Shown here one piece after another: positions 1-64,000 of a DNA stretch of 64,000 nt. The DNA is from Polytrichum commune (taxonomy: Eukaryota > Streptophyta > Polytrichopsida > Polytrichales > Polytrichaceae), in assembly GCA_950295325.1 (NCBI GenBank), contig OX485804.1:19094001-19158000 (forward strand), written 5' to 3'. Every line of letters starts with the position of its first letter. Position 1 is the stretch's first letter. Under the pieces are notes generated by a model. The model worked only from the letters and a program-made list of their open reading frames with translations. It was not told the origin of the DNA and searched no databases. A program made the position numbers and the translations under genes.

Positions 1-1
1 A

Positions 2-2410
2 GGGGAGCTCCACAAACTGGTGAATTCCAAGCCTGTCCTGTTGTTCATGAAGGGAACTGCTCGAGAGCCTCGGTGCGGGTTCAGTCGGAAGGTTGTGGAG
101 GCCTTGAATGCAGTTGGTGTGCAATTCGATACTTTTGATATTCTGAGCGATGAGACCGTGAGGCAGGGCTTGAAAACTTATTCGAATTGGCCCACATTCC
201 CTCAGCTTTATGTTCAGGGTGAACTTCTTGGTGGGTGTGATATCGTCCTTGAGATGAAGGAGAATGGTGAGCTGAAGGAGGTCTGTGTTCTATTAGCCTT
301 TCCCACCTATTCCTCTTTTGTGCTTTGCTTGTCTACGGGTGTATTACGTTAGGATTGAAGACCAAAGATAAATCCAAAATCAAGCGATCCTATTGGTGGA
401 GAGCAAAAAATTGGACTTGAGGAGGTTACACTAAGGACAAAGATATGGAAAAAATGAAATGGTCCTAACGTGGCATTGTTTTCCTGCCAAAAACTCAAAA
501 AAGTAACATTCTTAGCTTGGGTCCAATCTTGAGTCGGAAAGCAAGGTCCAGTGAGGGGTGTTTTGGACCCCAGGTTTTCTTGCACCCGGACTGTAATGTA
601 AACCCACCCTCAGGGGCACTTTACACCAGAGCTTAAGGGCCCATGACCAAATCTAAAACCTGACATTGGTGGAAAATGCGGAGACCGGCCTACTTCATTT
701 TACACTAAAGCTTGCAGGCCTCAGGACCAAGGGAAGTCTGAATGGGTGGATTCCTACATTGCATTTAATGGTTGATATCTCATGGTCTATTGGATATTGT
801 GTCAAACTCACCTCAAAGAGGGTGGGTTCAACACAAACCTGGAGATCATGACACTTCAAATTCTCACAATCCTTGATTGTTTAGGGTCCACATGAATAGG
901 TTGGTAATGAAATAGCATTCGGTTGAGTTTCTGGTTGCATATGTCCTTACACTACACTTGAAGGCCTGTGATCAGACAATTTCCATTATCCATGGTACGG
1001 CCTTCAGATGAGTTTCAAGAGCGCTCACAATCTCATCATGGGTTTTGGCCATAGTGTAAAAGTGGCCATATGTGTGAGATGAGCATGTGGCATTGGCCCA
1101 AAAACTGTGAGAGCCAATTATGGAGAGAATGATTTTGCAGTGACCATAGGAGTTGCTTTAATTTTGATAACTTTTAATCTTTGTTTATCCAGATACCTTG
1201 CATTTGAGCATGAAGGTTTTGTTGGCAATCTGTTTATTTCATGCATGTTCCTGAAAAGTTCTAAAACCTGCCAGATATTTGAAGAAAAGGGAGTCCTGAC
1301 TGTGGCACCTCCAATGGCCCAAACTTTTGCTGTTCCAGAACAACCTGCAACCCAACCTTTAACAACAGAAAATACAACTACCATGAATGACGGATCTGCT
1401 CTGAAGGCCAGAATACATGACCTTGTTAACGAACAGCCTATTATGTTGTTCATGAAAGGCAATCCTACAAATCCACAGTGTGGGTTTAGCCGAAAGGTTG
1501 TGCAGGCACTTGCTGAAGAGCACTTAGAATACGGTAGCTTCAATATTTTGAGTGATGAGGATGTGAGGCAAGGTTTGAAGGAATACTCCAACTGGCCCAC
1601 TTACCCCCAACTCTACGTCAACGGCGAGTTCATTGGTGGTTGTGACATTATTCTGGAGATGCATCACAACGGCGAGTTGAAGGAGGTGGGTCACATTCTA
1701 AGAGGCCTGAACATGCCCTCTTGAATGTCCTCTTGTGAACATTCTTGAATGCCCTCTCAGCCCTTGAATGTCTAAGAGGCGACATGCCATGCAAAGGGGT
1801 TCAAGATTGCTTCTTGATTTTTTAGCTAAAAGTGTCAAAAGCGACCCTACCTAAAAATAGCCCCTCCACACACACACACACAGATATATCTTATGCATAA
1901 TTCCAATTACAGCATACATATATGTAGAATGAAATATAGAGAGATTTGAGCTTGTGCTTCAAAGGTTAACAGCATTGGATGCAATTTGTGTAGCAGTCTG
2001 GTTCCTTTGTTCTTTGCAAGATTAATTTATCAATCTGCAGTTAAATGCCACTTAACTCCATTTGCATGTACCAGGTTCTGGGCGAGAAGGGGCTGCTACC
2101 AAACGAGAGTTTGGATAGTCGACTGAAGAAGCTTATATCATCGTCAAACACAATGTTGTTCATGAAAGGCACACCTGACGAGCCTCGATGTGGGTTCAGC
2201 ACCAAAGTTGTTAATGCATTGAGAGAGGAGGGTATTGACTTTGGTAGCTTTAACATTTTGGAAGATGAAGAGGTTCGGCAAGGGCTCAAAACCTATTCAA
2301 ATTGGCCGACTTTTCCTCAACTCTACTATAAGGGCGAGCTACTTGGGGGTTGTGACATTGTGATGGAAATGAAGGCCAATGGAGAGTTGAGGTCAAGTTT
2401 GAGTGAATAG
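2..2410 (+). CDS. GRXS17: Monothiol glutaredoxin S17-type, 3' part (three CGFS glutaredoxin domains)
   Basis: Three exons, each coding one complete monothiol glutaredoxin domain. Exon at about 2-280 is open to the window edge, carries PRCGFSRK and ends at a GT donor (281). Exon 1275-1685 follows an AG acceptor, carries PQCGFSRK and has a donor at 1686. Terminal exon 2075-2410 carries PRCGFSTK and ends in SSLSE and a TAG stop. All junctions are phase 0 and read through cleanly. Each domain has the CGFS active site, the QGLK.YSNWP.(F/Y)PQLY stretch and the GG(C)DI glutathione/cluster-binding region. In land plants this three-domain arrangement with an N-terminal thioredoxin-like domain is GRXS17, a cytosolic/nuclear protein that binds Fe-S clusters and acts in redox control and Fe-S assembly. 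The thioredoxin-like exon would lie left of the window. Intron 1 is about 1 kb and contains a MITE; intron 2 contains a short CA run near 1868. No break is seen. Identification is firm; the 5' end is missing. Confidence 0.95.
613..1067. mobile_element. Harbinger-type MITE in GRXS17 intron 1
   Basis: The left end GGGGCACTTTACACCAGAGC and the right end TGTAAAAGTGGCC form imperfect inverted ends like those of the full Harbinger element at 11024-14527. The interior can be followed against the MITE at 51170-51667 in the same orientation: ATTGGTGGAAAA.GCGGAG.CCGG, then GATTCCTACAT.GCATT.AATGG, then a shared TCATGGTC stretch. No clear target duplication remains, so the copy is old. It lies wholly within an intron between exons 1 and 2 and has not disturbed the splice sites. 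Confidence 0.7.
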
Positions 2411-2594
2411 ATAGATAGCTCAAAGTTGGCGTCTTATCACACTGAAAATGTTTCTAATTATGGCCGCTTGGATGAGTGCCCACGATCCACATTAAAGAAA
2501 GAATAAGCGAGGCATGGCTATTGGAGGCATTTGAGAGATGGATCGTTTTGGGGGCTGGCAAAATGTAAGTGACCAGGGTTATATTCATGCATTG

Positions 2595-2600
2595 AATAAA
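2595..2600 (+). promoter_or_regulatory. Possible polyadenylation signal of GRXS17
   Basis: An AATAAA hexamer followed by an A run lies about 185 bases after the GRXS17 stop codon. The position suits a 3' UTR, but plant poly(A) signals are loose and no transcript evidence is available. Confidence 0.35.
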
Positions 2601-5600
2601 AAAAGACCACCTAGGTTGATGAGGTGACTACCTACTTAAAAATCTATGGATGAGTTTGCGCTGTTACAAAGTCCTCGAAAAGCTTGTTAGAGAGGCATGC
2701 TTCCAGTCTCTTTAGATGTATGGATGACTACTCTTGGATTTCTATACAAGGAAATGTTCATCAATCTATTATTGAGGATGGTTGAGTAAGACCCATTGAA
2801 ATGAGAAAGGGAGGGTGCAGTTCCCATCAGGTGACCGTGAATGTTTTGAACTTGCATTTGCAATGTAATGGGCATGATGTTACCGTTGTCTTTTAGCAAG
2901 CTTTCTTGACTTGCTAGAGTAGTTTCATGCAGATTGCTACTATTGGTGGATCGTTATTAACTGAAAATGGGAAGTTGCAAGTTTGCAAGTTGTCTCTCGG
3001 GAGAGAGGTGACAACATTGCATTTCACTGGCAAAAGGATCATCTAAATACTATATCATGGAACTATATTCAACAATACCAGTCTACCTTTTAAATTGCAC
3101 CTCACAATACCCCTCTGGCATCGACTGAAATTGTAGAAATTGCATAGTTAGGCAAGTGGGTGTTAAATGATCACTTTAAGCTTTGTACCCACTTCTTGTA
3201 GGTTGTGAAATATACAATTAGTGTGAGATGATTACCAATTCAACTGACATCCCGCAGCGCCTCTTAATATTTGGGAGCTCATTTAAATATCTTATTCATT
3301 GTCAAAGTGGAGATTCTTGATGAGAGTAGATGGTAATACAGTTCCCCCAATTATGTTGACTATTGAACCTAAAACAATTATCATGTTTTGAGCATGTAGT
3401 CCAATCTCTTTGAAACAGATGTCTTTAACCACACCACTCAAACATAGCTGTTTGAATCAAGGAAATAACCACAAAAGGCTCTAACCCCTTTGCATCCGAA
3501 GGCATTTGAAAATTAATGTGAAATTCATCACCCATACTATCTTGAAATCCACACAATTGAAAGAAAAGGTCTACTTTGTATGCTTCTTCAATGATACCCT
3601 GAAATTACGGTTTCAAAATTTGCAGTATGCTTGTTATCTGATGTCAAGTGAGTGACACACCTGCTTAATTATCTTGCATTCACTTTCGAGTTGTGAAAAG
3701 GCATACTAGAGGGTGATTCGTTGGAACAACATTTCCTTAACATACAAGTGAAGGAAGATTGCGAGCACATTGTCCATGACCATATTGTAGAGGACGCACT
3801 ATATCATCTTACTACATTGTTTATGGTAAATGATGAGGACGGATGTATAGTGTGAATTATCATGGGCGACCTTGTAGTGTGTGGTGCATAGCATCGCTCA
3901 AGGAAATTCATGTGTAACCCTAGTGTCTACCTCCTTCCCTTAGGCTGGAAGTCTTTCAAAGTATCATACTAGCTTGGACCCATGTTGTTCCCGTCTCATT
4001 GCACATGTGCATGTGAATTAATATCATGGCAATCTTATGTTCCACCCGCCCCGTTGCACGTACGGATATGATTTGATACCCCAAGTCAACCCAACTGAAT
4101 ACACCCATGCAACCATATGCCCCCCCATGCCCATATGGTCATTGATCATCCCCATGCGTGCCCCATAAATCATGCCCATGCCCCTGCCCTGCCTATGTCA
4201 TCATGTCCCGTGGGTTTCCCCCACCATACCCACCTTTTGCACTATAGTTCCCCCCCCCCCCCAAATTTCATATTTGTTTCTTATGTCTTTGTTTCCTCTT
4301 CTTTTTCTAGCAAAAGTTCCATGATCATTGATTCATGGGGCACACCTTACATGACAACTTACCTTGGTTACCTGCCTTGGATCCCGAGCTTCACCTAGCA
4401 ACGCCTGGCATCAACGGTGGAGTGGGTCCCAACAAGTGAGCCGCTGGCATAGTACATGTTGGGTTTTAAATATTGAACCCATTGATACCATGCACCTTAG
4501 TTACCAGACTTTGGGTCTACCCCACCTATCAGGCTCCCTGTGTATAATGAATGGTACTCAAATTAAGTATGGTTCATTTGCAAAGGTAGCCCAACATAAG
4601 TGGGGTATGATTCTCATGAAATTCCCAAGATTTCAAGGACTAGGGTGCAATACCCTAGTGTTGAGTAATTTTAGGTTGATACCAACATATCCTAAATATT
4701 TTCACATCTGAAATATTTTCATATTCCTAAATATTTCACACTCCTAAATATTTCACATTTGTTTCCGAAGTCTTTGTTTCGTCCCCCCTTTATAAAGGGT
4801 GTAGAGGGACTAGGCTTCGTAATATTATGACAATCGAGTGGTTCAATGTGAACTTATGATTTGACCTACCATATCATGGTAGACTTAAAAACGGTGATTG
4901 CGTGGGCTATAATGACATTCATGGTAAGAACCAACATGGGAGGAGGTTCCCTGCAAATTGCTATTTCTTGACTACATTTGGTATGATATTTCTTTTCATT
5001 GAGTTTTGTGTGATATACATACATCTTTCTATTTCTTAGCTATAACTTCGTACGTATATCCTTCTTTTTGTCCACCCAAATCTTTATATAAGGATCTAGG
5101 AATTTGGAAGAACACATGCACAAGATGTAGGCTTTCAATTGAGGGTGCATTCCCAAGGGGTTGGTATGTGTGTGGTGTGGGTGTGAATGTTATTTGAAGT
5201 AAATATTTACTTGACAAATTTGGAGCTGTTGTTTAGGGTTCTCACAAGAAAGGACTCGCAAATTAGATCGTTTGTAGTCATATTGTCAGTTCCACATAAC
5301 ATTGTTCTGGATATAAATAATGTTATGTTATTCTTTTTTAAATACTCATATAGCATTCCCCCTCCACACCCTCCAATTATGTTTCTTATTAAAACCTAGA
5401 ATAATGGGCAAATTTTGAGCATGTAGTCCAATTTGTTTCAGAAACAAATATTATTTGAGGTTTGACTGAGATAAATAATCTAACTAGGCCCATTTACCCT
5501 TTTTTAAGTCTTTTTTTCTTCTAAATAGAAATCACAAGTTGAGGCCTTAGAAACATGTTATACAAAAATTTCCATGTGCCAATCATTATGGCAAAAGAAA

Positions 5601-5760
5601 TTACACTTTGCCACCACTGGCGAAGATTTGGACAAATCCTATCGATACTTTGTTGACGGAGCACTTTCACGTGAGTAGGGGATCAAACATATGGGAAAGT
5701 AGATATGTCTTGTTATCAAACATGCAAATAACAATATGACTACAGTCAACTCCCCCTCCT
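2601..5760. other. Intergenic, no gene recognised
   Basis: AT-rich sequence with only short open frames lacking recognisable motifs. Local structure includes a 13-base C tract at 4250-4262 and a short tandem run of TCCTAAATATTTCACA-like units at about 4688-4757 (four degenerate copies). I see no transposon ends or coding exons that I can support. Confidence 0.5.
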
Positions 5761-5766
5761 CAAACA

Positions 5767-5873
5767 CCCCCCCCCCCCCCCCTTCTAGGCACAACTATGT
5801 TGGCCCATCAATTTGTTGATCTTGGGATTAAAATCTATGCACACTTCCATGTGGATGGGGGGGGGGGGGGGGG
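5767..5873. repeat. Paired C16 and G17 tracts
   Basis: Sixteen C at 5767-5782 and seventeen G at 5857-5873 on the same strand, separated by 74 bases. They are complementary and could form a stem, and the G side could form a quadruplex. The intervening sequence has no other symmetry that I can see. Similar single tracts lie at 4250-4262 (C), 12119-12131 (G), 53336-53349 (G) and 56939-56957 (C). Confidence 0.8.
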
Positions 5874-6434
5874 TCAATTTGTTTTTCACTTAGGTGTTTT
5901 CGTTGACTTGATTGGCACATGGGAATGTGCTCTTAGAAGTGGTTGTTGTAGAGGTTTTCTTTGCTCAAACCAATGAACATGAAGAACTAACAACTACACT
6001 AATTTTTTCTATTAGTAATGGTGAAAAAATAACTTGGAAATAATCAATGTAGGGCACTCTAAATGTCTAGTCATGGTGAAAAAATATGGGCCCAAGACCC
6101 CGAGCCTTCCCCTAAGTCTTCCTAAAGACTTAGTGTGATATACCTAGATTAAGAGATTTTATGTTTGATAGGCAAGAAAGAAAGACTAACCATGCTTTGC
6201 CATACTTAGAATGTGACTAGATGGTATTTGGAGTCAGAGAACTCCAAGGAAAGACTTGGGTCAAACAACCCAAGAAAGAATGGTCCACGAGGGCTAGACA
6301 TCACATGAAGGGATTGTGCATTGGGGTTAGACAACTCCCGATCGAAGATCTTTGTGTTGGAGTTAGACAACTCCAATTGTGAGTTAGACACCTTGTTGTG
6401 GAAGATATTTGTGTTGGAGTTAGGCAACTCCAAC

Positions 6435-6590
6435 TAGAAGAATGGACGAAAGAATCAAGTTGGAATTAGAGAACTCAAACTAGAAGAATGGATGAATGAA
6501 TCTAGTTGGAATAAGACTATTCCTACTAGAAGAATGGATGAATGAATCAAGCTGGAATTAAACATTTCGAACTAGAGGATTGTGATCGAG
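6435..6590 (+). repeat. 46-bp tandem repeat, about 3.3 copies
   Basis: The motif TAGAAGAATGGA recurs at 6435, 6481 and 6527, and degenerately at 6573, with an exact 46-base spacing. Each unit continues with GAATC(A/T)AG(T/C)TGGAAT. Just upstream (6340-6430) related TTGGAGTTAGACAACTCC words recur at irregular spacing. No gene is recognised here. Confidence 0.75.
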
Positions 6591-7768
6591 CCAAAAGATA
6601 AGAACGAATCATATGTGAAATGATCTATGTATATCGATAAGGAATCTTCCGTCTATATTTAGTAAGGCTTGAGACTTCTAAAAGTATCTCTTGATACTAT
6701 GGATAAGACTTGGAATGCATTTGGGGATAATAGAGAGCTTGGTAGAAGAGAGAGAGAGAGAGGGGATCATTGTCTCTCTCCCATGGTTGGGTGGTTCGAG
6801 TTCATAGTATTCACAATATTGTGTTTAAATTGTAAAGCTTTTGTAATGTACAAAGTTTGAAAGTTCATAATCTTGTGTTTTATGTGCATTCTTGAATGTA
6901 TTGTTTTTGTGAAGAATAAGGAACGTGACGCTTAGGTAGCATAAAATAAATAGTGGCACTAAAGTATCATATTTAATATCACTCTCCAACAATAATATCC
7001 TACATATAAACATTAATGTGGTTCGCATTAGTTTCATATTAGAGACGTGGGTTAAATTTAAGGTGGGTTTCCATACTCATTACTATGGTCCACATTAGTA
7101 GAAAAATTAGTGTAGTTACAAACCAACTAATGAAATGACATTGAGAGGAAATCCCAGGGTGTGCACTATTCATTAAAACCAAGCATCACGTGCGTGCATG
7201 CCCCTTATTAAAATACCCCTGTATACATTTTATTTTTGCTAAAATCAAGCAATATACTTACAAATGTCATTGCTTCAAAATACATTTCCATACATACACA
7301 AGGGTCCAAAAACAAATACAGAAATTGTATATAACATGTGTACAAATGTTTGGAAATGCAAAAATATGGCCCTATTATATGTATAATATCAAATCATGGA
7401 TTTTTAGTTATAAAGTCGTTACTTAGTGGATGAAAAAACACATGATTCTTGGTCCAGGTCTAACTTGAACGCGTAAACGCGTAATGCGTACTTTACATAT
7501 ATTTTTCTATAGCCTCATGTATATCTACTTCTTGCTTAATAGCAATATGTCTCTTGTACGTACATTTTGTACATGCTTGTTTTAAATAATACCCCTTTTG
7601 TGCACCCACGTGTATAAATACAGTACTTGAACAGTGCACTCCCTGGGGAGGAAATTGTTGCAAACAAACGTACCTCTCATTCATCCAACATAAAACCTCG
7701 AACTATTTGAGAGTCTTTTGAAGCTGGGTATGATGCCAAACCATCATCAAAGTAACCTCTGGGATACA

Positions 7769-8107
7769 CACTACACTAAATATGATATTCAATGTTTGAT
7801 TATATTTAGTGTTGTTACCACCCTATCCTACTCAACACTAATTTTCAATTCTTTGATAACTAGTGTTAGACATAAATGCGCCGCCACCTTTCCTACAACC
7901 ACCTCCTTTCTCCTTTTATCATTGTTAGTTTTTTTCCATATCCTTACTAACACTAAATTCGTGCATGTAGCTTCCACATATTACCATAGTTGATGTTTAG
8001 TTTTTGAGTTTACATTTGATGTTACTGTCTTTCATAGGGTTAGTGATATTTAGTGTATGTATTCGTATTTAGTGTATCAAACACTAAATATCATATTTAG
8101 TGTAGTT
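7769..8107. mobile_element. CACTA-like foldback MITE
   Basis: Terminal inverted repeats: left end CACTACACTAAATATGATAT, right end (reverse complement) ACTACACTAAATATGATAT, continuing with TGTTTGAT on both sides, about 30 bases with few mismatches. It is about 339 bases long, with no coding capacity. The CACTA start fits the CACTA superfamily, but no matching 3-base target duplication is visible, so the superfamily call is tentative. A second left end of the same kind is at about 37237. Confidence 0.6.
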
Positions 8108-8266
8108 CATAAATTTTATGGTGGATGAATGTGAGGTACGCTTGTATGCAATATTCCCTCTCGCCTCACGACTTCATCCATGTGGGACACCGTGTAGATT
8201 TTTTCACCCATTTGAGCTTCTTCGGTCCTTGTGCCCTCAAGATCTAGTGTCAAGTGGACTTGGAAG

Positions 8267-9222
8267 CAGTGATCGGAGAGATTTTTGGGCATAATTGGTT
8301 GAGATCCTAGTTTTTGCAAGTCCAGCCGGTTACATGTTGACATCTTCCAGTTTTGCTTTATTGGCTCTGTTTATAGGACATAGACTATGCATCAACTTCT
8401 ATGTTTGAAGAGCAAATTTCCTTACCACTTTGCGTTCACACTTGGACATTACTTGTTCCTCCTATTTTTGGTCCAGTTTATTTTAACATGGATGGTGAAA
8501 GCTTGCATACCGTGGACAACTAACCAACTAATTCAACTATTAGTTAACTAATTGCCTATCGTAATTATAGTTGTTTGCAATTTGACCTGCCAAATAAATG
8601 TAGTTAATTAATTATATATATATATAGTTAATTATACTTGTTCCCTAAAATGTATTGAAAAAAATATAATTGATTGTAGTTGGTTATAGATATAGTAAAT
8701 AGCCATGGACTGGCATGAGCAAAGTGCACATCTAGAATTATAATATTTCATAAGAAAGGACAGAGCCTCATAGTTCTACCGTTTTCTTGTTGATTTCAGG
8801 TATATTCCACAGATTCTTCCAAAAGGATTGGTAATTCTCGTGAAGTCTTGAGCTTCAACCGCTTATTTCTCAAACTCAACCAGTTCATCGGATCTGCCTA
8901 AAAACCCCCATCGAGCATGGCTCGGAGGCTAGGTTCGGGAGGGGGTGGCAGGGTTGGGGTAAAACTTGCCCCCTATTTTTTTAATTGGGTGGGGCCTTAC
9001 TTAATCTCATAGGGGGCTTCCTAGAGTAATTTGGGGCTGCAGGACCCAAATTTAGCAAAAAAAAAACCAAAAAAATTCCCCAAGGGGCCAAAACAAGGAG
9101 GGCCAGAAAAATGAACCCCACCGAACCTGGCCTCCGAGCCTAACAGCTGCAACGCTCGTCGGGGGTATTTAGGGAGCCCCCTAGTTCATCTCTAACTAAC
9201 TGCCGCTTCTCCCCGATCATTG
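8267..9222. mobile_element. Non-autonomous hAT element, TSD CTTGGAAG
   Basis: The left end CAGTGATCGGAGAGATTTTT and the right end, whose reverse complement starts CAATGATCGGGGAGAAGCGG, are imperfect terminal inverted repeats. They are flanked by identical 8-base direct repeats CTTGGAAG (8259-8266 and 9223-9230), the hallmark of hAT insertion. No transposase frame is present. The interior (8355-8800) includes a stretch shared with 17159-17580 and, in part, with 48718-49225, and has repeated TAGTTAA/TTAACTA words. A further element (8890-9182) is nested inside. Confidence 0.85.
8890..9182. mobile_element. MITE nested in the hAT element, TSD AGTTCATC
   Basis: Flanked by identical 8-base repeats AGTTCATC (8882-8889 and 9183-9190). 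The inner sequence has long imperfect inverted ends: CTAAAAACCCCC.TCGAGC and GGCTCGGAGGCTAGGTTCGG on the left, matched in reverse complement on the right (CCGAACCTGGCCTCCGAGCC at about 9125). It is 293 bases, hAT-like by duplication length, and younger than the hAT element it interrupts. Confidence 0.75.
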
Positions 9223-9304
9223 CTTGGAAGCGCCTCCGGCTCCTCATCGACCCATCACACAATTTGTGTGTAAGTTATATATCATATTACACACGTGGAG
9301 GGCG

Positions 9305-9342
9305 GGGCCTCAAGCTCTGGTGTAAAGTGGCCCTCATCTATT
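9305..9342. repeat. Solo Harbinger-type terminal repeat
   Basis: GCTCTGGTGTAAAGTGGCCC is the reverse complement of the left end of the intronic MITE at 613 (GGGCCACTTTACACCAGAGC sense). I found no partner end close by, so this is a remnant or one end of an element I could not delimit. Confidence 0.45.
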
Positions 9343-10117
9343 ACTGCTGCTTTCCAAATTGCTGACCAACATTCTTCTATTGGCCTGAGTCCCAGTGACA
9401 GAGAGCCTGGCCAGGGACGTGCCTTCAATGAAGGAGGGAGTCAGGCAGGCAGCGAGAGTTGTTTGGGAATGTGAGTTAGGTGTACAATTAAGTGGGTGTG
9501 TCTGTCTGCTTGATTATTGCCCACCAAAGCTTCCCTTCAATGCTCTCTCTCTGCAGGCAATGATTCCCTTGAGCCTCTCGTGTGCGTTTATGACATTATA
9601 AGATGAAAGGTACGTGAGCTTGAGTGTGGTCATGCACTCTTCTTAATTGGATGCCTATATCAATGAACAGGGAGAACCAACTGCTAAGGTAGAAATAGCA
9701 TAAGCCGTGAAAATAAGGTGATTCGCATTGAAGAACTGGTCTGATGATCATGAGATAATTTTTCAAGATAGACAAGAAGGATTCATGAAGAATGCAAGTT
9801 GTTTCATATTTGTTTTTGCCTTGTACAAAAGAATGCTACAATTTTTCAAAGTGGAAAGTTGTCCAAACCCCTACTCGTTTCACTAGATTCTCCCTGCACC
9901 GAACATGGTAATCTGCATTTCCATACAGAACATTGCCTAAATCGGTTATCTCATGAGTACGTTAACGCTTGACCCCCATTGGCTACACTAAGTGTACATG
10001 CATTGAAGTTGCCGCCGAGCCACGATCCGTTTTAGAAATGGCACTTCACCATTATGACGGTGGTCTAGGGCACGGCTAGAGGGTGGTTAATAGGTTATGG
10101 TATTTCTACCTTACTTA

Positions 10118-10302
10118 CAGATGAACCGGATGAGTTTGAGAAATAACTGGTTCCAAAGTTCAAGATCCCAGGAGACTTAACCCATCGTTTCAGAGGAATC
10201 TATGGAATATGCTTCAAATCAATGAAGAAAACCCCAACAGATAACAACATGTAACACTAGGATTTTGACCAATTATGCCCAAAAATCTCCCCGGACATTC
10301 GA
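10118..10302. repeat. hAT-family fragment (CCGGGGAGATTTTTGGGC end)
   Basis: Ends in AATTATGCCCAAAAATCTCC followed by CCGGACATT, the terminal sequence of the hAT family at 8267 and 57200. The interior (ACAGATGAACCGG, then AGAGGAATCTAT, then AACATGTAAC.CTAGGATTTTGA) matches 56085-56277 and, more weakly, 28475-28685. The left end and target duplication were not found. Confidence 0.6.
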
Positions 10303-10329
10303 GTCATTCGTAAAGTGAAGTGGATGGAA

Positions 10330-10520
10330 CCATGGTTTAGTCCCACACCATGAATTTATGAGTTAACACAAAGTCATCCAAGTTTTCTTGATGCTTAAGT
10401 CATCTTCCACGAGGAGTGGTGTTGGGCTATGAAAACCCGGCTTTTTAGCTTGTCCTACTAGGATGGGTGGGCCAAGCTAGCCTTGCATAGGCTGATTCGA
10501 GATCTAGGATAACAAACCCC
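10330..10520. repeat. Dispersed repeat, inverted relative to 49985-50185
   Basis: The reverse complement of this stretch matches 49985-50185: the words GGTTTAGTCCCA, TCAAGAAAA.TTGG, GTTGGGCTAT and GGCCAAGCTAGCCTTGCATA occur in the same relative order. Words of the next 100 bases (GCAAACCAACCC, CTTGCCTCCAAAG as reverse complement) recur at about 52500-52565. The repeat class is unknown; there is no coding frame. Confidence 0.6.
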
Positions 10521-11398
10521 ATGCGCATATCCTTTTTAAGGGTTGGGGCAAACCAACCCGTACACTGGTTCCTTGGAGGCAAGGGTTTAGGCATCCAACA
10601 AAGAACGAGTGTATGGGTTGGTTCACTCAAATCCTTTTTAAGATCCTAAAGGTCTCTCAAAGTTTGAGAGGTGGAAAGAGTAGGTCCGAAAATTTGCACC
10701 CCAACTTTCAAAATAAGCTCCAAAACATAATGAGCAAGCGAGCTCTTAATAGAAAGTTTTCTCAAAGAATGATCAAACCCACAACTTGAGGCTAATAGGC
10801 AAATGTGTTGGTGTTCTCACCTCAGAGATTCCATCCACTGGGTTGTGGCCGGTGCTCCAATGTTTATGCATTCTACCTCATAGATAGTTTTTTGGATGAT
10901 TACTCGTGGAAGATTGCATGTTTCAACAATGGTATGCTTTGAATTTTTTTTCGTTGGGTTACATGATGATTTCAGTGGTTGAAAGAGTATGACACAAACC
11001 ATGATCAAGGTAGGTACATGTAAGGCCCACTTTACACTAGGAGTCAAGGCCAAGGGCTGAGGGAAATCTCGCGACCCTATTGGTTGAGAGCTTAAGGCCA
11101 ACCTGAAGAGCTTTAGACTAGGAGTCAAGGCCAACAATTGATTGAATATTTTAATCTATGAAATGTTGGCCTTGAGATGGCCCTCGAGGCACAAAAGGAA
11201 CCCTCATGGATTGGGGGGCCAACGAGCACACAAATAAAATATTATTATTATTTGCACTTGAATCTCCACCGTTGGATCAAACGAATGCCAACTTCAGACC
11301 TAAACCCTTCACACTTTTGATCTTCACTCATCATTTTCTTCTTGATGTCTTGTTTTTTGCTCTTGCGTTGTCTATGTGTGATTGCTTGCTTGTAGAAT

Positions 11399-12545
11399 GG
11401 ATAGCCCATCGCAATATGCTGCAAGGATCATTGATGGGTCACCTGATTTGCAAGAGAGAGGCGTGTCTAGTGTAGGATTTCGCGCATTTCAACCATTCCG
11501 CCCTATTGAAGCAAGAAGATCAATTTTCTCTTTTTCAATGTCAAATACTCATGATCAACTCAATGTGATCATTGAACCTATAGAGGTTGCTGGAAAATTG
11601 CAATGCAAAAGAAAAATGCCATGTATAGAGGCCATAGCCATAGAAACCCTAGATGATGATGCAGACGTCTAGATTGTTCATGGAGGACCTTTAACAAAAA
11701 GAAACCAAGCTCCACATATAAAGGTTGTAACAGAAGCAACAAAATTCAAGAAAACAACATCGAAAGAGGAGCATGAAGAAGATGTAGAATTTGGAGTTTC
11801 AAAGAATTGGAGAGATTTTGATGTGGAAGCATTAATTGTTTTGCGATGTGAAATGAAACTAGATTTTGTGAAAAATAAGAAGAAACAAGGCAATTCTTTG
11901 CAATTTGTTAATGTTCTAAAGCTTTATGTTTGCAAAAGCCCATAGAATGAAACCCTAATAAATGAAAAAAAAATCAAATTGGGGTAATTGGACCTTTTAA
12001 AGGCCTTGGCCTTAGGCGTTGCCCATTTGCCCCCCTTTTCCCCTACTACAAATATATGGTATGACTTCAACACTGCCATGTGGTGGAATTGTCACGGTGG
12101 ATTGAACCTAATTCTCTTGGGGGGGGGGGGGAGAGAGAGTAGACTAAATACCAAGTCATCATTGCATCAAGTGAATAATTATTCTATTTTTTTCATATTT
12201 CATTCCACAACAATGCTGATTTTATTTTCTAGGGTTAGAATTTAGGGTCTGAAATCAAATTTTTTGATCATTTTTCTTATGAATTTGCCTCTATATTGGT
12301 ACATGAGTTGATACATGATTAAAGCTACATGCTAGGATGATTGCAGCAGTTTCAAGGTTTAGAAAATCATCAAAGGCTTATAAGAAGAGATTCAATATAT
12401 TATTCAAGCAATACAAATGTGATAAAATAACTAATGGAATTTTTGGAGAGAGAAAACATGAATGAAAATTTTACGATTCAATTAATCAATAGTGACATCA
12501 ATCTGAAACAGTTATGAAGTATGTTACAGTATCTATAATTGAATT
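11399..12545 (+). pseudogene. Harbinger ORF1: Myb/SANT-like DNA-binding protein, broken
   Basis: The frame starting MDSPSQYAARIIDG at 11399 runs to a TAG at 11670-11672, then continues in the same frame through HGGPLTKRNQAPHIKV to KNWRDFDVEALIVLRCEMKL near 11795-11860. That tryptophan-led helix block is typical of the trihelix/Myb-like partner protein of PIF/Harbinger elements. A later piece (about 12345-12520; RFRKSSKAYKKRFNILFKQY then GIFGERKHE) looks like the rest of the domain, with stops. In this superfamily the protein assists the transposase in DNA binding and nuclear import. Here the frame is interrupted at least twice and probably encodes nothing functional. The assignment rests on sequence style and on its place inside the delimited element. 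Confidence 0.65.
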
Positions 12546-13124
12546 TTCTGACCAACCAACCACTCCAGCTACACAATAAGAAATACTAAATTCTTCGACA
12601 CTAAACCTACATTGGAACCAACTTTACATCTGCTTTAAAAAGTGGTAAGAAGTCATTTTATGATAAAGACATATGTATGTTTTCCAAGATAGTTGAAAAC
12701 AACAATAGTATAGTTAGAAATTTTGAAAAAACCAATACTTAATGAGAGAAAGTTGATCCTCAAAAAGATAGACTTATAAATAAATGATGACATCAATTTA
12801 GTCAATCACTATCTGAATATAATGTACTAGAAAAGATGATTTTAGATTTTTTTCCTTTCAACTTTGTTGTATAAAATGTTTTTGTAAGTAACTCATGAGC
12901 TCGAGTGGCTTCTTGTAATAAATTTTTATTCTATTCTCTTTGTTTTTTCTACTTTATGCTTTATTTTCAATTTCTTCGTTACTCGTGTTATTTTCTTCAT
13001 TGAAATATGTCTCTAATTCTGGATTGATATCAAGATGTTGTAACTTTTGCATTTTTTTATTGCACTTTTAATAACATGAAATATATAAGTAACTTACAAA
13101 TTTCCAAAGGTATTGTTTGTTTTA

Positions 13125-13449
13125 TTTTGCATCATTTTTTCAGTTTCTTTTGTCCAGTCCATATCAAATGCATCTCCATGTATAATGCATAGGTTGTGTA
13201 AACACAATGAAGCAGTGACCAAGTCCGATAGATGCTTCAGTAGCATATCCATTATTTTCAATAAAATTGTTTATTGTCTTTTTAATATTCCAAATGTTCT
13301 TTCAAGTGCCATTATTGTACCAGATTGGATGAATTTTTTTGAGTTTTTGGTCTTGATAGACCATTTTTCTCACATTTGAATGGAGAATAAAACCAGGGTT
13401 TCATGAGACAGGTTGCATCTCCAATTAATTTGTAAGGTAAAAATACACA

Positions 13450-13483
<34 letters not shown>

Positions 13484-13915
13484 TTGTTGAAATAATGTCC
13501 AATTATGATAACGTCATGTCCATCTAAAATCATAGTCCCAAAATTTGCATTGTGAGTCTACTACTTCTTGGAGTACAACTAAATAAAATCCTTTACAGTA
13601 GTGGTAAGATGTTGGATCAAGTTTAGAAGCAATTATGAGTATGTGGCTGCCATTTATAGCTCCAATAACATATAGAATTCTTTGCAATGCTTCAAATTAT
13701 GTTGCCATTCTTTTTATACTTTGACTATTGGGTTTTTCAAATACTAAAGGATTTAAATGTTTCTTAATGGATGCACAAAAATCTTTAACTATAATAGAAG
13801 TTGTATTTTCTGCCACTTCAAAGACCTTACCACACATTTGTAATGTATTACCACTCTCTAATCGACCTAGTACTATAACTACACGTGTTTCTACTGGAAT
13901 ACAAGATCACATATG
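13125..13915 (-). pseudogene. PIF/Harbinger transposase (DDE_4-type), broken
   Basis: Read on the minus strand, one frame gives LGRLESGNTLQMCGKVFEVA (helix-turn-helix style N-terminal part), then IGAINGSHILIIASKLDP followed by YHYCKGFYLVVLQEVVDSQ, matching the Harbinger core around its first catalytic Asp. Here that residue is Asn in GAINGSHI. Then, past an ATT microsatellite, comes YKLIGDATCLMKPWFYSPF, and finally ALERTFGILKRQ, DMLLKHLSDLVTASLCLHNL and CI.HGDAFDMDW, the C-terminal end of the catalytic domain. The pieces are in the family order. In-frame stops (for example after RMAT and after LKRQ), a repeat expansion and the changed catalytic residue mark it as dead. The family normally excises and inserts DNA at TWA sites. 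Confidence 0.85.
13452..13487. repeat. ATT/TTA microsatellite
   Basis: About twelve TTA units in a row, lying within the broken Harbinger transposase frame and splitting it. Confidence 0.9.
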
Positions 13916-14829
13916 AGAATTTGATTTTTTCAAAGAATGTGCAACAATTGAACATAAATATGTAAAAGTTTATGGATTCAACCTTGTTCATTGCTTGAAC
14001 ATTCAAGTTGAATAACTACCCATCAATTGTTTATCCATATATCCACAAGCTCTCCTGTATATCCAAACACTACATTCTCGTGGTTTTCGTTGTCCTCAAT
14101 GATCATGACAATCATTATCGTCATAGCTCCATAGTGGCTATCAATGACAAGTTGTTGTGCGGCTACTACAACCGTCATAATGTGTCGAACAGCCATGAAA
14201 AACACTAGAGCCATCAAGGTTTTGTGTCTATGGGAATCTATAGTGCATACACAAAATCCTAAAGCTCAAGAAGTGAGACAAAACCCAAAAGATGAAGAGC
14301 CCAAAGAGAATGAGTGAGAGAGGAGATGTAAGGAGATAGATATAGTTTTCAAGCCTTGGCCTCTAACCCTTAGCCCCTAAGGGCTTTACATTAGTGATCC
14401 TTGGCCCCTAGGATATTTATTTATTTATTTGTTCACTTGAGGCCAGCTCGAGCTTCAAAAGAACTCAAATATTGGTTTAAGTTGGCCCCAAGATTTCACG
14501 GCCTTGACTCCTAGTGTAAAGCGGCCCTAACAATTCAATTTTAATCCATCCAATAATACATGGTAGAATTCCCGGTCTTTCAAGGGTGGTATCTTCAAGA
14601 TATGTACATAGGCTAGAATGTCAAACATCACTCCACCAGTTGAACATATTCTCTTTCTATTCTTATTAGTAGAACTTACTTCTTCAAAGCTTGTGCTCTT
14701 CTAGTAAAGCTCTTCTCTCCATTGACACTTCAAATTTAGACTGAAAGTGTGAGGGATGCCATCATTTTATAATTCTATTCTAGCATCTAGTGGTCCATGT
14801 ACTTGGAGAGAACTTGGAGTAATGAACTA

Positions 14830-15275
14830 CAGTCTACCCTCTATAAATGTTAACCCTCGGGAGTGGATCAAAGTTAACATTTATAGAGGTGTTAACAGTT
14901 AACAATTATAAAATTATTTTTTTGAGCAATATACAAATCTTAACATTTATAAATATAAGCAATTGTGAAGAGTCCTTGTGAGAGAATACCATTCATAAAA
15001 TTGCAAACCCAATCAAAACTTTATTCAATATCAAGTTTACAAATCACGGGTGAAGTATGAATCAATAATATGGATGTGTAGTTTTTATCATCCATATTAT
15101 GGTTGTATTTCATTCGTTAACATTTATAGAGTCAAATTTACAAAGAAGGGAGTACCATTTTGTTAATAATTAACACGTTTAACATTTATAGTGTGCAATA
15201 TGTGGGGAGTAGAAGAAAGTTAACATTTAGAGAGGGTTAACACTTATAGGTGTAACATTTACAGAGGCTGGACTG
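14830..15275. mobile_element. pogo/Emigrant-type MITE, TSD TA
   Basis: Starts CAGTCTACCCTCTATAAATG and ends with the inverted form (CATTTACAGAGGCTGGACTG), with TA directly outside both ends (14828-14829 and 15276-15277). CAGT ends with TA duplication and CCTCTATAAAT ends are characteristic of pogo-type MITEs of plants (Emigrant/Lemi1 group). The interior repeats GTTAACATTTATAGAG-like words at about 14872, 15116, 15180 and 15220. It has no coding capacity. Confidence 0.82.
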
Positions 15276-16213
15276 TAGTAGAATGATTTTTATGGTTGTA
15301 TGGCTTATGAGCCTAAAATGATTTGAATTGCCTTGCCTCCCCTATGCACAAGATCAAGGATTCATGGTGTCTACATAAACGCGTCCATAAGAAAGATGAA
15401 AACGCAGTGAACTGTTCGATAACCTAGCACTAACTCTTTTTTTTAATATGATTTGACAATCAAAGTGACATCAAAGACCCCAAATTGACCTAATGGACTT
15501 AATGGAGTGCAATTTGAGTGAATTGACCCTCAACATGTAGGGGAACTTGTTTAACAGGAGCCTTCACCCATGATGGATGAGTTTATATAGACACCATGAA
15601 GCTTAAGCCCTGTATACAACATTACTTGCACAAGGGTACATCCTAGGGTATATCTTGAACCCTCCATGATTTCCTCAAGGAGTTGACTTGAAATATGCAT
15701 TGAGAATTGAAATATACAAGTTCGTACACATGACATTATTAAGCAGCTGAGTGATGGTCTCTTTCCAAAGAAAGGTTGCGATTAATTTTTTTGATAAAGT
15801 GTAGTTTCTTATTGAAAACTCTACAGGAGAATTATCCTAGGCCAACACATGGTCCCACAAACTACAGTCAAGGAGCAAAGTAATATTATGCAACCCGGTC
15901 TCCAATTACAAGCAGGTGCAAGCATGATAAAGTGGACCAAAAAAATGCTCTAGTATCTTAAAACCATAGGTTTTGGGTCAGATGACTAAATGTAGTAGCA
16001 AAATGTTGTTTAAATTGATTTTTTTTTAAGGTGGCCTCTATAGTTGTGTTAAGCGCTCAAATGCAAGATACCAATATGAGATCTTCAAAACTTATCATTA
16101 AAAGTAAATTTTTTTTAAATGGCTAGATTTGATTTTGGACATAAATTTCATGACCTTAACTATTTTGATTTTTTTCTCATATTCATTGAATTCATTATAC
16201 ACTTGAGGTCATC

Positions 16214-16214
<1 letters not shown>
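15276..16214. other. Intergenic, nothing recognised
   Basis: AT-rich DNA without coding frames of note; I see no transposon ends here. Confidence 0.4.

Positions 16215-16277
<63 letters not shown>
16215..16277. repeat. TA microsatellite
   Basis: About 31 uninterrupted TA units. The open frame across it (repeated YIYI) is an artefact. Confidence 0.95.
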
Positions 16278-16280
<3 letters not shown>

Positions 16281-16638
16281 AAAAATCATCAATTCAATGT
16301 ACTTTTATCATGTTTTAAATAAAATTTGACAATTACTTGTTCAATATTGCACACCCACTTGCAACATCTTCTAAAATATGTAGACTTATTTTGAGGATAT
16401 TTTTTTCAACATAAATTTCTTGGCTTTGTAGATTAACATATATTTTTAATGCTTATGTTTTTTCCCACAAAACTCAAAGTTCGTATATTGTTTTGAATCA
16501 CTTTCACTCAAACCTATGCAAGGATCAAGAGTTGTCCATGTTACCATGCTTCCACCCAGGCGACATCCCTATCATTATGAGATGAACTAAACAGGTTCTA
16601 CACAAGAACATTCTTAGAAGGTGGAAGCTAGACAATTA

Positions 16639-16858
16639 CACTAAATATTGTATTTAGTGTCACTTACTAATTGAAGTTACACAACGCTATACATTTCTAC
16701 TATCGATGGAAAAGAAATTCCAAGTAAAAATGTTATTGTTCCATAATGTCCAAACAACCAATTTGACCTTTGCTGGCACAATAACAAGATACACAGTAAA
16801 TAGTTATAGCATTGAATGATTCCAAATAGCAAGTGGACACTCGATATAATATTTAGTG
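16639..16858. mobile_element. Small CACTA-like MITE
   Basis: The left end CACTAAATATTGTATTTAGT and the right end (reverse complement) CACTAAATATTATATCGAGT form inverted repeats of about 24 bases, 220 bases overall. The outside triplets are TTA and TCA, not identical. The ends are related to, but distinct from, those at 7769. A similar single end lies at about 50865. Confidence 0.55.
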
Positions 16859-17158
16859 TCATTGTCGCTACCTGCCTATATCAGTGTGAAAGGTGATTTT
16901 CTTTTTTCTTTTTCTTTTTCTTTTTATAAATATTTTTTTACGACCACATCGATGATCAAAAACTTTGAATGTACACCATTCTAGTTGGAAACCTGGAAAT
17001 TCATACTACCTTTGTATTGATGAGCCTTAAAAATATCCAATTGAATGTTCGGTCTTTATCATATCCTTCGGAAGAGAGCCATTTGTACTGGTCAACATAG
17101 TCCAAAGACATGATGAGTGCTGCAATACATTTAATGTATTAAATGTATTAATTTATTT

Positions 17159-17580
17159 ATTGGCTCTATCTGTAGGACAAAGACTATGCATCAACTTCTT
17201 CGTTTTAAGAGCAAATTTTCTAACCACTTTGTGTTCACACTTGGACGTTACTTGTTCTTGTTATTTTTGGTCCACTTTATGTAATGTGGATGTTAACTAT
17301 AGTTTTTATATATATATGTACAAGTGCTCCCTAAAGTGCATTGAAAGAAATCTAGTTAACTATAGTTATTTCGGCAGTTCTTGATTATTCATTTTAAAAA
17401 TTTCAGGTGATAAATGAGTAGCTTCAATCCTTGACCAGTATTTGAGAAGAAGGTGCACAAAATCCAAGAAAGGTTTGATATAGTGAATAGCCATGGATTG
17501 GCATGAGCAAAGTAATTAGCTACAATTGTAGTCTTTCATAGCAAAGGACAGAGCCTCACGGTTCTACCGTTTTCTTGTTT
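17159..17580. repeat. Copy of the interior of the hAT element at 8267
   Basis: Parallel to 8360-8790: TGGCTCTATCTGTAGGACA, GACTATGCATCAACTTCTTC, CACTT.G.GTTCACACTTGG, ATAGCCATGGATTGGCATGA and CACGGTTCTACCGTTTTCTT all have counterparts in order. The hAT termini are not present, so this is a truncated or internal copy. Confidence 0.75.
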
Positions 17581-17965
17581 TTGTTTGCAATAATTATCTT
17601 TCTCCCTGGACAATCGGGTCATCAAGTAAGGGCTAATCAACCACACATTTATGCACTCATAGTTGGGCATGCGAAGGTCTCACACTTTGCGAGCGAAGAA
17701 CTCCATCATGACACATTCAAGAGCCCATTGAACTTTAAAGCCCAACGTCACCTCCAGCTGCTAATTCATACACATCGATTGGCAGGCTATCATCTAGTTT
17801 CAGTTCCAAAAATGAAGTCATTATATGTATGTGTGTGTGTATGTGTATATATATATAGATATATGCATTCTCAGCCTAGTTCAACAACCATAAGTGTCGT
17901 TGTTGACACATTATTGCATCACTTGACAAATTACAGAATACTTATATCAAAGTGGTAGTTATAGC

Positions 17966-18617
17966 CAGAGTTCGGGAAGTTTTTGAAGCTTTAGTGGCTA
18001 ATTGTCGGTAGTTGCTACGAAGGGTTGGATTTTTTCCAATTTACATCGGCAACAGCCGGTCTTTTGTAGAATCAATCGGCCAATTGCCTATATTTTCATT
18101 GGCCAATATCCAATTAAATGGAATTCATATCGGCACTAATTGTTTAAAACATGTATGAAAAGTTATTAGAAATCATTTCTTAGTACAAAATCTTGAATAA
18201 GTGAAAAGAAAGGCATGTTGAAAACTTTAAATTTGAAGAGTTAATATCCTTGGCAGGAATTGAACCTAGCAATGTCTTCACCGCTTGAAGGCCAAGGGTC
18301 CCCCAATTCTTCATAGAAGCAATTGGATTTGGTCATGGAAAGGTTGCATAATTCAAAAAGTTTAAGGTCTAGGGAACTTCCTCAAGTGCATCATCAAATG
18401 CCCAAGACAAATAACGCTCTGGATGCTTCCGGCTGAAATCCGGTAACTCACAAGAAGAATCGGCTACATTTCCGGGACATTTTCTGGTGCATCGGCTAAT
18501 TGCCGGAGGATTGAAACTACAGTCGGACTGCCATCCGATGGTTGGAAATTTGGACCGGCCATGAGGGGAAATCCATCGGCTGATAATGAACTAGCCGTTG
18601 GTTTTCCCCGAACATAG
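17966..18617. mobile_element. Non-autonomous hAT element, TSD GTTATAGC
   Basis: Starts CAGAGTTCGGGAAG and ends TTTTCCCCGAACATAG, imperfect short inverted ends, with identical 8-base duplications GTTATAGC at 17958-17965 and 18618-18625. The interior repeats the words ATCGGC, CGGCTAATTG and TTGCCGG many times in both orientations, like the subterminal transposase-binding repeats of hAT elements. No coding frame. Confidence 0.8.
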
Positions 18618-18864
18618 GTTATAGCTGATGTTCAAGCTAAATCTGTGTTACCTAGTAGTTGCATGCCAATACGGGATCAGAATTGGTGCTTAAAATTATG
18701 GAGTACCTTGATAGTTTAAAAAAATGTACATGTGTTTCTGAACACATGTAGCTGGCCGAGAGGGGAATGGATTATATTCCAACTGATCATATAGACATGC
18801 CATGGCTCTCTCTCTCTGAGTAGATATTCAGTGCAGTTTGGATTCAAGTCTGTCTTCTAGAGTG

Positions 18865-18896
18865 TGTGTGTGTGTGTATATATACACACACACACA
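18865..18896. repeat. Palindromic TG/TA/CA microsatellite
   Basis: A 16-base run of TG and TA dinucleotides followed by its exact reverse complement, with no spacer. It can extrude as a perfect hairpin, but it is most simply a compound microsatellite. Confidence 0.85.
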
Positions 18897-18899
18897 TAT

Positions 18900-21147
18900 A
18901 CATAAACCCACATTGACATGAGGCAATTTTATGTTTTTCAAACTATGGCGATATGTGCAATTGTGTATTTTATTATGCACAAAATGAGAGCCAGCCCCAC
19001 AATACAAAGAATAAGTTGGGGGCACTAGTACCCATGCTTATAGATTACAACATAATTGTAAAATGCTTGCAGCAATTTTGCAAGGGTTTTGTGGGTGTTG
19101 GAAATCCCCAGATTGGTGTCAAGTTCTCAAAAGTGTTGCAAAATTGTTACACAAGTATTGTGCAAATACATTGTTAGCTTGTTTATGTACCGTGAGCAAA
19201 AGTGGTGTTCAAAATGTGTTGTGCGTATGTTTAAAAACCATTGCTGATGGAGATAGACATCTCTATATTGTGTCCACCTTTATATTGGTTTTGCAATGGG
19301 TTAGCAATATGTTTGAAATGCGTTTGTAGCATTTTACAAATGTCAAAAAGATGCCTTCACATCAGAGGAGGAATTTAACATTGATGTATCAATTGCATTA
19401 TGTCTACAAATTATACTCATTTGCATTTCGGACATTAAATAAATCATACATTGATCGTGAATTGTTTAGTAACAAGTTTTTCATTAATTCGACATGTTTG
19501 TTTCTCATTCTTTCTCTACATTGCATCCATAATGATAATATTTGTTATGTACAATCCACGCTCTTCATTGACATTCTTGTAACATTTAGTAGTCCTAATG
19601 CAATCAAATTTAAAATGTTTGTATAGGTTTTCAAACAACTCTTTTATTAGTATTTTTATTATATGAATTTGAATTTTTTTAGTAAATTATCAACAAATGC
19701 CTATCACATTTTATGTGATTATTTCTACCCTATAAAGTACATCAGCCACAATTGCATAGATAAGAAGGTGAGAAGTTGAAGGGTCATGACATGTGCAATA
19801 TCCCTTAACACTGTGATGCGTGTGGTTTTGCCAAGTGGAGATTAATTCTTGTTGGTGTGTACAACCCATGCAAGAGATCGAGCTCGCAAACCGTAACCTT
19901 CTATATGAAGGCCATATTGAATTTCATGTTTATTGCATACATAAAGCAACCAAAAATGTTGTCCCTTACACAATTTCTTGGAACCTAGACCCGTTTCCAT
20001 TGCATTTGGCGCTATAAGATTATAATAACCAATATAAAAAATTTACAAAAACAAACATGCAATTTAAGTTCATGTAAATGATATATAAAACTATTTTAAA
20101 AAGTCATAGTCTTCAAATTCGAGTTGTAATTTTACTAAACTTATGCATAATGCACATGTTTTTACTTTTAAATATATATGTATTGAATATAGCACATGGG
20201 TTCCAACCATGGTAAAGTAAACTGGAAAGGATTGAATAGAATAAAAAAATGTAACATTTCATAAGAACTAACGTTTGGGGCAATACAACTTAATTAAATT
20301 AGAAACCAATGGTATTAAACACATGTGAAGACAATATCTATAATTTTTCTAATCCTTGACTCTAAATCATTAGATTCGTTAATTAGAGACTTTGAAAAGT
20401 CTAAACATTATTGCAACTAATTTAATATCTAGTTCACTTTCTTATTGTGATGGCATGCATTTGTGCCAAGTTGGTTAGTGCCGCCTATGTAAATCACTTT
20501 ATTAAGTCACATTGCTGTTTTTTTTTTTTTGTTCTTTACTTGAAAACCACTTCCTTAAATAGTCTCAAAATCATGAAAAAATCTCCAATTACTGAATATA
20601 GTGATCTAAGTAAAATGTTAAAAACATGAAAGTTGTTAAAATGAGTGTCAAAGACTGTGAAAATATGATGACATGACACAATATTGGTGCACCAAATCAT
20701 GGTTGGACTCTCAAAAAATGAGGGGACAAATAAATGCACTATATAAAAAATATCTTACCAGGCGCAATACTATGATTGAAACTATTTTTAATATTAATGT
20801 ATTAAAACTAGAGGTACACATTCACACACATGCATAATGTTTGAACTTATAGGATGGAAGTTATGAATTTTTAAGTCATTATGTCACTATAAATAGAATG
20901 GATATATAAATATAAATATAAATACCAATAAAATAAAATATTTCTAGGCCAAAGGCAAAGCACAACACTAGTTAACATATAAAAACCAAGTGAACGATTT
21001 GCTTTAATCTTTTACATTGTTTGACGTATTAGTTTTAGAACACATAGAATGTAAAATTTTGAATATTATATCCTAAGTGTAGAAAGAAAACTACAAATAA
21101 TTTTATTTTAAAAAAATTTATTCAAATCTATACAATCTATATACGGG
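18900..21147. other. AT-rich intergenic DNA, no gene seen
   Basis: Short open frames only, without recognisable domains or plausible splice-linked exons. No transposon termini found. Confidence 0.5.
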
Positions 21148-21928
21148 GCCATTCACGATTGGGGTACTACTTTTGGGACAAAGGAATTAAGGATTATGTC
21201 GCATTGGATCTCGGCATATATTATGATTTACTATTATTTGATCAATAAAATTTAAATAAATAAGTAGATAGGTCATAAAATTTATCAAGAAAGATATTAT
21301 TTAATAATAAATAATCACCAATAATAGATAAATCCTTTATGAAATGAGTAGATAGGTCATAGGACTTGTAAAGAGGTCATATGATTTGTTTGGGCCACAT
21401 CAATAGCAATTTCATTATTGAAGTGTACATCGGAGTTGAATTATTTCATGTTTTCCATCCTAGTACCTTGGTGTAAGTGTCATGTGTTCATACATTTTTT
21501 TTTATGTCCAATTTCTAATATTAAATGTTCCTTTTCCATGTAGCCATGTTATTGTGTACTGTTGGCCATGTTTGGTGTCATATGTAAAGCTATACAATTG
21601 GTATGTAATACATTGTTAGTTCTATTGATACACAATTGAACGATAATTGTGAGGAAAAAAATCGGGATCATTTCAATTAATTTTTATTGTCATTTTCATT
21701 CCTTGATCCTAATGTCAACAATTTTGACATCACCCATGAATGTCCGTTAAGGAATCAAAATGATATCTTAGATAACCCTATTCCTTGTAAATTAACTTTG
21801 TCGGTGTACTCAATATGGAATATTAAATATAGGTATGATCCAAAATATGCTCCACAATACAAATCTAAGCACACCAACTATGTAAAGTTATCCAATTTAG
21901 TCCTTTAACCGTTAGACACCCAAAAGAA
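21148..21928. mobile_element. Second copy of the TIR element at 47539, one end lost
   Basis: Begins GGCCATTCACGATTGGGGTA then CTACTTTTGGGACAAAGGA, the same terminal sequence as the right end of the element at 47539-48293 read in reverse complement. The collinear interior includes GATCAATAAAATTTA.ATAA, CTTGATCCTAATGTCAA and CCTTAAGGAATCAAAA-like stretches. It runs to CCGTTAGACACCCAAAAG, where the other copy still has its inverted end and this one does not. Inverted relative to the copy at 47.5 kb. Confidence 0.7.
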
Positions 21929-24500
21929 CTATAAGTGCTTATAAAAGTGTTTTCATTTTTATTTTTTTCTATTAAATATCAATTACAGTATATTCCACCA
22001 ACTATTGGAACATTTGGAAGTGTGCGCATTGTAGCTTAAGTTTGTTATGTTGTCTCTAATTCATGGCTTGACCTAGAAGGTAGTTTTTTGAAAACTATAC
22101 CCCATGGGCGCATTGTAAAAAAATCATTGGTTTATTTATAGCTAACAAATATAGTAAGCAATATTAACACTATAATTAGAAAATTTGTAACAACATTCGT
22201 GCCAACATCATAATCAACAAATTAAAAAAAAAATTAATGTTATTGAAAAAAATGGGAGTTTGTCGACAAAGACATATTGGCATAGTTGAAAAGGAGGATG
22301 AGTAGCTTGGTGGCCGAGGACATCAAAGAGAAACTCAATTAAGCATGTTGAAAAAATACAACTGGAAGCACTTATTCATTAGTCAATGATGGAACATGAT
22401 AGTTTGCATATTAGAACTAGGGAGTGAATTTACACAATAGTATAATACATTCAATAATTATGGCCAATACGTTGAATTTGTAATAAGAGCATGTACACCC
22501 TAAACCAATCACGTGGCAACAACATTAAATAACACTTTGATTGGATATATTGTAATTGTAAAACATCATGTGTTTACACTACATTCATGTATTACGATGC
22601 AATATTGATGATTCATTTGCAACGAAATCAAGAATCGTACAAAGTGTTTCATAATAGAATAATTTAATATCTTCAAATTTGATTTAGTGGTTTTATACCA
22701 TAGAGGGTGCTATTTCATCTTTACTAATGCCATAATGTAGTTTCTACGTGGGATTCAAAGGGTCTCAACTAGTGTAGGATTGAGAAGTGGCAAAACTCAG
22801 GGGAGCTGTAATTATTTTTTGTCAGTATAGAGAGCAATATGTGGTTTATCATAGGATATGAAGTTGTACAACCCTAGAACACCCAAATTCAAGTGTTTAG
22901 TTAGCTACAAAATGAGTCACATGAGAGCTTTGCAAAACCTTTCTAAAACCGTAAACTAGTGGACATACCAAAAACGCCTAAGTGGAAAACCATTGCTAAC
23001 TTGGGCCCTAGGTACTAGTGGGTCTAGCCGACATCTCTCAAAGAACAAAAGTCATATAAGAGCCATATCGTTAAATACCAATATTTGTGCCATTAAGAAT
23101 TCTTTGGCATAAACAACACATAACATAATGGAAAATTAGCAACATGTTTTGTATGAATTAGATATTGTACGTGAGGAACCAAGTTACAAGTAGTAACAAG
23201 CATCCTTGTGCTACCTGCCAAGTGAAGGGAGCAACGAACTAGAAGCACAAGAAACCATGTTTGTTTCTGTAGCAAGATAACATGTGTAAGATCTTGGGCG
23301 TAGCGATTACCATGTCGCGAGGACAAGTTGCTACAGTCTACAATCAATATCCTCATGTTCAATAAGGACATGACACGCCAGTGAGATGGTCAGCAGTCCA
23401 ACACTTGTTCTTTGGGGAGGTGTCATCGATCTACAGGATTCTAGAAATGGGTTAATGATTTTACTGGTGGTGTACTGAGGTTGGACCTGGAAATCCATTA
23501 TGCAAATGAGCCCCAGTGATTTTTCAAAATGTTTGCAGCATGCAATGATGATCATGTCAACTCCGCATGAAATGAATCTGGTACTTCTTCTCAAAGTCGA
23601 AACTTGATGTTTGGTGTAATTTGAATTCAAGCGTGTAAAAAGTGGAGGAGCTTTTGACAAAAACAATGATGCAGAACTAGTACTACTTTACCCTCCCTTC
23701 CCTTCCGCAGTCAGATTCAGTAACATACATACCTACATACGACCACCCACCGCATCTGCACTGCACTGCACTAACTCAGTACTCATCATGAATGGCGACC
23801 ATCATCATGGATGCCTGCAAGCTAGTCTCTGACATTGTCACGGTTCAATGTGTACACACAAAACACACACATCACTGCGACTGCCAGCCACATCTCATCC
23901 CATCACATCCATCTGCAGCAGGCTAGCTGGGAAGAGGAGGATTGTTTTCCCGTTGGCATGGAGTTATTGAGACGAACTTTGCAGAGGATGTATCAGCACT
24001 CATGAGCAGCACATCGATTGATTAAAGAAGGAAGAAGGATGCACTTGTTGCTGCATCTCATCCCCCCAGCTCACTCATAAATGCAATATTATGATTCTCC
24101 TTCTCCGTTGGGTCGAGGGTTAGGTCTTGGCAGCCAGCTTTTAATTCTGTCGCACTCCTAACGTACGTCGATCGACTAGCTGCCTGCCTGCAGAGTCTCA
24201 TCAGGCGACATGCCAGGCCAGGCCAGCTGCGGATGAATACACATGTACAGGTAGCAGGAGCATTCAGTTGTAATCAGTGCTGTAGGGCTAGTTGTTGTTC
24301 GGGGTCACTCGCTTATCCTCCGGTTTGCGTGGCTAGCTGCTTTTGTTGAAGGAGTGACCCTCCTCGTCTGAAACCATCGATCAGGAACTCCATAGACTTC
24401 TGGGAGGCCTCGATTGGCTCCGTGCAGGTTACACTTAGTAGCAGCTCATTGAGCAATACATTTCCTACTCGCAGCTCCTCTCCGAGGTGAGGTGCGGGAA
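21929..24500. other. Intergenic; upstream region of the LTPG gene in its last 0.8 kb
   Basis: No gene recognised to about 23700. From about 23700 the base composition becomes richer in GC with many CTAGC/GCTAGC and GCAGG words, consistent with the 5' flank of the gene starting at 24649. No TATA box or other element can be named with confidence. Confidence 0.4.
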
Positions 24501-24648
24501 CGATACTGGCAGCTAGGTAAGCTCGCGTTTTGGAATCAGGTGGGCCAGGTTTGAGAGGAGAGGCGAGTATAATTCGAGGTGCAGGATTTTGAAGACTGCA
24601 GATCTAGTCCCTGCACCTTTGAGGTAGGTTGTGAACTTGTGATCGAAA

Positions 24649-25545
24649 ATGGCGATGAGGATGATGCAGGGAGCTACTACTGCAACAGTATTGGTGGCGT
24701 TACTCTTGTGCACCATCCAATGTGGTTCTTTCGTCGCAGCGGTGGCACCGGCTCTGGCGCCGAAGTCGGGGACGAGTCCACCAGCTCCTCCGACCATGGC
24801 TCCCACCATCGCCACACCACCGGTCACTGCTCCAGTTGCGCCACCGCCAACGATTGCTCCCGTTGCGCCACCGCCAACAACCGCTCCGGTCGCGGCGCCG
24901 GCTGTGACTGTTCCATCCGCAGCTCCCTCGGTCTCTGTGCCCGCTCCCGCGGCGGCTACCCCCACGGCGACTCCCGTTCCCGTTGCGTCTCCGACTCCGG
25001 CCACTCCAGCTCCAGTTGCGGCCCCCACGGCGACCACCCCCGCTCCAGTTGCGGCATCGGGGCCCACGGGCAGCAGTGTCGACTGCTCGAACGCGTTTTC
25101 GTCGCTACAGACGTGCTTCGCGTTCGTTAGCGGCAACGACAGCACTCCGCCGACGCCCGACTGCTGCGCGGCACTTCTGGCGGTCCATGTGAACCAGCCA
25201 GTGTGCTTGTGCCAGCTGTTACAGCTCGTTACCAGCGGCGACCCTTCTACCGCAGGCTTGAACGCGACACGGGGGCTGGAGCTTCCAGGCCTGTGCAAGG
25301 TCAACGCAGACGTCAACAGCTGCCCGGCGCTTCTCGGGACGCCCGTTGCGTCTCCTTCCTCGGGACCCGCGGCAGCCGCAACCGCTCCTGGTTCTGGTAG
25401 CGGCGAGGAGCCTGCCCCAGCCCCCACCGGCTCGACCACGCCGCCTGGCTCGGGAGCTCCGTCGTCCATGTCCAGACTGAATGCCGCAACGGTGTTGGTG
25501 GTCACGACAATGCTGGGCTTTGCAGCTCTTCCACTCATTTTTTGA
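24649..25545 (+). CDS. GPI-anchored non-specific lipid-transfer protein (LTPG) with proline-rich arm
   Basis: 298 residues in one exon. Residues 1-31 are a signal peptide (hydrophobic run VLVALLLCT). Residues 32-140 are rich in Pro, Ala, Thr and Val with many AP, TP and VAP repeats, the style of arabinogalactan-protein glycosylation sites. Residues 146-225 hold the complete eight-cysteine lipid-transfer motif: C146, C156, C172-C173, C186-x-C188, C216, C225. After a second Pro/Ser-rich arm, residues 275-298 (LNAATVLVVTTMLGFAALPL) are a C-terminal hydrophobic GPI signal. The family carries lipids or wax and suberin monomers at the plasma membrane and cell wall. The Pro-rich arm sits before the domain as well as after it, which is unusual for LTPGs. 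The start is the first Met of a compact leader; M3 is an alternative. Degenerate copies of the 3' end follow. Confidence 0.93.
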   Translation: MAMRMMQGATTATVLVALLLCTIQCGSFVAAVAPALAPKSGTSPPAPPTMAPTIATPPVTAPVAPPPTIAPVAPPPTTAPVAAPAVTVPSAAPSVSVPAPAAATPTATPVPVASPTPATPAPVAAPTATTPAPVAASGPTGSSVDCSNAFSSLQTCFAFVSGNDSTPPTPDCCAALLAVHVNQPVCLCQLLQLVTSGDPSTAGLNATRGLELPGLCKVNADVNSCPALLGTPVASPSSGPAAAATAPGSGSGEEPAPAPTGSTTPPGSGAPSSMSRLNAATVLVVTTMLGFAALPLIF

Positions 25546-27400
25546 GAGAATTTGGCAGATGATTAATAGGTGTTGGAAATCTTATTTGCAGGTGAGTGTT
25601 TGTATGATGGTTCAGGCATGCCCTGAGCATGAGGTGCGAAATGAGGGCAGCTGGCTCAACTTGCAAAAGCTTGCGAAGGCCAGGATCATGGCGATGTACC
25701 GTAGTTGTTTTTCCCACATTGATTTTAAAGCGGACATTAGAAGTAGTTTTAGTACTTAGCACTTAGCACTTAGCACTTATCGGAACCGATATGTTCATTT
25801 GTTCACCTAGTTGTAGTTCGGAGGATCCATGTCTCCAGTTCATAGTGAATCCTAAAGAATAAAAGCTTATTGCTTTAACCGGTGAGTCTCTCTGCTTAAC
25901 GTGTCATATCCGTAATTTGCATCATTGATGCCGAGTCATCGTCCATGTCCAGACTCCAGACTGAGTGCCGCCACGGCGTCGGTGACGACATCATGTTGGG
26001 GTTTGCAGCTCGTCCCGTCTTGGTTTGAGAGGGTTGGAGAAAATGAGGCAAGTTGGTGTTTGGAACTCTTATTTTCAGGCGAGTGATTGTATGATGGTTC
26101 AGGCATGCCCTGAGTATGAGGTGCAAGATGAGCTCAACTTATTAGGGCACCGAGCTCAACTTGCAGAAGCTTGCTTTCCTACCCGAAGGGCAGGTTGGCG
26201 ATGTACCGTAGTTGTAACTTGTTTCCATATTGATATGAAGGCAGACTTTACACGCCACGTGGAGTTGATTGGTATTCGGCTTCAATTTGTGTGATCATGA
26301 TTCCAACATTATCCGGCTGTGTGGTGTTCATTTGTTTCACCTAGTTGTAATCTTGATGAGGAGGATCCGTGTCCATTCAGCTCATAGTGAATACTTAAGA
26401 ATTATAAAGCCTCAAGCGGTCTCTGCCTATCGTGTCATATCCATAATTTGCATCATGGTGAGCGTGACGACAATGTTGCGGTTTGCAGCTCTTCCTGTCA
26501 TGTTTTGAGAATAATTTAGAAAAGGAGGCAATTGAGTTGTTGGAACTTTGATTTTCAGGTGAGTGGCTGTATTATAGTTCAGGCTCGTCCTGAGCATGAC
26601 GTGCAAGACTAGGTCTGTTTATTACCAGGCGGTCCAGTTGCCGCCTATGATGAAGGGCAGCTAGCTCAACTTGCAGAATTGATTTCCTTTCCTGCCTTGA
26701 AGCCCAGGATGGTGATGTACCGTAAAGTTTTTAAATTCATGAGAAGGCAGTTTTCACATTGGAAGTAGAGAGATTTAATGGGCTTCAGTTAGCTGTGATG
26801 GAGATTTCCAACATAATCCGGTTAATACATGCGTCCATTTGTTTCACCTAGCTAGTTATAGTGCGGAGGATCCATCTGTCCAGGTCATGGTGAATACTGA
26901 AGAACAAAGGTCATTACTTCAGACAAGGTGATCATTCGCCTCTGCTCAGTGTAATTTCATCTCCATTGCATCACGATTTGTTGTGCATATTGGAGGTATC
27001 TTGTTCCTGTCCAGACTGACTACGGCATTGTTGACGACAATGTTGGCCTTTGCAGCTCTCCCTCCCATGTTCTGAGAAAATGTCCAGTTTACAAAATGAG
27101 GAAATGTAGTTGTTGGAAATCTGATCATTTTCAGGAGAGCATTGTAAGTATTAGGGTTCATGCACGTCCTGATTATGAGGTGCAACATTAGAGCTGTAGA
27201 TCATTACAAGCAAGCTCAGCAGCCGTCTGCTCAGCTTGCAGAAGCCTAGTTGAATCCTACCTTGAAAGTTAGGATGGCGATGTACCCTAGAAGTTTTCCA
27301 CATTGATTTGAAGGTCAACTGTACAAGTAGTGTAGGTCGATTTGTGTTTAGCATCATTGTTGGGATTGAGATTTCAACATGATAATCCGGCTGTTCCTGT
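25460..27400 (+). repeat. Tandem array: LTPG 3' end plus three degenerate copies
   Basis: The last about 80 bases of the LTPG coding region and about 400 bases of 3' flank recur three times downstream. Landmarks: CCATGTCCAGACT near 25469 and 25943 (TGTCCAGACT again near 27008); TTTGCAGCTCTTCC-type GPI-signal ends near 25517, 26002, 26484 and 27050; CCTGAGCATGAGGTGC-type words near 25621, 26110, 26590 and 27169; GGAGGATCC with CATGGTGAATAC near 25817, 26361 and 26872. Spacing is about 480, 480 and 580 bases. Each copy can still be read as a weakened FAALP.(M/I)F-like tail with a TGA stop nearby, and each has TTTTCAG or TTGCAG before GAGTG, like a 3' acceptor. No copy retains the cysteine domain. 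Confidence 0.8.
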
Positions 27401-30197
27401 GTCAGTTTATTTTGGGTTCACTCATGCTCGAGATGAATCCAATTTCTAAGTGGTGATATTGAACATTGCAATTCATGAAACTCTCCAACATTGAAGCTCA
27501 ACATCACAGCTAGAGTGAACCTCATAGGCAAATACTGTCCTTGAGATTACACACTAGGAACAGGAGACTTGGTTTTCAGTTCAATTCCACTGAAGGAACA
27601 TTTTGTACATATACTGGTTGACATTGGATACTTCTTAGTCACCCACCGCGAGCAGGCCAGTAAGCTCTAGCATGAGTATCATTTTTGCTGCTCCAAAAAA
27701 TCCTCTAAAGTCGCCCTAAATTTGTATCCCTCTATTTTGCCTCTTCCTTTCCCAACAGTAGGTTGTACAGGGAATAGCTAACTTCATAAATCTGATAAGG
27801 TATCAACTACGGGACTAGATAGAGAAACATGCAACCAGATTACTTGTTGAGTGACCCCTGATGATGTATCAAAAAAACGTGGATACACCCTCCTTGTCAG
27901 GGTTTCTCTCCTTTTCTCGCCCACAAAAAGCCAGAATTCGGTAATAGATTTAGTACTTCCCTCACCAAAAAGAAGGAAATATCAGGTGTAAAGCCAAAAA
28001 GAAAGTCACATATTAGTTAAAAGGAACTGCACCAAATCCACATGTATACATCCAGATTACAAAGACATTTTCATCACATCAAACCAGAAACAATGTAACT
28101 CTGCCAATTAAATATCAACACAAGTAAGAGACATCGCTAAGAACACTGCAGTTGTACGCCGCAGTTGTACACCAGGGGTTTCAGGAGTGTGCACTGTGAA
28201 TAGGCAGGAGATACATCAACACGGAGTTAACAATAGTTAAATAAAAGTGCCCAGACCTGCGTCTGCAGAGGGCACATGACAAGCTGCAAAGTACTCCTAC
28301 TTAACTCCCTGCCCCTTATACCAGGTGTACTTAAACCCAAGCATGGGGAACCACGTAAATAGTCTGGAAATGGTACTAGAGAATCAAAAGGGCAGGGGAT
28401 AAGATCAGATAACAAGGCATTCCTTAATAACCTATTTTCTTTACAGGCCAGGACAACGAACAGGGAGATCTGACGAGTAGTTACAGATGGGCTGGTTAAG
28501 TTTGAAAAATGCCCGATTTAGGTTCAAGACTTTGAGCAAATCACCAATCATTTTAAAGGAATCTATATAATATACCTTAAGTAAATGAAGGAAAACTTAA
28601 GGATATCAACATGTCACCGGCTGGACTTGAAAACACTTGGATCTTGACCAACTGTGCCAAGAATGTCCCCCAACACTGCACCTGCTAGATGCCCAAGAGT
28701 AACCAAAAACGTGCTTGAGCATAGTCCATGCACAAACTCACTATGTTGTTTCACAAATAGTACTAACTTAGGTTTTGTCCACATTCCCTAGACACAAGAG
28801 CTATGATTTAGCCCAGACTTTCTCCTGTTTTGAGTTCTGCCGAAGGCTGGCCTTCTGCAGTAGTTGATAATAAACTTATCTGTAACCTTAGATGTATTAG
28901 AATAGTAGCAGCACTTTACACAGTCAAGAAAAAAGAGCACTATACACAGTCAAAAAAAAAGAGCACAGGATGACAAGGTATACACATTCCAATAGACAAT
29001 CATATAGTCACTTCCATTATTGATCCACATACATGTGGACCGATCTACCACAAGATATTCTAGCCTAATCGCATTGGGATCAGATCTTGTAGTCGTATTT
29101 CATAAACTCAACTATATCACTCAGAAGGATTGCTCTTGCTCATGCAGGTGCCCTTCACATTTGAACTAAACTGAAGGTGCACAGAAAGCTGGCATGTTTC
29201 TTAGAGGCCAAGCTCACTCCCTCTTTCTGTGCCTGAAAGACAAGCCCAGGTAAACAGGAAAGGATCAATATCTCATCCAAGGGCATGAATCTTTCTGTCA
29301 GGACCTGAACACATGATATATTCAACTCACACCCGATTGCAAACAATCAGAATCGAGTTTTTGGACAGGAGTTCAATAAGTAAACCTCATCCGAGCACAA
29401 TGCAGCCAGAACCAACACATTCCAGCAAGAGTCTATTGCACACAATTCCTCCATACGCAATAGTACCCTCAGTACTCATCACTGAGATACCAGATCCAGG
29501 CAAATTCAAGCTCCAGGCAATATCAGAAGACAGCATGAAAATCTCAGTCAAACATGTCTAGTTTGAGGTAGCACACAAGCACCAAGCTTGAAACTGCTCA
29601 TGCATCCAGACCTGCTCTGCAAATTGGAACCGAGGACTCTAGTTCTCTGAGCAACCCTCATGCTGAAAATTTGAAGAATGAGCATTCTGACCCCATGCAG
29701 AGTAATGATACAATCTTCAAGGATGAGAGAAAGTGAACTTATACACTGCAAAATTGTAGCACAGGACCAATTTGTACCTGGATCAAGAACGTGGAGTCTT
29801 CATGAGACCTCACAAGCTGTCTCCCTGATTGTAAACTTGGTAAGAGGATGTGAGGACACTCATTCACAATTGCAGTTAATCAAAGGTAATATCACAGTAT
29901 CCACTTCTGTGCAGATGGCCGTACAAGGTTGCACATGTGCAATCAGCAGCCTGGTGCAGGACTTCAAACTGCACTTTGTAGAGTACCTCAGATTTCCATA
30001 AGTTTGTTGTAATTGCCCAACAGACAACACCCCAGAGAAGAATGAGATGAAAACAAATACAAGAACTGGGCAAAAATTGAACATCTTTTGATGTTCAGGT
30101 TTGAGTCAATTTGATCTGGGCACATTTGGAAGCAAATGCTGATTTGCTGCCAATGTAGACTACAATATATGACAAAGGCCATTGATGTCGGTGCCTG
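27401..30197. other. Region downstream of the F-box gene; no separate gene supported
   Basis: Moderately AT-rich. The part nearest 30197 is presumably the 3' UTR of the minus-strand F-box gene; several short frames on either strand lack recognisable motifs. A weak hAT-family fragment lies at about 28475-28685 (ACAGATGGGCTGG, ATTTTAAAGGAATCTATA, AACATGTCACCGG, GATCTTGACCAACTGTGCC), parallel to 10118-10302. Confidence 0.45.
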
Positions 30198-31763
30198 CTA
30201 GGCTCTCCGGAGAAACCTTCCTCCTTTCTGACCAACACCTGTGCCTGCAAGACCGGCTGCCAGTACAGATTTCGTATCGGGACGCCATGAAAATTCTTTC
30301 AAAGTCAACACACGGTCACAAAGAGCAGGGCTTAGCTCAGAATCCCTAATATTATCACAAAATGTCACTCTTAACCTCTGCAAATCCTTGAATGCCTGTA
30401 CCACGGCGTCAACTCCATTTGTGGTAACCAAAGAGCAGCCTTCCAGCCCTAGAAGCTTGACCCTTTTGCACTGTGTTGCAAGACCTAATGTATCATCATC
30501 TAGACCCCAACAATCCTGAAACTCTAGCTCTTTAACAACTGAACACACTGACAACAAGGCAGCAAAGCCAGCACGATCCCGCAAATCACAGCGCTCAAGG
30601 TGCAAGCGCTCAATGGCTGAGCATTTACCCAAGCGGTCAAGAGGACCCGGGTTTCGGTCTATCTGCTTGCACCCTTCAAGCCGCAGTGTTTTCAAACAAT
30701 CCAAAAAGGACAATGCTGCAACCCAGCCCTCATAAAAGCCCTTGTTCGAGAGAGTCAACTCTTCCAACATCACACAGCACTTGCCAATTGCTGAAATGCC
30801 CTCGTAGCTTGCCTCACAGCCACTGAGTTCCAGTCTCACTAACCTCCGAAACGTATGGCTCATGATTGTGAGACCTATGTCCGTGAAGGTGCAGTGATAG
30901 AACCCTGTCACTGATCCTATCAATCTCACTATCTGTAGATTCTCACAAGCAGCTATGGCTCTCAGAGTCTCATCTGTACATTGGTACAGGTCAAGCTCCT
31001 GCAGAAGTGGGCAACTCTTGGCAATACTGGCAATACCTATCTCCGCCTCTGCCTTCTTCTTCACAATTTGCACCACCGCCTCTGCTTTAGGTATTTCTGC
31101 AGGACTTTCTGGAGTGGCATTCCCAGCAACAGCAGCGACATCTCCAGACCTATCCAATTTTATCGCATCCTTCTTCACATCCTTGTCCTTCTTGTCTGAG
31201 TCAGGGGTGCCGGGGGTTTTCAAACTCTTCTGCTTCGACAATGTGCGTGACATAGAGCGAGCTCTCCCAAAGTAGTTTCCCCTTCTCACATCCACAACAC
31301 ATAGCCGCTGCAAACCAGGATAAGAATCGGCCAGAAGCTTCAATCCCCTGTCCAGCTTCGCTGGAGATAACTGCTGCTCTTCTATGCATCGTTCAATCGA
31401 ACCCGGATCGACTGCATCGTAGGCAAGCTGCACTGTGAGCCCCTGGTGCGTAAGAAGAATCGCGGAGCCCTTGCAATCCCGCGGTTGCACAATGCAGGCC
31501 AATGAGAGGTCCACATCTGTCAGATTCGGAAACCGTGATACAATTCGGCCGCTCTCCAGAAACCGCCAATCCTGCACCTTGATCGATTGCCTGAGTGTAC
31601 CGTGTAACTTCATCCATCGCTTGCACACCAGTGCGTAGTGTGGCGAGTGCGATAGCCGTCGCAATATTCTCAGTAAGAGCTCGTCATTCAAACTGCAGAA
31701 TGGATCCACCGACACCGGTTTCCACGAATCGTCTATCTTGTTGCCTAATCCTTTACTCCGCAT
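30198..31763 (-). CDS. F-box/leucine-rich-repeat (RNI-like) protein
   Basis: 521 residues in one exon. An F-box occupies about residues 21-62 (CSLNDELLLRILRRLS then YALVCKRWMKL). LRR/AMN1-type repeats follow, with the consensus L..L.L..C recurring from about residue 250 onward (LLQELDLYQCTDETL, LVRLELSGCEASYEGI, LKTLRLEGCKQID, VKELEFQDCWGLDDDTL, VKLLGLEGCSLVTTNGV, LQRLRVTFCDNI). The C-terminal WRPDTKSV to KGGRF tail and overall order resemble the Arabidopsis RNI-like F-box proteins At5g07670/At5g51380, whose substrate is not established. Such proteins act as SCF ubiquitin-ligase adaptors. Residues about 161-240 are a Lys/Asp/Pro/Ala-rich, probably disordered insertion between the first LRR part and the rest. 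The start is the first Met before the F-box. No break seen. Confidence 0.92.
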   Translation of the reverse strand: MRSKGLGNKIDDSWKPVSVDPFCSLNDELLLRILRRLSHSPHYALVCKRWMKLHGTLRQSIKVQDWRFLESGRIVSRFPNLTDVDLSLACIVQPRDCKGSAILLTHQGLTVQLAYDAVDPGSIERCIEEQQLSPAKLDRGLKLLADSYPGLQRLCVVDVRRGNYFGRARSMSRTLSKQKSLKTPGTPDSDKKDKDVKKDAIKLDRSGDVAAVAGNATPESPAEIPKAEAVVQIVKKKAEAEIGIASIAKSCPLLQELDLYQCTDETLRAIAACENLQIVRLIGSVTGFYHCTFTDIGLTIMSHTFRRLVRLELSGCEASYEGISAIGKCCVMLEELTLSNKGFYEGWVAALSFLDCLKTLRLEGCKQIDRNPGPLDRLGKCSAIERLHLERCDLRDRAGFAALLSVCSVVKELEFQDCWGLDDDTLGLATQCKRVKLLGLEGCSLVTTNGVDAVVQAFKDLQRLRVTFCDNIRDSELSPALCDRVLTLKEFSWRPDTKSVLAAGLAGTGVGQKGGRFLRRA

Positions 31764-32470
31764 TATCGCTCCTCCTCAAACCCTTGCCAACCCTTGCAGA
31801 AGCAACAAATGTCCTTCCTGCCTTCCCTTGTCTTTGCCTTTCTCCTACAAACTGCCCCCTGCTTCCCTAGTAATCCATTTATCTTCCCTTCCCGCAGCCA
31901 TGACCAGATGAAAAACGAAAGAAGTAGGACAATACGAACTCGCAATCCGCACCTTGCATTCTCTAATACCACCGATTCAGGTGGCTGACCTAGCCATCAT
32001 CTGCGCAACAAGAGATTCGATGAAACGTGAGTTGCTTTGTTTTAGCTTACTTACAGGATTGAATTGAAGCAGGCCGCCACAGATGATGCGAGGAGTTGGG
32101 ATTTGCGAAATTGCTCGCGGCAACAACAGCATTGAATCGGTGCGAAGGCTGCCCTAATGGGAAACCGTGACGCTTCTCAGTTCAGTCCGGCGATGGTCCA
32201 GTCCGAGCGAGCGAGGTAGCTGCTCCCGCGCTTCCATCGCCGTTGCTTCCTTCCCCCCACTCGCAGACGCCCACGCGCGGCTGCGTCACTACTACAACTA
32301 CACACCGGAGTGGGGGCATGGGGCCTTCGTACCCGGAAATGAGATTCTGCCTCTGCCCGGCGCTCCCCCGAGCTGCCCGCCGGTTCTTTTTATGCTGCCC
32401 GACCAAGTTCGCCTCCCCATCCCTTTCAAAAGTTGCCATAGAGGACGCTCTATTTCATCTTCACTACCCT
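31764..32470 (-). promoter_or_regulatory. 5' leader and promoter region of the F-box gene
   Basis: Upstream of the minus-strand start, GC-rich and with many CG dinucleotides up to about 32470, where the composition drops abruptly to AT-rich. On the minus strand, CCTGTAAGTAAG (about 32047-32057) and TTGTTGCGCAG followed by ATGATGGCT (about 32000) could bound a very short leader intron. That downstream ATG opens a 7-codon upstream frame. Both are only possible: 54 bases is short for a plant intron. Confidence 0.35.
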
Positions 32471-32499
32471 ATTTAGGGAGAATATTGTGGGCATACTTA

Positions 32500-35400
32500 T
32501 AGTGTGACTTACACTTTGTTATATTATAGTGTGGTCCACAATGTACATTATCATGCAATAAAATAGCATGAAACCTTACATTTGAGAGAATTGTTTTTAC
32601 ACCAATTTCTTCACATACCCATTCTAGTCAAGCAAATTTACATAGAACTAGATTATTTTGTAGAATATTAATAATTATCAAATTCATATCAATAATTCTT
32701 AATAATGATGTCATGGGAAGAATATTTATTTCAATTTTGTTGAAATCTATCTATGAAATCAAATCAATATTCAAATATTGGATTTGGATCCACCTAGTTA
32801 GGACGGGTATGAATGGATACCACTTTGTTGAAGTTTCAATCACATTACTTCCATCCAATTGAAATACTATAACCCACAACATAGACCTTTGATATTATAT
32901 TATGTGGTTTGGAATTTCGTGTGCATCCACAACAATATCCCTAAAGTTTTTCATGTGGGTCCACATATATTTACCATAAACAATGAAGGAATTCCATCTA
33001 TCACACTTACAACAATTGGCAAGCCATGCAACAAATTCAAGTCATTTTGGGTATGCAATAGACGTTCACATAAAAGGAAAGCTAATTTTAGGATGAAATG
33101 TTGCATTGATTACACAACAAGCGTGATGAACTACACCGGACATAGTGAATACACCAATTGCAAACAACTCATATGATAAATGCATGCTTGACCCTTGCAC
33201 TAAAGTAAGTAGTGTACAAACAGCCTTAAATTAAACCCCTTATCATCCAATGCACTCACATTGTCAACACATGACCTACCTCCTCACCTCATGCACCCAA
33301 CCTATCATCCATGGCCTGCACATAGATAAGCACAATAAAATACTACGCCACATTTAGGAACTACTCCTCACTCATCATTTCACCTTCTAGAAGTGGTTTC
33401 TTAGTGGCACCTATGCTCCCTCCTCCCCAAGCAATTACATTGTCCCAAATTGGATCATCCCTTGACAATGCTCTTGCCCCCCATCGCATGCACAAGCTAC
33501 ACCCTAACATCCTCTTCATTGAGGACCTCCCGACATATGCCCCATTCCTCTCCCACTTTTCCAGCACTCCTATATTCCACTATGTTGACTTCACAAACTG
33601 CCACGACTACTTCCAAAGCCAACCATACAATGGAAACACGACAAATACAACCTTAAGCTCATTGCCTTTGTCGCCCAAGGCTAGAAGGTCCAACCACTCA
33701 TGGTCCTTGCCACACTCACACTCACACTCACACTGATATGCAACTCCTTGACCAATTTACATCACCCATGCTCAAAATTCAAACAATACCAAAATTAATT
33801 AATAATAAAATTAAGTAATAATAAAATTAATTAATAATAACTCCACACCAATGCCATATGCTCCATGTCGGCATTCATCGTAAATACGTGCAAACTACAA
33901 AGTAATAAGTGCCCCCTCCAACAGACCCCTTAAGCACCCCACCACATCCCACTTGACAAGCTTACAACTAGGGCCGTAACACATGGAGCCCAACAAAATC
34001 ATATATATGTTCACAACACCTACCAACGTGGAGGATAAAAAACATTGGTTTTTATATAGGAGTCGGATCTATTATTTATAGATAATGTAACACCTCAACT
34101 GGGATCAAAGACCCCCAAATTCATCATTTGAGGTTGATTTAATATGAATCAACAATAAACCTATAGAGGCAAATGTTTACAATACCCTGATGGTAGGTGT
34201 TAGGAATGAAATCCAACAAAAACCTGAAAATTGCAAAAATAGTTGGTGTAAACCAAGGACTGGTTCAACCAAGGGATATCACCTCATCGCGTTACTATGT
34301 ACATTCTTATGAGACCTATTGGGTTTCGAATCACCTTGGATAGATGCCACAATCCCCACCAACGAGCTTATTGAACCCCAAGGTGTCCAACCACATGTGG
34401 ACTCTCCTACTTGATACCCCTCGCCTCATTTGGCCATGATTGACATGGCCCAATTTTATTTTTATTCTAACCAATTACCTTGCATAGGCTTGTCATTTAT
34501 GCTTGCTCTGAAAGCAACCAAAGTTTCTATCCACTCATACCCTCATTTATGACATTAATGAAATTGAGGTTGATTGTAGGATTTGAAATGACACAAAATA
34601 ATCTCGATGCAAAGATGTTGGCCAATTGGTCCACTTTAGAACATTGTTGTTACGGGCCACGATTGGACGCTCACCTCTTTGAGTTGGGCTCTTAACCATT
34701 ATTACCGATTTGAAGGGGTAGTAAAAATAGGTTTTTATAGGTTTGTGGTTAATTTATCTTGAGTGGGTCCTTGTAGACTTTACTTTGGGACCGGTGTTGA
34801 TAAGAATGGGGTCAAATTGCCTAAAAGTATAAACATACGTGCTACAATAGATTCTTTTTGCATTCTCGCCACGTTCCTTGTGTATTCTCAAAGGTACAAT
34901 AGGAATATATGCATAATACTTATAGCCCCTCAATATTATTCATTTGTCGCACGTGGTATGAATAAGTTCTACATAGTGTACCCCGTGAGAGTGTGTATTT
35001 GGAGGGTGCGATAGAGAATTTGGGTTCAAGTCATGATCATATCCTATGTGTTTGTATTGTCCCTTCCCAAATATTTAGTTTCTCAATTTTAGGGTGCCTC
35101 AATTGAGGTTTTTTTTATTGGTTTTGCAATTAGAAGAAAATATTGTCAGTGAGTTTAACGGCTTTAGAAGTTAATTGGACAAAATTAATCCAACGGCATG
35201 ATGGTATACTCCTTCCTTTGGATTACGTTGAGAAGTGGAGGATCCAACCGTGGTCAAAAACATTTTAACCCATGTTTAGGAGGAAGACACCATTCACTAA
35301 ATCATCTAAACTCTTGGATTAATGAGGTGGTGAGATTGCCATAAAAAAAATTATATGGGGTAGATGCACCTATTATTGCGCATTTAAGGACTCGGCCACG

Positions 35401-37200
35401 TGTATAAACCACAATTTAGGGATATTCTCGGAACTTATTACATGAAAATTGGAAAGATATGTGTGAGCCCAAAACGGTGCCCACATGTGTGGTTACCCTC
35501 AAAAGTTATTAGGATTTGTTCCTTTTTATTGTGATTGCTATTTCAAAACTAAAAAGAGTGTAACCCTTGGGTTTAGTGTGTTTTTGTGTTAACAAGTGAA
35601 TTACGTCACTTGTGTGTTGTGAGAGGGTTAGTGTTAATTAGATTTAGTTAAAGTGATTGTAGTTAGTACTTTTGCTATTTGGGAAGGGAATGTGAGCTTT
35701 GAGCTTTAAGGTTGGGTTAGGTGCCCGAATTGGGTTTGGAAGCTGCCCACATTGGGACCGGGGGTTGATTGAATTAGGATGTAGCCTTGTTAGAATCAGG
35801 TAAGGGGTAAGCCTTGCAGGGCGGAAAGAACACTGGATTTCCGGGATGGATCAGCTGCGAGGTAGTCAGGAGCGGCAACTCGCTGCGATGAAGTTTTTTT
35901 TTTTTTTTTGGCACTTAAGCATCTGTGTAATGGGATTGAAGGTCGAAGGAGCATCAAAGAGCTCGAAGCTCCTGAATTGGGATTGAAGGTCGAAGGAGGA
36001 ATGCCAGAGAGCTCGAAGGCTCCTGGGAGGGGATTAGAGGTTGAATGCGGAGGCTCCGAGCTCAGAGTGAGCCCCCTTGGCCGACTGCTGGGTTTTTGAG
36101 CGAGTTGGGAGAAGCTCATGGATCCGGAGAAGGTCCCTAGTCGCCGAAGCTATGACACCTGCACTGGGCACTGGTGACGGGCAGTGACGGGCTGGGCCCC
36201 GAGCCCAACAGTGCTAAATCACGGATTAACCACCAAGATTGAAGTTGACTTAGGGTGGGGGGTTGGTAGTATTAATACTATATTATATTGTGGGCTAGTT
36301 AATTAGGCTAAAGGCGAAGGATTAAAACTAGGAAAATAGATTATTAGGGAATTAGGGGGCCACCAAGGGCAAGGTGGTGACATTAGGGAGTGGACCTTAG
36401 GTGGGGATTTGTGTGTGGGGTTGTGAGAGAGTGTAGGAAGAGGGTAATAATAGAGATCTAGAAGAGCATTTTTTAATGCTTGTACTCTTATTATGGAATA
36501 AAACAATGTGCCAATATTGATGTGGAATGCGGTGGAGGTTGATGACGTCGAAGAAATAGAATGATGTAAGTAATGAATGTGAGCTACATGCCCCCACCCG
36601 GACTACGACGCATAAGGGTGGGTGGTTTGGCATCACAATATGAATTGATTTTATTAGTGTTTTTTCAAAATTTAATTTTGTAATGTATGACATCTCGATG
36701 TAAGAATTCAAAGAGGTAGGTTTTAAGCTACTTTTGAAAGGTCAAATCACCTATGTTTGCGCATGATGTCCCTATGATTGCGCACCATGTGCTTGACACT
36801 TAGGATGCTTCTTGACACTCATAATCCGAGCTTTCTATCAAAATGCTTGCCTATCTATCAGAAGTTTAATGTAGCCAGATGTGTTTGTGAAATTTTCAAA
36901 CTTGAGTGCAAATTACGAAATACGCTGCACAATATACAAAGATGCACACACAGTATGATTTAAATGGCAAATAAATTATTTTAACCAACTCAATAAAAAA
37001 TGAAAACTTTGCACACTGAAAGTATGTTCACACATGTTTTTTACACATGCATTGCACCAAATATAGTAAGCTTATGAAAAAGCAAAGGAGTGTAATTGCT
37101 TCAATACCAACAACCAGTCTTTGGGTGACGTGCACCTGCAAGATATCTACTACACGTATCACATATAGATGGGATGTGACGGCCTCTCATATGACAACTC
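32500..37200. other. Mostly unrecognised intergenic DNA
   Basis: AT-rich to about 33200, then a possible coding fragment (33404-33736), then DNA without recognisable genes. A three-unit, 47-51-base tandem repeat lies at about 35930-36080 (GGGATTGAAGGTCGAAGGAG units). TGTAACACCTCAA at about 34086 resembles an LTR edge, but no matching LTR was found. Confidence 0.4.
33404..33736 (+). other. Possible coding fragment of unknown family
   Basis: An open frame of about 110 codons with protein-like composition (KLHPNILFIEDLPTYAPFLS, IFHYVDFTNCHDYF). Near the end the adjacent frame reads plausibly on (KYNLKLIAFVAQG), suggesting a frameshift at about 33640. The tail is an artefact of CACTCA repeats. 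I do not recognise the family. It could be a remnant of a gene or a transposon-encoded protein. Confidence 0.3.
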
Positions 37201-37236
37201 TAGTATTTTGTTTGCAATCGAACTAAATCACCATAC

Positions 37237-37275
37237 CTACACAAAATATGATATTTAGTGTTTGATACACTATAT
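37237..37275. repeat. Isolated CACTA-like terminal repeat
   Basis: TACACAAAATATGATATTTA followed by GTGTTTGATACACTA matches the inverted end of the element at 7769-8107. The partner end was not found. Confidence 0.5.
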
Positions 37276-37599
37276 ATGAACATAATCCTACTAAAAAAAT
37301 GGAATATAATCCTGGAACACAACAAGTCACTGCTCAAACTCCAAGTTGGACGGCTCAGGCCTTTATAGAAACCGTAAATTCCATTACAGCCAGAATCAAA
37401 ACGACCATCAGGTCTGTCTGGAGCCGTCCTTCTCCCAGACATAAAAAAAAATCTTATTGCCTTGCTAAGGTTCCGTTGGTAACAACCTACACCCATGAAC
37501 CATAAACACATGTTAATGCATTGCAGTGGATAATCTCACCAATTAAGAAATTCACTACAGTCCGTCCCTAACTCTAAACACTTGAGTCAACAACCCCTC

Positions 37600-38040
37600 A
37601 ACATAATTATTTACCTAATTTTGTCCAGTTTCCGTCACTTCCAATGAATTCGATAAGTCTTGAGAGGCGAAAGGTGTCACAAAGGTTCTATGTCGTTTAG
37701 AAATGATATGCGGGAATTTATTCTTTGTGGCCATAGAACCTTTGGTGCTCCTCATGTAACACCTCTTCTTCACAATTGTATCAATATCTTTCTTCACCTT
37801 TTTAACCTGGGCTACCTTCTCTTTCTCTTTCTTGATAAGGGCCTTTGATAATTTTTGTTATTTAGAAATGAGTTGTTTCTCTAGTTTAGCTTTATTTTTT
37901 TAGCTTAATTTGTTCTTTGTGATTTATAAACTTAAGAGACGTAACCAATTTCCTCGTTGCAATTTCACGAAAGATGCTCAATTTTGTCTCCCGAATCTTG
38001 TACTGAGGAACATCCAAAATTTTGGATAGAGATCCTACAA
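37600..38040 (-). other. Possible Lys-rich coiled-coil 3' exons of the same gene
   Basis: Downstream on the minus strand, after a TTTGTAG acceptor, LSKILDVPQYKIRETKLSIF can be read. After a further break comes a Lys/Glu-rich helical stretch (LIKKEKEKVAQVKKVKKDID). This could be a C-terminal extension of the Ulp1-like gene or unrelated. Stops separate the pieces. Confidence 0.3.
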
Positions 38041-38240
38041 ACATAACCATAAGTTAGTAAATGTTCACAACAACAAACAATCAAAAGCTTTAAGTAAACT
38101 TTTTAAGAGTGTTTAAAAAAGGGTATTATTTACAAAATTGTCGTCAAATTCCTTCTTTGATCCAAACTGTGGATTCAAATTGTTGTTATATTCACTTTTT
38201 GCTTCAAATTGCTCCATTATGGTTATTTGGATTTTCCCCC

Positions 38241-41203
38241 TTAAATTTGAAGCTTCAATTGGTGACACCAAGTATCATTGAACAAGTCATATAAGTTATG
38301 GTAAATTATCAAATTTTGAGGTGCAGCTTCCAAAGACTTCTCAATATAATGGAGCAAAAAGAGCCCACAATCAGTGTCATTATCCTGCAAATGAATCTAT
38401 TAAATGAATTAGACAATGAGCTTAATACATGTAATAATTCCAATGTATTTATTTCAACACTTAAGTAGAATATTGAAAGTTTATTTCTGTATGTACTTAC
38501 TGATACTCTTTTGTGCAAGATTTCCTTTGTGATTGTTGCATGGTCTTCTTTCTCACCAACTCCAACAATAGAATGTCATTCCCAGATAAGGTACCTACAA
38601 ACAAAACAATAAATTGATGAGTTACCATATTGTAATCAATAAGGTTCCTGGTAAAGTTGACTAAATTGGAACATTAAATTACCATTTCAGATGATATTTT
38701 TCAATTGCCATTGTAGCTAACTTATATCTATTTATAAATCAATGATTTCTAAAGAGATATGACTTTTGCAACTTACATTTTCAGAACATCAAATATCAAA
38801 TTACTATCATGACCTTGATTCATTGAATTCAAATGCACAATGATCTGTTCCGAAAAATCCATTTGGCCAGGTTGTATGATTGTCATACTCCAATGGAGAC
38901 TAGCAAGAATCACAAAAAAGAAAAAGGTTAATTATCTACAAATAATCACATATGAATTATACATTCAATGGAAACTTACAAAAGGATATGAGTAATTGTT
39001 TCTCACTTGTCATGTATTGGGACAAAGAGATAGTCTTTTGAGAGTATTTGAATTCCCTTGGTCCACTTCTTGAGGTCTTGAAAATCCAAACAACACTTTG
39101 TTTTTATATAAAAAAAACAATTGAAAAAATACAACTTCTCTCTCCATTCCTGGTCCAAAATTTGTTGTGTGAATGTGCCTATGTTCACAACACAATATAA
39201 TTAGGACATGGATCAGTGACATACAAGAAACCAAATTAACATGGGTTTAAAAGATTTCAATACCTAAAGTAAAAGTCAATGACTGTGTCATTTAGGAACT
39301 GATCAGGATCCAAAGCATGGACATCTGCCCATGTTATTTCAATCGGTCCAACACATTCCCTGTTCCACCCAACCCAAAACCTTTTAGTTCAATGACAACA
39401 AATCATAAACTAAGCACTTAACAACATTGATCCATCAATGAAATAAAGTAAATATTACCTCTTTGTTTCCATGGCATTGTTGTTGACATCAACTTTAGAG
39501 GTAAACACTATAGAAGGTCCACATTCATCATCCATAGCATGCACATTCAGTGGATATATGTCAGTTTTTCTGAAACCAGCTTGAATGTTTGACACAGTAA
39601 GGGCCTCTTTTAAGGCAATACTTGCCAATTCAGCAAGGTAGGTCTTGTCAAAGCTTCCATTTGCCCATGTTACGTTAGCATTAATGAACCTTTCTTTTAT
39701 GCTAATGAAATTGCATTTAAAAGATTTGAAAATGGACACATCCAATGGTTGCATCCTGTGTGTCGTATGGGAAGGTAATAATCCAATGTCAATCCCATAA
39801 GTTGCTGCCTTGTTAACCACATTATAGCTAATGTGGCTAGCATGTCCATCAAGCAACAGAAGGTGTTTTCTCTCAAGAGAAACGCCTCCAGGCACAAAAT
39901 CTCTGAAATGGTCTAACCATTCACAAAATATTTCTTCATTTATCCAACCCTTATCTTGAAATGCCATCTTTGCATTCGGTTTGCATCGCTCAATGTAGTC
40001 CTTTCGCTTCCTACCCTTTGACTTGAAAATGTAGAGATTTGGAATGCTATATCCCATGGCATTCACACATACGAGAATTGTCATCCACTTCCGATCGCTG
40101 CCGTTGGTAGTCATAACATTTTTTGACCCTTTAATTCCAATAACCTTGATGCTGCTATTTGTTTGACCAGCACTCAAACCGCTCTCATCTGCATTCCATA
40201 TCCGACATGGAGGATATTTTCCTTCTTCATATATAGTAGTCAGAAATCTGTAAAACTTATCACATGCCTCTTTTGATAAGCCTTGAGCTCTTGCAAGATC
40301 CAAATTCTCTGGTCTACGAAGCGTCAACCATGGATGCCACTTTTGAAACCAATGCCACCAACTTCTACCAGGTATACCTTCACGAAAGGGTATTAATCTA
40401 TCGCTGCAAATTTGCTTTACTTTACCCTTAAGAAGAGTTAAGGAGGCACAATGAGCTACATTTTGTCTAATCTCACACCATTCAACCAGTTGTTTCTCTT
40501 CCTCTGATGTAATAATAGTCTTTGGTCCACTTCTCTTTGATTTTACCTTTCCGCTTTGCCAGGCAAGAATAATGGACTCAAGAATATTGTGATGCCGTGA
40601 GGCCTCTCTAAGTTTCATTCTTCCACTTTGGATGTCCAACAATGTTGCTCTCATTGATTCTTCTGTCCACAACCCCCGTCTCTTCACATGTTTGGCAGGT
40701 TTCACCGATGACTTCTGTGGTGGTTTAGATGGCTTGGTTTCCAAATGCTCTTGTGACGTCTTGCATGGACCGCTCCGTCCCCTTGTGCTACCCCACTGCA
40801 AAATGATTTTAGAATGAGGCTCTCCCGCTATGTCCATGACTTTCAATGTTATACACAACTTCGGCGATCCAAGAACCTCGAGATCCAACGGTGGGGAATA
40901 CAAGAATGTGCAAACATAGGTGTATGCTGCGCAACCATGGGGTTTTTCGCAGTGATAGGCACACATACCATACATGTAACTTTTGTAATGATCCTCTAGG
41001 TGCATTCCATCGCCATTTTTGGTAATTGAGTTATACTTGAATGTACCTAAATATGTTGTTGTGCTTTTTACTAGGCACATGAAAGAGAACTCATGGCTTT
41101 GAATGCCGTATTGGTGAACTCCCTTCCACAAATTTTGTCGGTATGGGTTGAAGAAGGTCATTTTCCCATATACATTCCTTCGCAATTCAAAACATGGTAC
41201 CAT
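38241..41203 (-). CDS. pogo/Tigger-like transposase spliced in frame to a Ulp1 (C48) protease domain; probably decaying
   Basis: The long exon (41203 to about 39459, up to 582 codons) encodes a pogo transposase. Residues 1-170 are unassigned. A psq-type helix-turn-helix lies at about 178-220, a CENP-B-type DNA-binding part at about 234-310, and a DDE_1 catalytic domain has Asp339 (IWNADESG), Asp452 (LLLLDGHASH) and Asp488 (MQPLDVSIF). The frame meets a good donor (AAAGAG/GTAATA). Five more exons follow: 39264-39359 (DPDQFLNDTVIDFYF), 39007-39178 (YFFNCFFYIKTK, KDYLFVPIHD), 38777-38899 (LHWSMTII, catalytic His), 38501-38594 and 38241-38384 (DTDCGLFLLHYIEK, catalytic Cys). This is a Ulp1-type SUMO-protease order. 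All splice phases agree except exon 2 to exon 3; one TGA lies at 38576-38578; the usual catalytic Asp is Asn (HLNS). The true start is unclear, because the 5' end overlaps another gene fragment. Possibly pogo element plus captured protease, or fusion by insertion. Confidence 0.8.
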
Positions 41204-42278
41204 AATATTTTGAAGAAATGTCCATGTTTTCTTGATTGTCCTCTAACATTCATCCAATTGGGGAGAAATTGGAAAGATCTAAATGGAGTCTTAGATACCG
41301 AAGTTATGCCTGAACAAATGATAGATGATAGTGATTAGAACCTACTCCAATAGAAAAAATGTAGTGAATGCAAAGGATGTTCTAACATGATGGTCACTAT
41401 TCAACAAGAAAACCAAATCTTCATCGCAATTGGAGTTGCAATGAACTGTGACTAATCCATCTAGGTTGAAGACTACCATTCAAACACATATCCCTTTTGG
41501 ATTGCATCATACTATTCCAATGGCTCCTCGAAATACTCTTGTCCATTCACAAGATAAATCACAAAGCCGTGGTGGAGGGAAATGGGTCATGGTGGAGGCA
41601 AAGTTGTTGGGAGGGCTCCCCGTTCCCAATATACCTTCACCTCTCACAATCGTTCTTGAGTGGAATTCATTCATCCACGTAGAAGCTCTTTTTGAGTTTG
41701 CTAGTGCACACTTAAATGAGGATGTTTGTTTATTTGTTGTCTTGCTTGAAGTGAAAGAAATTTGGGTAGATGAGATAATGTACGTGGAAACTTATGACTT
41801 TAAAATTACAAAGGATTGGTGGGGCATCAATGAATTGTTGTTGTGTTCAAGTGTTGATGAAACTCATACATTGTGCACTTAAGGTATTTGAATTCAGTCC
41901 ATTGGAATTGCAATATTCATTGGTTTTAGATATTAGTTTACATATAGAATTATTTTTAGAATTATTTGTTTTGTTTTTTGGGTCAAATTGTATAATTTAT
42001 ATTTTAGTTTTGTTCACAAAGGGAAGGCTTGCTCACCTTGTGTCTTTTATAAGAGTGTTGGTGTGTTTGAAATGGATGTGGAAGCCACTAACATTTTCTT
42101 TAATCTTACCACAATTGGTACTCAAGTCATGAACAACGGTGTCCCTTGGAGAGGTGGACAAAAGAAAGACTCTAAGTTCATGCAAGTCTTTATCAAGACA
42201 TTAACTAAACATGGATTAATGGTTCTTGATGCCTATGCATCCACATGTGATTGCAATCATTGTCTCTCAATCATATAA
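41093..42278 (+). pseudogene. Broken 3' copy of the gene at 59-64 kb (methyltransferase-like fold)
   Basis: Three coding pieces parallel the gene at 59-64 kb. (1) TWYHNILKKCPCFLDCPLTF (about 41193) pairs with WTHDLFVHCPWFIECPTNF at about 62730. (2) LGGLPVPNIPSPL through LFEFA and KDWWGINELLLC (about 41605-41850) pairs with 63430-63680. (3) EMDVEATNIFFNLTT then VPWRGGQKKD and TLTKHGLMVLDAYASTC (about 42069-42255) pairs with the sequence at the window end and beyond it. Piece 3 looks like a nucleotide-binding motif I region (VLDxxA.T) of an amino-methyltransferase; piece 2 like the motif IV-to-VI sheet. The frames are disconnected by stops and shifts and the upstream domains are absent, so it is a pseudogene or a partial copy. 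Its 5' end overlaps, antisense, the 5' end of the transposase frame. Confidence 0.6.
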
Positions 42279-42299
42279 TTTTGAGCACATGTTTTTGTT

Positions 42300-45200
42300 C
42301 TTGGGAAGTTGCTAATGGGTGGTATTTTTTTGGCATAAACTGATGTTTGTAGGTGTAGCAGTTAACACCTTGTCACAATTGCATGATTCTTTGCCATATT
42401 TGAAGCAATACTAGCTTCTATGTGCGATGTCAATCCTCTTGTGACAATGGGAAGTGTGCCTCACATACCTCCCTCACATATGACAACAAACCTACTTGGA
42501 AGGTGGTGAAGCAAACTTGCATTAGTAAGTAAGTTTGGCATTGTGTTCAACTAGTATGGACCTGTGCCGTCCTAGCATGTTACATTTGTGCATATGAATT
42601 ATTTTCTCGAATAAACCCAACCATGGTTCACATACACCCATGCAATCATATGCATGTATGCCCATGCCACATGCTCATAAGCCCCCCAAGGCCCTCCACA
42701 ATGCCACCATTTTAAGAAGAAGAAAATGAAATTTGTTATATTCTTTAATTTAAAATATCATTTTATCCTATTGCCCATGCCATGTTACCACCTTAGTTCG
42801 CCACCTCCCCTTAGTTTCCCCTACCATGCCCACCTTTTACACTCGAAGTCCCTTGCCTTTCAACATTTGTTTCCTCTTTTCTTTTGTTGTATGTTTGGTT
42901 TGGGAAGTTGTTTTTTACATGTAGCCCTTTTTCTTTAAAAAATTAGTTGGACACATGTCAGAATTTCCTCCAACCCCACTACCACTATATTGCTCATTAT
43001 ATATAGATAGTTGACTTATACATTGTGGATTATTTTGTGTTTAGTCTTGTAATGGTTTGTGCACCTAATGTTTATTTTTGTGTCAATAGAAGCATGATAG
43101 TAGAATCTCATGTTAAAGAATCCTTCATCTATTCCCATGGTAGATTGGTCGTTCTTACCAGGACTTTCTTTTACTCTATGTAACATCCCAAATATCCTAC
43201 ATGCAATGATGCCAAAACCTACTGATGTAACAACTCCAACACTCATCGCTCTATAGGTAAGCCTAGACATACCCAAACGATCTAGTACCAATAATTCTTA
43301 TCGGCTTCCTTACCATCTATAGTTCATCTATCGTACCACGTAACCTTACTACTTGTACGTCCTTCATGTTACACTATGTTAATTAAGAATAGACATGCGC
43401 TACCGGGTTTAGATTGTATTTCCTCACTTTTCTAATAATATTTGTTAAGTACCACAACTCACCGTGCTTAACTTACCTCTTATGGTTCATACTCTTCCGT
43501 TACCAATTTTTCCCACGTTCTAATCTAGGCTAGTTGGTAGATACACCTCTACTCCCTCACCTAGTCTTGCCAAGTCATCCTAGTCACACTATGTACCGCC
43601 TACTAGACTTTGTCCTACTCGCTTCAACTACCCTTCCTTCTTTTACTAACTGCCACCATAAGTATTAGGGTTGAATGTATAATTTTGCTACTTTTACCTG
43701 TGTTGATTTATACCTTACTGTTTGCTTATCTAAGTCCATAACTTCATGCTAATACTCAATACTTGATCCTTATAATAGCAAGAATCCAACCACTACTCTA
43801 TTGTTTATGTAATGTCATTCTTTACATTCCTATTCTCTACTCAAGATCATGCACTTAAGAGACGTAAGGAATATCACTTCTTTCTCATAGAAATCCTCAA
43901 GTATCCTCACAACCATTAGGGGACTAAAATACTAGCATCATGACTACCAAGTTAAGTACACACAATCCCTAGATAGTCATTCGACTTCAATCCAAGAGTC
44001 TATATTAAGGACTCGTTACTACTAGGAACACACACACACAAGTGGTAGCCTTCGCAAACATCCTAATCAAAATTAGGTCACACTTCAATAATGACCCTTC
44101 TCCTTTAAATGTTTTTTCACTACCTTATGTAAAATCCTCCTTCCTACATTCCTACCCATTTCCTTAAATCGTGGTCCTCTTTGATAGAACATTTCCCCTT
44201 ACCTAATCCTTGTCCTCCCACTACTACATTAACGTCCTTGGTAAAAATAGTATTGTCTTACCATTAACACCTCCCAACTTGATGTTGCTCCCTCCATATG
44301 CAAAGAGTGTGCAAAGGCTCTAGTGGCCACCTCCACACTTGTCCTCTAGAGGTCTGGACAAAGGGTTCATCACTCATTTGTAGATGACGAGGCCGAGAAA
44401 GGAAACGAAGTTGACAATGACCATAGCAAGTCGTAGACTCGTGTTGAATTGGTTTTGATTTTGTTTGTAAGCTCTTTATTTCAAGTTTGTTTGAATAAAC
44501 CACAATTAGTGGACATGGTTTCGTGTGCACTATTCTAGCCTCATTTGTTGCAAAATTTAATTTGATTTGATTGTCCACCTCCGACAATGTTTGAATCCAA
44601 TTTTGGTGGTTCCAAGGTGTTGGATTTGCAATTGTCAATGTTGAATTCATGTGGGCACCCGAGTTGCGTGACTCACAAACAATGAAATCATTTTCAAAAT
44701 GCCTACTTGAATGGCGGATGCTTAAAAAATAAGATCATAAAAATTGTGTAGTTTGTCATTTAATGTGTGACCAAATGCACTTTCTATGGAATAATACTAT
44801 GGTTATAGGTTATTAGTGCATATATTACCATGAACATTTTAATGCCAAGTGCTCATAAGTTACCATTGATTGCTCGTATAATATCACTCATGGTGTGAAC
44901 CGAATGGCATAAACACAATTCTTACATAATTTTGAGATGAAGATGCATGAGGTTAGAACAATATTCCACTGGGTGACATGCACATGACATGCCTAGTGCA
45001 ACCTATCAACATGGTCCCAAATCAAAACAAGACAATGAGAGTATACGAGTAGATTGAATATTGTAGTACCTTTACCACTTGGGTTTTTTTATAGGACAAC
45101 AATTAGTATATTATTTTATCTTTAGATCGAACCATCCTGGATTTAAAAGAAATTACATTTACTATATATTAATTATTGAGATTGTAAAATTATTATTTCC

Positions 45201-46670
45201 ATAAATTTCCAGCCTTCCTTAAAATAGTTCAATTAGTGCCGAAGGGTAAAGATACTATGGTATTAATAACCAACCATGTGAGTACTTGAGAGCTTGCCCT
45301 TGGAGGAGAGTAGGTGCAAGCTAATTTGCCACATTGTTCACCTTCTCAAAGTCCTGTTGATTCTTGTGATGTCCACACCATAAGTGGCTTAAAATAGTTC
45401 AATTAGTGCTTATGAAGACAATTGTGAACAATTCACGATTTCTATTTATTTCATTTTAATTTGAAACACAACACACTATCAAACACCTTCATTGGAAGTG
45501 GGGGTTATGAATATGCTTAAAATATGCTTATATAAGAGAAAGTCATGAATTGTCGACACCATAAGTGACATGTCACTTAAGCCCACTTTATACATGACAT
45601 GGGGTCAGCCCGAGCATCAACCCGATTCTCAAGCATTAAGTTCCCAACCCGGTCCAACTCTATCAACTTTTTACGGTTCAACCTTGTCATGTTTAAATGT
45701 GATGAGGCCCAATCTTAGGTCTCAATGTTTTTGAGGGAAAGCTTAGTGACGATAATGAACCTTCCATGAACTGATGGTAGAGATGTTCACCATCCAATGG
45801 ATGAGCCCAATCCGGCCCATGTCGAGAGTTCAAGACAAGGACAACCTCGTCCTGGTTTTTTCAAAGCCAATCCAAAGATTTGGTGCCAAGTTTTTGCCAC
45901 CTAGGATGTTGCATAGGATGAGTAAATGTTTGGGCCCAACCCTATTATAAAGCTTTTAGGATGGATTTGATGAAATTGAGTGATCTTATTTGTCGGAATT
46001 CTTAGAGTTATAGTTGGCCCTCAATTTGGTCTTGAGTATAAAATGGGCCTTATGTGTGTTCAATGCTTTTACCGATCTCGTCTAATAAACATTGGACAAC
46101 ATGGGTGGATGTGGCAGTGGTGAGCCACCGTCCCACCAATCGATATTATTTTGAGAATGGTGGACAAGAACAACAAGGTGACAAGCATGGGGGTTGGCTT
46201 GGACCACCAAGGGACCACATTCAAGTGATTTATAATTCATATGCACATGTACAAGCTACTATGTTTATGATGAATTATCATACAACGAGTTAAATGCCCA
46301 ATATTTGGCTTCATTGAAGTGTTCACTGTGATGTGCATAAGAAAATTTCCTACAGGATATCAGAAAAGAATGCCAGAATTACATTTCATTGATGTAGAAA
46401 AAATAAGAAAAAATAAATAAAATCATGACCCTTTAAGGGTTAATTTTGGTATTGAAAGATTTCACTTTTGATTCCAGATCAGCACACGGCAAAGATGCTT
46501 GACTCATGGTCATATTTTGGGGGATTTATCGCCAAGTTACAATCCTAGCAAATGAAACAAGGCCTAAAATGCAAACAAGCATGTTCATATTTGGATGGAA
46601 GTTGTATAACATGTGGCTTTGAAGTCCCAAATTCTGTCGCCAGTTTGGCTATCTTGGAATCATGGATTTG
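42300..46670. other. Intergenic, no gene recognised
   Basis: AT-rich with scattered short frames. A 128-codon minus frame at 44264-44650 has no recognisable motif. No convincing transposon ends. TGTAACATCCCAAAT at about 43181 resembles an LTR edge without a partner. Confidence 0.4.
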
Positions 46671-46678
46671 AAGTATGA

Positions 46679-47265
46679 GGGCCAGTTCACACTATGGCCG
46701 TCCAAGTCGAGAGGCCGTGGGATTGAGTGGCCAAATTTTGTTGAGAGTCCAAAGAAATGAGCTGAAAATAGTCAATCAAATATAGTAAGTGGAGCCTTTG
46801 GCCGGGCATAGTGTGAAGCTTCCAAAGGCTAAGCCCAAAGTCCTAACCTTTGGCCATGAATTCCCACCGCCTCTCGACTTGGACGGTCATAGTGTGAAGC
46901 CTTCAAAGGCCGAGCCCAAAGTCCAAACCCAAAGGAGCATCCCACTTTATTCCTTGCTCAAAATAACCCCTCCAATCTAATGGTCAAGATCTTGTCAATG
47001 ATTGATATTTTAATGAAAAAAATTTTTAGCCTCTCGACGGAAGTTTGGGTGGAGCATTTTGCTCGACCCAAACTTTGCTCGAGAGGCCGAACTCTTGGCG
47101 CCATAACTTCCTAAAAGTGCTGCCACCTAGGCTCTTTTGGAGGCGATGTCCTTTGGACTTCGGCCTCTAGTGTGAAGGCCGAGAGGACGGACTTTGGACA
47201 TTTTTGCATTTTCATTGGTCCAAACGCTTCTCCTCTCGAAGTTTGGCCATAGTGTGAACCGGCCC
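46679..47265. mobile_element. TIR element, family TTCACACTATGGCC
   Basis: The left end GGGCCAGTTCACACTATGGC and the right end (reverse complement) GGGCCGGTTCACACTATGGC are near-identical inverted repeats; CGAGAGGCCG recurs internally. About 587 bases, GGGCC start as in Harbinger-type MITEs. The flanking triplets (TGA, TTA) differ. An internal duplication (CATAGTGTGAAG near 46810 and 46888) makes it longer than its partner at 47339. Non-coding. Confidence 0.75.
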
Positions 47266-47538
47266 TTATTTCATGGGAAAAAACAAGTCATGGTCTGTTT
47301 GCTCTATCGACACGCATTTTTTAATTGAACCTTGTTTAGGGCTGCTTCACACTATGGCCGAAGGTCGAGAGGCCGTCGATTCCCACCAATAAGATAGTAA
47401 GAAACCAAGATTTTAGCCTCTTGACCCTTCACACTGGAGGCCAACGTTCAAAGGCCATCACTTTCTAGAATGCCTACATGGTAATACTTTTTGACCACGG
47501 CGACAAACTCTCAAAAGAAGTTTGGGTCAGACAAAAGG

Positions 47539-48293
47539 GGCCATTCACGGTTAGGGTACTACTTTTGGCCGTCTAACGGAAAACGGACTTTTTTGGATAA
47601 CTTCACATGCTTGGTATGCTTAGATTTGTATTGTGAAGCATATTTTGGATCATACCTACATTTCATACTCCATATCGAGTACACTGACAAAGTTAATTTA
47701 GAAGGAATAGGGTCATCTAAGATATCCTTTTGATTCCTTAAAGGACATTCAGGAGTGCTATCTTAATTGTTCACCTTAGGATCAAGGAATGAAAAGGACA
47801 ACAAGAATCAATCGAAACAATCCCAAATTTTTTCCTCACACTCATCGTTCGAGTGTGTACCAATAGAACCAAATATGTATTGAATAGCAATTGCCCAACT
47901 TTACATGTGGAACCAAACATGTCCAAATATACATATACTCACGGCCACACGTAAAAGGAACCTCTAGTATTAGAATTGGACAAAAAAAATTATATGAATG
48001 GACACATGACACTTTTACCAATGTACCAAGATACATAACATGAAATAATTGACCACCAATGCACACCTAAATAACAAAAAAATGCCACGGATGTGGCCTA
48101 GGGTTTAGGGTTTAGGGTTTAGGGTGATTATTAAATAATAATAATAATATTTCTTGATAAAGCTTATGAACTATCTACTTGTTTATGTAAAATTTATTGA
48201 TCAAATAATAGTAAATCATGATAAAAACCAAGATTAATGCGACAAAGTCCTTAAGTCCTTTGTCCCGAAAGTAGTACCCTGATCGTGAATGGC
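47539..48293. mobile_element. Nested TIR element, ends GGCCATTCACG
   Basis: The left end GGCCATTCACGGTTAGGGTA continues CTACTTTTGG. The right end, in reverse complement, is GGCCATTCACGATCAGGGTA continuing CTACTTTCGG: thirty-base inverted repeats with three mismatches. About 755 bases, no coding capacity. A second copy is at 21148-21928. A TTTAGGG tract lies inside this copy only. Confidence 0.8.
48099..48124 (+). repeat. Interstitial plant telomere repeat (TTTAGGG)
   Basis: Three full TTTAGGG units plus flanking partial units, in the interior of the nested element. The related copy at 21148 lacks it, so it arose after the copies separated, by repair synthesis or chance slippage. Confidence 0.8.
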
Positions 48294-48717
48294 CTCAAAA
48301 ATGAAAACCTAAACTATAGTCTACAAGTTGTCGATTTTTTTTCATTTTTTTCTTTTCGAAATTTGACACGATCTTGATTGTTAGATTGGAGGGGTTTTTT
48401 TGGGCATGGAATAAAAGTGGGATGATCTCTTCCAAATGGTATGGGTTTGGACTTTGGGCTTGGCCTTTGGAGACTTCACACTATGCCCGGCCGAAGGCTC
48501 CAATTCCTATATTTTATTGGCTATCTATTTTCAGCCCATTTCTTTGGACTCTCAACAAAGTTTGGCCATTTAACCCCACGGCCTCTCAACTTGGACGGTC
48601 ATAGTGTGAAGCAACCCTTCGAAGTGACGTGAAATCTTCCAAACCAACAAATTAGAAGGAACCATAAATTATGGAGTTTGGAAAGTCAAAGTCCGCACGT
48701 TGCTAAAGAGGAAAAAT

Positions 48718-49225
48718 TTGGACAACTAACCAACTAATTCAATTATTAGTTAACTAGTTGCCTTTCGTAACTATAGTTGTTTGTGATTAGACCTGCCAAA
48801 AAATGTAGTTAACTATAATTGTTTTGAATTCGGTATGTCAAAAAATATAGTTAACTATAGTTGTATCTAGTTAACTAAAGTTGAGCGTAGCTTGTTCACG
48901 GAAGTTCCGTTGTAGTGTTGTAGTGTACTAGTGTGTTATTTGTGTTGGAGGTGTATATGTAGGTTGTTACGGAGCCCAACATTGTGAGTGATCGTATAAA
49001 GGCATTTCTTAATGATCCTCGATGGCCATAGCATATTAAAGACCCTCAACTGAAGCAGATCAAGAGGCGAACTTCTTCGATATTGACGGAGAATGAAGAT
49101 TTTGTCTGAATTTTTTCTAGTTAATTATAGTTGTTAAGGAAGTTGATCTTCATTTTTCCTAGTTAACTATAGTTGTCCCCTAGAATGTATTGAAAACAAT
49201 CTAGTTAACTATAATTATTTTGGCA
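48718..49225. repeat. Repeat with many TAGTTAACTATAGTTG words
   Basis: The first 110 bases parallel 8517-8640 (ACTAACCAACTAATTCAA, TATTAGTTAACTA, GACCTGCCAAA). The words GTTAACTATAGTTG or close variants recur about eight times to 49215, and CCCTAGAATGTATTGAAAA matches 8641 and 17331. Probably the interior of another hAT-related copy; the ends were not located. Confidence 0.6.
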
Positions 49226-49984
49226 GTTGTCCGAGGTTTGAAATCCTCCACTCTCTTTCAATCGACCTGAATGAATCAACTCGCAAGAGCAAACATTCTA
49301 CATTAAATATGGTTTATCGAGTGAAGAGAAATCTCCCAAATCCTTGCAATTGCGCATCGGGAAGAATGAAGTGTTGACATAAGTTAATGGATTGGGACTC
49401 GGTTGCAATAATGGTGTGGATGCTCTTGACTGGGATCGCAATAATGGTCGACATTTTGGACTCGGGCTGCAATGATGCTGGTGGAGTGTATTTTGGATAC
49501 TGAACTCTGACTACCTAATGTTTGTGAACATTGAGTTGTATGTAAGTTAGGTTTCATTCATCTAAGTTACAAAGCAGAGTTATCCATAGAGTCCCTTCAA
49601 AGAGAGATGAAACCATGGGTTTCATCCTTCTTTAAGAAAACTTTCTATTACAGGCTACACTTTGGATTACCTCAGTTAATAATGTGTGATATTGTTCAGA
49701 GTTACATAGTGCGATAACGTCTTACTTAGGAGTTCAATATTCACTAACGAAAGTTCAATAAGTTGTGTGAACATTGCATGACATGAATGAATTTGCTCGG
49801 TAGATTATTGCATTCTCATTAAATAGTTGTAGCATTGGAACTTTGATTGGTAACAAGCACTAATTGGGATAATCGGTGTAGTTGGCTATTTTGTAGTGTA
49901 GCCTATTTTGAAAGTTGGTGAAGCTTTTGGAACCTCCTCTTTCCACCTCTAGTTTTGTGATTTAAAGTAGGGTATGTGCATGGA

Positions 49985-50185
49985 CTTGTAGTCTTAAATC
50001 CCGAATTAGCCTATGCAAGGCTAGCTTGGCCCACGCATCCTAGTATGACAAGCTAGAAAGCATGTTTTTAATAGCCCAACACTGCTCTTTGTATATAATA
50101 ATTCAAGCATCAAGAAAAGTTGGGTGACTTTGTATTAATACTCATAAATACATGGGTTGGGACTAAACCGATGGTTTCATCTGCT
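49985..50185. repeat. Dispersed repeat, inverted partner of 10330-10520
   Basis: Shares, in reverse order and complement, TATGCAAGGCTAGCTTGGCC, ATAGCCCAAC and CATCAAGAAAA with 10330-10520. Class unknown. Confidence 0.6.
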
Positions 50186-50502
50186 TTACTTTACAAATCA
50201 CTACAATGTCACAGTGTTCGTGTTGGAGCAATTTAGTGGAAGGAGAATGTTGCATATAATGTCATATGGTAACATAGTATTTGTGAAAACGCCACATTCA
50301 CATGTGATGTTTGTTTTCAAGGTTGACTCACTTTCTAGTCTTGTGGAATACACTTGAACTTTGAAAAGTTGTAGTTGGTGAAAACTTAACTAGTTGGCAA
50401 AAGCTACCTCTAAAGACCAATTCAAACCAGCCTTCCTTGCATTCGAGAAAATCAAGTATATAACATTTATCCGTGCCATGTGACATTTTCACGAATACCA
50501 TA

Positions 50503-50535
50503 TATGACATAAAATACCTGGTATTTTATGTCATA
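50503..50535. repeat. Perfect 33-base palindrome
   Basis: A 16-base arm TATGACATAAAATACC, one central T, and its exact reverse complement. No associated gene. It could be a compact foldback or a fused pair of transposon ends. Confidence 0.9.
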
Positions 50536-51169
50536 GTGGTAACTTTTCATATGAAATTTCTAATGATTTGGTTTACAAGTACTAGAATCCCCACTTCCTT
50601 TTAGTTCATGCAATGCCAATTGTTGAAACAAGGTTTGGTATATTATGCAACCCAACATTTATGCAACAAAATATTATCATGAATGATTGAAATTTGGATG
50701 AAAATCACTTAGTAAATGACAATATTTACAACATTGTGAATATATATTGCTCAAACCAAATTTCCAAGGAATGACAGATGATGCTAACTTTACATTCCTT
50801 ATTGGTGACACTAGACGGGCCGTTTACAATTTGCATTGAGCAATACAAATAGAAATGGTGACACTAAATACAATATTTCGTATAGTAACATTTGGCACGT
50901 CGTCAAGATACATGTGTGCACCTTGAATCTTTATGTTATTGCTTAGAATGAGTTTATGTTAGTTCCCTTGATAGTAAAATGTATGTGTGTCATGGGGTGA
51001 TCGAAGAGAAAGGAGTGAACTATATTGTCTTTAGTAGCTTGGAGTGGCCGATCATCCAAGAAGTACATCAAATTGTTTGGGATGTCATCTTAGGTTATGA
51101 GAGACATGACTGGCAAACCAAAAAGGATGGTACTCATCAAGCTCCTTCAATTGTGCAAAGTAGTATCTG

Positions 51170-51667
51170 GGGCCACTTCACACACAAGACTGAGAGCCCA
51201 TGACAATTACACTTCAAGTACTCTCATTGGTGGAAAAGGCGGAGCCGGTCCAAGTTTCGCTTCACACTACGCTCGAGGGACCAACAGTATGTGAATGCAA
51301 GACGGATGTGAAATCTACATGGATTCCTACATGGCATTGAATGGACCATGTTTCATGGTCACTTGGACTATTTTCAAAAATCATCTCTTGGAGGTAGGCC
51401 TAACACAAAACCGAGAGACCATGGCATTCCGAACGCTCATAACTGTTGATTTATTTTATTTTATCATGTGTGAGGATCGACATGAATAGAAATTCATTGA
51501 GACAACATTTGGTTGAGGGCCCGGTCACATATGACTTCACACTATAGTTGAGGGTCCGTGACCACACTACATGATTTTGAAGGTGCCTTGGGACGGCCTT
51601 TGGACACTTTCTTTTGGGCTCTCACAATTTCATGGACATGGCTCTCGGCTCGTGTGTGAAGTGGCCC
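51170..51667. mobile_element. Harbinger-type MITE (family GGGCCACTTCACAC)
   Basis: The left end GGGCCACTTCACACACAAGA and the right end (reverse complement) GGGCCACTTCACACACGAGC extend to about 28 bases of inverted repeat ending GAGAGCC. 498 bases. The outside triplets CTG and TTA do not match, so one edge has mutated. The interior is collinear with the MITEs at 51859 and 55260 in reverse complement. Confidence 0.85.
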
Positions 51668-51792
51668 TTAAAGAACTTTGACGACAATCTATGTGTTAGG
51701 GAGATGATTGCTCATATGAGCTTCAGCAACTTGGTTGTTGTCTTCAAAACTACTAGGCTTCTTGGAATAGGCACAGTATGATATCGATGCCT

Positions 51793-51819
51793 TATATATA
51801 TATATATATATATATATAT
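51793..51819. repeat. TA microsatellite
   Basis: About 13 TA units between two MITE copies. Confidence 0.9.
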
Positions 51820-51858
51820 TCCCCTCCTCTCTTCTGCAATTAAATTCCCATAACCTTA

Positions 51859-52358
51859 GGGTCACTTCACACACAAGCCAAGAGCCATGACCATAAATTT
51901 GTGAGAGCAAAAAAGAAAGTGTCCCAAGGCCATTCCAAGACACCTCCACAATCATGTCGTGTTGTCACGGATCCTCGTGTGTAGTGTGAAGTCGTATGTG
52001 ACCAGGCTTCAATCAAATGTTGTTTCAATGAATTTTAATTCACGGGGGGTCCTCACATATGATAAAATAGAATAAACCAACGGTTGTGAGCGTTCGGAGT
52101 GCCATGGTCTCCTAGTTTTGTGTTAGGCCTACCTCCAAGAGGTGGTTTTTGAAAATAATCCAAGTGACCATGAAACTTGATCCATTCGATGCCATGTAGG
52201 AATCCATGTAGACTTTTACATCCATCGTGCATTCACATACTCCATTAGTCCCTCAAGTGTAGTGTGAAGTGACCATGGACCGGCTCCACCTTTTCCACCA
52301 ATGAGAGTGCTTGAAGTGTAATAATCACGGGCTCTCAGTCTCATGTGTGAAGTGGCCC
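51859..52358. mobile_element. Harbinger-type MITE, TSD TTA, inverted partner of 51170
   Basis: Left end GGGTCACTTCACACACAAGC, right end TGTGTGAAGTGGCCC; TTA on both sides (51856-51858 and 52359-52361). 500 bases, opposite orientation to 51170-51667 and only 191 bases from it, so the pair could form a long hairpin in RNA. Confidence 0.88.
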
Positions 52359-53448
52359 TTAACCAGCCTCCAAAGATTGAACCCTTTCCAACTAGGGTCT
52401 TATGAATAGAATAAGAACATGGACATTGTTGCCAAGTTTATGTGACAACCTTCGTGGACTTGGGGGAATCGCTTTGATCAGTGACACAATTTGCAAGATT
52501 TGGGCAAACCAACCCATACACATGTTCCTTGTTGGATGCCTAAACCCTTGCCTCCAAAGAACCACTGTCCGGGGAGGTTTGCTCCAGCCAATTTGCAATA
52601 GGTTCGGTGGTGACTGGCAACACACAACGTGGGGTGTGGGAATATTAACCTGCCAACATTTGCCAACTTCTCACTTCCTTATCAGGACTCTAAGAGTCTA
52701 AGCATAGTTTCTTCTAAATATAGATATAGAGAGTATCCCGGAGGGACTCAGGAAGAACAATTATTTGTGGATACTTGGACACATAGTACAAGGCAGCATT
52801 GCCAGTGAATGTTGTGCGTTCAAATCATTCAAATAGGAAAAGAAGAATAAAGTCATGGCGAATTTTGGCACAAAGCATGGCAGGTGAAATCCCCTTCTCT
52901 CTTTCTCAAATCACAAAGGCTTTAAGAGTAACAAGATAAGGGCATGTTTACAAGAAAGCCATTAGGCCATGGGTTTTGAGAATCCTTGGATTGTCATTGG
53001 TCGAGAATGTCAAGGGCCCATGTTTTAAGGTTTACATGAAGGTAATTTTGGATCATACCCCATAACATATTCAATGGATGGAAAATCTAAATGGAATCCC
53101 GGATGGCAAGTAAGGAGAATGTTGACCATGATTGTATGGAATTTTTTGGGATTGCTCTTGAAGGTATGCACGATGGAATTTGCAGTGGGAATTTGGGTTT
53201 ACATTAAGGGTTTGTGACCTCCAAAAGACCATGGATTCCTCTACATTCTCATCTAAAAAGTGGGGTATCATGATTATCTAAGAGCCTTGGCCTAACACCC
53301 ACTTATTGGGTGTTTTATTAATAAGGAAAGGGGGTGGGGGGGGGGGGGGAGGGGGTATGAGGACCCCAACAAAAACAAAGCCCACAAAAATATAAGGAAC
53401 TTTACAAATGCATTAGAGAGCGAGGCACCAGAGATGTACATGCTGATG

Positions 53449-54351
53449 TCAACGACTGTAAACACCTGTATACACAACTTTGGTGTGTCTACAACCACCG
53501 CCATTGGAAAGGTCATCCACGACACTTTGCACCGAATCCCTTTGTAAACACTTCTCTTCTAGATCCATCCCTTTCGAATCCAAACAAGCATAAAAATCAT
53601 CACAAAAAGTTTGATTGATGTGTTGCTCTTGATTGGCATATTCAAGCGCCATTTCTTGAGATTTGAAATACCCTCATGTTTGATACCCTCGAAACGGTGT
53701 CCAAAAAACATTGGAGATGTCTTCCATGTCGATGTCATGCAGATTCATCATGATCTTCCATATGGAAACCACCCTCCTAACATCCATACTAGCTGACCTC
53801 TATGGAATCACACATGTCGGATTGGGGTAGAATTGGCTACTCTTGCACATGTGGGTAGAGTGTCCCGGGAAGAGTAACACCCAAATACTTCTTCATAAGA
53901 AAACATGCCCATTGATGGGCCATTTGCAAAATATTGCTATGAGAAAGACTCACATGATTGTTTGAGCCCACCTTCCCAAACTTTGCATACTCCATCTTCC
54001 CTTCATTCATGTCATCAGCGGAAACATTATGGTGCACAAATTCAAAATGCTCCTCCATGTTATCTTTCATGCAATACCCAATTATACCGTTCAAGGTATC
54101 CAACCCTTCATCCCTCAACCTCTTGCAAGAAACAACATGATTGGTCGAAGGACTCTTATTCCGCCCAATATAAACCTTGATTTTCTTGTTCCAACACCGG
54201 AAGACTACTAAAATCCCCCTTGACAACCACTTGAGATTATTTGTGTGTCAACGCTCCACCACGCTTCACACTCCATGTAGCACAAGCCCGCCATGCATTC
54301 CTCCTCGATGAATTTTCTCAACATCACAAGAAGTGCAATGTCAATATCCAT
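53449..54351 (-). pseudogene. Decayed Rep-like (possible HUH endonuclease) reading frame
   Basis: Read on the minus strand from about 54351, protein-like pieces follow in order: MDIDIALLVMLRKFIEEECM, then after a frame break GLDTLNGIIGYCMKDNMEEH and FEFVHHNVSADDMNEGKMEY, LSHSNILQMAHQWA; then past stops SMDVRRVVSIWKIMM, HDIDMEDISNVFW and MALEYANQEQHINQTF. The G-GYC-KD...EHF layout is reminiscent of rolling-circle Rep-type proteins found as fossils in plant and algal genomes. The place where an H-x-H motif would be expected is disrupted here. At least two frame changes and three stops are present, so it is non-functional. Origin (replicative transposon or an integrated element) is not determined. 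The family assignment is from general resemblance only and may be wrong. That it is a real former coding sequence is more secure. Confidence 0.4.
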
Positions 54352-55060
54352 GCCACCCACCCCAATTGTCACGGATGCCTCAAAATACTCGAGAGAAAGA
54401 CGAGTTCGCTCTTGTGCTTGAGAGCGCACAAGCACCCACATCCTCGGAGCCATGACAGTTGCACTCCAAATCAACACTCACATGCAAAAGCACAACACTT
54501 AACCTGCAACAGACTACACTCAATGTCTACCGTGATACAAAAACACTCACAACCTGCAATGCATACGTCAATATCCATCTGCACCTCACTAGAAGTGCAA
54601 TGTCAATATCATTGCCACCCACCCCAATTGTCACGGATGCCTCAAAATACTTGAGAGAAGTACGAGTTCGCTCTTGCGCTTGAGAGCAAGCGAGCATTCA
54701 CATCCTTAGAGCCATGACAATTGCACTCCAAATCAACACTCACATGCAAAAACCACAACACTTGGCTTGCAACATACTACGCTCAATGTCTACCGCAATA
54801 CAAAAACACTCACAACCTACAATGCAAACGTCAAAAATCAACCTGCACCTCACAAGAAGTGCAATGTCGATATCCATGCCACCCACCCCTATTGTCACGG
54901 ATGCCTCGAAATACTCGAGAGAAGAACGAGTTTTCTTGTGCTTGAAAGCGCACGAGCACTCGCATCCTCACATGCAAAAATCACAACACACAGCCTGCAA
55001 CAGACAACGTGCAGTGTCTTCTGCGATTCAAAGACACTCACAACTTGCAATGCAGGCGTC
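54327..55060. repeat. 263-base tandem repeat, nearly three copies
   Basis: The word AGAAGTGCAATGTC recurs at 54329, 54590 and 54855, each followed by ATCC.TGCCACCCACCCC, TGTCACGGATGCCTC and AATACT.GAGAGAA; CTCACATGCAAAA and CAAAAACACTCACAACCT also recur. The last copy is shortened. The first unit contains the 5' end of the decayed Rep-like frame, so the array may have grown from that gene's leader. Open frames across it are only a by-product of the repeat. Confidence 0.85.
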
Positions 55061-55259
55061 CTAACAGAGAGACTTGCAGTAGTGGAGGCGCCCAAGAACA
55101 ACAACCGGTGTTGCCTTCCCAACCAACATAGAAAAAGCCTGCCTGCATTCAGCAGCAGCACTGTGGCAACAAGCTCCACATCGGCCCTGGCTCCATCAGG
55201 GTTGGGCCCAGAACTAAACCTGCCATGGAACTCAACCCAGTAAACAACCTCCCCCCTCA

Positions 55260-55760
55260 GGGCCACTTTCACACACGAGCCAAGAGCCGTGACCACGACA
55301 TTGTGAGAGCCCAAAAGAAAGTGTCCCAAGGCCGTCCCCAACCCACCTCCCAAATCATGCAGTGTAGTCACGGACCCTCAACTATAGTGTGAAGTCGTAT
55401 GTGACCGAGCCCTCAACCAAATGCTATTTCAACAACTTTCTATTCACGCGGGGTCTTCACACATGGTAAAAGAGAATAAACCAACGGTTACGAGTGTTCG
55501 GAGTGTCATGGTCTCCCGGTTTTGCGTTAAGCCTACCTCCAAGAGGCGGTTTCTGAAAATAGTTCAAGTGACCATGAAACATGCTCCATTCGATGCCATG
55601 TAGGGAAGAACCCGTGTAGACTTTACACCCACCGTGCATTCACATACTCCGGTGGTCCCTCAGGCGGAGTGGGAAGGGAACGTGGAGCGGCTCCGCCTTT
55701 TCCACCAACGAGAGTGCTTGAAGTGAACTGGTCACGGGCTCTCAGTCTGGGAGTGGGCCC
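55260..55760. mobile_element. Harbinger-type MITE, TSD TCA
   Basis: Left end GGGCCACTTTCACACACGAG, right end CAGTCTGGGAGTGGGCCC (degenerate); TCA at 55257-55259 and 55761-55763. 501 bases, same orientation as 51859-52358. The interior words GTGTCCCAAGGCCGTCCC, CGGACCCTCAACTATAGTGT and CTCCAAGAGGCGGTTTCTGA match it closely. Confidence 0.88.
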
Positions 55761-56019
55761 TCAGCCCGCCGATCACATAATTGATCCTGACAATTATATC
55801 GGGGCTTAACTGTTCAAATGCACGTATTTCTAAAACTTTTCCCGCTTTCAGCCGGCTGGCCCCACACATGAGTTCTGCGTGAAGTACTGAAGCTGCCTTC
55901 CCAACACATGCAGCCCATCAAGGAGTCTATATTTTAGGCCCCGTGGGCCCTCAGTTACTTACAGGCCAGCCAGCAACCGCCAATGGCCAATCCCACACTT
56001 GAATAGTGTATGATTGTTG

Positions 56020-56277
56020 AATGGAAGAGAAGGTACAAGTGACCGTTGCAATGACCGGGGGAAGAACCGATGGCCACAGTAGTTACAGATGAACCGGTCG
56101 AGTCGGTCGATGTTCGATTATAGACTTCAGTTTTATGAGTATCCGTTATAGAGGAATCTACTTTAGAATGTACCCGACTTTGATAAAGAAAAACCGAACT
56201 ATCGTAACATGTAACCGGTCGGACTTGGAAACGCTAGGATTTTGATTAATTATGCGCAAAAATCCTCCCGGACACTG
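56020..56277. mobile_element. Short hAT-family MITE, TSD GATTGTTG
   Basis: Identical 8-base repeats GATTGTTG at 56012-56019 and 56278-56285 enclose 258 bases ending CAAAAATCCTCCCGGACACTG, the hAT-family terminus seen at 57200. The left end (AATGGAAGAGAAGG) is diverged. The interior matches 10118-10302. Confidence 0.7.
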
Positions 56278-57199
56278 GATTGTTGTTCAAGTTTTTTTTT
56301 CGATCCACAATTGTGAAACATCCATAACATTATTCAAATCCATAACCGTATTCTGTGGGACTAACAATATTATATGGAATATTCCCCATGTTTAGTCTAA
56401 ATGTGGGAATAGTCCATGGAATATTGTCAGTCCCACGGGACATTGTTATGGATCTGAATAATGTCATGTTCGACTTGAAGAGGCCATGATGATTGATATT
56501 TGATGGAGCTCGCCAAATACCTAAACGTGAACAAATGCTTTTAACTTTGCACCTCATAAGATATGAAAAATGCAATCAAGTGAGTGCAAGATGCCATAAT
56601 TCTCATTATTTTCGGAGCTCGTATGAGAATATATATATATAATTTATCAAAGTGTTCATTGTGCGTCTCATTGAGTGATTGTGTAGGTCCTCCCAATTAT
56701 TATGTTGACTTTGTCCCTCCGAATTAGTTAACAACTTTGAGCATGTAGTCCAAACTCTATTAAACACATGTCTTCTTGGTGTCCATTACTAGATTTACAC
56801 TTTACAACACAACACTCAAATCTAGTTGTCCAAATCACATAAGTAACCAAATTTGGTTTGCTTACAAATTTACCTTAGTTGGCCATTTGTGGATTTAGAC
56901 CTTTGACTTTAGCCTCTCAATACACACGCTAACCCCCTCCCCCCCCCCCCCCCCCCCACTTGCAATACAAAGTTGAGGCAGTTCCAATTCCTCTCCCTCA
57001 CGTCCTTCAATGCAATTATAAATCCACTCAACAAACTTTCATTGTAGGACGGAATTCCCTCCATTCTCCCTCGCATTGAAAATCAAGTTGACTGATCCGT
57101 GTCTCCTAGCGTCATAAAGCTTCCCAATGACAAGCCATAACAACATCTGAGCAAAGAGACTTCTCTTTTGTGCTTGCTTCCTCATGGTATGCCCCTCCC

Positions 57200-58242
57200 C
57201 AGGGTTTGGGAGATTTTTGAGCTCAACCAGCTAAAATCCGCCCCTTCACAACTTCTACCGGTTTTTTCATGATTTAACCGGTTGCAAACTTGTTGTCATT
57301 AATTTGGACCAGCCAATATCTTCTTCTTCTTCTTTTTTCCAAGTGCCGGCTAATTTCCTCTTCATTGTAATGACAACTTGCCAAAAACTTGGGCATTGAT
57401 AAGTAAGTTGGTTTTCCGATGTAGCAAAATTATATCTACAAACAACATACACCATTCAACAATAACGTCCAAAGAACATATCAACATCCAACAATAATGA
57501 TCAACAATTTATTACATACAAGAAACAACAACAATGATCAACAATTTATCCATAGCACGAGTTGAACCTAAAATAACCCATCAACCTGTTGATGGCCATG
57601 GATTTACTCTTCTATCATACCTAAGTCTTAAAACCTCGTATTAGATTTGAGGCCACAACATGATAAAAGAATAACCTAACATACCATACTATATACAAAA
57701 ATGACATCCATCAACTGTTAGAGTCAAAATCAGCAGTATCATCTTCGCCTTCGAGAGGAAAACGCCCTAAAAGGTATCTCTGTGGATGTGAAAACAACCA
57801 TCTAAACTTTGTAGAGTTCCTCCATAAAGCTATGGCTTCCATTAGTACATTATCAAGATCACCACGAAGATCTTTCATAGACACACTCATAATACATTAT
57901 AAACGCTAGCCGTCAACAATGAAATGCAATAATGAAGCAAAAGCTTCGCCTATCCGCCATCCACCAAATTGCTACAAGCCTACAATGAACACATAACCTA
58001 AACCCTAGAACTAGATGATTTCTGCCCCTAGATGAATCAAATTGGATGAAATCTGCATATTTCACAATTCATCTGGGTAAAAATCCTCCTCCTCAAAATG
58101 GTTGCCGGTTGATTTTTTTAATTTTTAATTTTAATCATTTTTTAAGCACCGGTTTCACATCATCCACTTTCCAATTCAACTGGACCTTTCACAAAACCAA
58201 CCGGTTGCCATTACACTAAATACCGGTTCTCCCCGGACATTG
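57200..58242. mobile_element. Non-autonomous hAT element, TSD CCCCTCCC
   Basis: Begins CAGGGTTTGGGAGATTTTTG, ends TACCGGTTCTCCCCGGACAT followed by TG, with identical CCCCTCCC at 57192-57199 and 58243-58250. 1043 bases. ACCGGTT words cluster near both ends (57258, 57280; 58150, 58198, 58222), typical subterminal repeats. No transposase seen. Confidence 0.85.
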
Positions 58243-58825
58243 CCCCTCCCCACTTGACTTTACCAAATTACCAAAGTCTTTCCTAAAAATTAGGTAAAGC
58301 TCCCTCGGTTATAGCAGAGGCATCCAACTATCTCAATGCACCTACAAGAACTTGCTTTGGAGATTGTCAAGTAGGTTTTAGTTAAGTGGCTTTCACACAT
58401 GATCATGGTTTTATCTATTAAGCAATGAATGTTGGATAGTTTTTGTTCCATCCCCAAATGCCTTGCTACTCGTCTATCTTATCATCAATTTTTGTTAATG
58501 GAGCTCCTCGTGCCCTCATAGCTAAGACTAAAAGCAACCAATCACAACGGCAAGAGGCGACACTTTTAAAGGTCCTACATTTTTGCCTCATGTCTAGGTT
58601 GCGATGGAAGGGTTGGTGCTTGAGGCTTAAAACCTCCACTTTTAAAAGCATGCCACATCATTTGCCAACTAGACTCGACACTAGATAATGTCGATGGTGT
58701 GAAGGCCGTGTTTTTAGAACCAATTTTTAGGCTTAGCTATAGTCAGGTGGGAAGGGGGCATTAGTTGAGTTGATTTATTTGTATGAAAAATGATGACACG
58801 ACGCAAGGGAAGCTATCTTATGAGC

Positions 58826-58880
58826 AATGAGCAGTGAGTGGTGAGCGGTGAGCAGTAACACATGAGCAATGAGCTCTAAT
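58826..58880. repeat. GTGAGC(A/G) short tandem repeat
   Basis: Degenerate 7-base units GAGCA.TGAGC, GTGAGTG, GTGAGCG, GTGAGCA over about 50 bases. No gene. Confidence 0.6.
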
Positions 58881-60192
58881 GATGGCCATAGAGATGGAAT
58901 GCAATAGATGCACTATACAATATTATTGAACGTAACGGGCTTTTTGTGTTGAATATTACATAATATAATATTGAATGAAATTCAAATGCATGACATCATA
59001 ACATCTAATAATACAGAAATAAACATCACATAATTACAACCAAAAATTATTTGTAAACAAAATATAGAACCCTAAAACAAACCCTAAAAAATATCTCATT
59101 TGGAAACCTAATAATACACAACCCAAGCCTAAAAAATATCTCATTTGAAAACCTAATCATACACAACCCAACCCACTAGTGGGATGTGGATTATAATTTC
59201 ATCATAACATTCTTTGTAAACAAGATCTAGTGTGCACAAAAGAGGACTTAGAAATAAAAGAAGAAGGGTGCACGCCTTTGGCAAAGAAGAGAAGAAGGAA
59301 GAAGGGTTTGAAGTTTTATAACACGAAGCAATTACATAGGGCCAAAATAGAACGACAAATGGGTAGGGTCACTTTATGTGACATCGAAGACACTACACGC
59401 ATACTAAAATTTCTTGCAATAGAAGAAAATGAAAATGTTGAAATTGAAACGCAAGATAGCAAACAACCCTTCATTTTTGGAAATGATGATGACAAACGAG
59501 TGACCAACGTTGCCAACGATGTGTCTGACGCAAAACAAGAAGGAGAATGTACTTTCATTTACAATGCACCGGTAATTATTTCATGGTTTTTATGTATAGA
59601 CGAGGTAATTTTCCAATCGATATCATGAGCAATATGAGAAGGCAACATGAAAACCTTAACCTTAAAAATTAGAAGGGATTTTTTCTCCATTTTGGAACAA
59701 ATCCTTGTAGGAAATTTTTTTTGTTCTAATTCACTCATGTGGGGGATTTTTCTTCCGATTGGAATTGTATCCCCGGTGGAAATAAGGGTCGAAGATTCTT
59801 TTTTAAAAAATAGACATCATTTTTACTAGAAGCTTTAGGGAAATTAAACGTTTTGGAACAGCCAGGGAAAAAAAATTACCATTTCGTGAGGGTTATGCAC
59901 ATGAGGCACACGTGATGCAGAGGGAGGCGAACGCACCAAGTGGAGCGCCAATGAAGAAACCAAACGGAAGAACAATGGCCAACGTGTTTGCTCTGACAAA
60001 CGAGCTCTTTCATCAAGCGGCGAACAACCCATCGACATCCGCCGGTGTGTACACAACGTCCGATAGCGATGATGAAGCGACGGTTGGCAACGCCATCATT
60101 AGACCCTTCTCCAGAATAACATGTAAGTCTATTTTTTATTCTCTCTATAAGTATTTTTCAAATATCAGTGGTCATAATCATTTTTGTGAATG

Positions 60193-60260
60193 TTTTGAAA
60201 GAAATGTTTGGAATAGGGGTTTCGGTACCGAAACCCCTATTCCAAACATTTCTTTCAAAA
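60193..60260. repeat. Perfect 68-base palindrome
   Basis: 34-base arms with no spacer, centred on GGTACC. The arm contains GGAATAGGGGTTTCGGTACC. It lies in the intron between the second and third coding blocks of the 59-64 kb gene. A perfect palindrome of this length is normally unstable, so it is either recent or under-mutated. Confidence 0.97.
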
Positions 60261-60610
60261 AAATATTTATCATTTACCTATTTTATGTTCACACCATAGC
60301 CGCATTCATTGTTTTTTTCTATGTTTGTTTCTTCAAAGAAAATTATGGAATAGGTGTTTCCACTACTTTATTTAATAACAATGTACTTCTCATTCAAAAA
60401 TTTCATGTCAATGTCATAGCCGCATTCCTGATTTTTTTGTACAAGAACCCCTATTCCATAACTTTCCTTCAAACAATACATTTATCATTCAATAATTTCA
60501 TGTTGATGTCATATCCAATGTCCTCATTTTTCTTATGTTTATTTTTGAAAGAAAATTCTGGAATAGAAGTTTTTGGTACCGAAATGCCTATTCCACAACT
60601 TTCTTTCAAG
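60261..60610. repeat. Array of diverged inverted repeats related to the palindrome
   Basis: Half-sites AAGAAAATTATGGAATAGG (about 60338) and AACCCCTATTCCATAACTTT (about 60445), then an imperfect full palindrome at 60547-60608 (GGAATAGAAG...GGTACC...GCCTATTCC). The spacers repeat TTTCATGT.AATGTCATAGCCGCATTC-like words (near 60281, 60402, 60497, 60637). The alternating palindrome-spacer structure suggests repeated foldback insertion or tandem duplication of one unit. Confidence 0.8.
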
Positions 60611-63600
60611 TATTAAAATTTATTCTTCATTAATTTCATGTCTATGTCACAATTATGGCTTTTATTTTTTGTATGGTTATTTCTTGAAAGTAAAGTGGAT
60701 GATCTTTTTCGCTTATAATAAGTTTTGATTTGGTTGTTTATATGTAGAATAACATTTTGGCGGACACCGACATTGAAGAAGCATCAAAAATAAAGTTAGA
60801 GAAAATATATTTCACCTTTGTCGTGAATGGCTTGTGAATTCAACCTTTCTAAATCTTGTTTATCCATTCTTATATGTTGTTTTAAGCCATGGCCTTTGAT
60901 TAGGCCAATTCTAGAATTTGATGTTCAGTTGTTGGAGAATGAATTTCTCAATGGATATAGAGAAGGTGATCGTGTCTTGTATGTTTCTATCGTCAACGAT
61001 TGTGGGGAAAATTTATATGTGACAGAAGACAAGTTGAGTTCTTGGAATCCAATATGACAACAAATGAACGACGTTTTTGAGCAGTCACTTTTTGGAGATG
61101 AAAATTTGAAATTTTTTAAAGGTAAAATGTTTTGGATATGGGAGGGTAACCACCGAGTTACAATATGGAGACGACACATAGATAGAGATCATGCTGATGA
61201 GGATGAACGACATTATAGTGTGAATTGTATATGCTTTAATGCAATAGATGTCACTGACATTCTCTTGGATGCCATGAATGACATCAATAGGTAAGGCCTA
61301 AAGCCCATTAATTTGAATTTATTTTGTTAAATTAAATATTATATTTATAAATTTATTTTGTTGAATGACACATCCACGGATAATGATCATGTGAAGACCA
61401 ATTTGGTTCATAAAATTCATCGCATTCGGAGCTTTGGGTCTTTAAAGCTATATTTTTTTTAAATTGTCCCCTTGGAATTATGCTAAGTGCAAGAAGATAC
61501 CTCCATTGACTACATGGTATCCTCTTACTGCAGACATTTTTGTAGCTTTCATCTATAAGGTGAATCTTTAATATCTCAATGTCTACATCAATTTCATACT
61601 CTTACATTAAGTTGTATTATTTTTTTAAACTAAATTTTTTCAATGTTGTTTTCAGCGTGATGTTGTTGTAGCATCAGAAGAGTCATGTTATAAGTACAGG
61701 GACAACACTCCATTGGCCCAAAGATCTCCTAGGCTTGAATTGCAAGCTATAACAAATGCGGTGAGGAAAACAATGAGGGCATATAGGTCAAAAGAGTTTA
61801 ATAAACTCCTTGGAGTTGCGGATCCCATTAATAACGTTGATTTTGTGAAAGAGGTAAGTTTTTATATTATTCATTTCATTTTTGTAATATGTTTTATTCC
61901 ATTGTTTACTTTATATTCAACATTATTTTCATTGTTTACAGATGAATGGGTATTGGAGTTTCAATCCTAAACCAAAAATGACCTTAGAGAAATTACAGAA
62001 AATTGCAATAATTCCAGTAGATGACAAGTATAATGTGAAATGGTTGAAGTGGTGGAATTCATCTCTGATGATATGCAAGGCTTTGCATTTTTTTCCTCCC
62101 AATTTTATAGACAATAACCTTGATTTGTGATTGGTGAAAGCATCATTTTGTGCTCATGTAATATTATGAATTATAATTGTAATTGTAATTGTATTTATAC
62201 TTATGAAAGCATTAGAATTCTTATATAGCGTTTGTATTTGTTAAGATAGTTATTTGACATAACGTTTTATGTGTTATTTCTAATTTTTAGTTGGAGGAGG
62301 ATGTCATATATGAGTTTCATGGTATTCTACCACAATTGAGTGATGTGATTTGGGACAACGTCCTCCAAATTGGATATTACATAGAAAAATGGTGTTGTCT
62401 TCTCTGAAACAAAACGTATACACCAATTTTACACAGTTCAACACCATTTGCAAATTCACAATATTGATGAAGAATCATGAACGCGAATTGGCAGTGAAAC
62501 GTGTGATATATAGGTATTTTGCTACACTTGAGTATGTTGAAGTAATAAAGTTTATCTCCATTGGTAATATTGAACTATATTTATTTATTAAATTTGTATA
62601 AGTACCTAACAAGGGAGTTTAAACCCCGGAAAACAATTTCATTGCAAGCATTGCCTTCATTACTGAACTCATAAGCTGACAAGTTAAGTAACCTATGTAT
62701 ATTTTCAACCTCACAGTTGATATCGTGGACTCATGATTTATTTGTTCATTGTCCATGGTTTATTGAATGCCCAACAAATTTCTATTCCGCCGAAGAAGAA
62801 AGTCTTAGGTTGTCAATGGAGCCATCACAACCAATAAAAGAAAAGCCTCGTAGAGAGCAACAACATACTAGGAGAGGAGGTTAACGTAAACGGAAAGCGC
62901 ATGCGACATCAAATCTTTATGTATGAGCGAAAGTGATTGTACCATCGCCGCCACCGCCACCATCTGTACCAATAGCACAAAACAATAAACGCAATGTTAA
63001 TTTGCACCTTCATGATATTGCATTAACTCTTAGTCCACTCCAAGTTGATTTTGTTTCAACACCTTCAAAGTTTGTTTTTCAATCTCAACATATGGTTGTT
63101 GAAGCTTCTGATGGATCCAATATACACAAGGTTACCACATTTATAAAGAACGAGTCCATCTCTAATATGTTGGAGAATGGTGCAATCGACAACCCAATCG
63201 ACAACCCAATGTTGATGTCTGCGTTTGAATTTGTCAAAAAAATTAGTGAGCTTGAACAACATTATTTAATTTCGTATTTTTTTACAAATTTTTGTACTTG
63301 AAAACTATTTTTTCTTGATTATGGAATTCTAATGTATTTCATTTTTATTTATAGGTTGGTCATGCTCGCAACACTCGTATTTCATCTAAACTTTGTAAGT
63401 TTGGTGGATTTGATCTTATCATTGTGGATTTGCTAGAGGGTCTACATGTTCCGAATGTGTCTTCTCCTCCAAATTCAATTCTATATTGTAATGCATACAA
63501 CTCAAAGGACATAGAAGTTTTGTTTGAATTTGCAGATGATTTTTTTATAGATGATGCTCCATTGTTATTAATTCTTCTGGAGTTCAAAATTGTTAAGGAT

Positions 63601-64000
63601 GATATTAGGGCATGTGTTGCTTCACATGGATTTGCATTGACAAAGGATTGGTGGGCAATAAATGAATTGTCTTTGTGTATGCCAACATATACAAAACTGA
63701 CGGTACACTCCTATCTTAAATTTTCAAGTATTTTTTTCGAATATGTGTGGATTTTATTTGTTGTTTGATATCATGACAGATAACTATTTTCTAATAATGA
63801 GGATACAACATTGTATATAAACTCGACGGGTTCGGCTCATGATGTTCTTTTGATTGGAGCCCCGTCCACAATTTGTTTTCAACAAAATTGATGGTCTATG
63901 TCCAATGGAAGTGGAGGCCCTATATATCTTCTTCAATCGTACTACGCCCAAGACTCAATTGATGTACGGAAATATCCCATGGAGAGGAACACGTGAGAAA

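Follow-up and report, generated by a model that had tools for sequence, protein, structure and literature searches.

Sequence comparison across the genome of Polytrichum commune indicates that the fusion of a pogo-type transposase with a Ulp1-type SUMO-protease domain is real, and that it is best seen outside the window (the whole stretch of DNA analysed, 64,000 nucleotides), in a sister family of the window element. Taking the evidence together, we consider it probable that a pogo transposase gene captured a host domain of the ULP2/SENP7 type, that the two families took it up separately, that the window copy has decayed and that the captured domain has a SUMO-related role.

The window element

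The element lies on the minus strand and comprises the following features.

35358..40970, minus strand: whole pogo-type element with transposase and Ulp1; ends common to four dispersed copies
40948..40970, minus strand: 5' terminal inverted repeat (TIR), TGGTATGTGTGCCTATCACTGCG, preceded by TA at 40971-40972
39459..40837, minus strand: first exon, from a putative start ATG at 40837, encoding an HTH region and the DDE_1 transposase (D, D, D; DD35D)
39264..39359, minus strand: first Ulp1 exon, IEITWADVHALDPDQFLNDTVIDFYF; joins exon 1 in phase
39007..39178, minus strand: second Ulp1 exon; the junction before it (exon 2 to 3) breaks the phase
38777..38899, minus strand: Ulp1 exon that holds the catalytic His (LHWS) and the HLNS motif, with Asn in place of the catalytic Asp
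38501..38594, minus strand: Ulp1 exon with in-frame TGA (exon 5), common to the sister at C1:7071596-7073912
38241..38384, minus strand: last Ulp1 exon, holding the catalytic Cys, DNDTDCGLFLLHYIE, and closed by TAA 38243-38241
37892..38034, minus strand: possible transposase C-terminal tail, LSKILDVPQYKIRETK...LVTSLKF, its likeness to other pogo tails judged by eye only
35462..36637, no strand assigned: solo-LTR-like insertion of 1176 bp, TG...CA, absent from the C1:7.07 Mb sister
35358..35380, minus strand: 3' terminal inverted repeat, reading inward GGGTAGATGCACCTATTATTGCG

A sequence-only reading of this DNA had described a long transposase frame with three catalytic Asp motifs, ending at a donor whose next AG acceptor restores the frame into exons with the Ulp1 His and Cys signatures. 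All of these elements were recovered. The minus-strand frame 41242-39455 has 595 aa, closes at TAA 39457-39455 as had been given, and contains WNADESG, LLDGHASH and QPLDVSIF, with a D2-D3 spacing of 35 (DD35D) that is also found in the C1:55.23 Mb copy of the sister family. Pfam identifies DDE_1 in it (E 3.1e-21), together with a weak Tc5-type HTH (E 0.015) and no psq. No match was obtained for the transposase part among solved structures at E 0.1, or by tblastn of the transposase against a plasmid collection. The donor AAAGAG/GTAATA and the acceptor ACAG/GGAATG are both present and in phase, and the five joined Ulp1 exons (with X at the TGA) match Peptidase_C48 with E 1.3e-18 (68 bits, cut-off 20.7).

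The out-of-phase junction, the TGA and the HLNS motif, which the same reading had listed as signs that the copy may be dead while relatives are active, are real, and the VPQQ-type Gln is missing from the window Ulp1. Judged from its letters, the window copy is decayed and looks dead, and the C1:55.23 Mb relative reads intact; HLNS is nevertheless not a death mark by itself, because it occurs in 5/5 sister-family copies, where Ulp1 is under purifying selection. The splicing of transposase to Ulp1 was the central claim of that reading. Joined domains stand in the relatives, whereas in the window copy itself we can only infer the fusion, because of the out-of-phase junction, the TGA, the lost Gln and a tail that escapes profile detection.

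The ends of the element were found by comparison of copies; only short matches came from searching for inverted repeats directly around the window. A 101-bp piece (35361-35461) is present at nine genomic places including the window, at full length and 96-100% identity, and five of the eight other places also match a piece near the window 5' end. Four of them were examined; these dispersed copies have TA on both sides and interiors unlike that of the window element. Aligned with the window, their inverted ends read (T/G)GGTATGTGTGCCTATCACTGCG at the 5' side and GGGTAGATGCACCTATTATTGCGC at the 3' side, adjoining TA, and since they line up across the window and the four copies, the element is taken to be 35358-40970. 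The only CA is the outer dinucleotide at the window 3' side (gene strand), where 4/4 relatives examined with both ends have TA. CAGT ends, which had been proposed together with TA duplications, are ruled out by the ends found in both families ((T/G)GGTATG / GGGTAG here, T(C/T)GTA in the sister family), while the TA duplications were found. The span first assigned to the gene, 38241-41203, also needs correcting, since the element extends past 38241 and does not include the part of the frame upstream of 40970; because that part falls outside the 5' TIR, the ATG at 40837 would be the likely start.

A 5-bp duplication (ATATG at 35457-35461 and 36638-36642) flanks the solo-LTR-like insertion. The truncated sister at C1:7071596-7073912, 89% alike over 2.2 kb, begins at window position 38844, inside the His/HLNS exon and beyond the His codon, and keeps the last Ulp1 exons and the element's 3' end. 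Two loci, at C5:28.99 Mb and C2:70.19 Mb, have window-family TIRs and a TA duplication; the former contains protein-kinase fragments, the latter is 98% alike across 2 kb of interior, and their make-up indicates gene capture by pogo-type ends.

A sister family with both domains in one predicted gene

The genome searched was a 408-Mb assembly of 64 contigs; its 58 matches to the chlorophyll a/b-binding family mark a photosynthetic eukaryote. The transposase gave at least 76 matches, merged to at least 65 pogo loci, and Ulp1 matches were merged to at least 72 loci, both locus counts being lower bounds. At 5 of the 65 pogo loci listed, the window included, Ulp1 lies on the same strand less than 2.2 kb downstream, where 0.013 would be expected by chance. 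The alternative left by the sequence-only reading, that other copies of the transposase always end without the protease, thus fails, and in three loci the join lies within one exon. At the remaining 60 no same-strand Ulp1 was found within 20 kb downstream among the matches listed, and therefore pogo in general has no need of Ulp1. The locus C2:30055057, with a Ulp1 2.9 kb off on the opposite strand, was excluded from the five. A sixth copy, 5'-truncated, at C4:17.036 Mb (L035) shows transposase C-terminus, Ulp1 and tail in the same order, with stops. The 65 or more loci fall into numerous pogo lineages that have diverged from one another; long open frames are kept in some (L002, 682 aa; L008, 919 aa), and a psq HTH exceeds the Pfam cut-off in L002, L005 and L008.

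In three of the five sister-family copies read (L019, L020, L021), a single uninterrupted frame takes in both the C-terminus of the transposase and the first half of Ulp1, and therefore the splice assumption is unneeded there; in L022 the frame runs into Ulp1 and then leaves it. Transposase and Ulp1 also recur together between TIRs, a check that the sequence-only reading had proposed, in three relatives that are flanked by TA at either end (coordinates include the TA):

C1:55227696-55233196: sister-family element with both TIRs
C2:39128270-39134327: sister-family element with both TIRs
C6:30749260-30754072: sister-family element with both TIRs

In the C1 copy their TIR reads inward TCGTAGACAGGCTACTAACCG, and the other two copies have variants of it. 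Between window family and sister family 12/25 TIR positions are identical (shuffle p 0.01), which is too weak for use. About 16 kb of other DNA interrupts the C4 copy, whose left TIR was not found.

The copy at C1:55.23 Mb has seven predicted exons at C1:55231249-55227913, all GT-AG, encoding 849 aa with no stop, and the end of this frame lies some 0.2 kb away from that of the 3' TIR. The Ulp1 part occupies aa 482-679 of the predicted protein. The predicted protein matches DDE_1 (E 3.9e-23) and Peptidase_C48 (E 1.5e-20; 74.4 bits, cut-off 20.7), Tc5 (E 3.3e-4) and psq (E 0.003) HTH models, both below the Pfam cut-off, and one further weak model, SCHIP-1_C; Pfam gave nothing of Mutator and no rve match at E <= 1. 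The order in one predicted gene is putative HTH, DDE nuclease, Ulp1 and charged tail, within TIRs and TA dinucleotides. Its Ulp1 keeps the protease His, Gln and Cys, the Asp being Asn (HLNS). The best solved relatives are SENP7 (6.7e-21), SENP2 (1.3e-15), SENP1 (3.2e-12) and Ulp2 (8.7e-12), and with SENP7 as the best match the C1 Ulp1 is therefore placed on the ULP2/SENP7 side.

A profile of the sister-family tail was compared with 336 frames (seven pogo loci and the window) and 6720 shuffled sequences. L004 came out best (E 2.5e-5, Z=100), a shuffled sequence second (2.2e-4) and L005 third (0.0016), which hints weakly at tail homology to these Ulp1-less pogo copies; the window tail was not found in this search. 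Between L019 and L020/L021 the transposase halves are 95-96% identical and the Ulp1 halves 75%. The sister family thus looks like a mosaic, as if subfamilies had swapped 3' halves: with 96% identity in DDE and 75% in Ulp1 in the C1/C2 pair, the halves would have recombined.

In the one informative pair, C1 vs C2, on which the test mainly rests, purifying selection on the Ulp1 of the sister family is roughly equal in strength to that on the nuclease. Between these copies Ulp1 has dS 0.67, dN 0.098 and dN/dS 0.145 (95% bootstrap 0.082-0.227; 197 codons), with 0.41 in the linker; a second extraction gave 0.177 (0.105-0.291) for Ulp1, 0.18 (0.107-0.293) for DDE and 0.335 (0.169-0.624) for the tail. 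For C1 vs C4, dN/dS is 0.24 in DDE and 0.19 in Ulp1, and the pairs with C6 and L035 give 0.07-0.25 with saturated dS (1.5-3.4). This selection suggests that the element makes use of the protease part. Since the C2 copy has a broken transposase part and GYWS instead of GHWS, most of the measured selection is presumably older than the death of that copy.

Origin of the Ulp1 domain

Taken by itself, the window copy, with its stop and phase break, could be a pogo copy inserted beside a Ulp1 pseudogene. Chance neighbourhood of this kind is refuted for the sister family on sequence grounds, by five loci against 0.013 expected, three within TIRs and three joined in a single exon; at the window, the truncated C1 copy argues against it too, since both the element's 3' end and the last Ulp1 exons are kept there, and we regard chance neighbourhood as highly improbable. 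The Ulp1 exons might instead be a passenger, host DNA transduplicated in the Pack-type manner and never translated with the transposase. Elements with window-type TIRs do hold other interiors, one of them with protein-kinase fragments, so that these ends capture host DNA, and the window Ulp1 exons resemble, in their match borders, a host-like ULP2-type gene at C4:48.6 Mb with which they also group in trees. Such a reading may hold for the window copy taken alone, but it is quite unlikely as a general account, given that the sister family has one exon with parts of both domains and an Ulp1 with the low dN/dS reported above. Capture into the transposase gene is therefore the reading that we follow.

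Whether there was one such capture or two was addressed with trees of both domains, sampled from one genome and including a degraded window Ulp1. The DDE tree comprised 21 of the 65 loci (the window and 20 others). In it two Ulp1-less loci form the sister group of the window copy and four others that of the sister family, and forcing the Ulp1 bearers together was rejected (AU p 0.0014). The Ulp1 trees held 10 or 9 sequences (L049, L050, E_C4, E_C6, T_C1, L052, L053 and C1:28.98 Mb were left out), in two versions, with or without three unsupported letters of the host-like C4:48.6 Mb peptide. The window and this host-like gene pair apart from the rest, with support of 91, 100, 93 and 99. Forcing the pogo Ulp1s together was rejected with all columns (AU p 0.0043, or 0.0084 without the three letters); with trimmed columns it was rejected once (AU p 0.0133) and not with the cleaned set (0.096). 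We are thus inclined to favour two captures, the window family and the sister family having taken up Ulp1 separately; one capture followed by several losses appears less likely.

Catalytic Asn, possible role and known systems

The triad residue was read at 14 loci. HLNS occurs in 5/5 sister-family copies, in the window copy and in 3/3 Harbinger-linked copies, while HLDS is carried by 4/4 host-like genes and by the truncated window sister; among pogo and Harbinger copies read, 9/10 have Asn at the catalytic Asp. Asp (FHFDS) is also present in L049 and L050, two MULE-like loci with a single frame. In the alignment, the Asn of HLNS falls on the Asp of the corresponding stretch of SENP7, which we take to be the catalytic Asp. 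Because Asn replaces it in 5/5 sister-family copies, SUMO cleavage is uncertain, and we call the domain in pogo a C48 domain and do not claim an active SUMO protease. Asn may be a working state or the sign of a SUMO binder that does not cut.

A pseudoprotease that binds SUMO without cleaving it could serve as a tether to chromatin marked by SUMO, to target sites or to repair foci. The distribution of the residue speaks for this: the sister-family, window and Harbinger-linked copies, the last from an unrelated element, have Asn where host-like genes have Asp, and the domain is under purifying selection. However, papain-type proteases work with a Cys-His-Asn triad, the C1 copy keeps His, Gln and Cys, and Asp is found in the truncated window sister and in L049 and L050; we therefore hold the pseudoprotease to be on the unlikely side. 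In a working model of the captured domain, the DNA-binding (HTH) part of the transposase would bind the TIRs and bring Ulp1 to the ends of the element, where the tethered Ulp1 could remove SUMO from silencing factors, repair factors or the transposase itself, or, if the Asn triad is inactive, bind SUMO instead of removing it. The element would thereby escape silencing or complete transposition. Among these options, and by analogy with the Arabidopsis KIU/VANC genes, we favour the one in which SUMO-dependent silencing would be relieved at the ends of the element itself.

Several transposons carry comparable domains. Kaonashi/KIU (VANC with Ulp1) of Arabidopsis Mutator-like elements causes loss of methylation at related copies (PMC13317346), and ULP-bearing MULEs occur in melon, rice and grapevine (PMC13317346, PMC2528002). 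The present case resembles Kaonashi/KIU in that a plant DNA transposon captured and kept a host Ulp1 domain, but in MULEs Ulp1 is described as a separate gene, in either orientation, whereas the predicted pogo Ulp1 is part of the transposase gene itself, with DDE before it and the tail after it. CACTA-ULP elements of grapevine (PMC2528002) and Chenopodium (PMC8978399) are likewise plant cut-and-paste transposons whose coding region includes Peptidase_C48, and their distribution is scattered; unlike pogo, they are of the Tnp2/Transposase_21 type, and the Chenopodium Ulp1 is in ORF2 (PMC8978399). Closest in layout is perhaps Ginger1 (PMC2836005), with DDE transposase and C-terminal Ulp1 in one protein, often with introns; it differs in its Gypsy-integrase-like nuclease and its animal hosts, the Ulp1 types all being from hydra and the text naming no plant host. 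Crypton C48 elements (PMC3212892) also encode a Ulp1-related peptidase, although with a tyrosine recombinase, in oomycetes and without a DDE nuclease.

The elements fit the pogo superfamily as surveyed in PMC7386202 in their DDE_1 domain, D2-D3 spacing within DD29-56D, TA duplication and short TIRs, and perhaps in their HTH, for which the matches in the window and the C1 copy are weak. That survey gives transposases of 300-977 aa and elements of 1.2-5.2 kb, and among land plants only Lemi, in 23 eudicots; here there are at least 65 pogo loci of several lineages, and the Ulp1-bearing elements measure 4.8, 5.5 and 6.1 kb. The survey's main text contains neither 'Ulp1' nor 'protease'. The sequence-only reading knew of no Ulp1 capture by pogo, and our search of the accessible literature likewise found no report among the matches listed, which leaves priority unproven. 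The pogo superfamily would be added to the transposons known with a SUMO-protease domain (Mutator, CACTA, Ginger, Crypton); here a single predicted reading frame holds both nuclease and Ulp1, and there is evidence of selection on Ulp1. With one predicted intact gene, the question why transposons have captured Ulp1 repeatedly becomes testable.

Another superfamily with Ulp1 is present in the same genome. L024 (C4:25901500-25909500) is a PIF/Harbinger-type element with DDE_Tnp_4, a Myb/SANT ORF and a 28-bp perfect TIR, in which a multi-exon Ulp1 sits between both ORFs. This locus, L052 (C7:39.86 Mb) and L053 (C2:53.89 Mb) are 97-99% alike and all have HLNS. The accessible literature on Ulp1 and Harbinger does not report this combination among the matches listed. 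A broader scheme, with at least two pogo uptakes downstream of DDE and one in PIF/Harbinger, a shift to Cys-His-Asn and a tethered SUMO module acting against silencing, could be drawn from these cases, but we regard it as doubtful. Beyond these elements, at least 32 single-frame Ulp1 loci of 220-290 aa (for example L049 and L050) are dispersed in the genome and intronless, and are possibly carried by Mutator-type elements.
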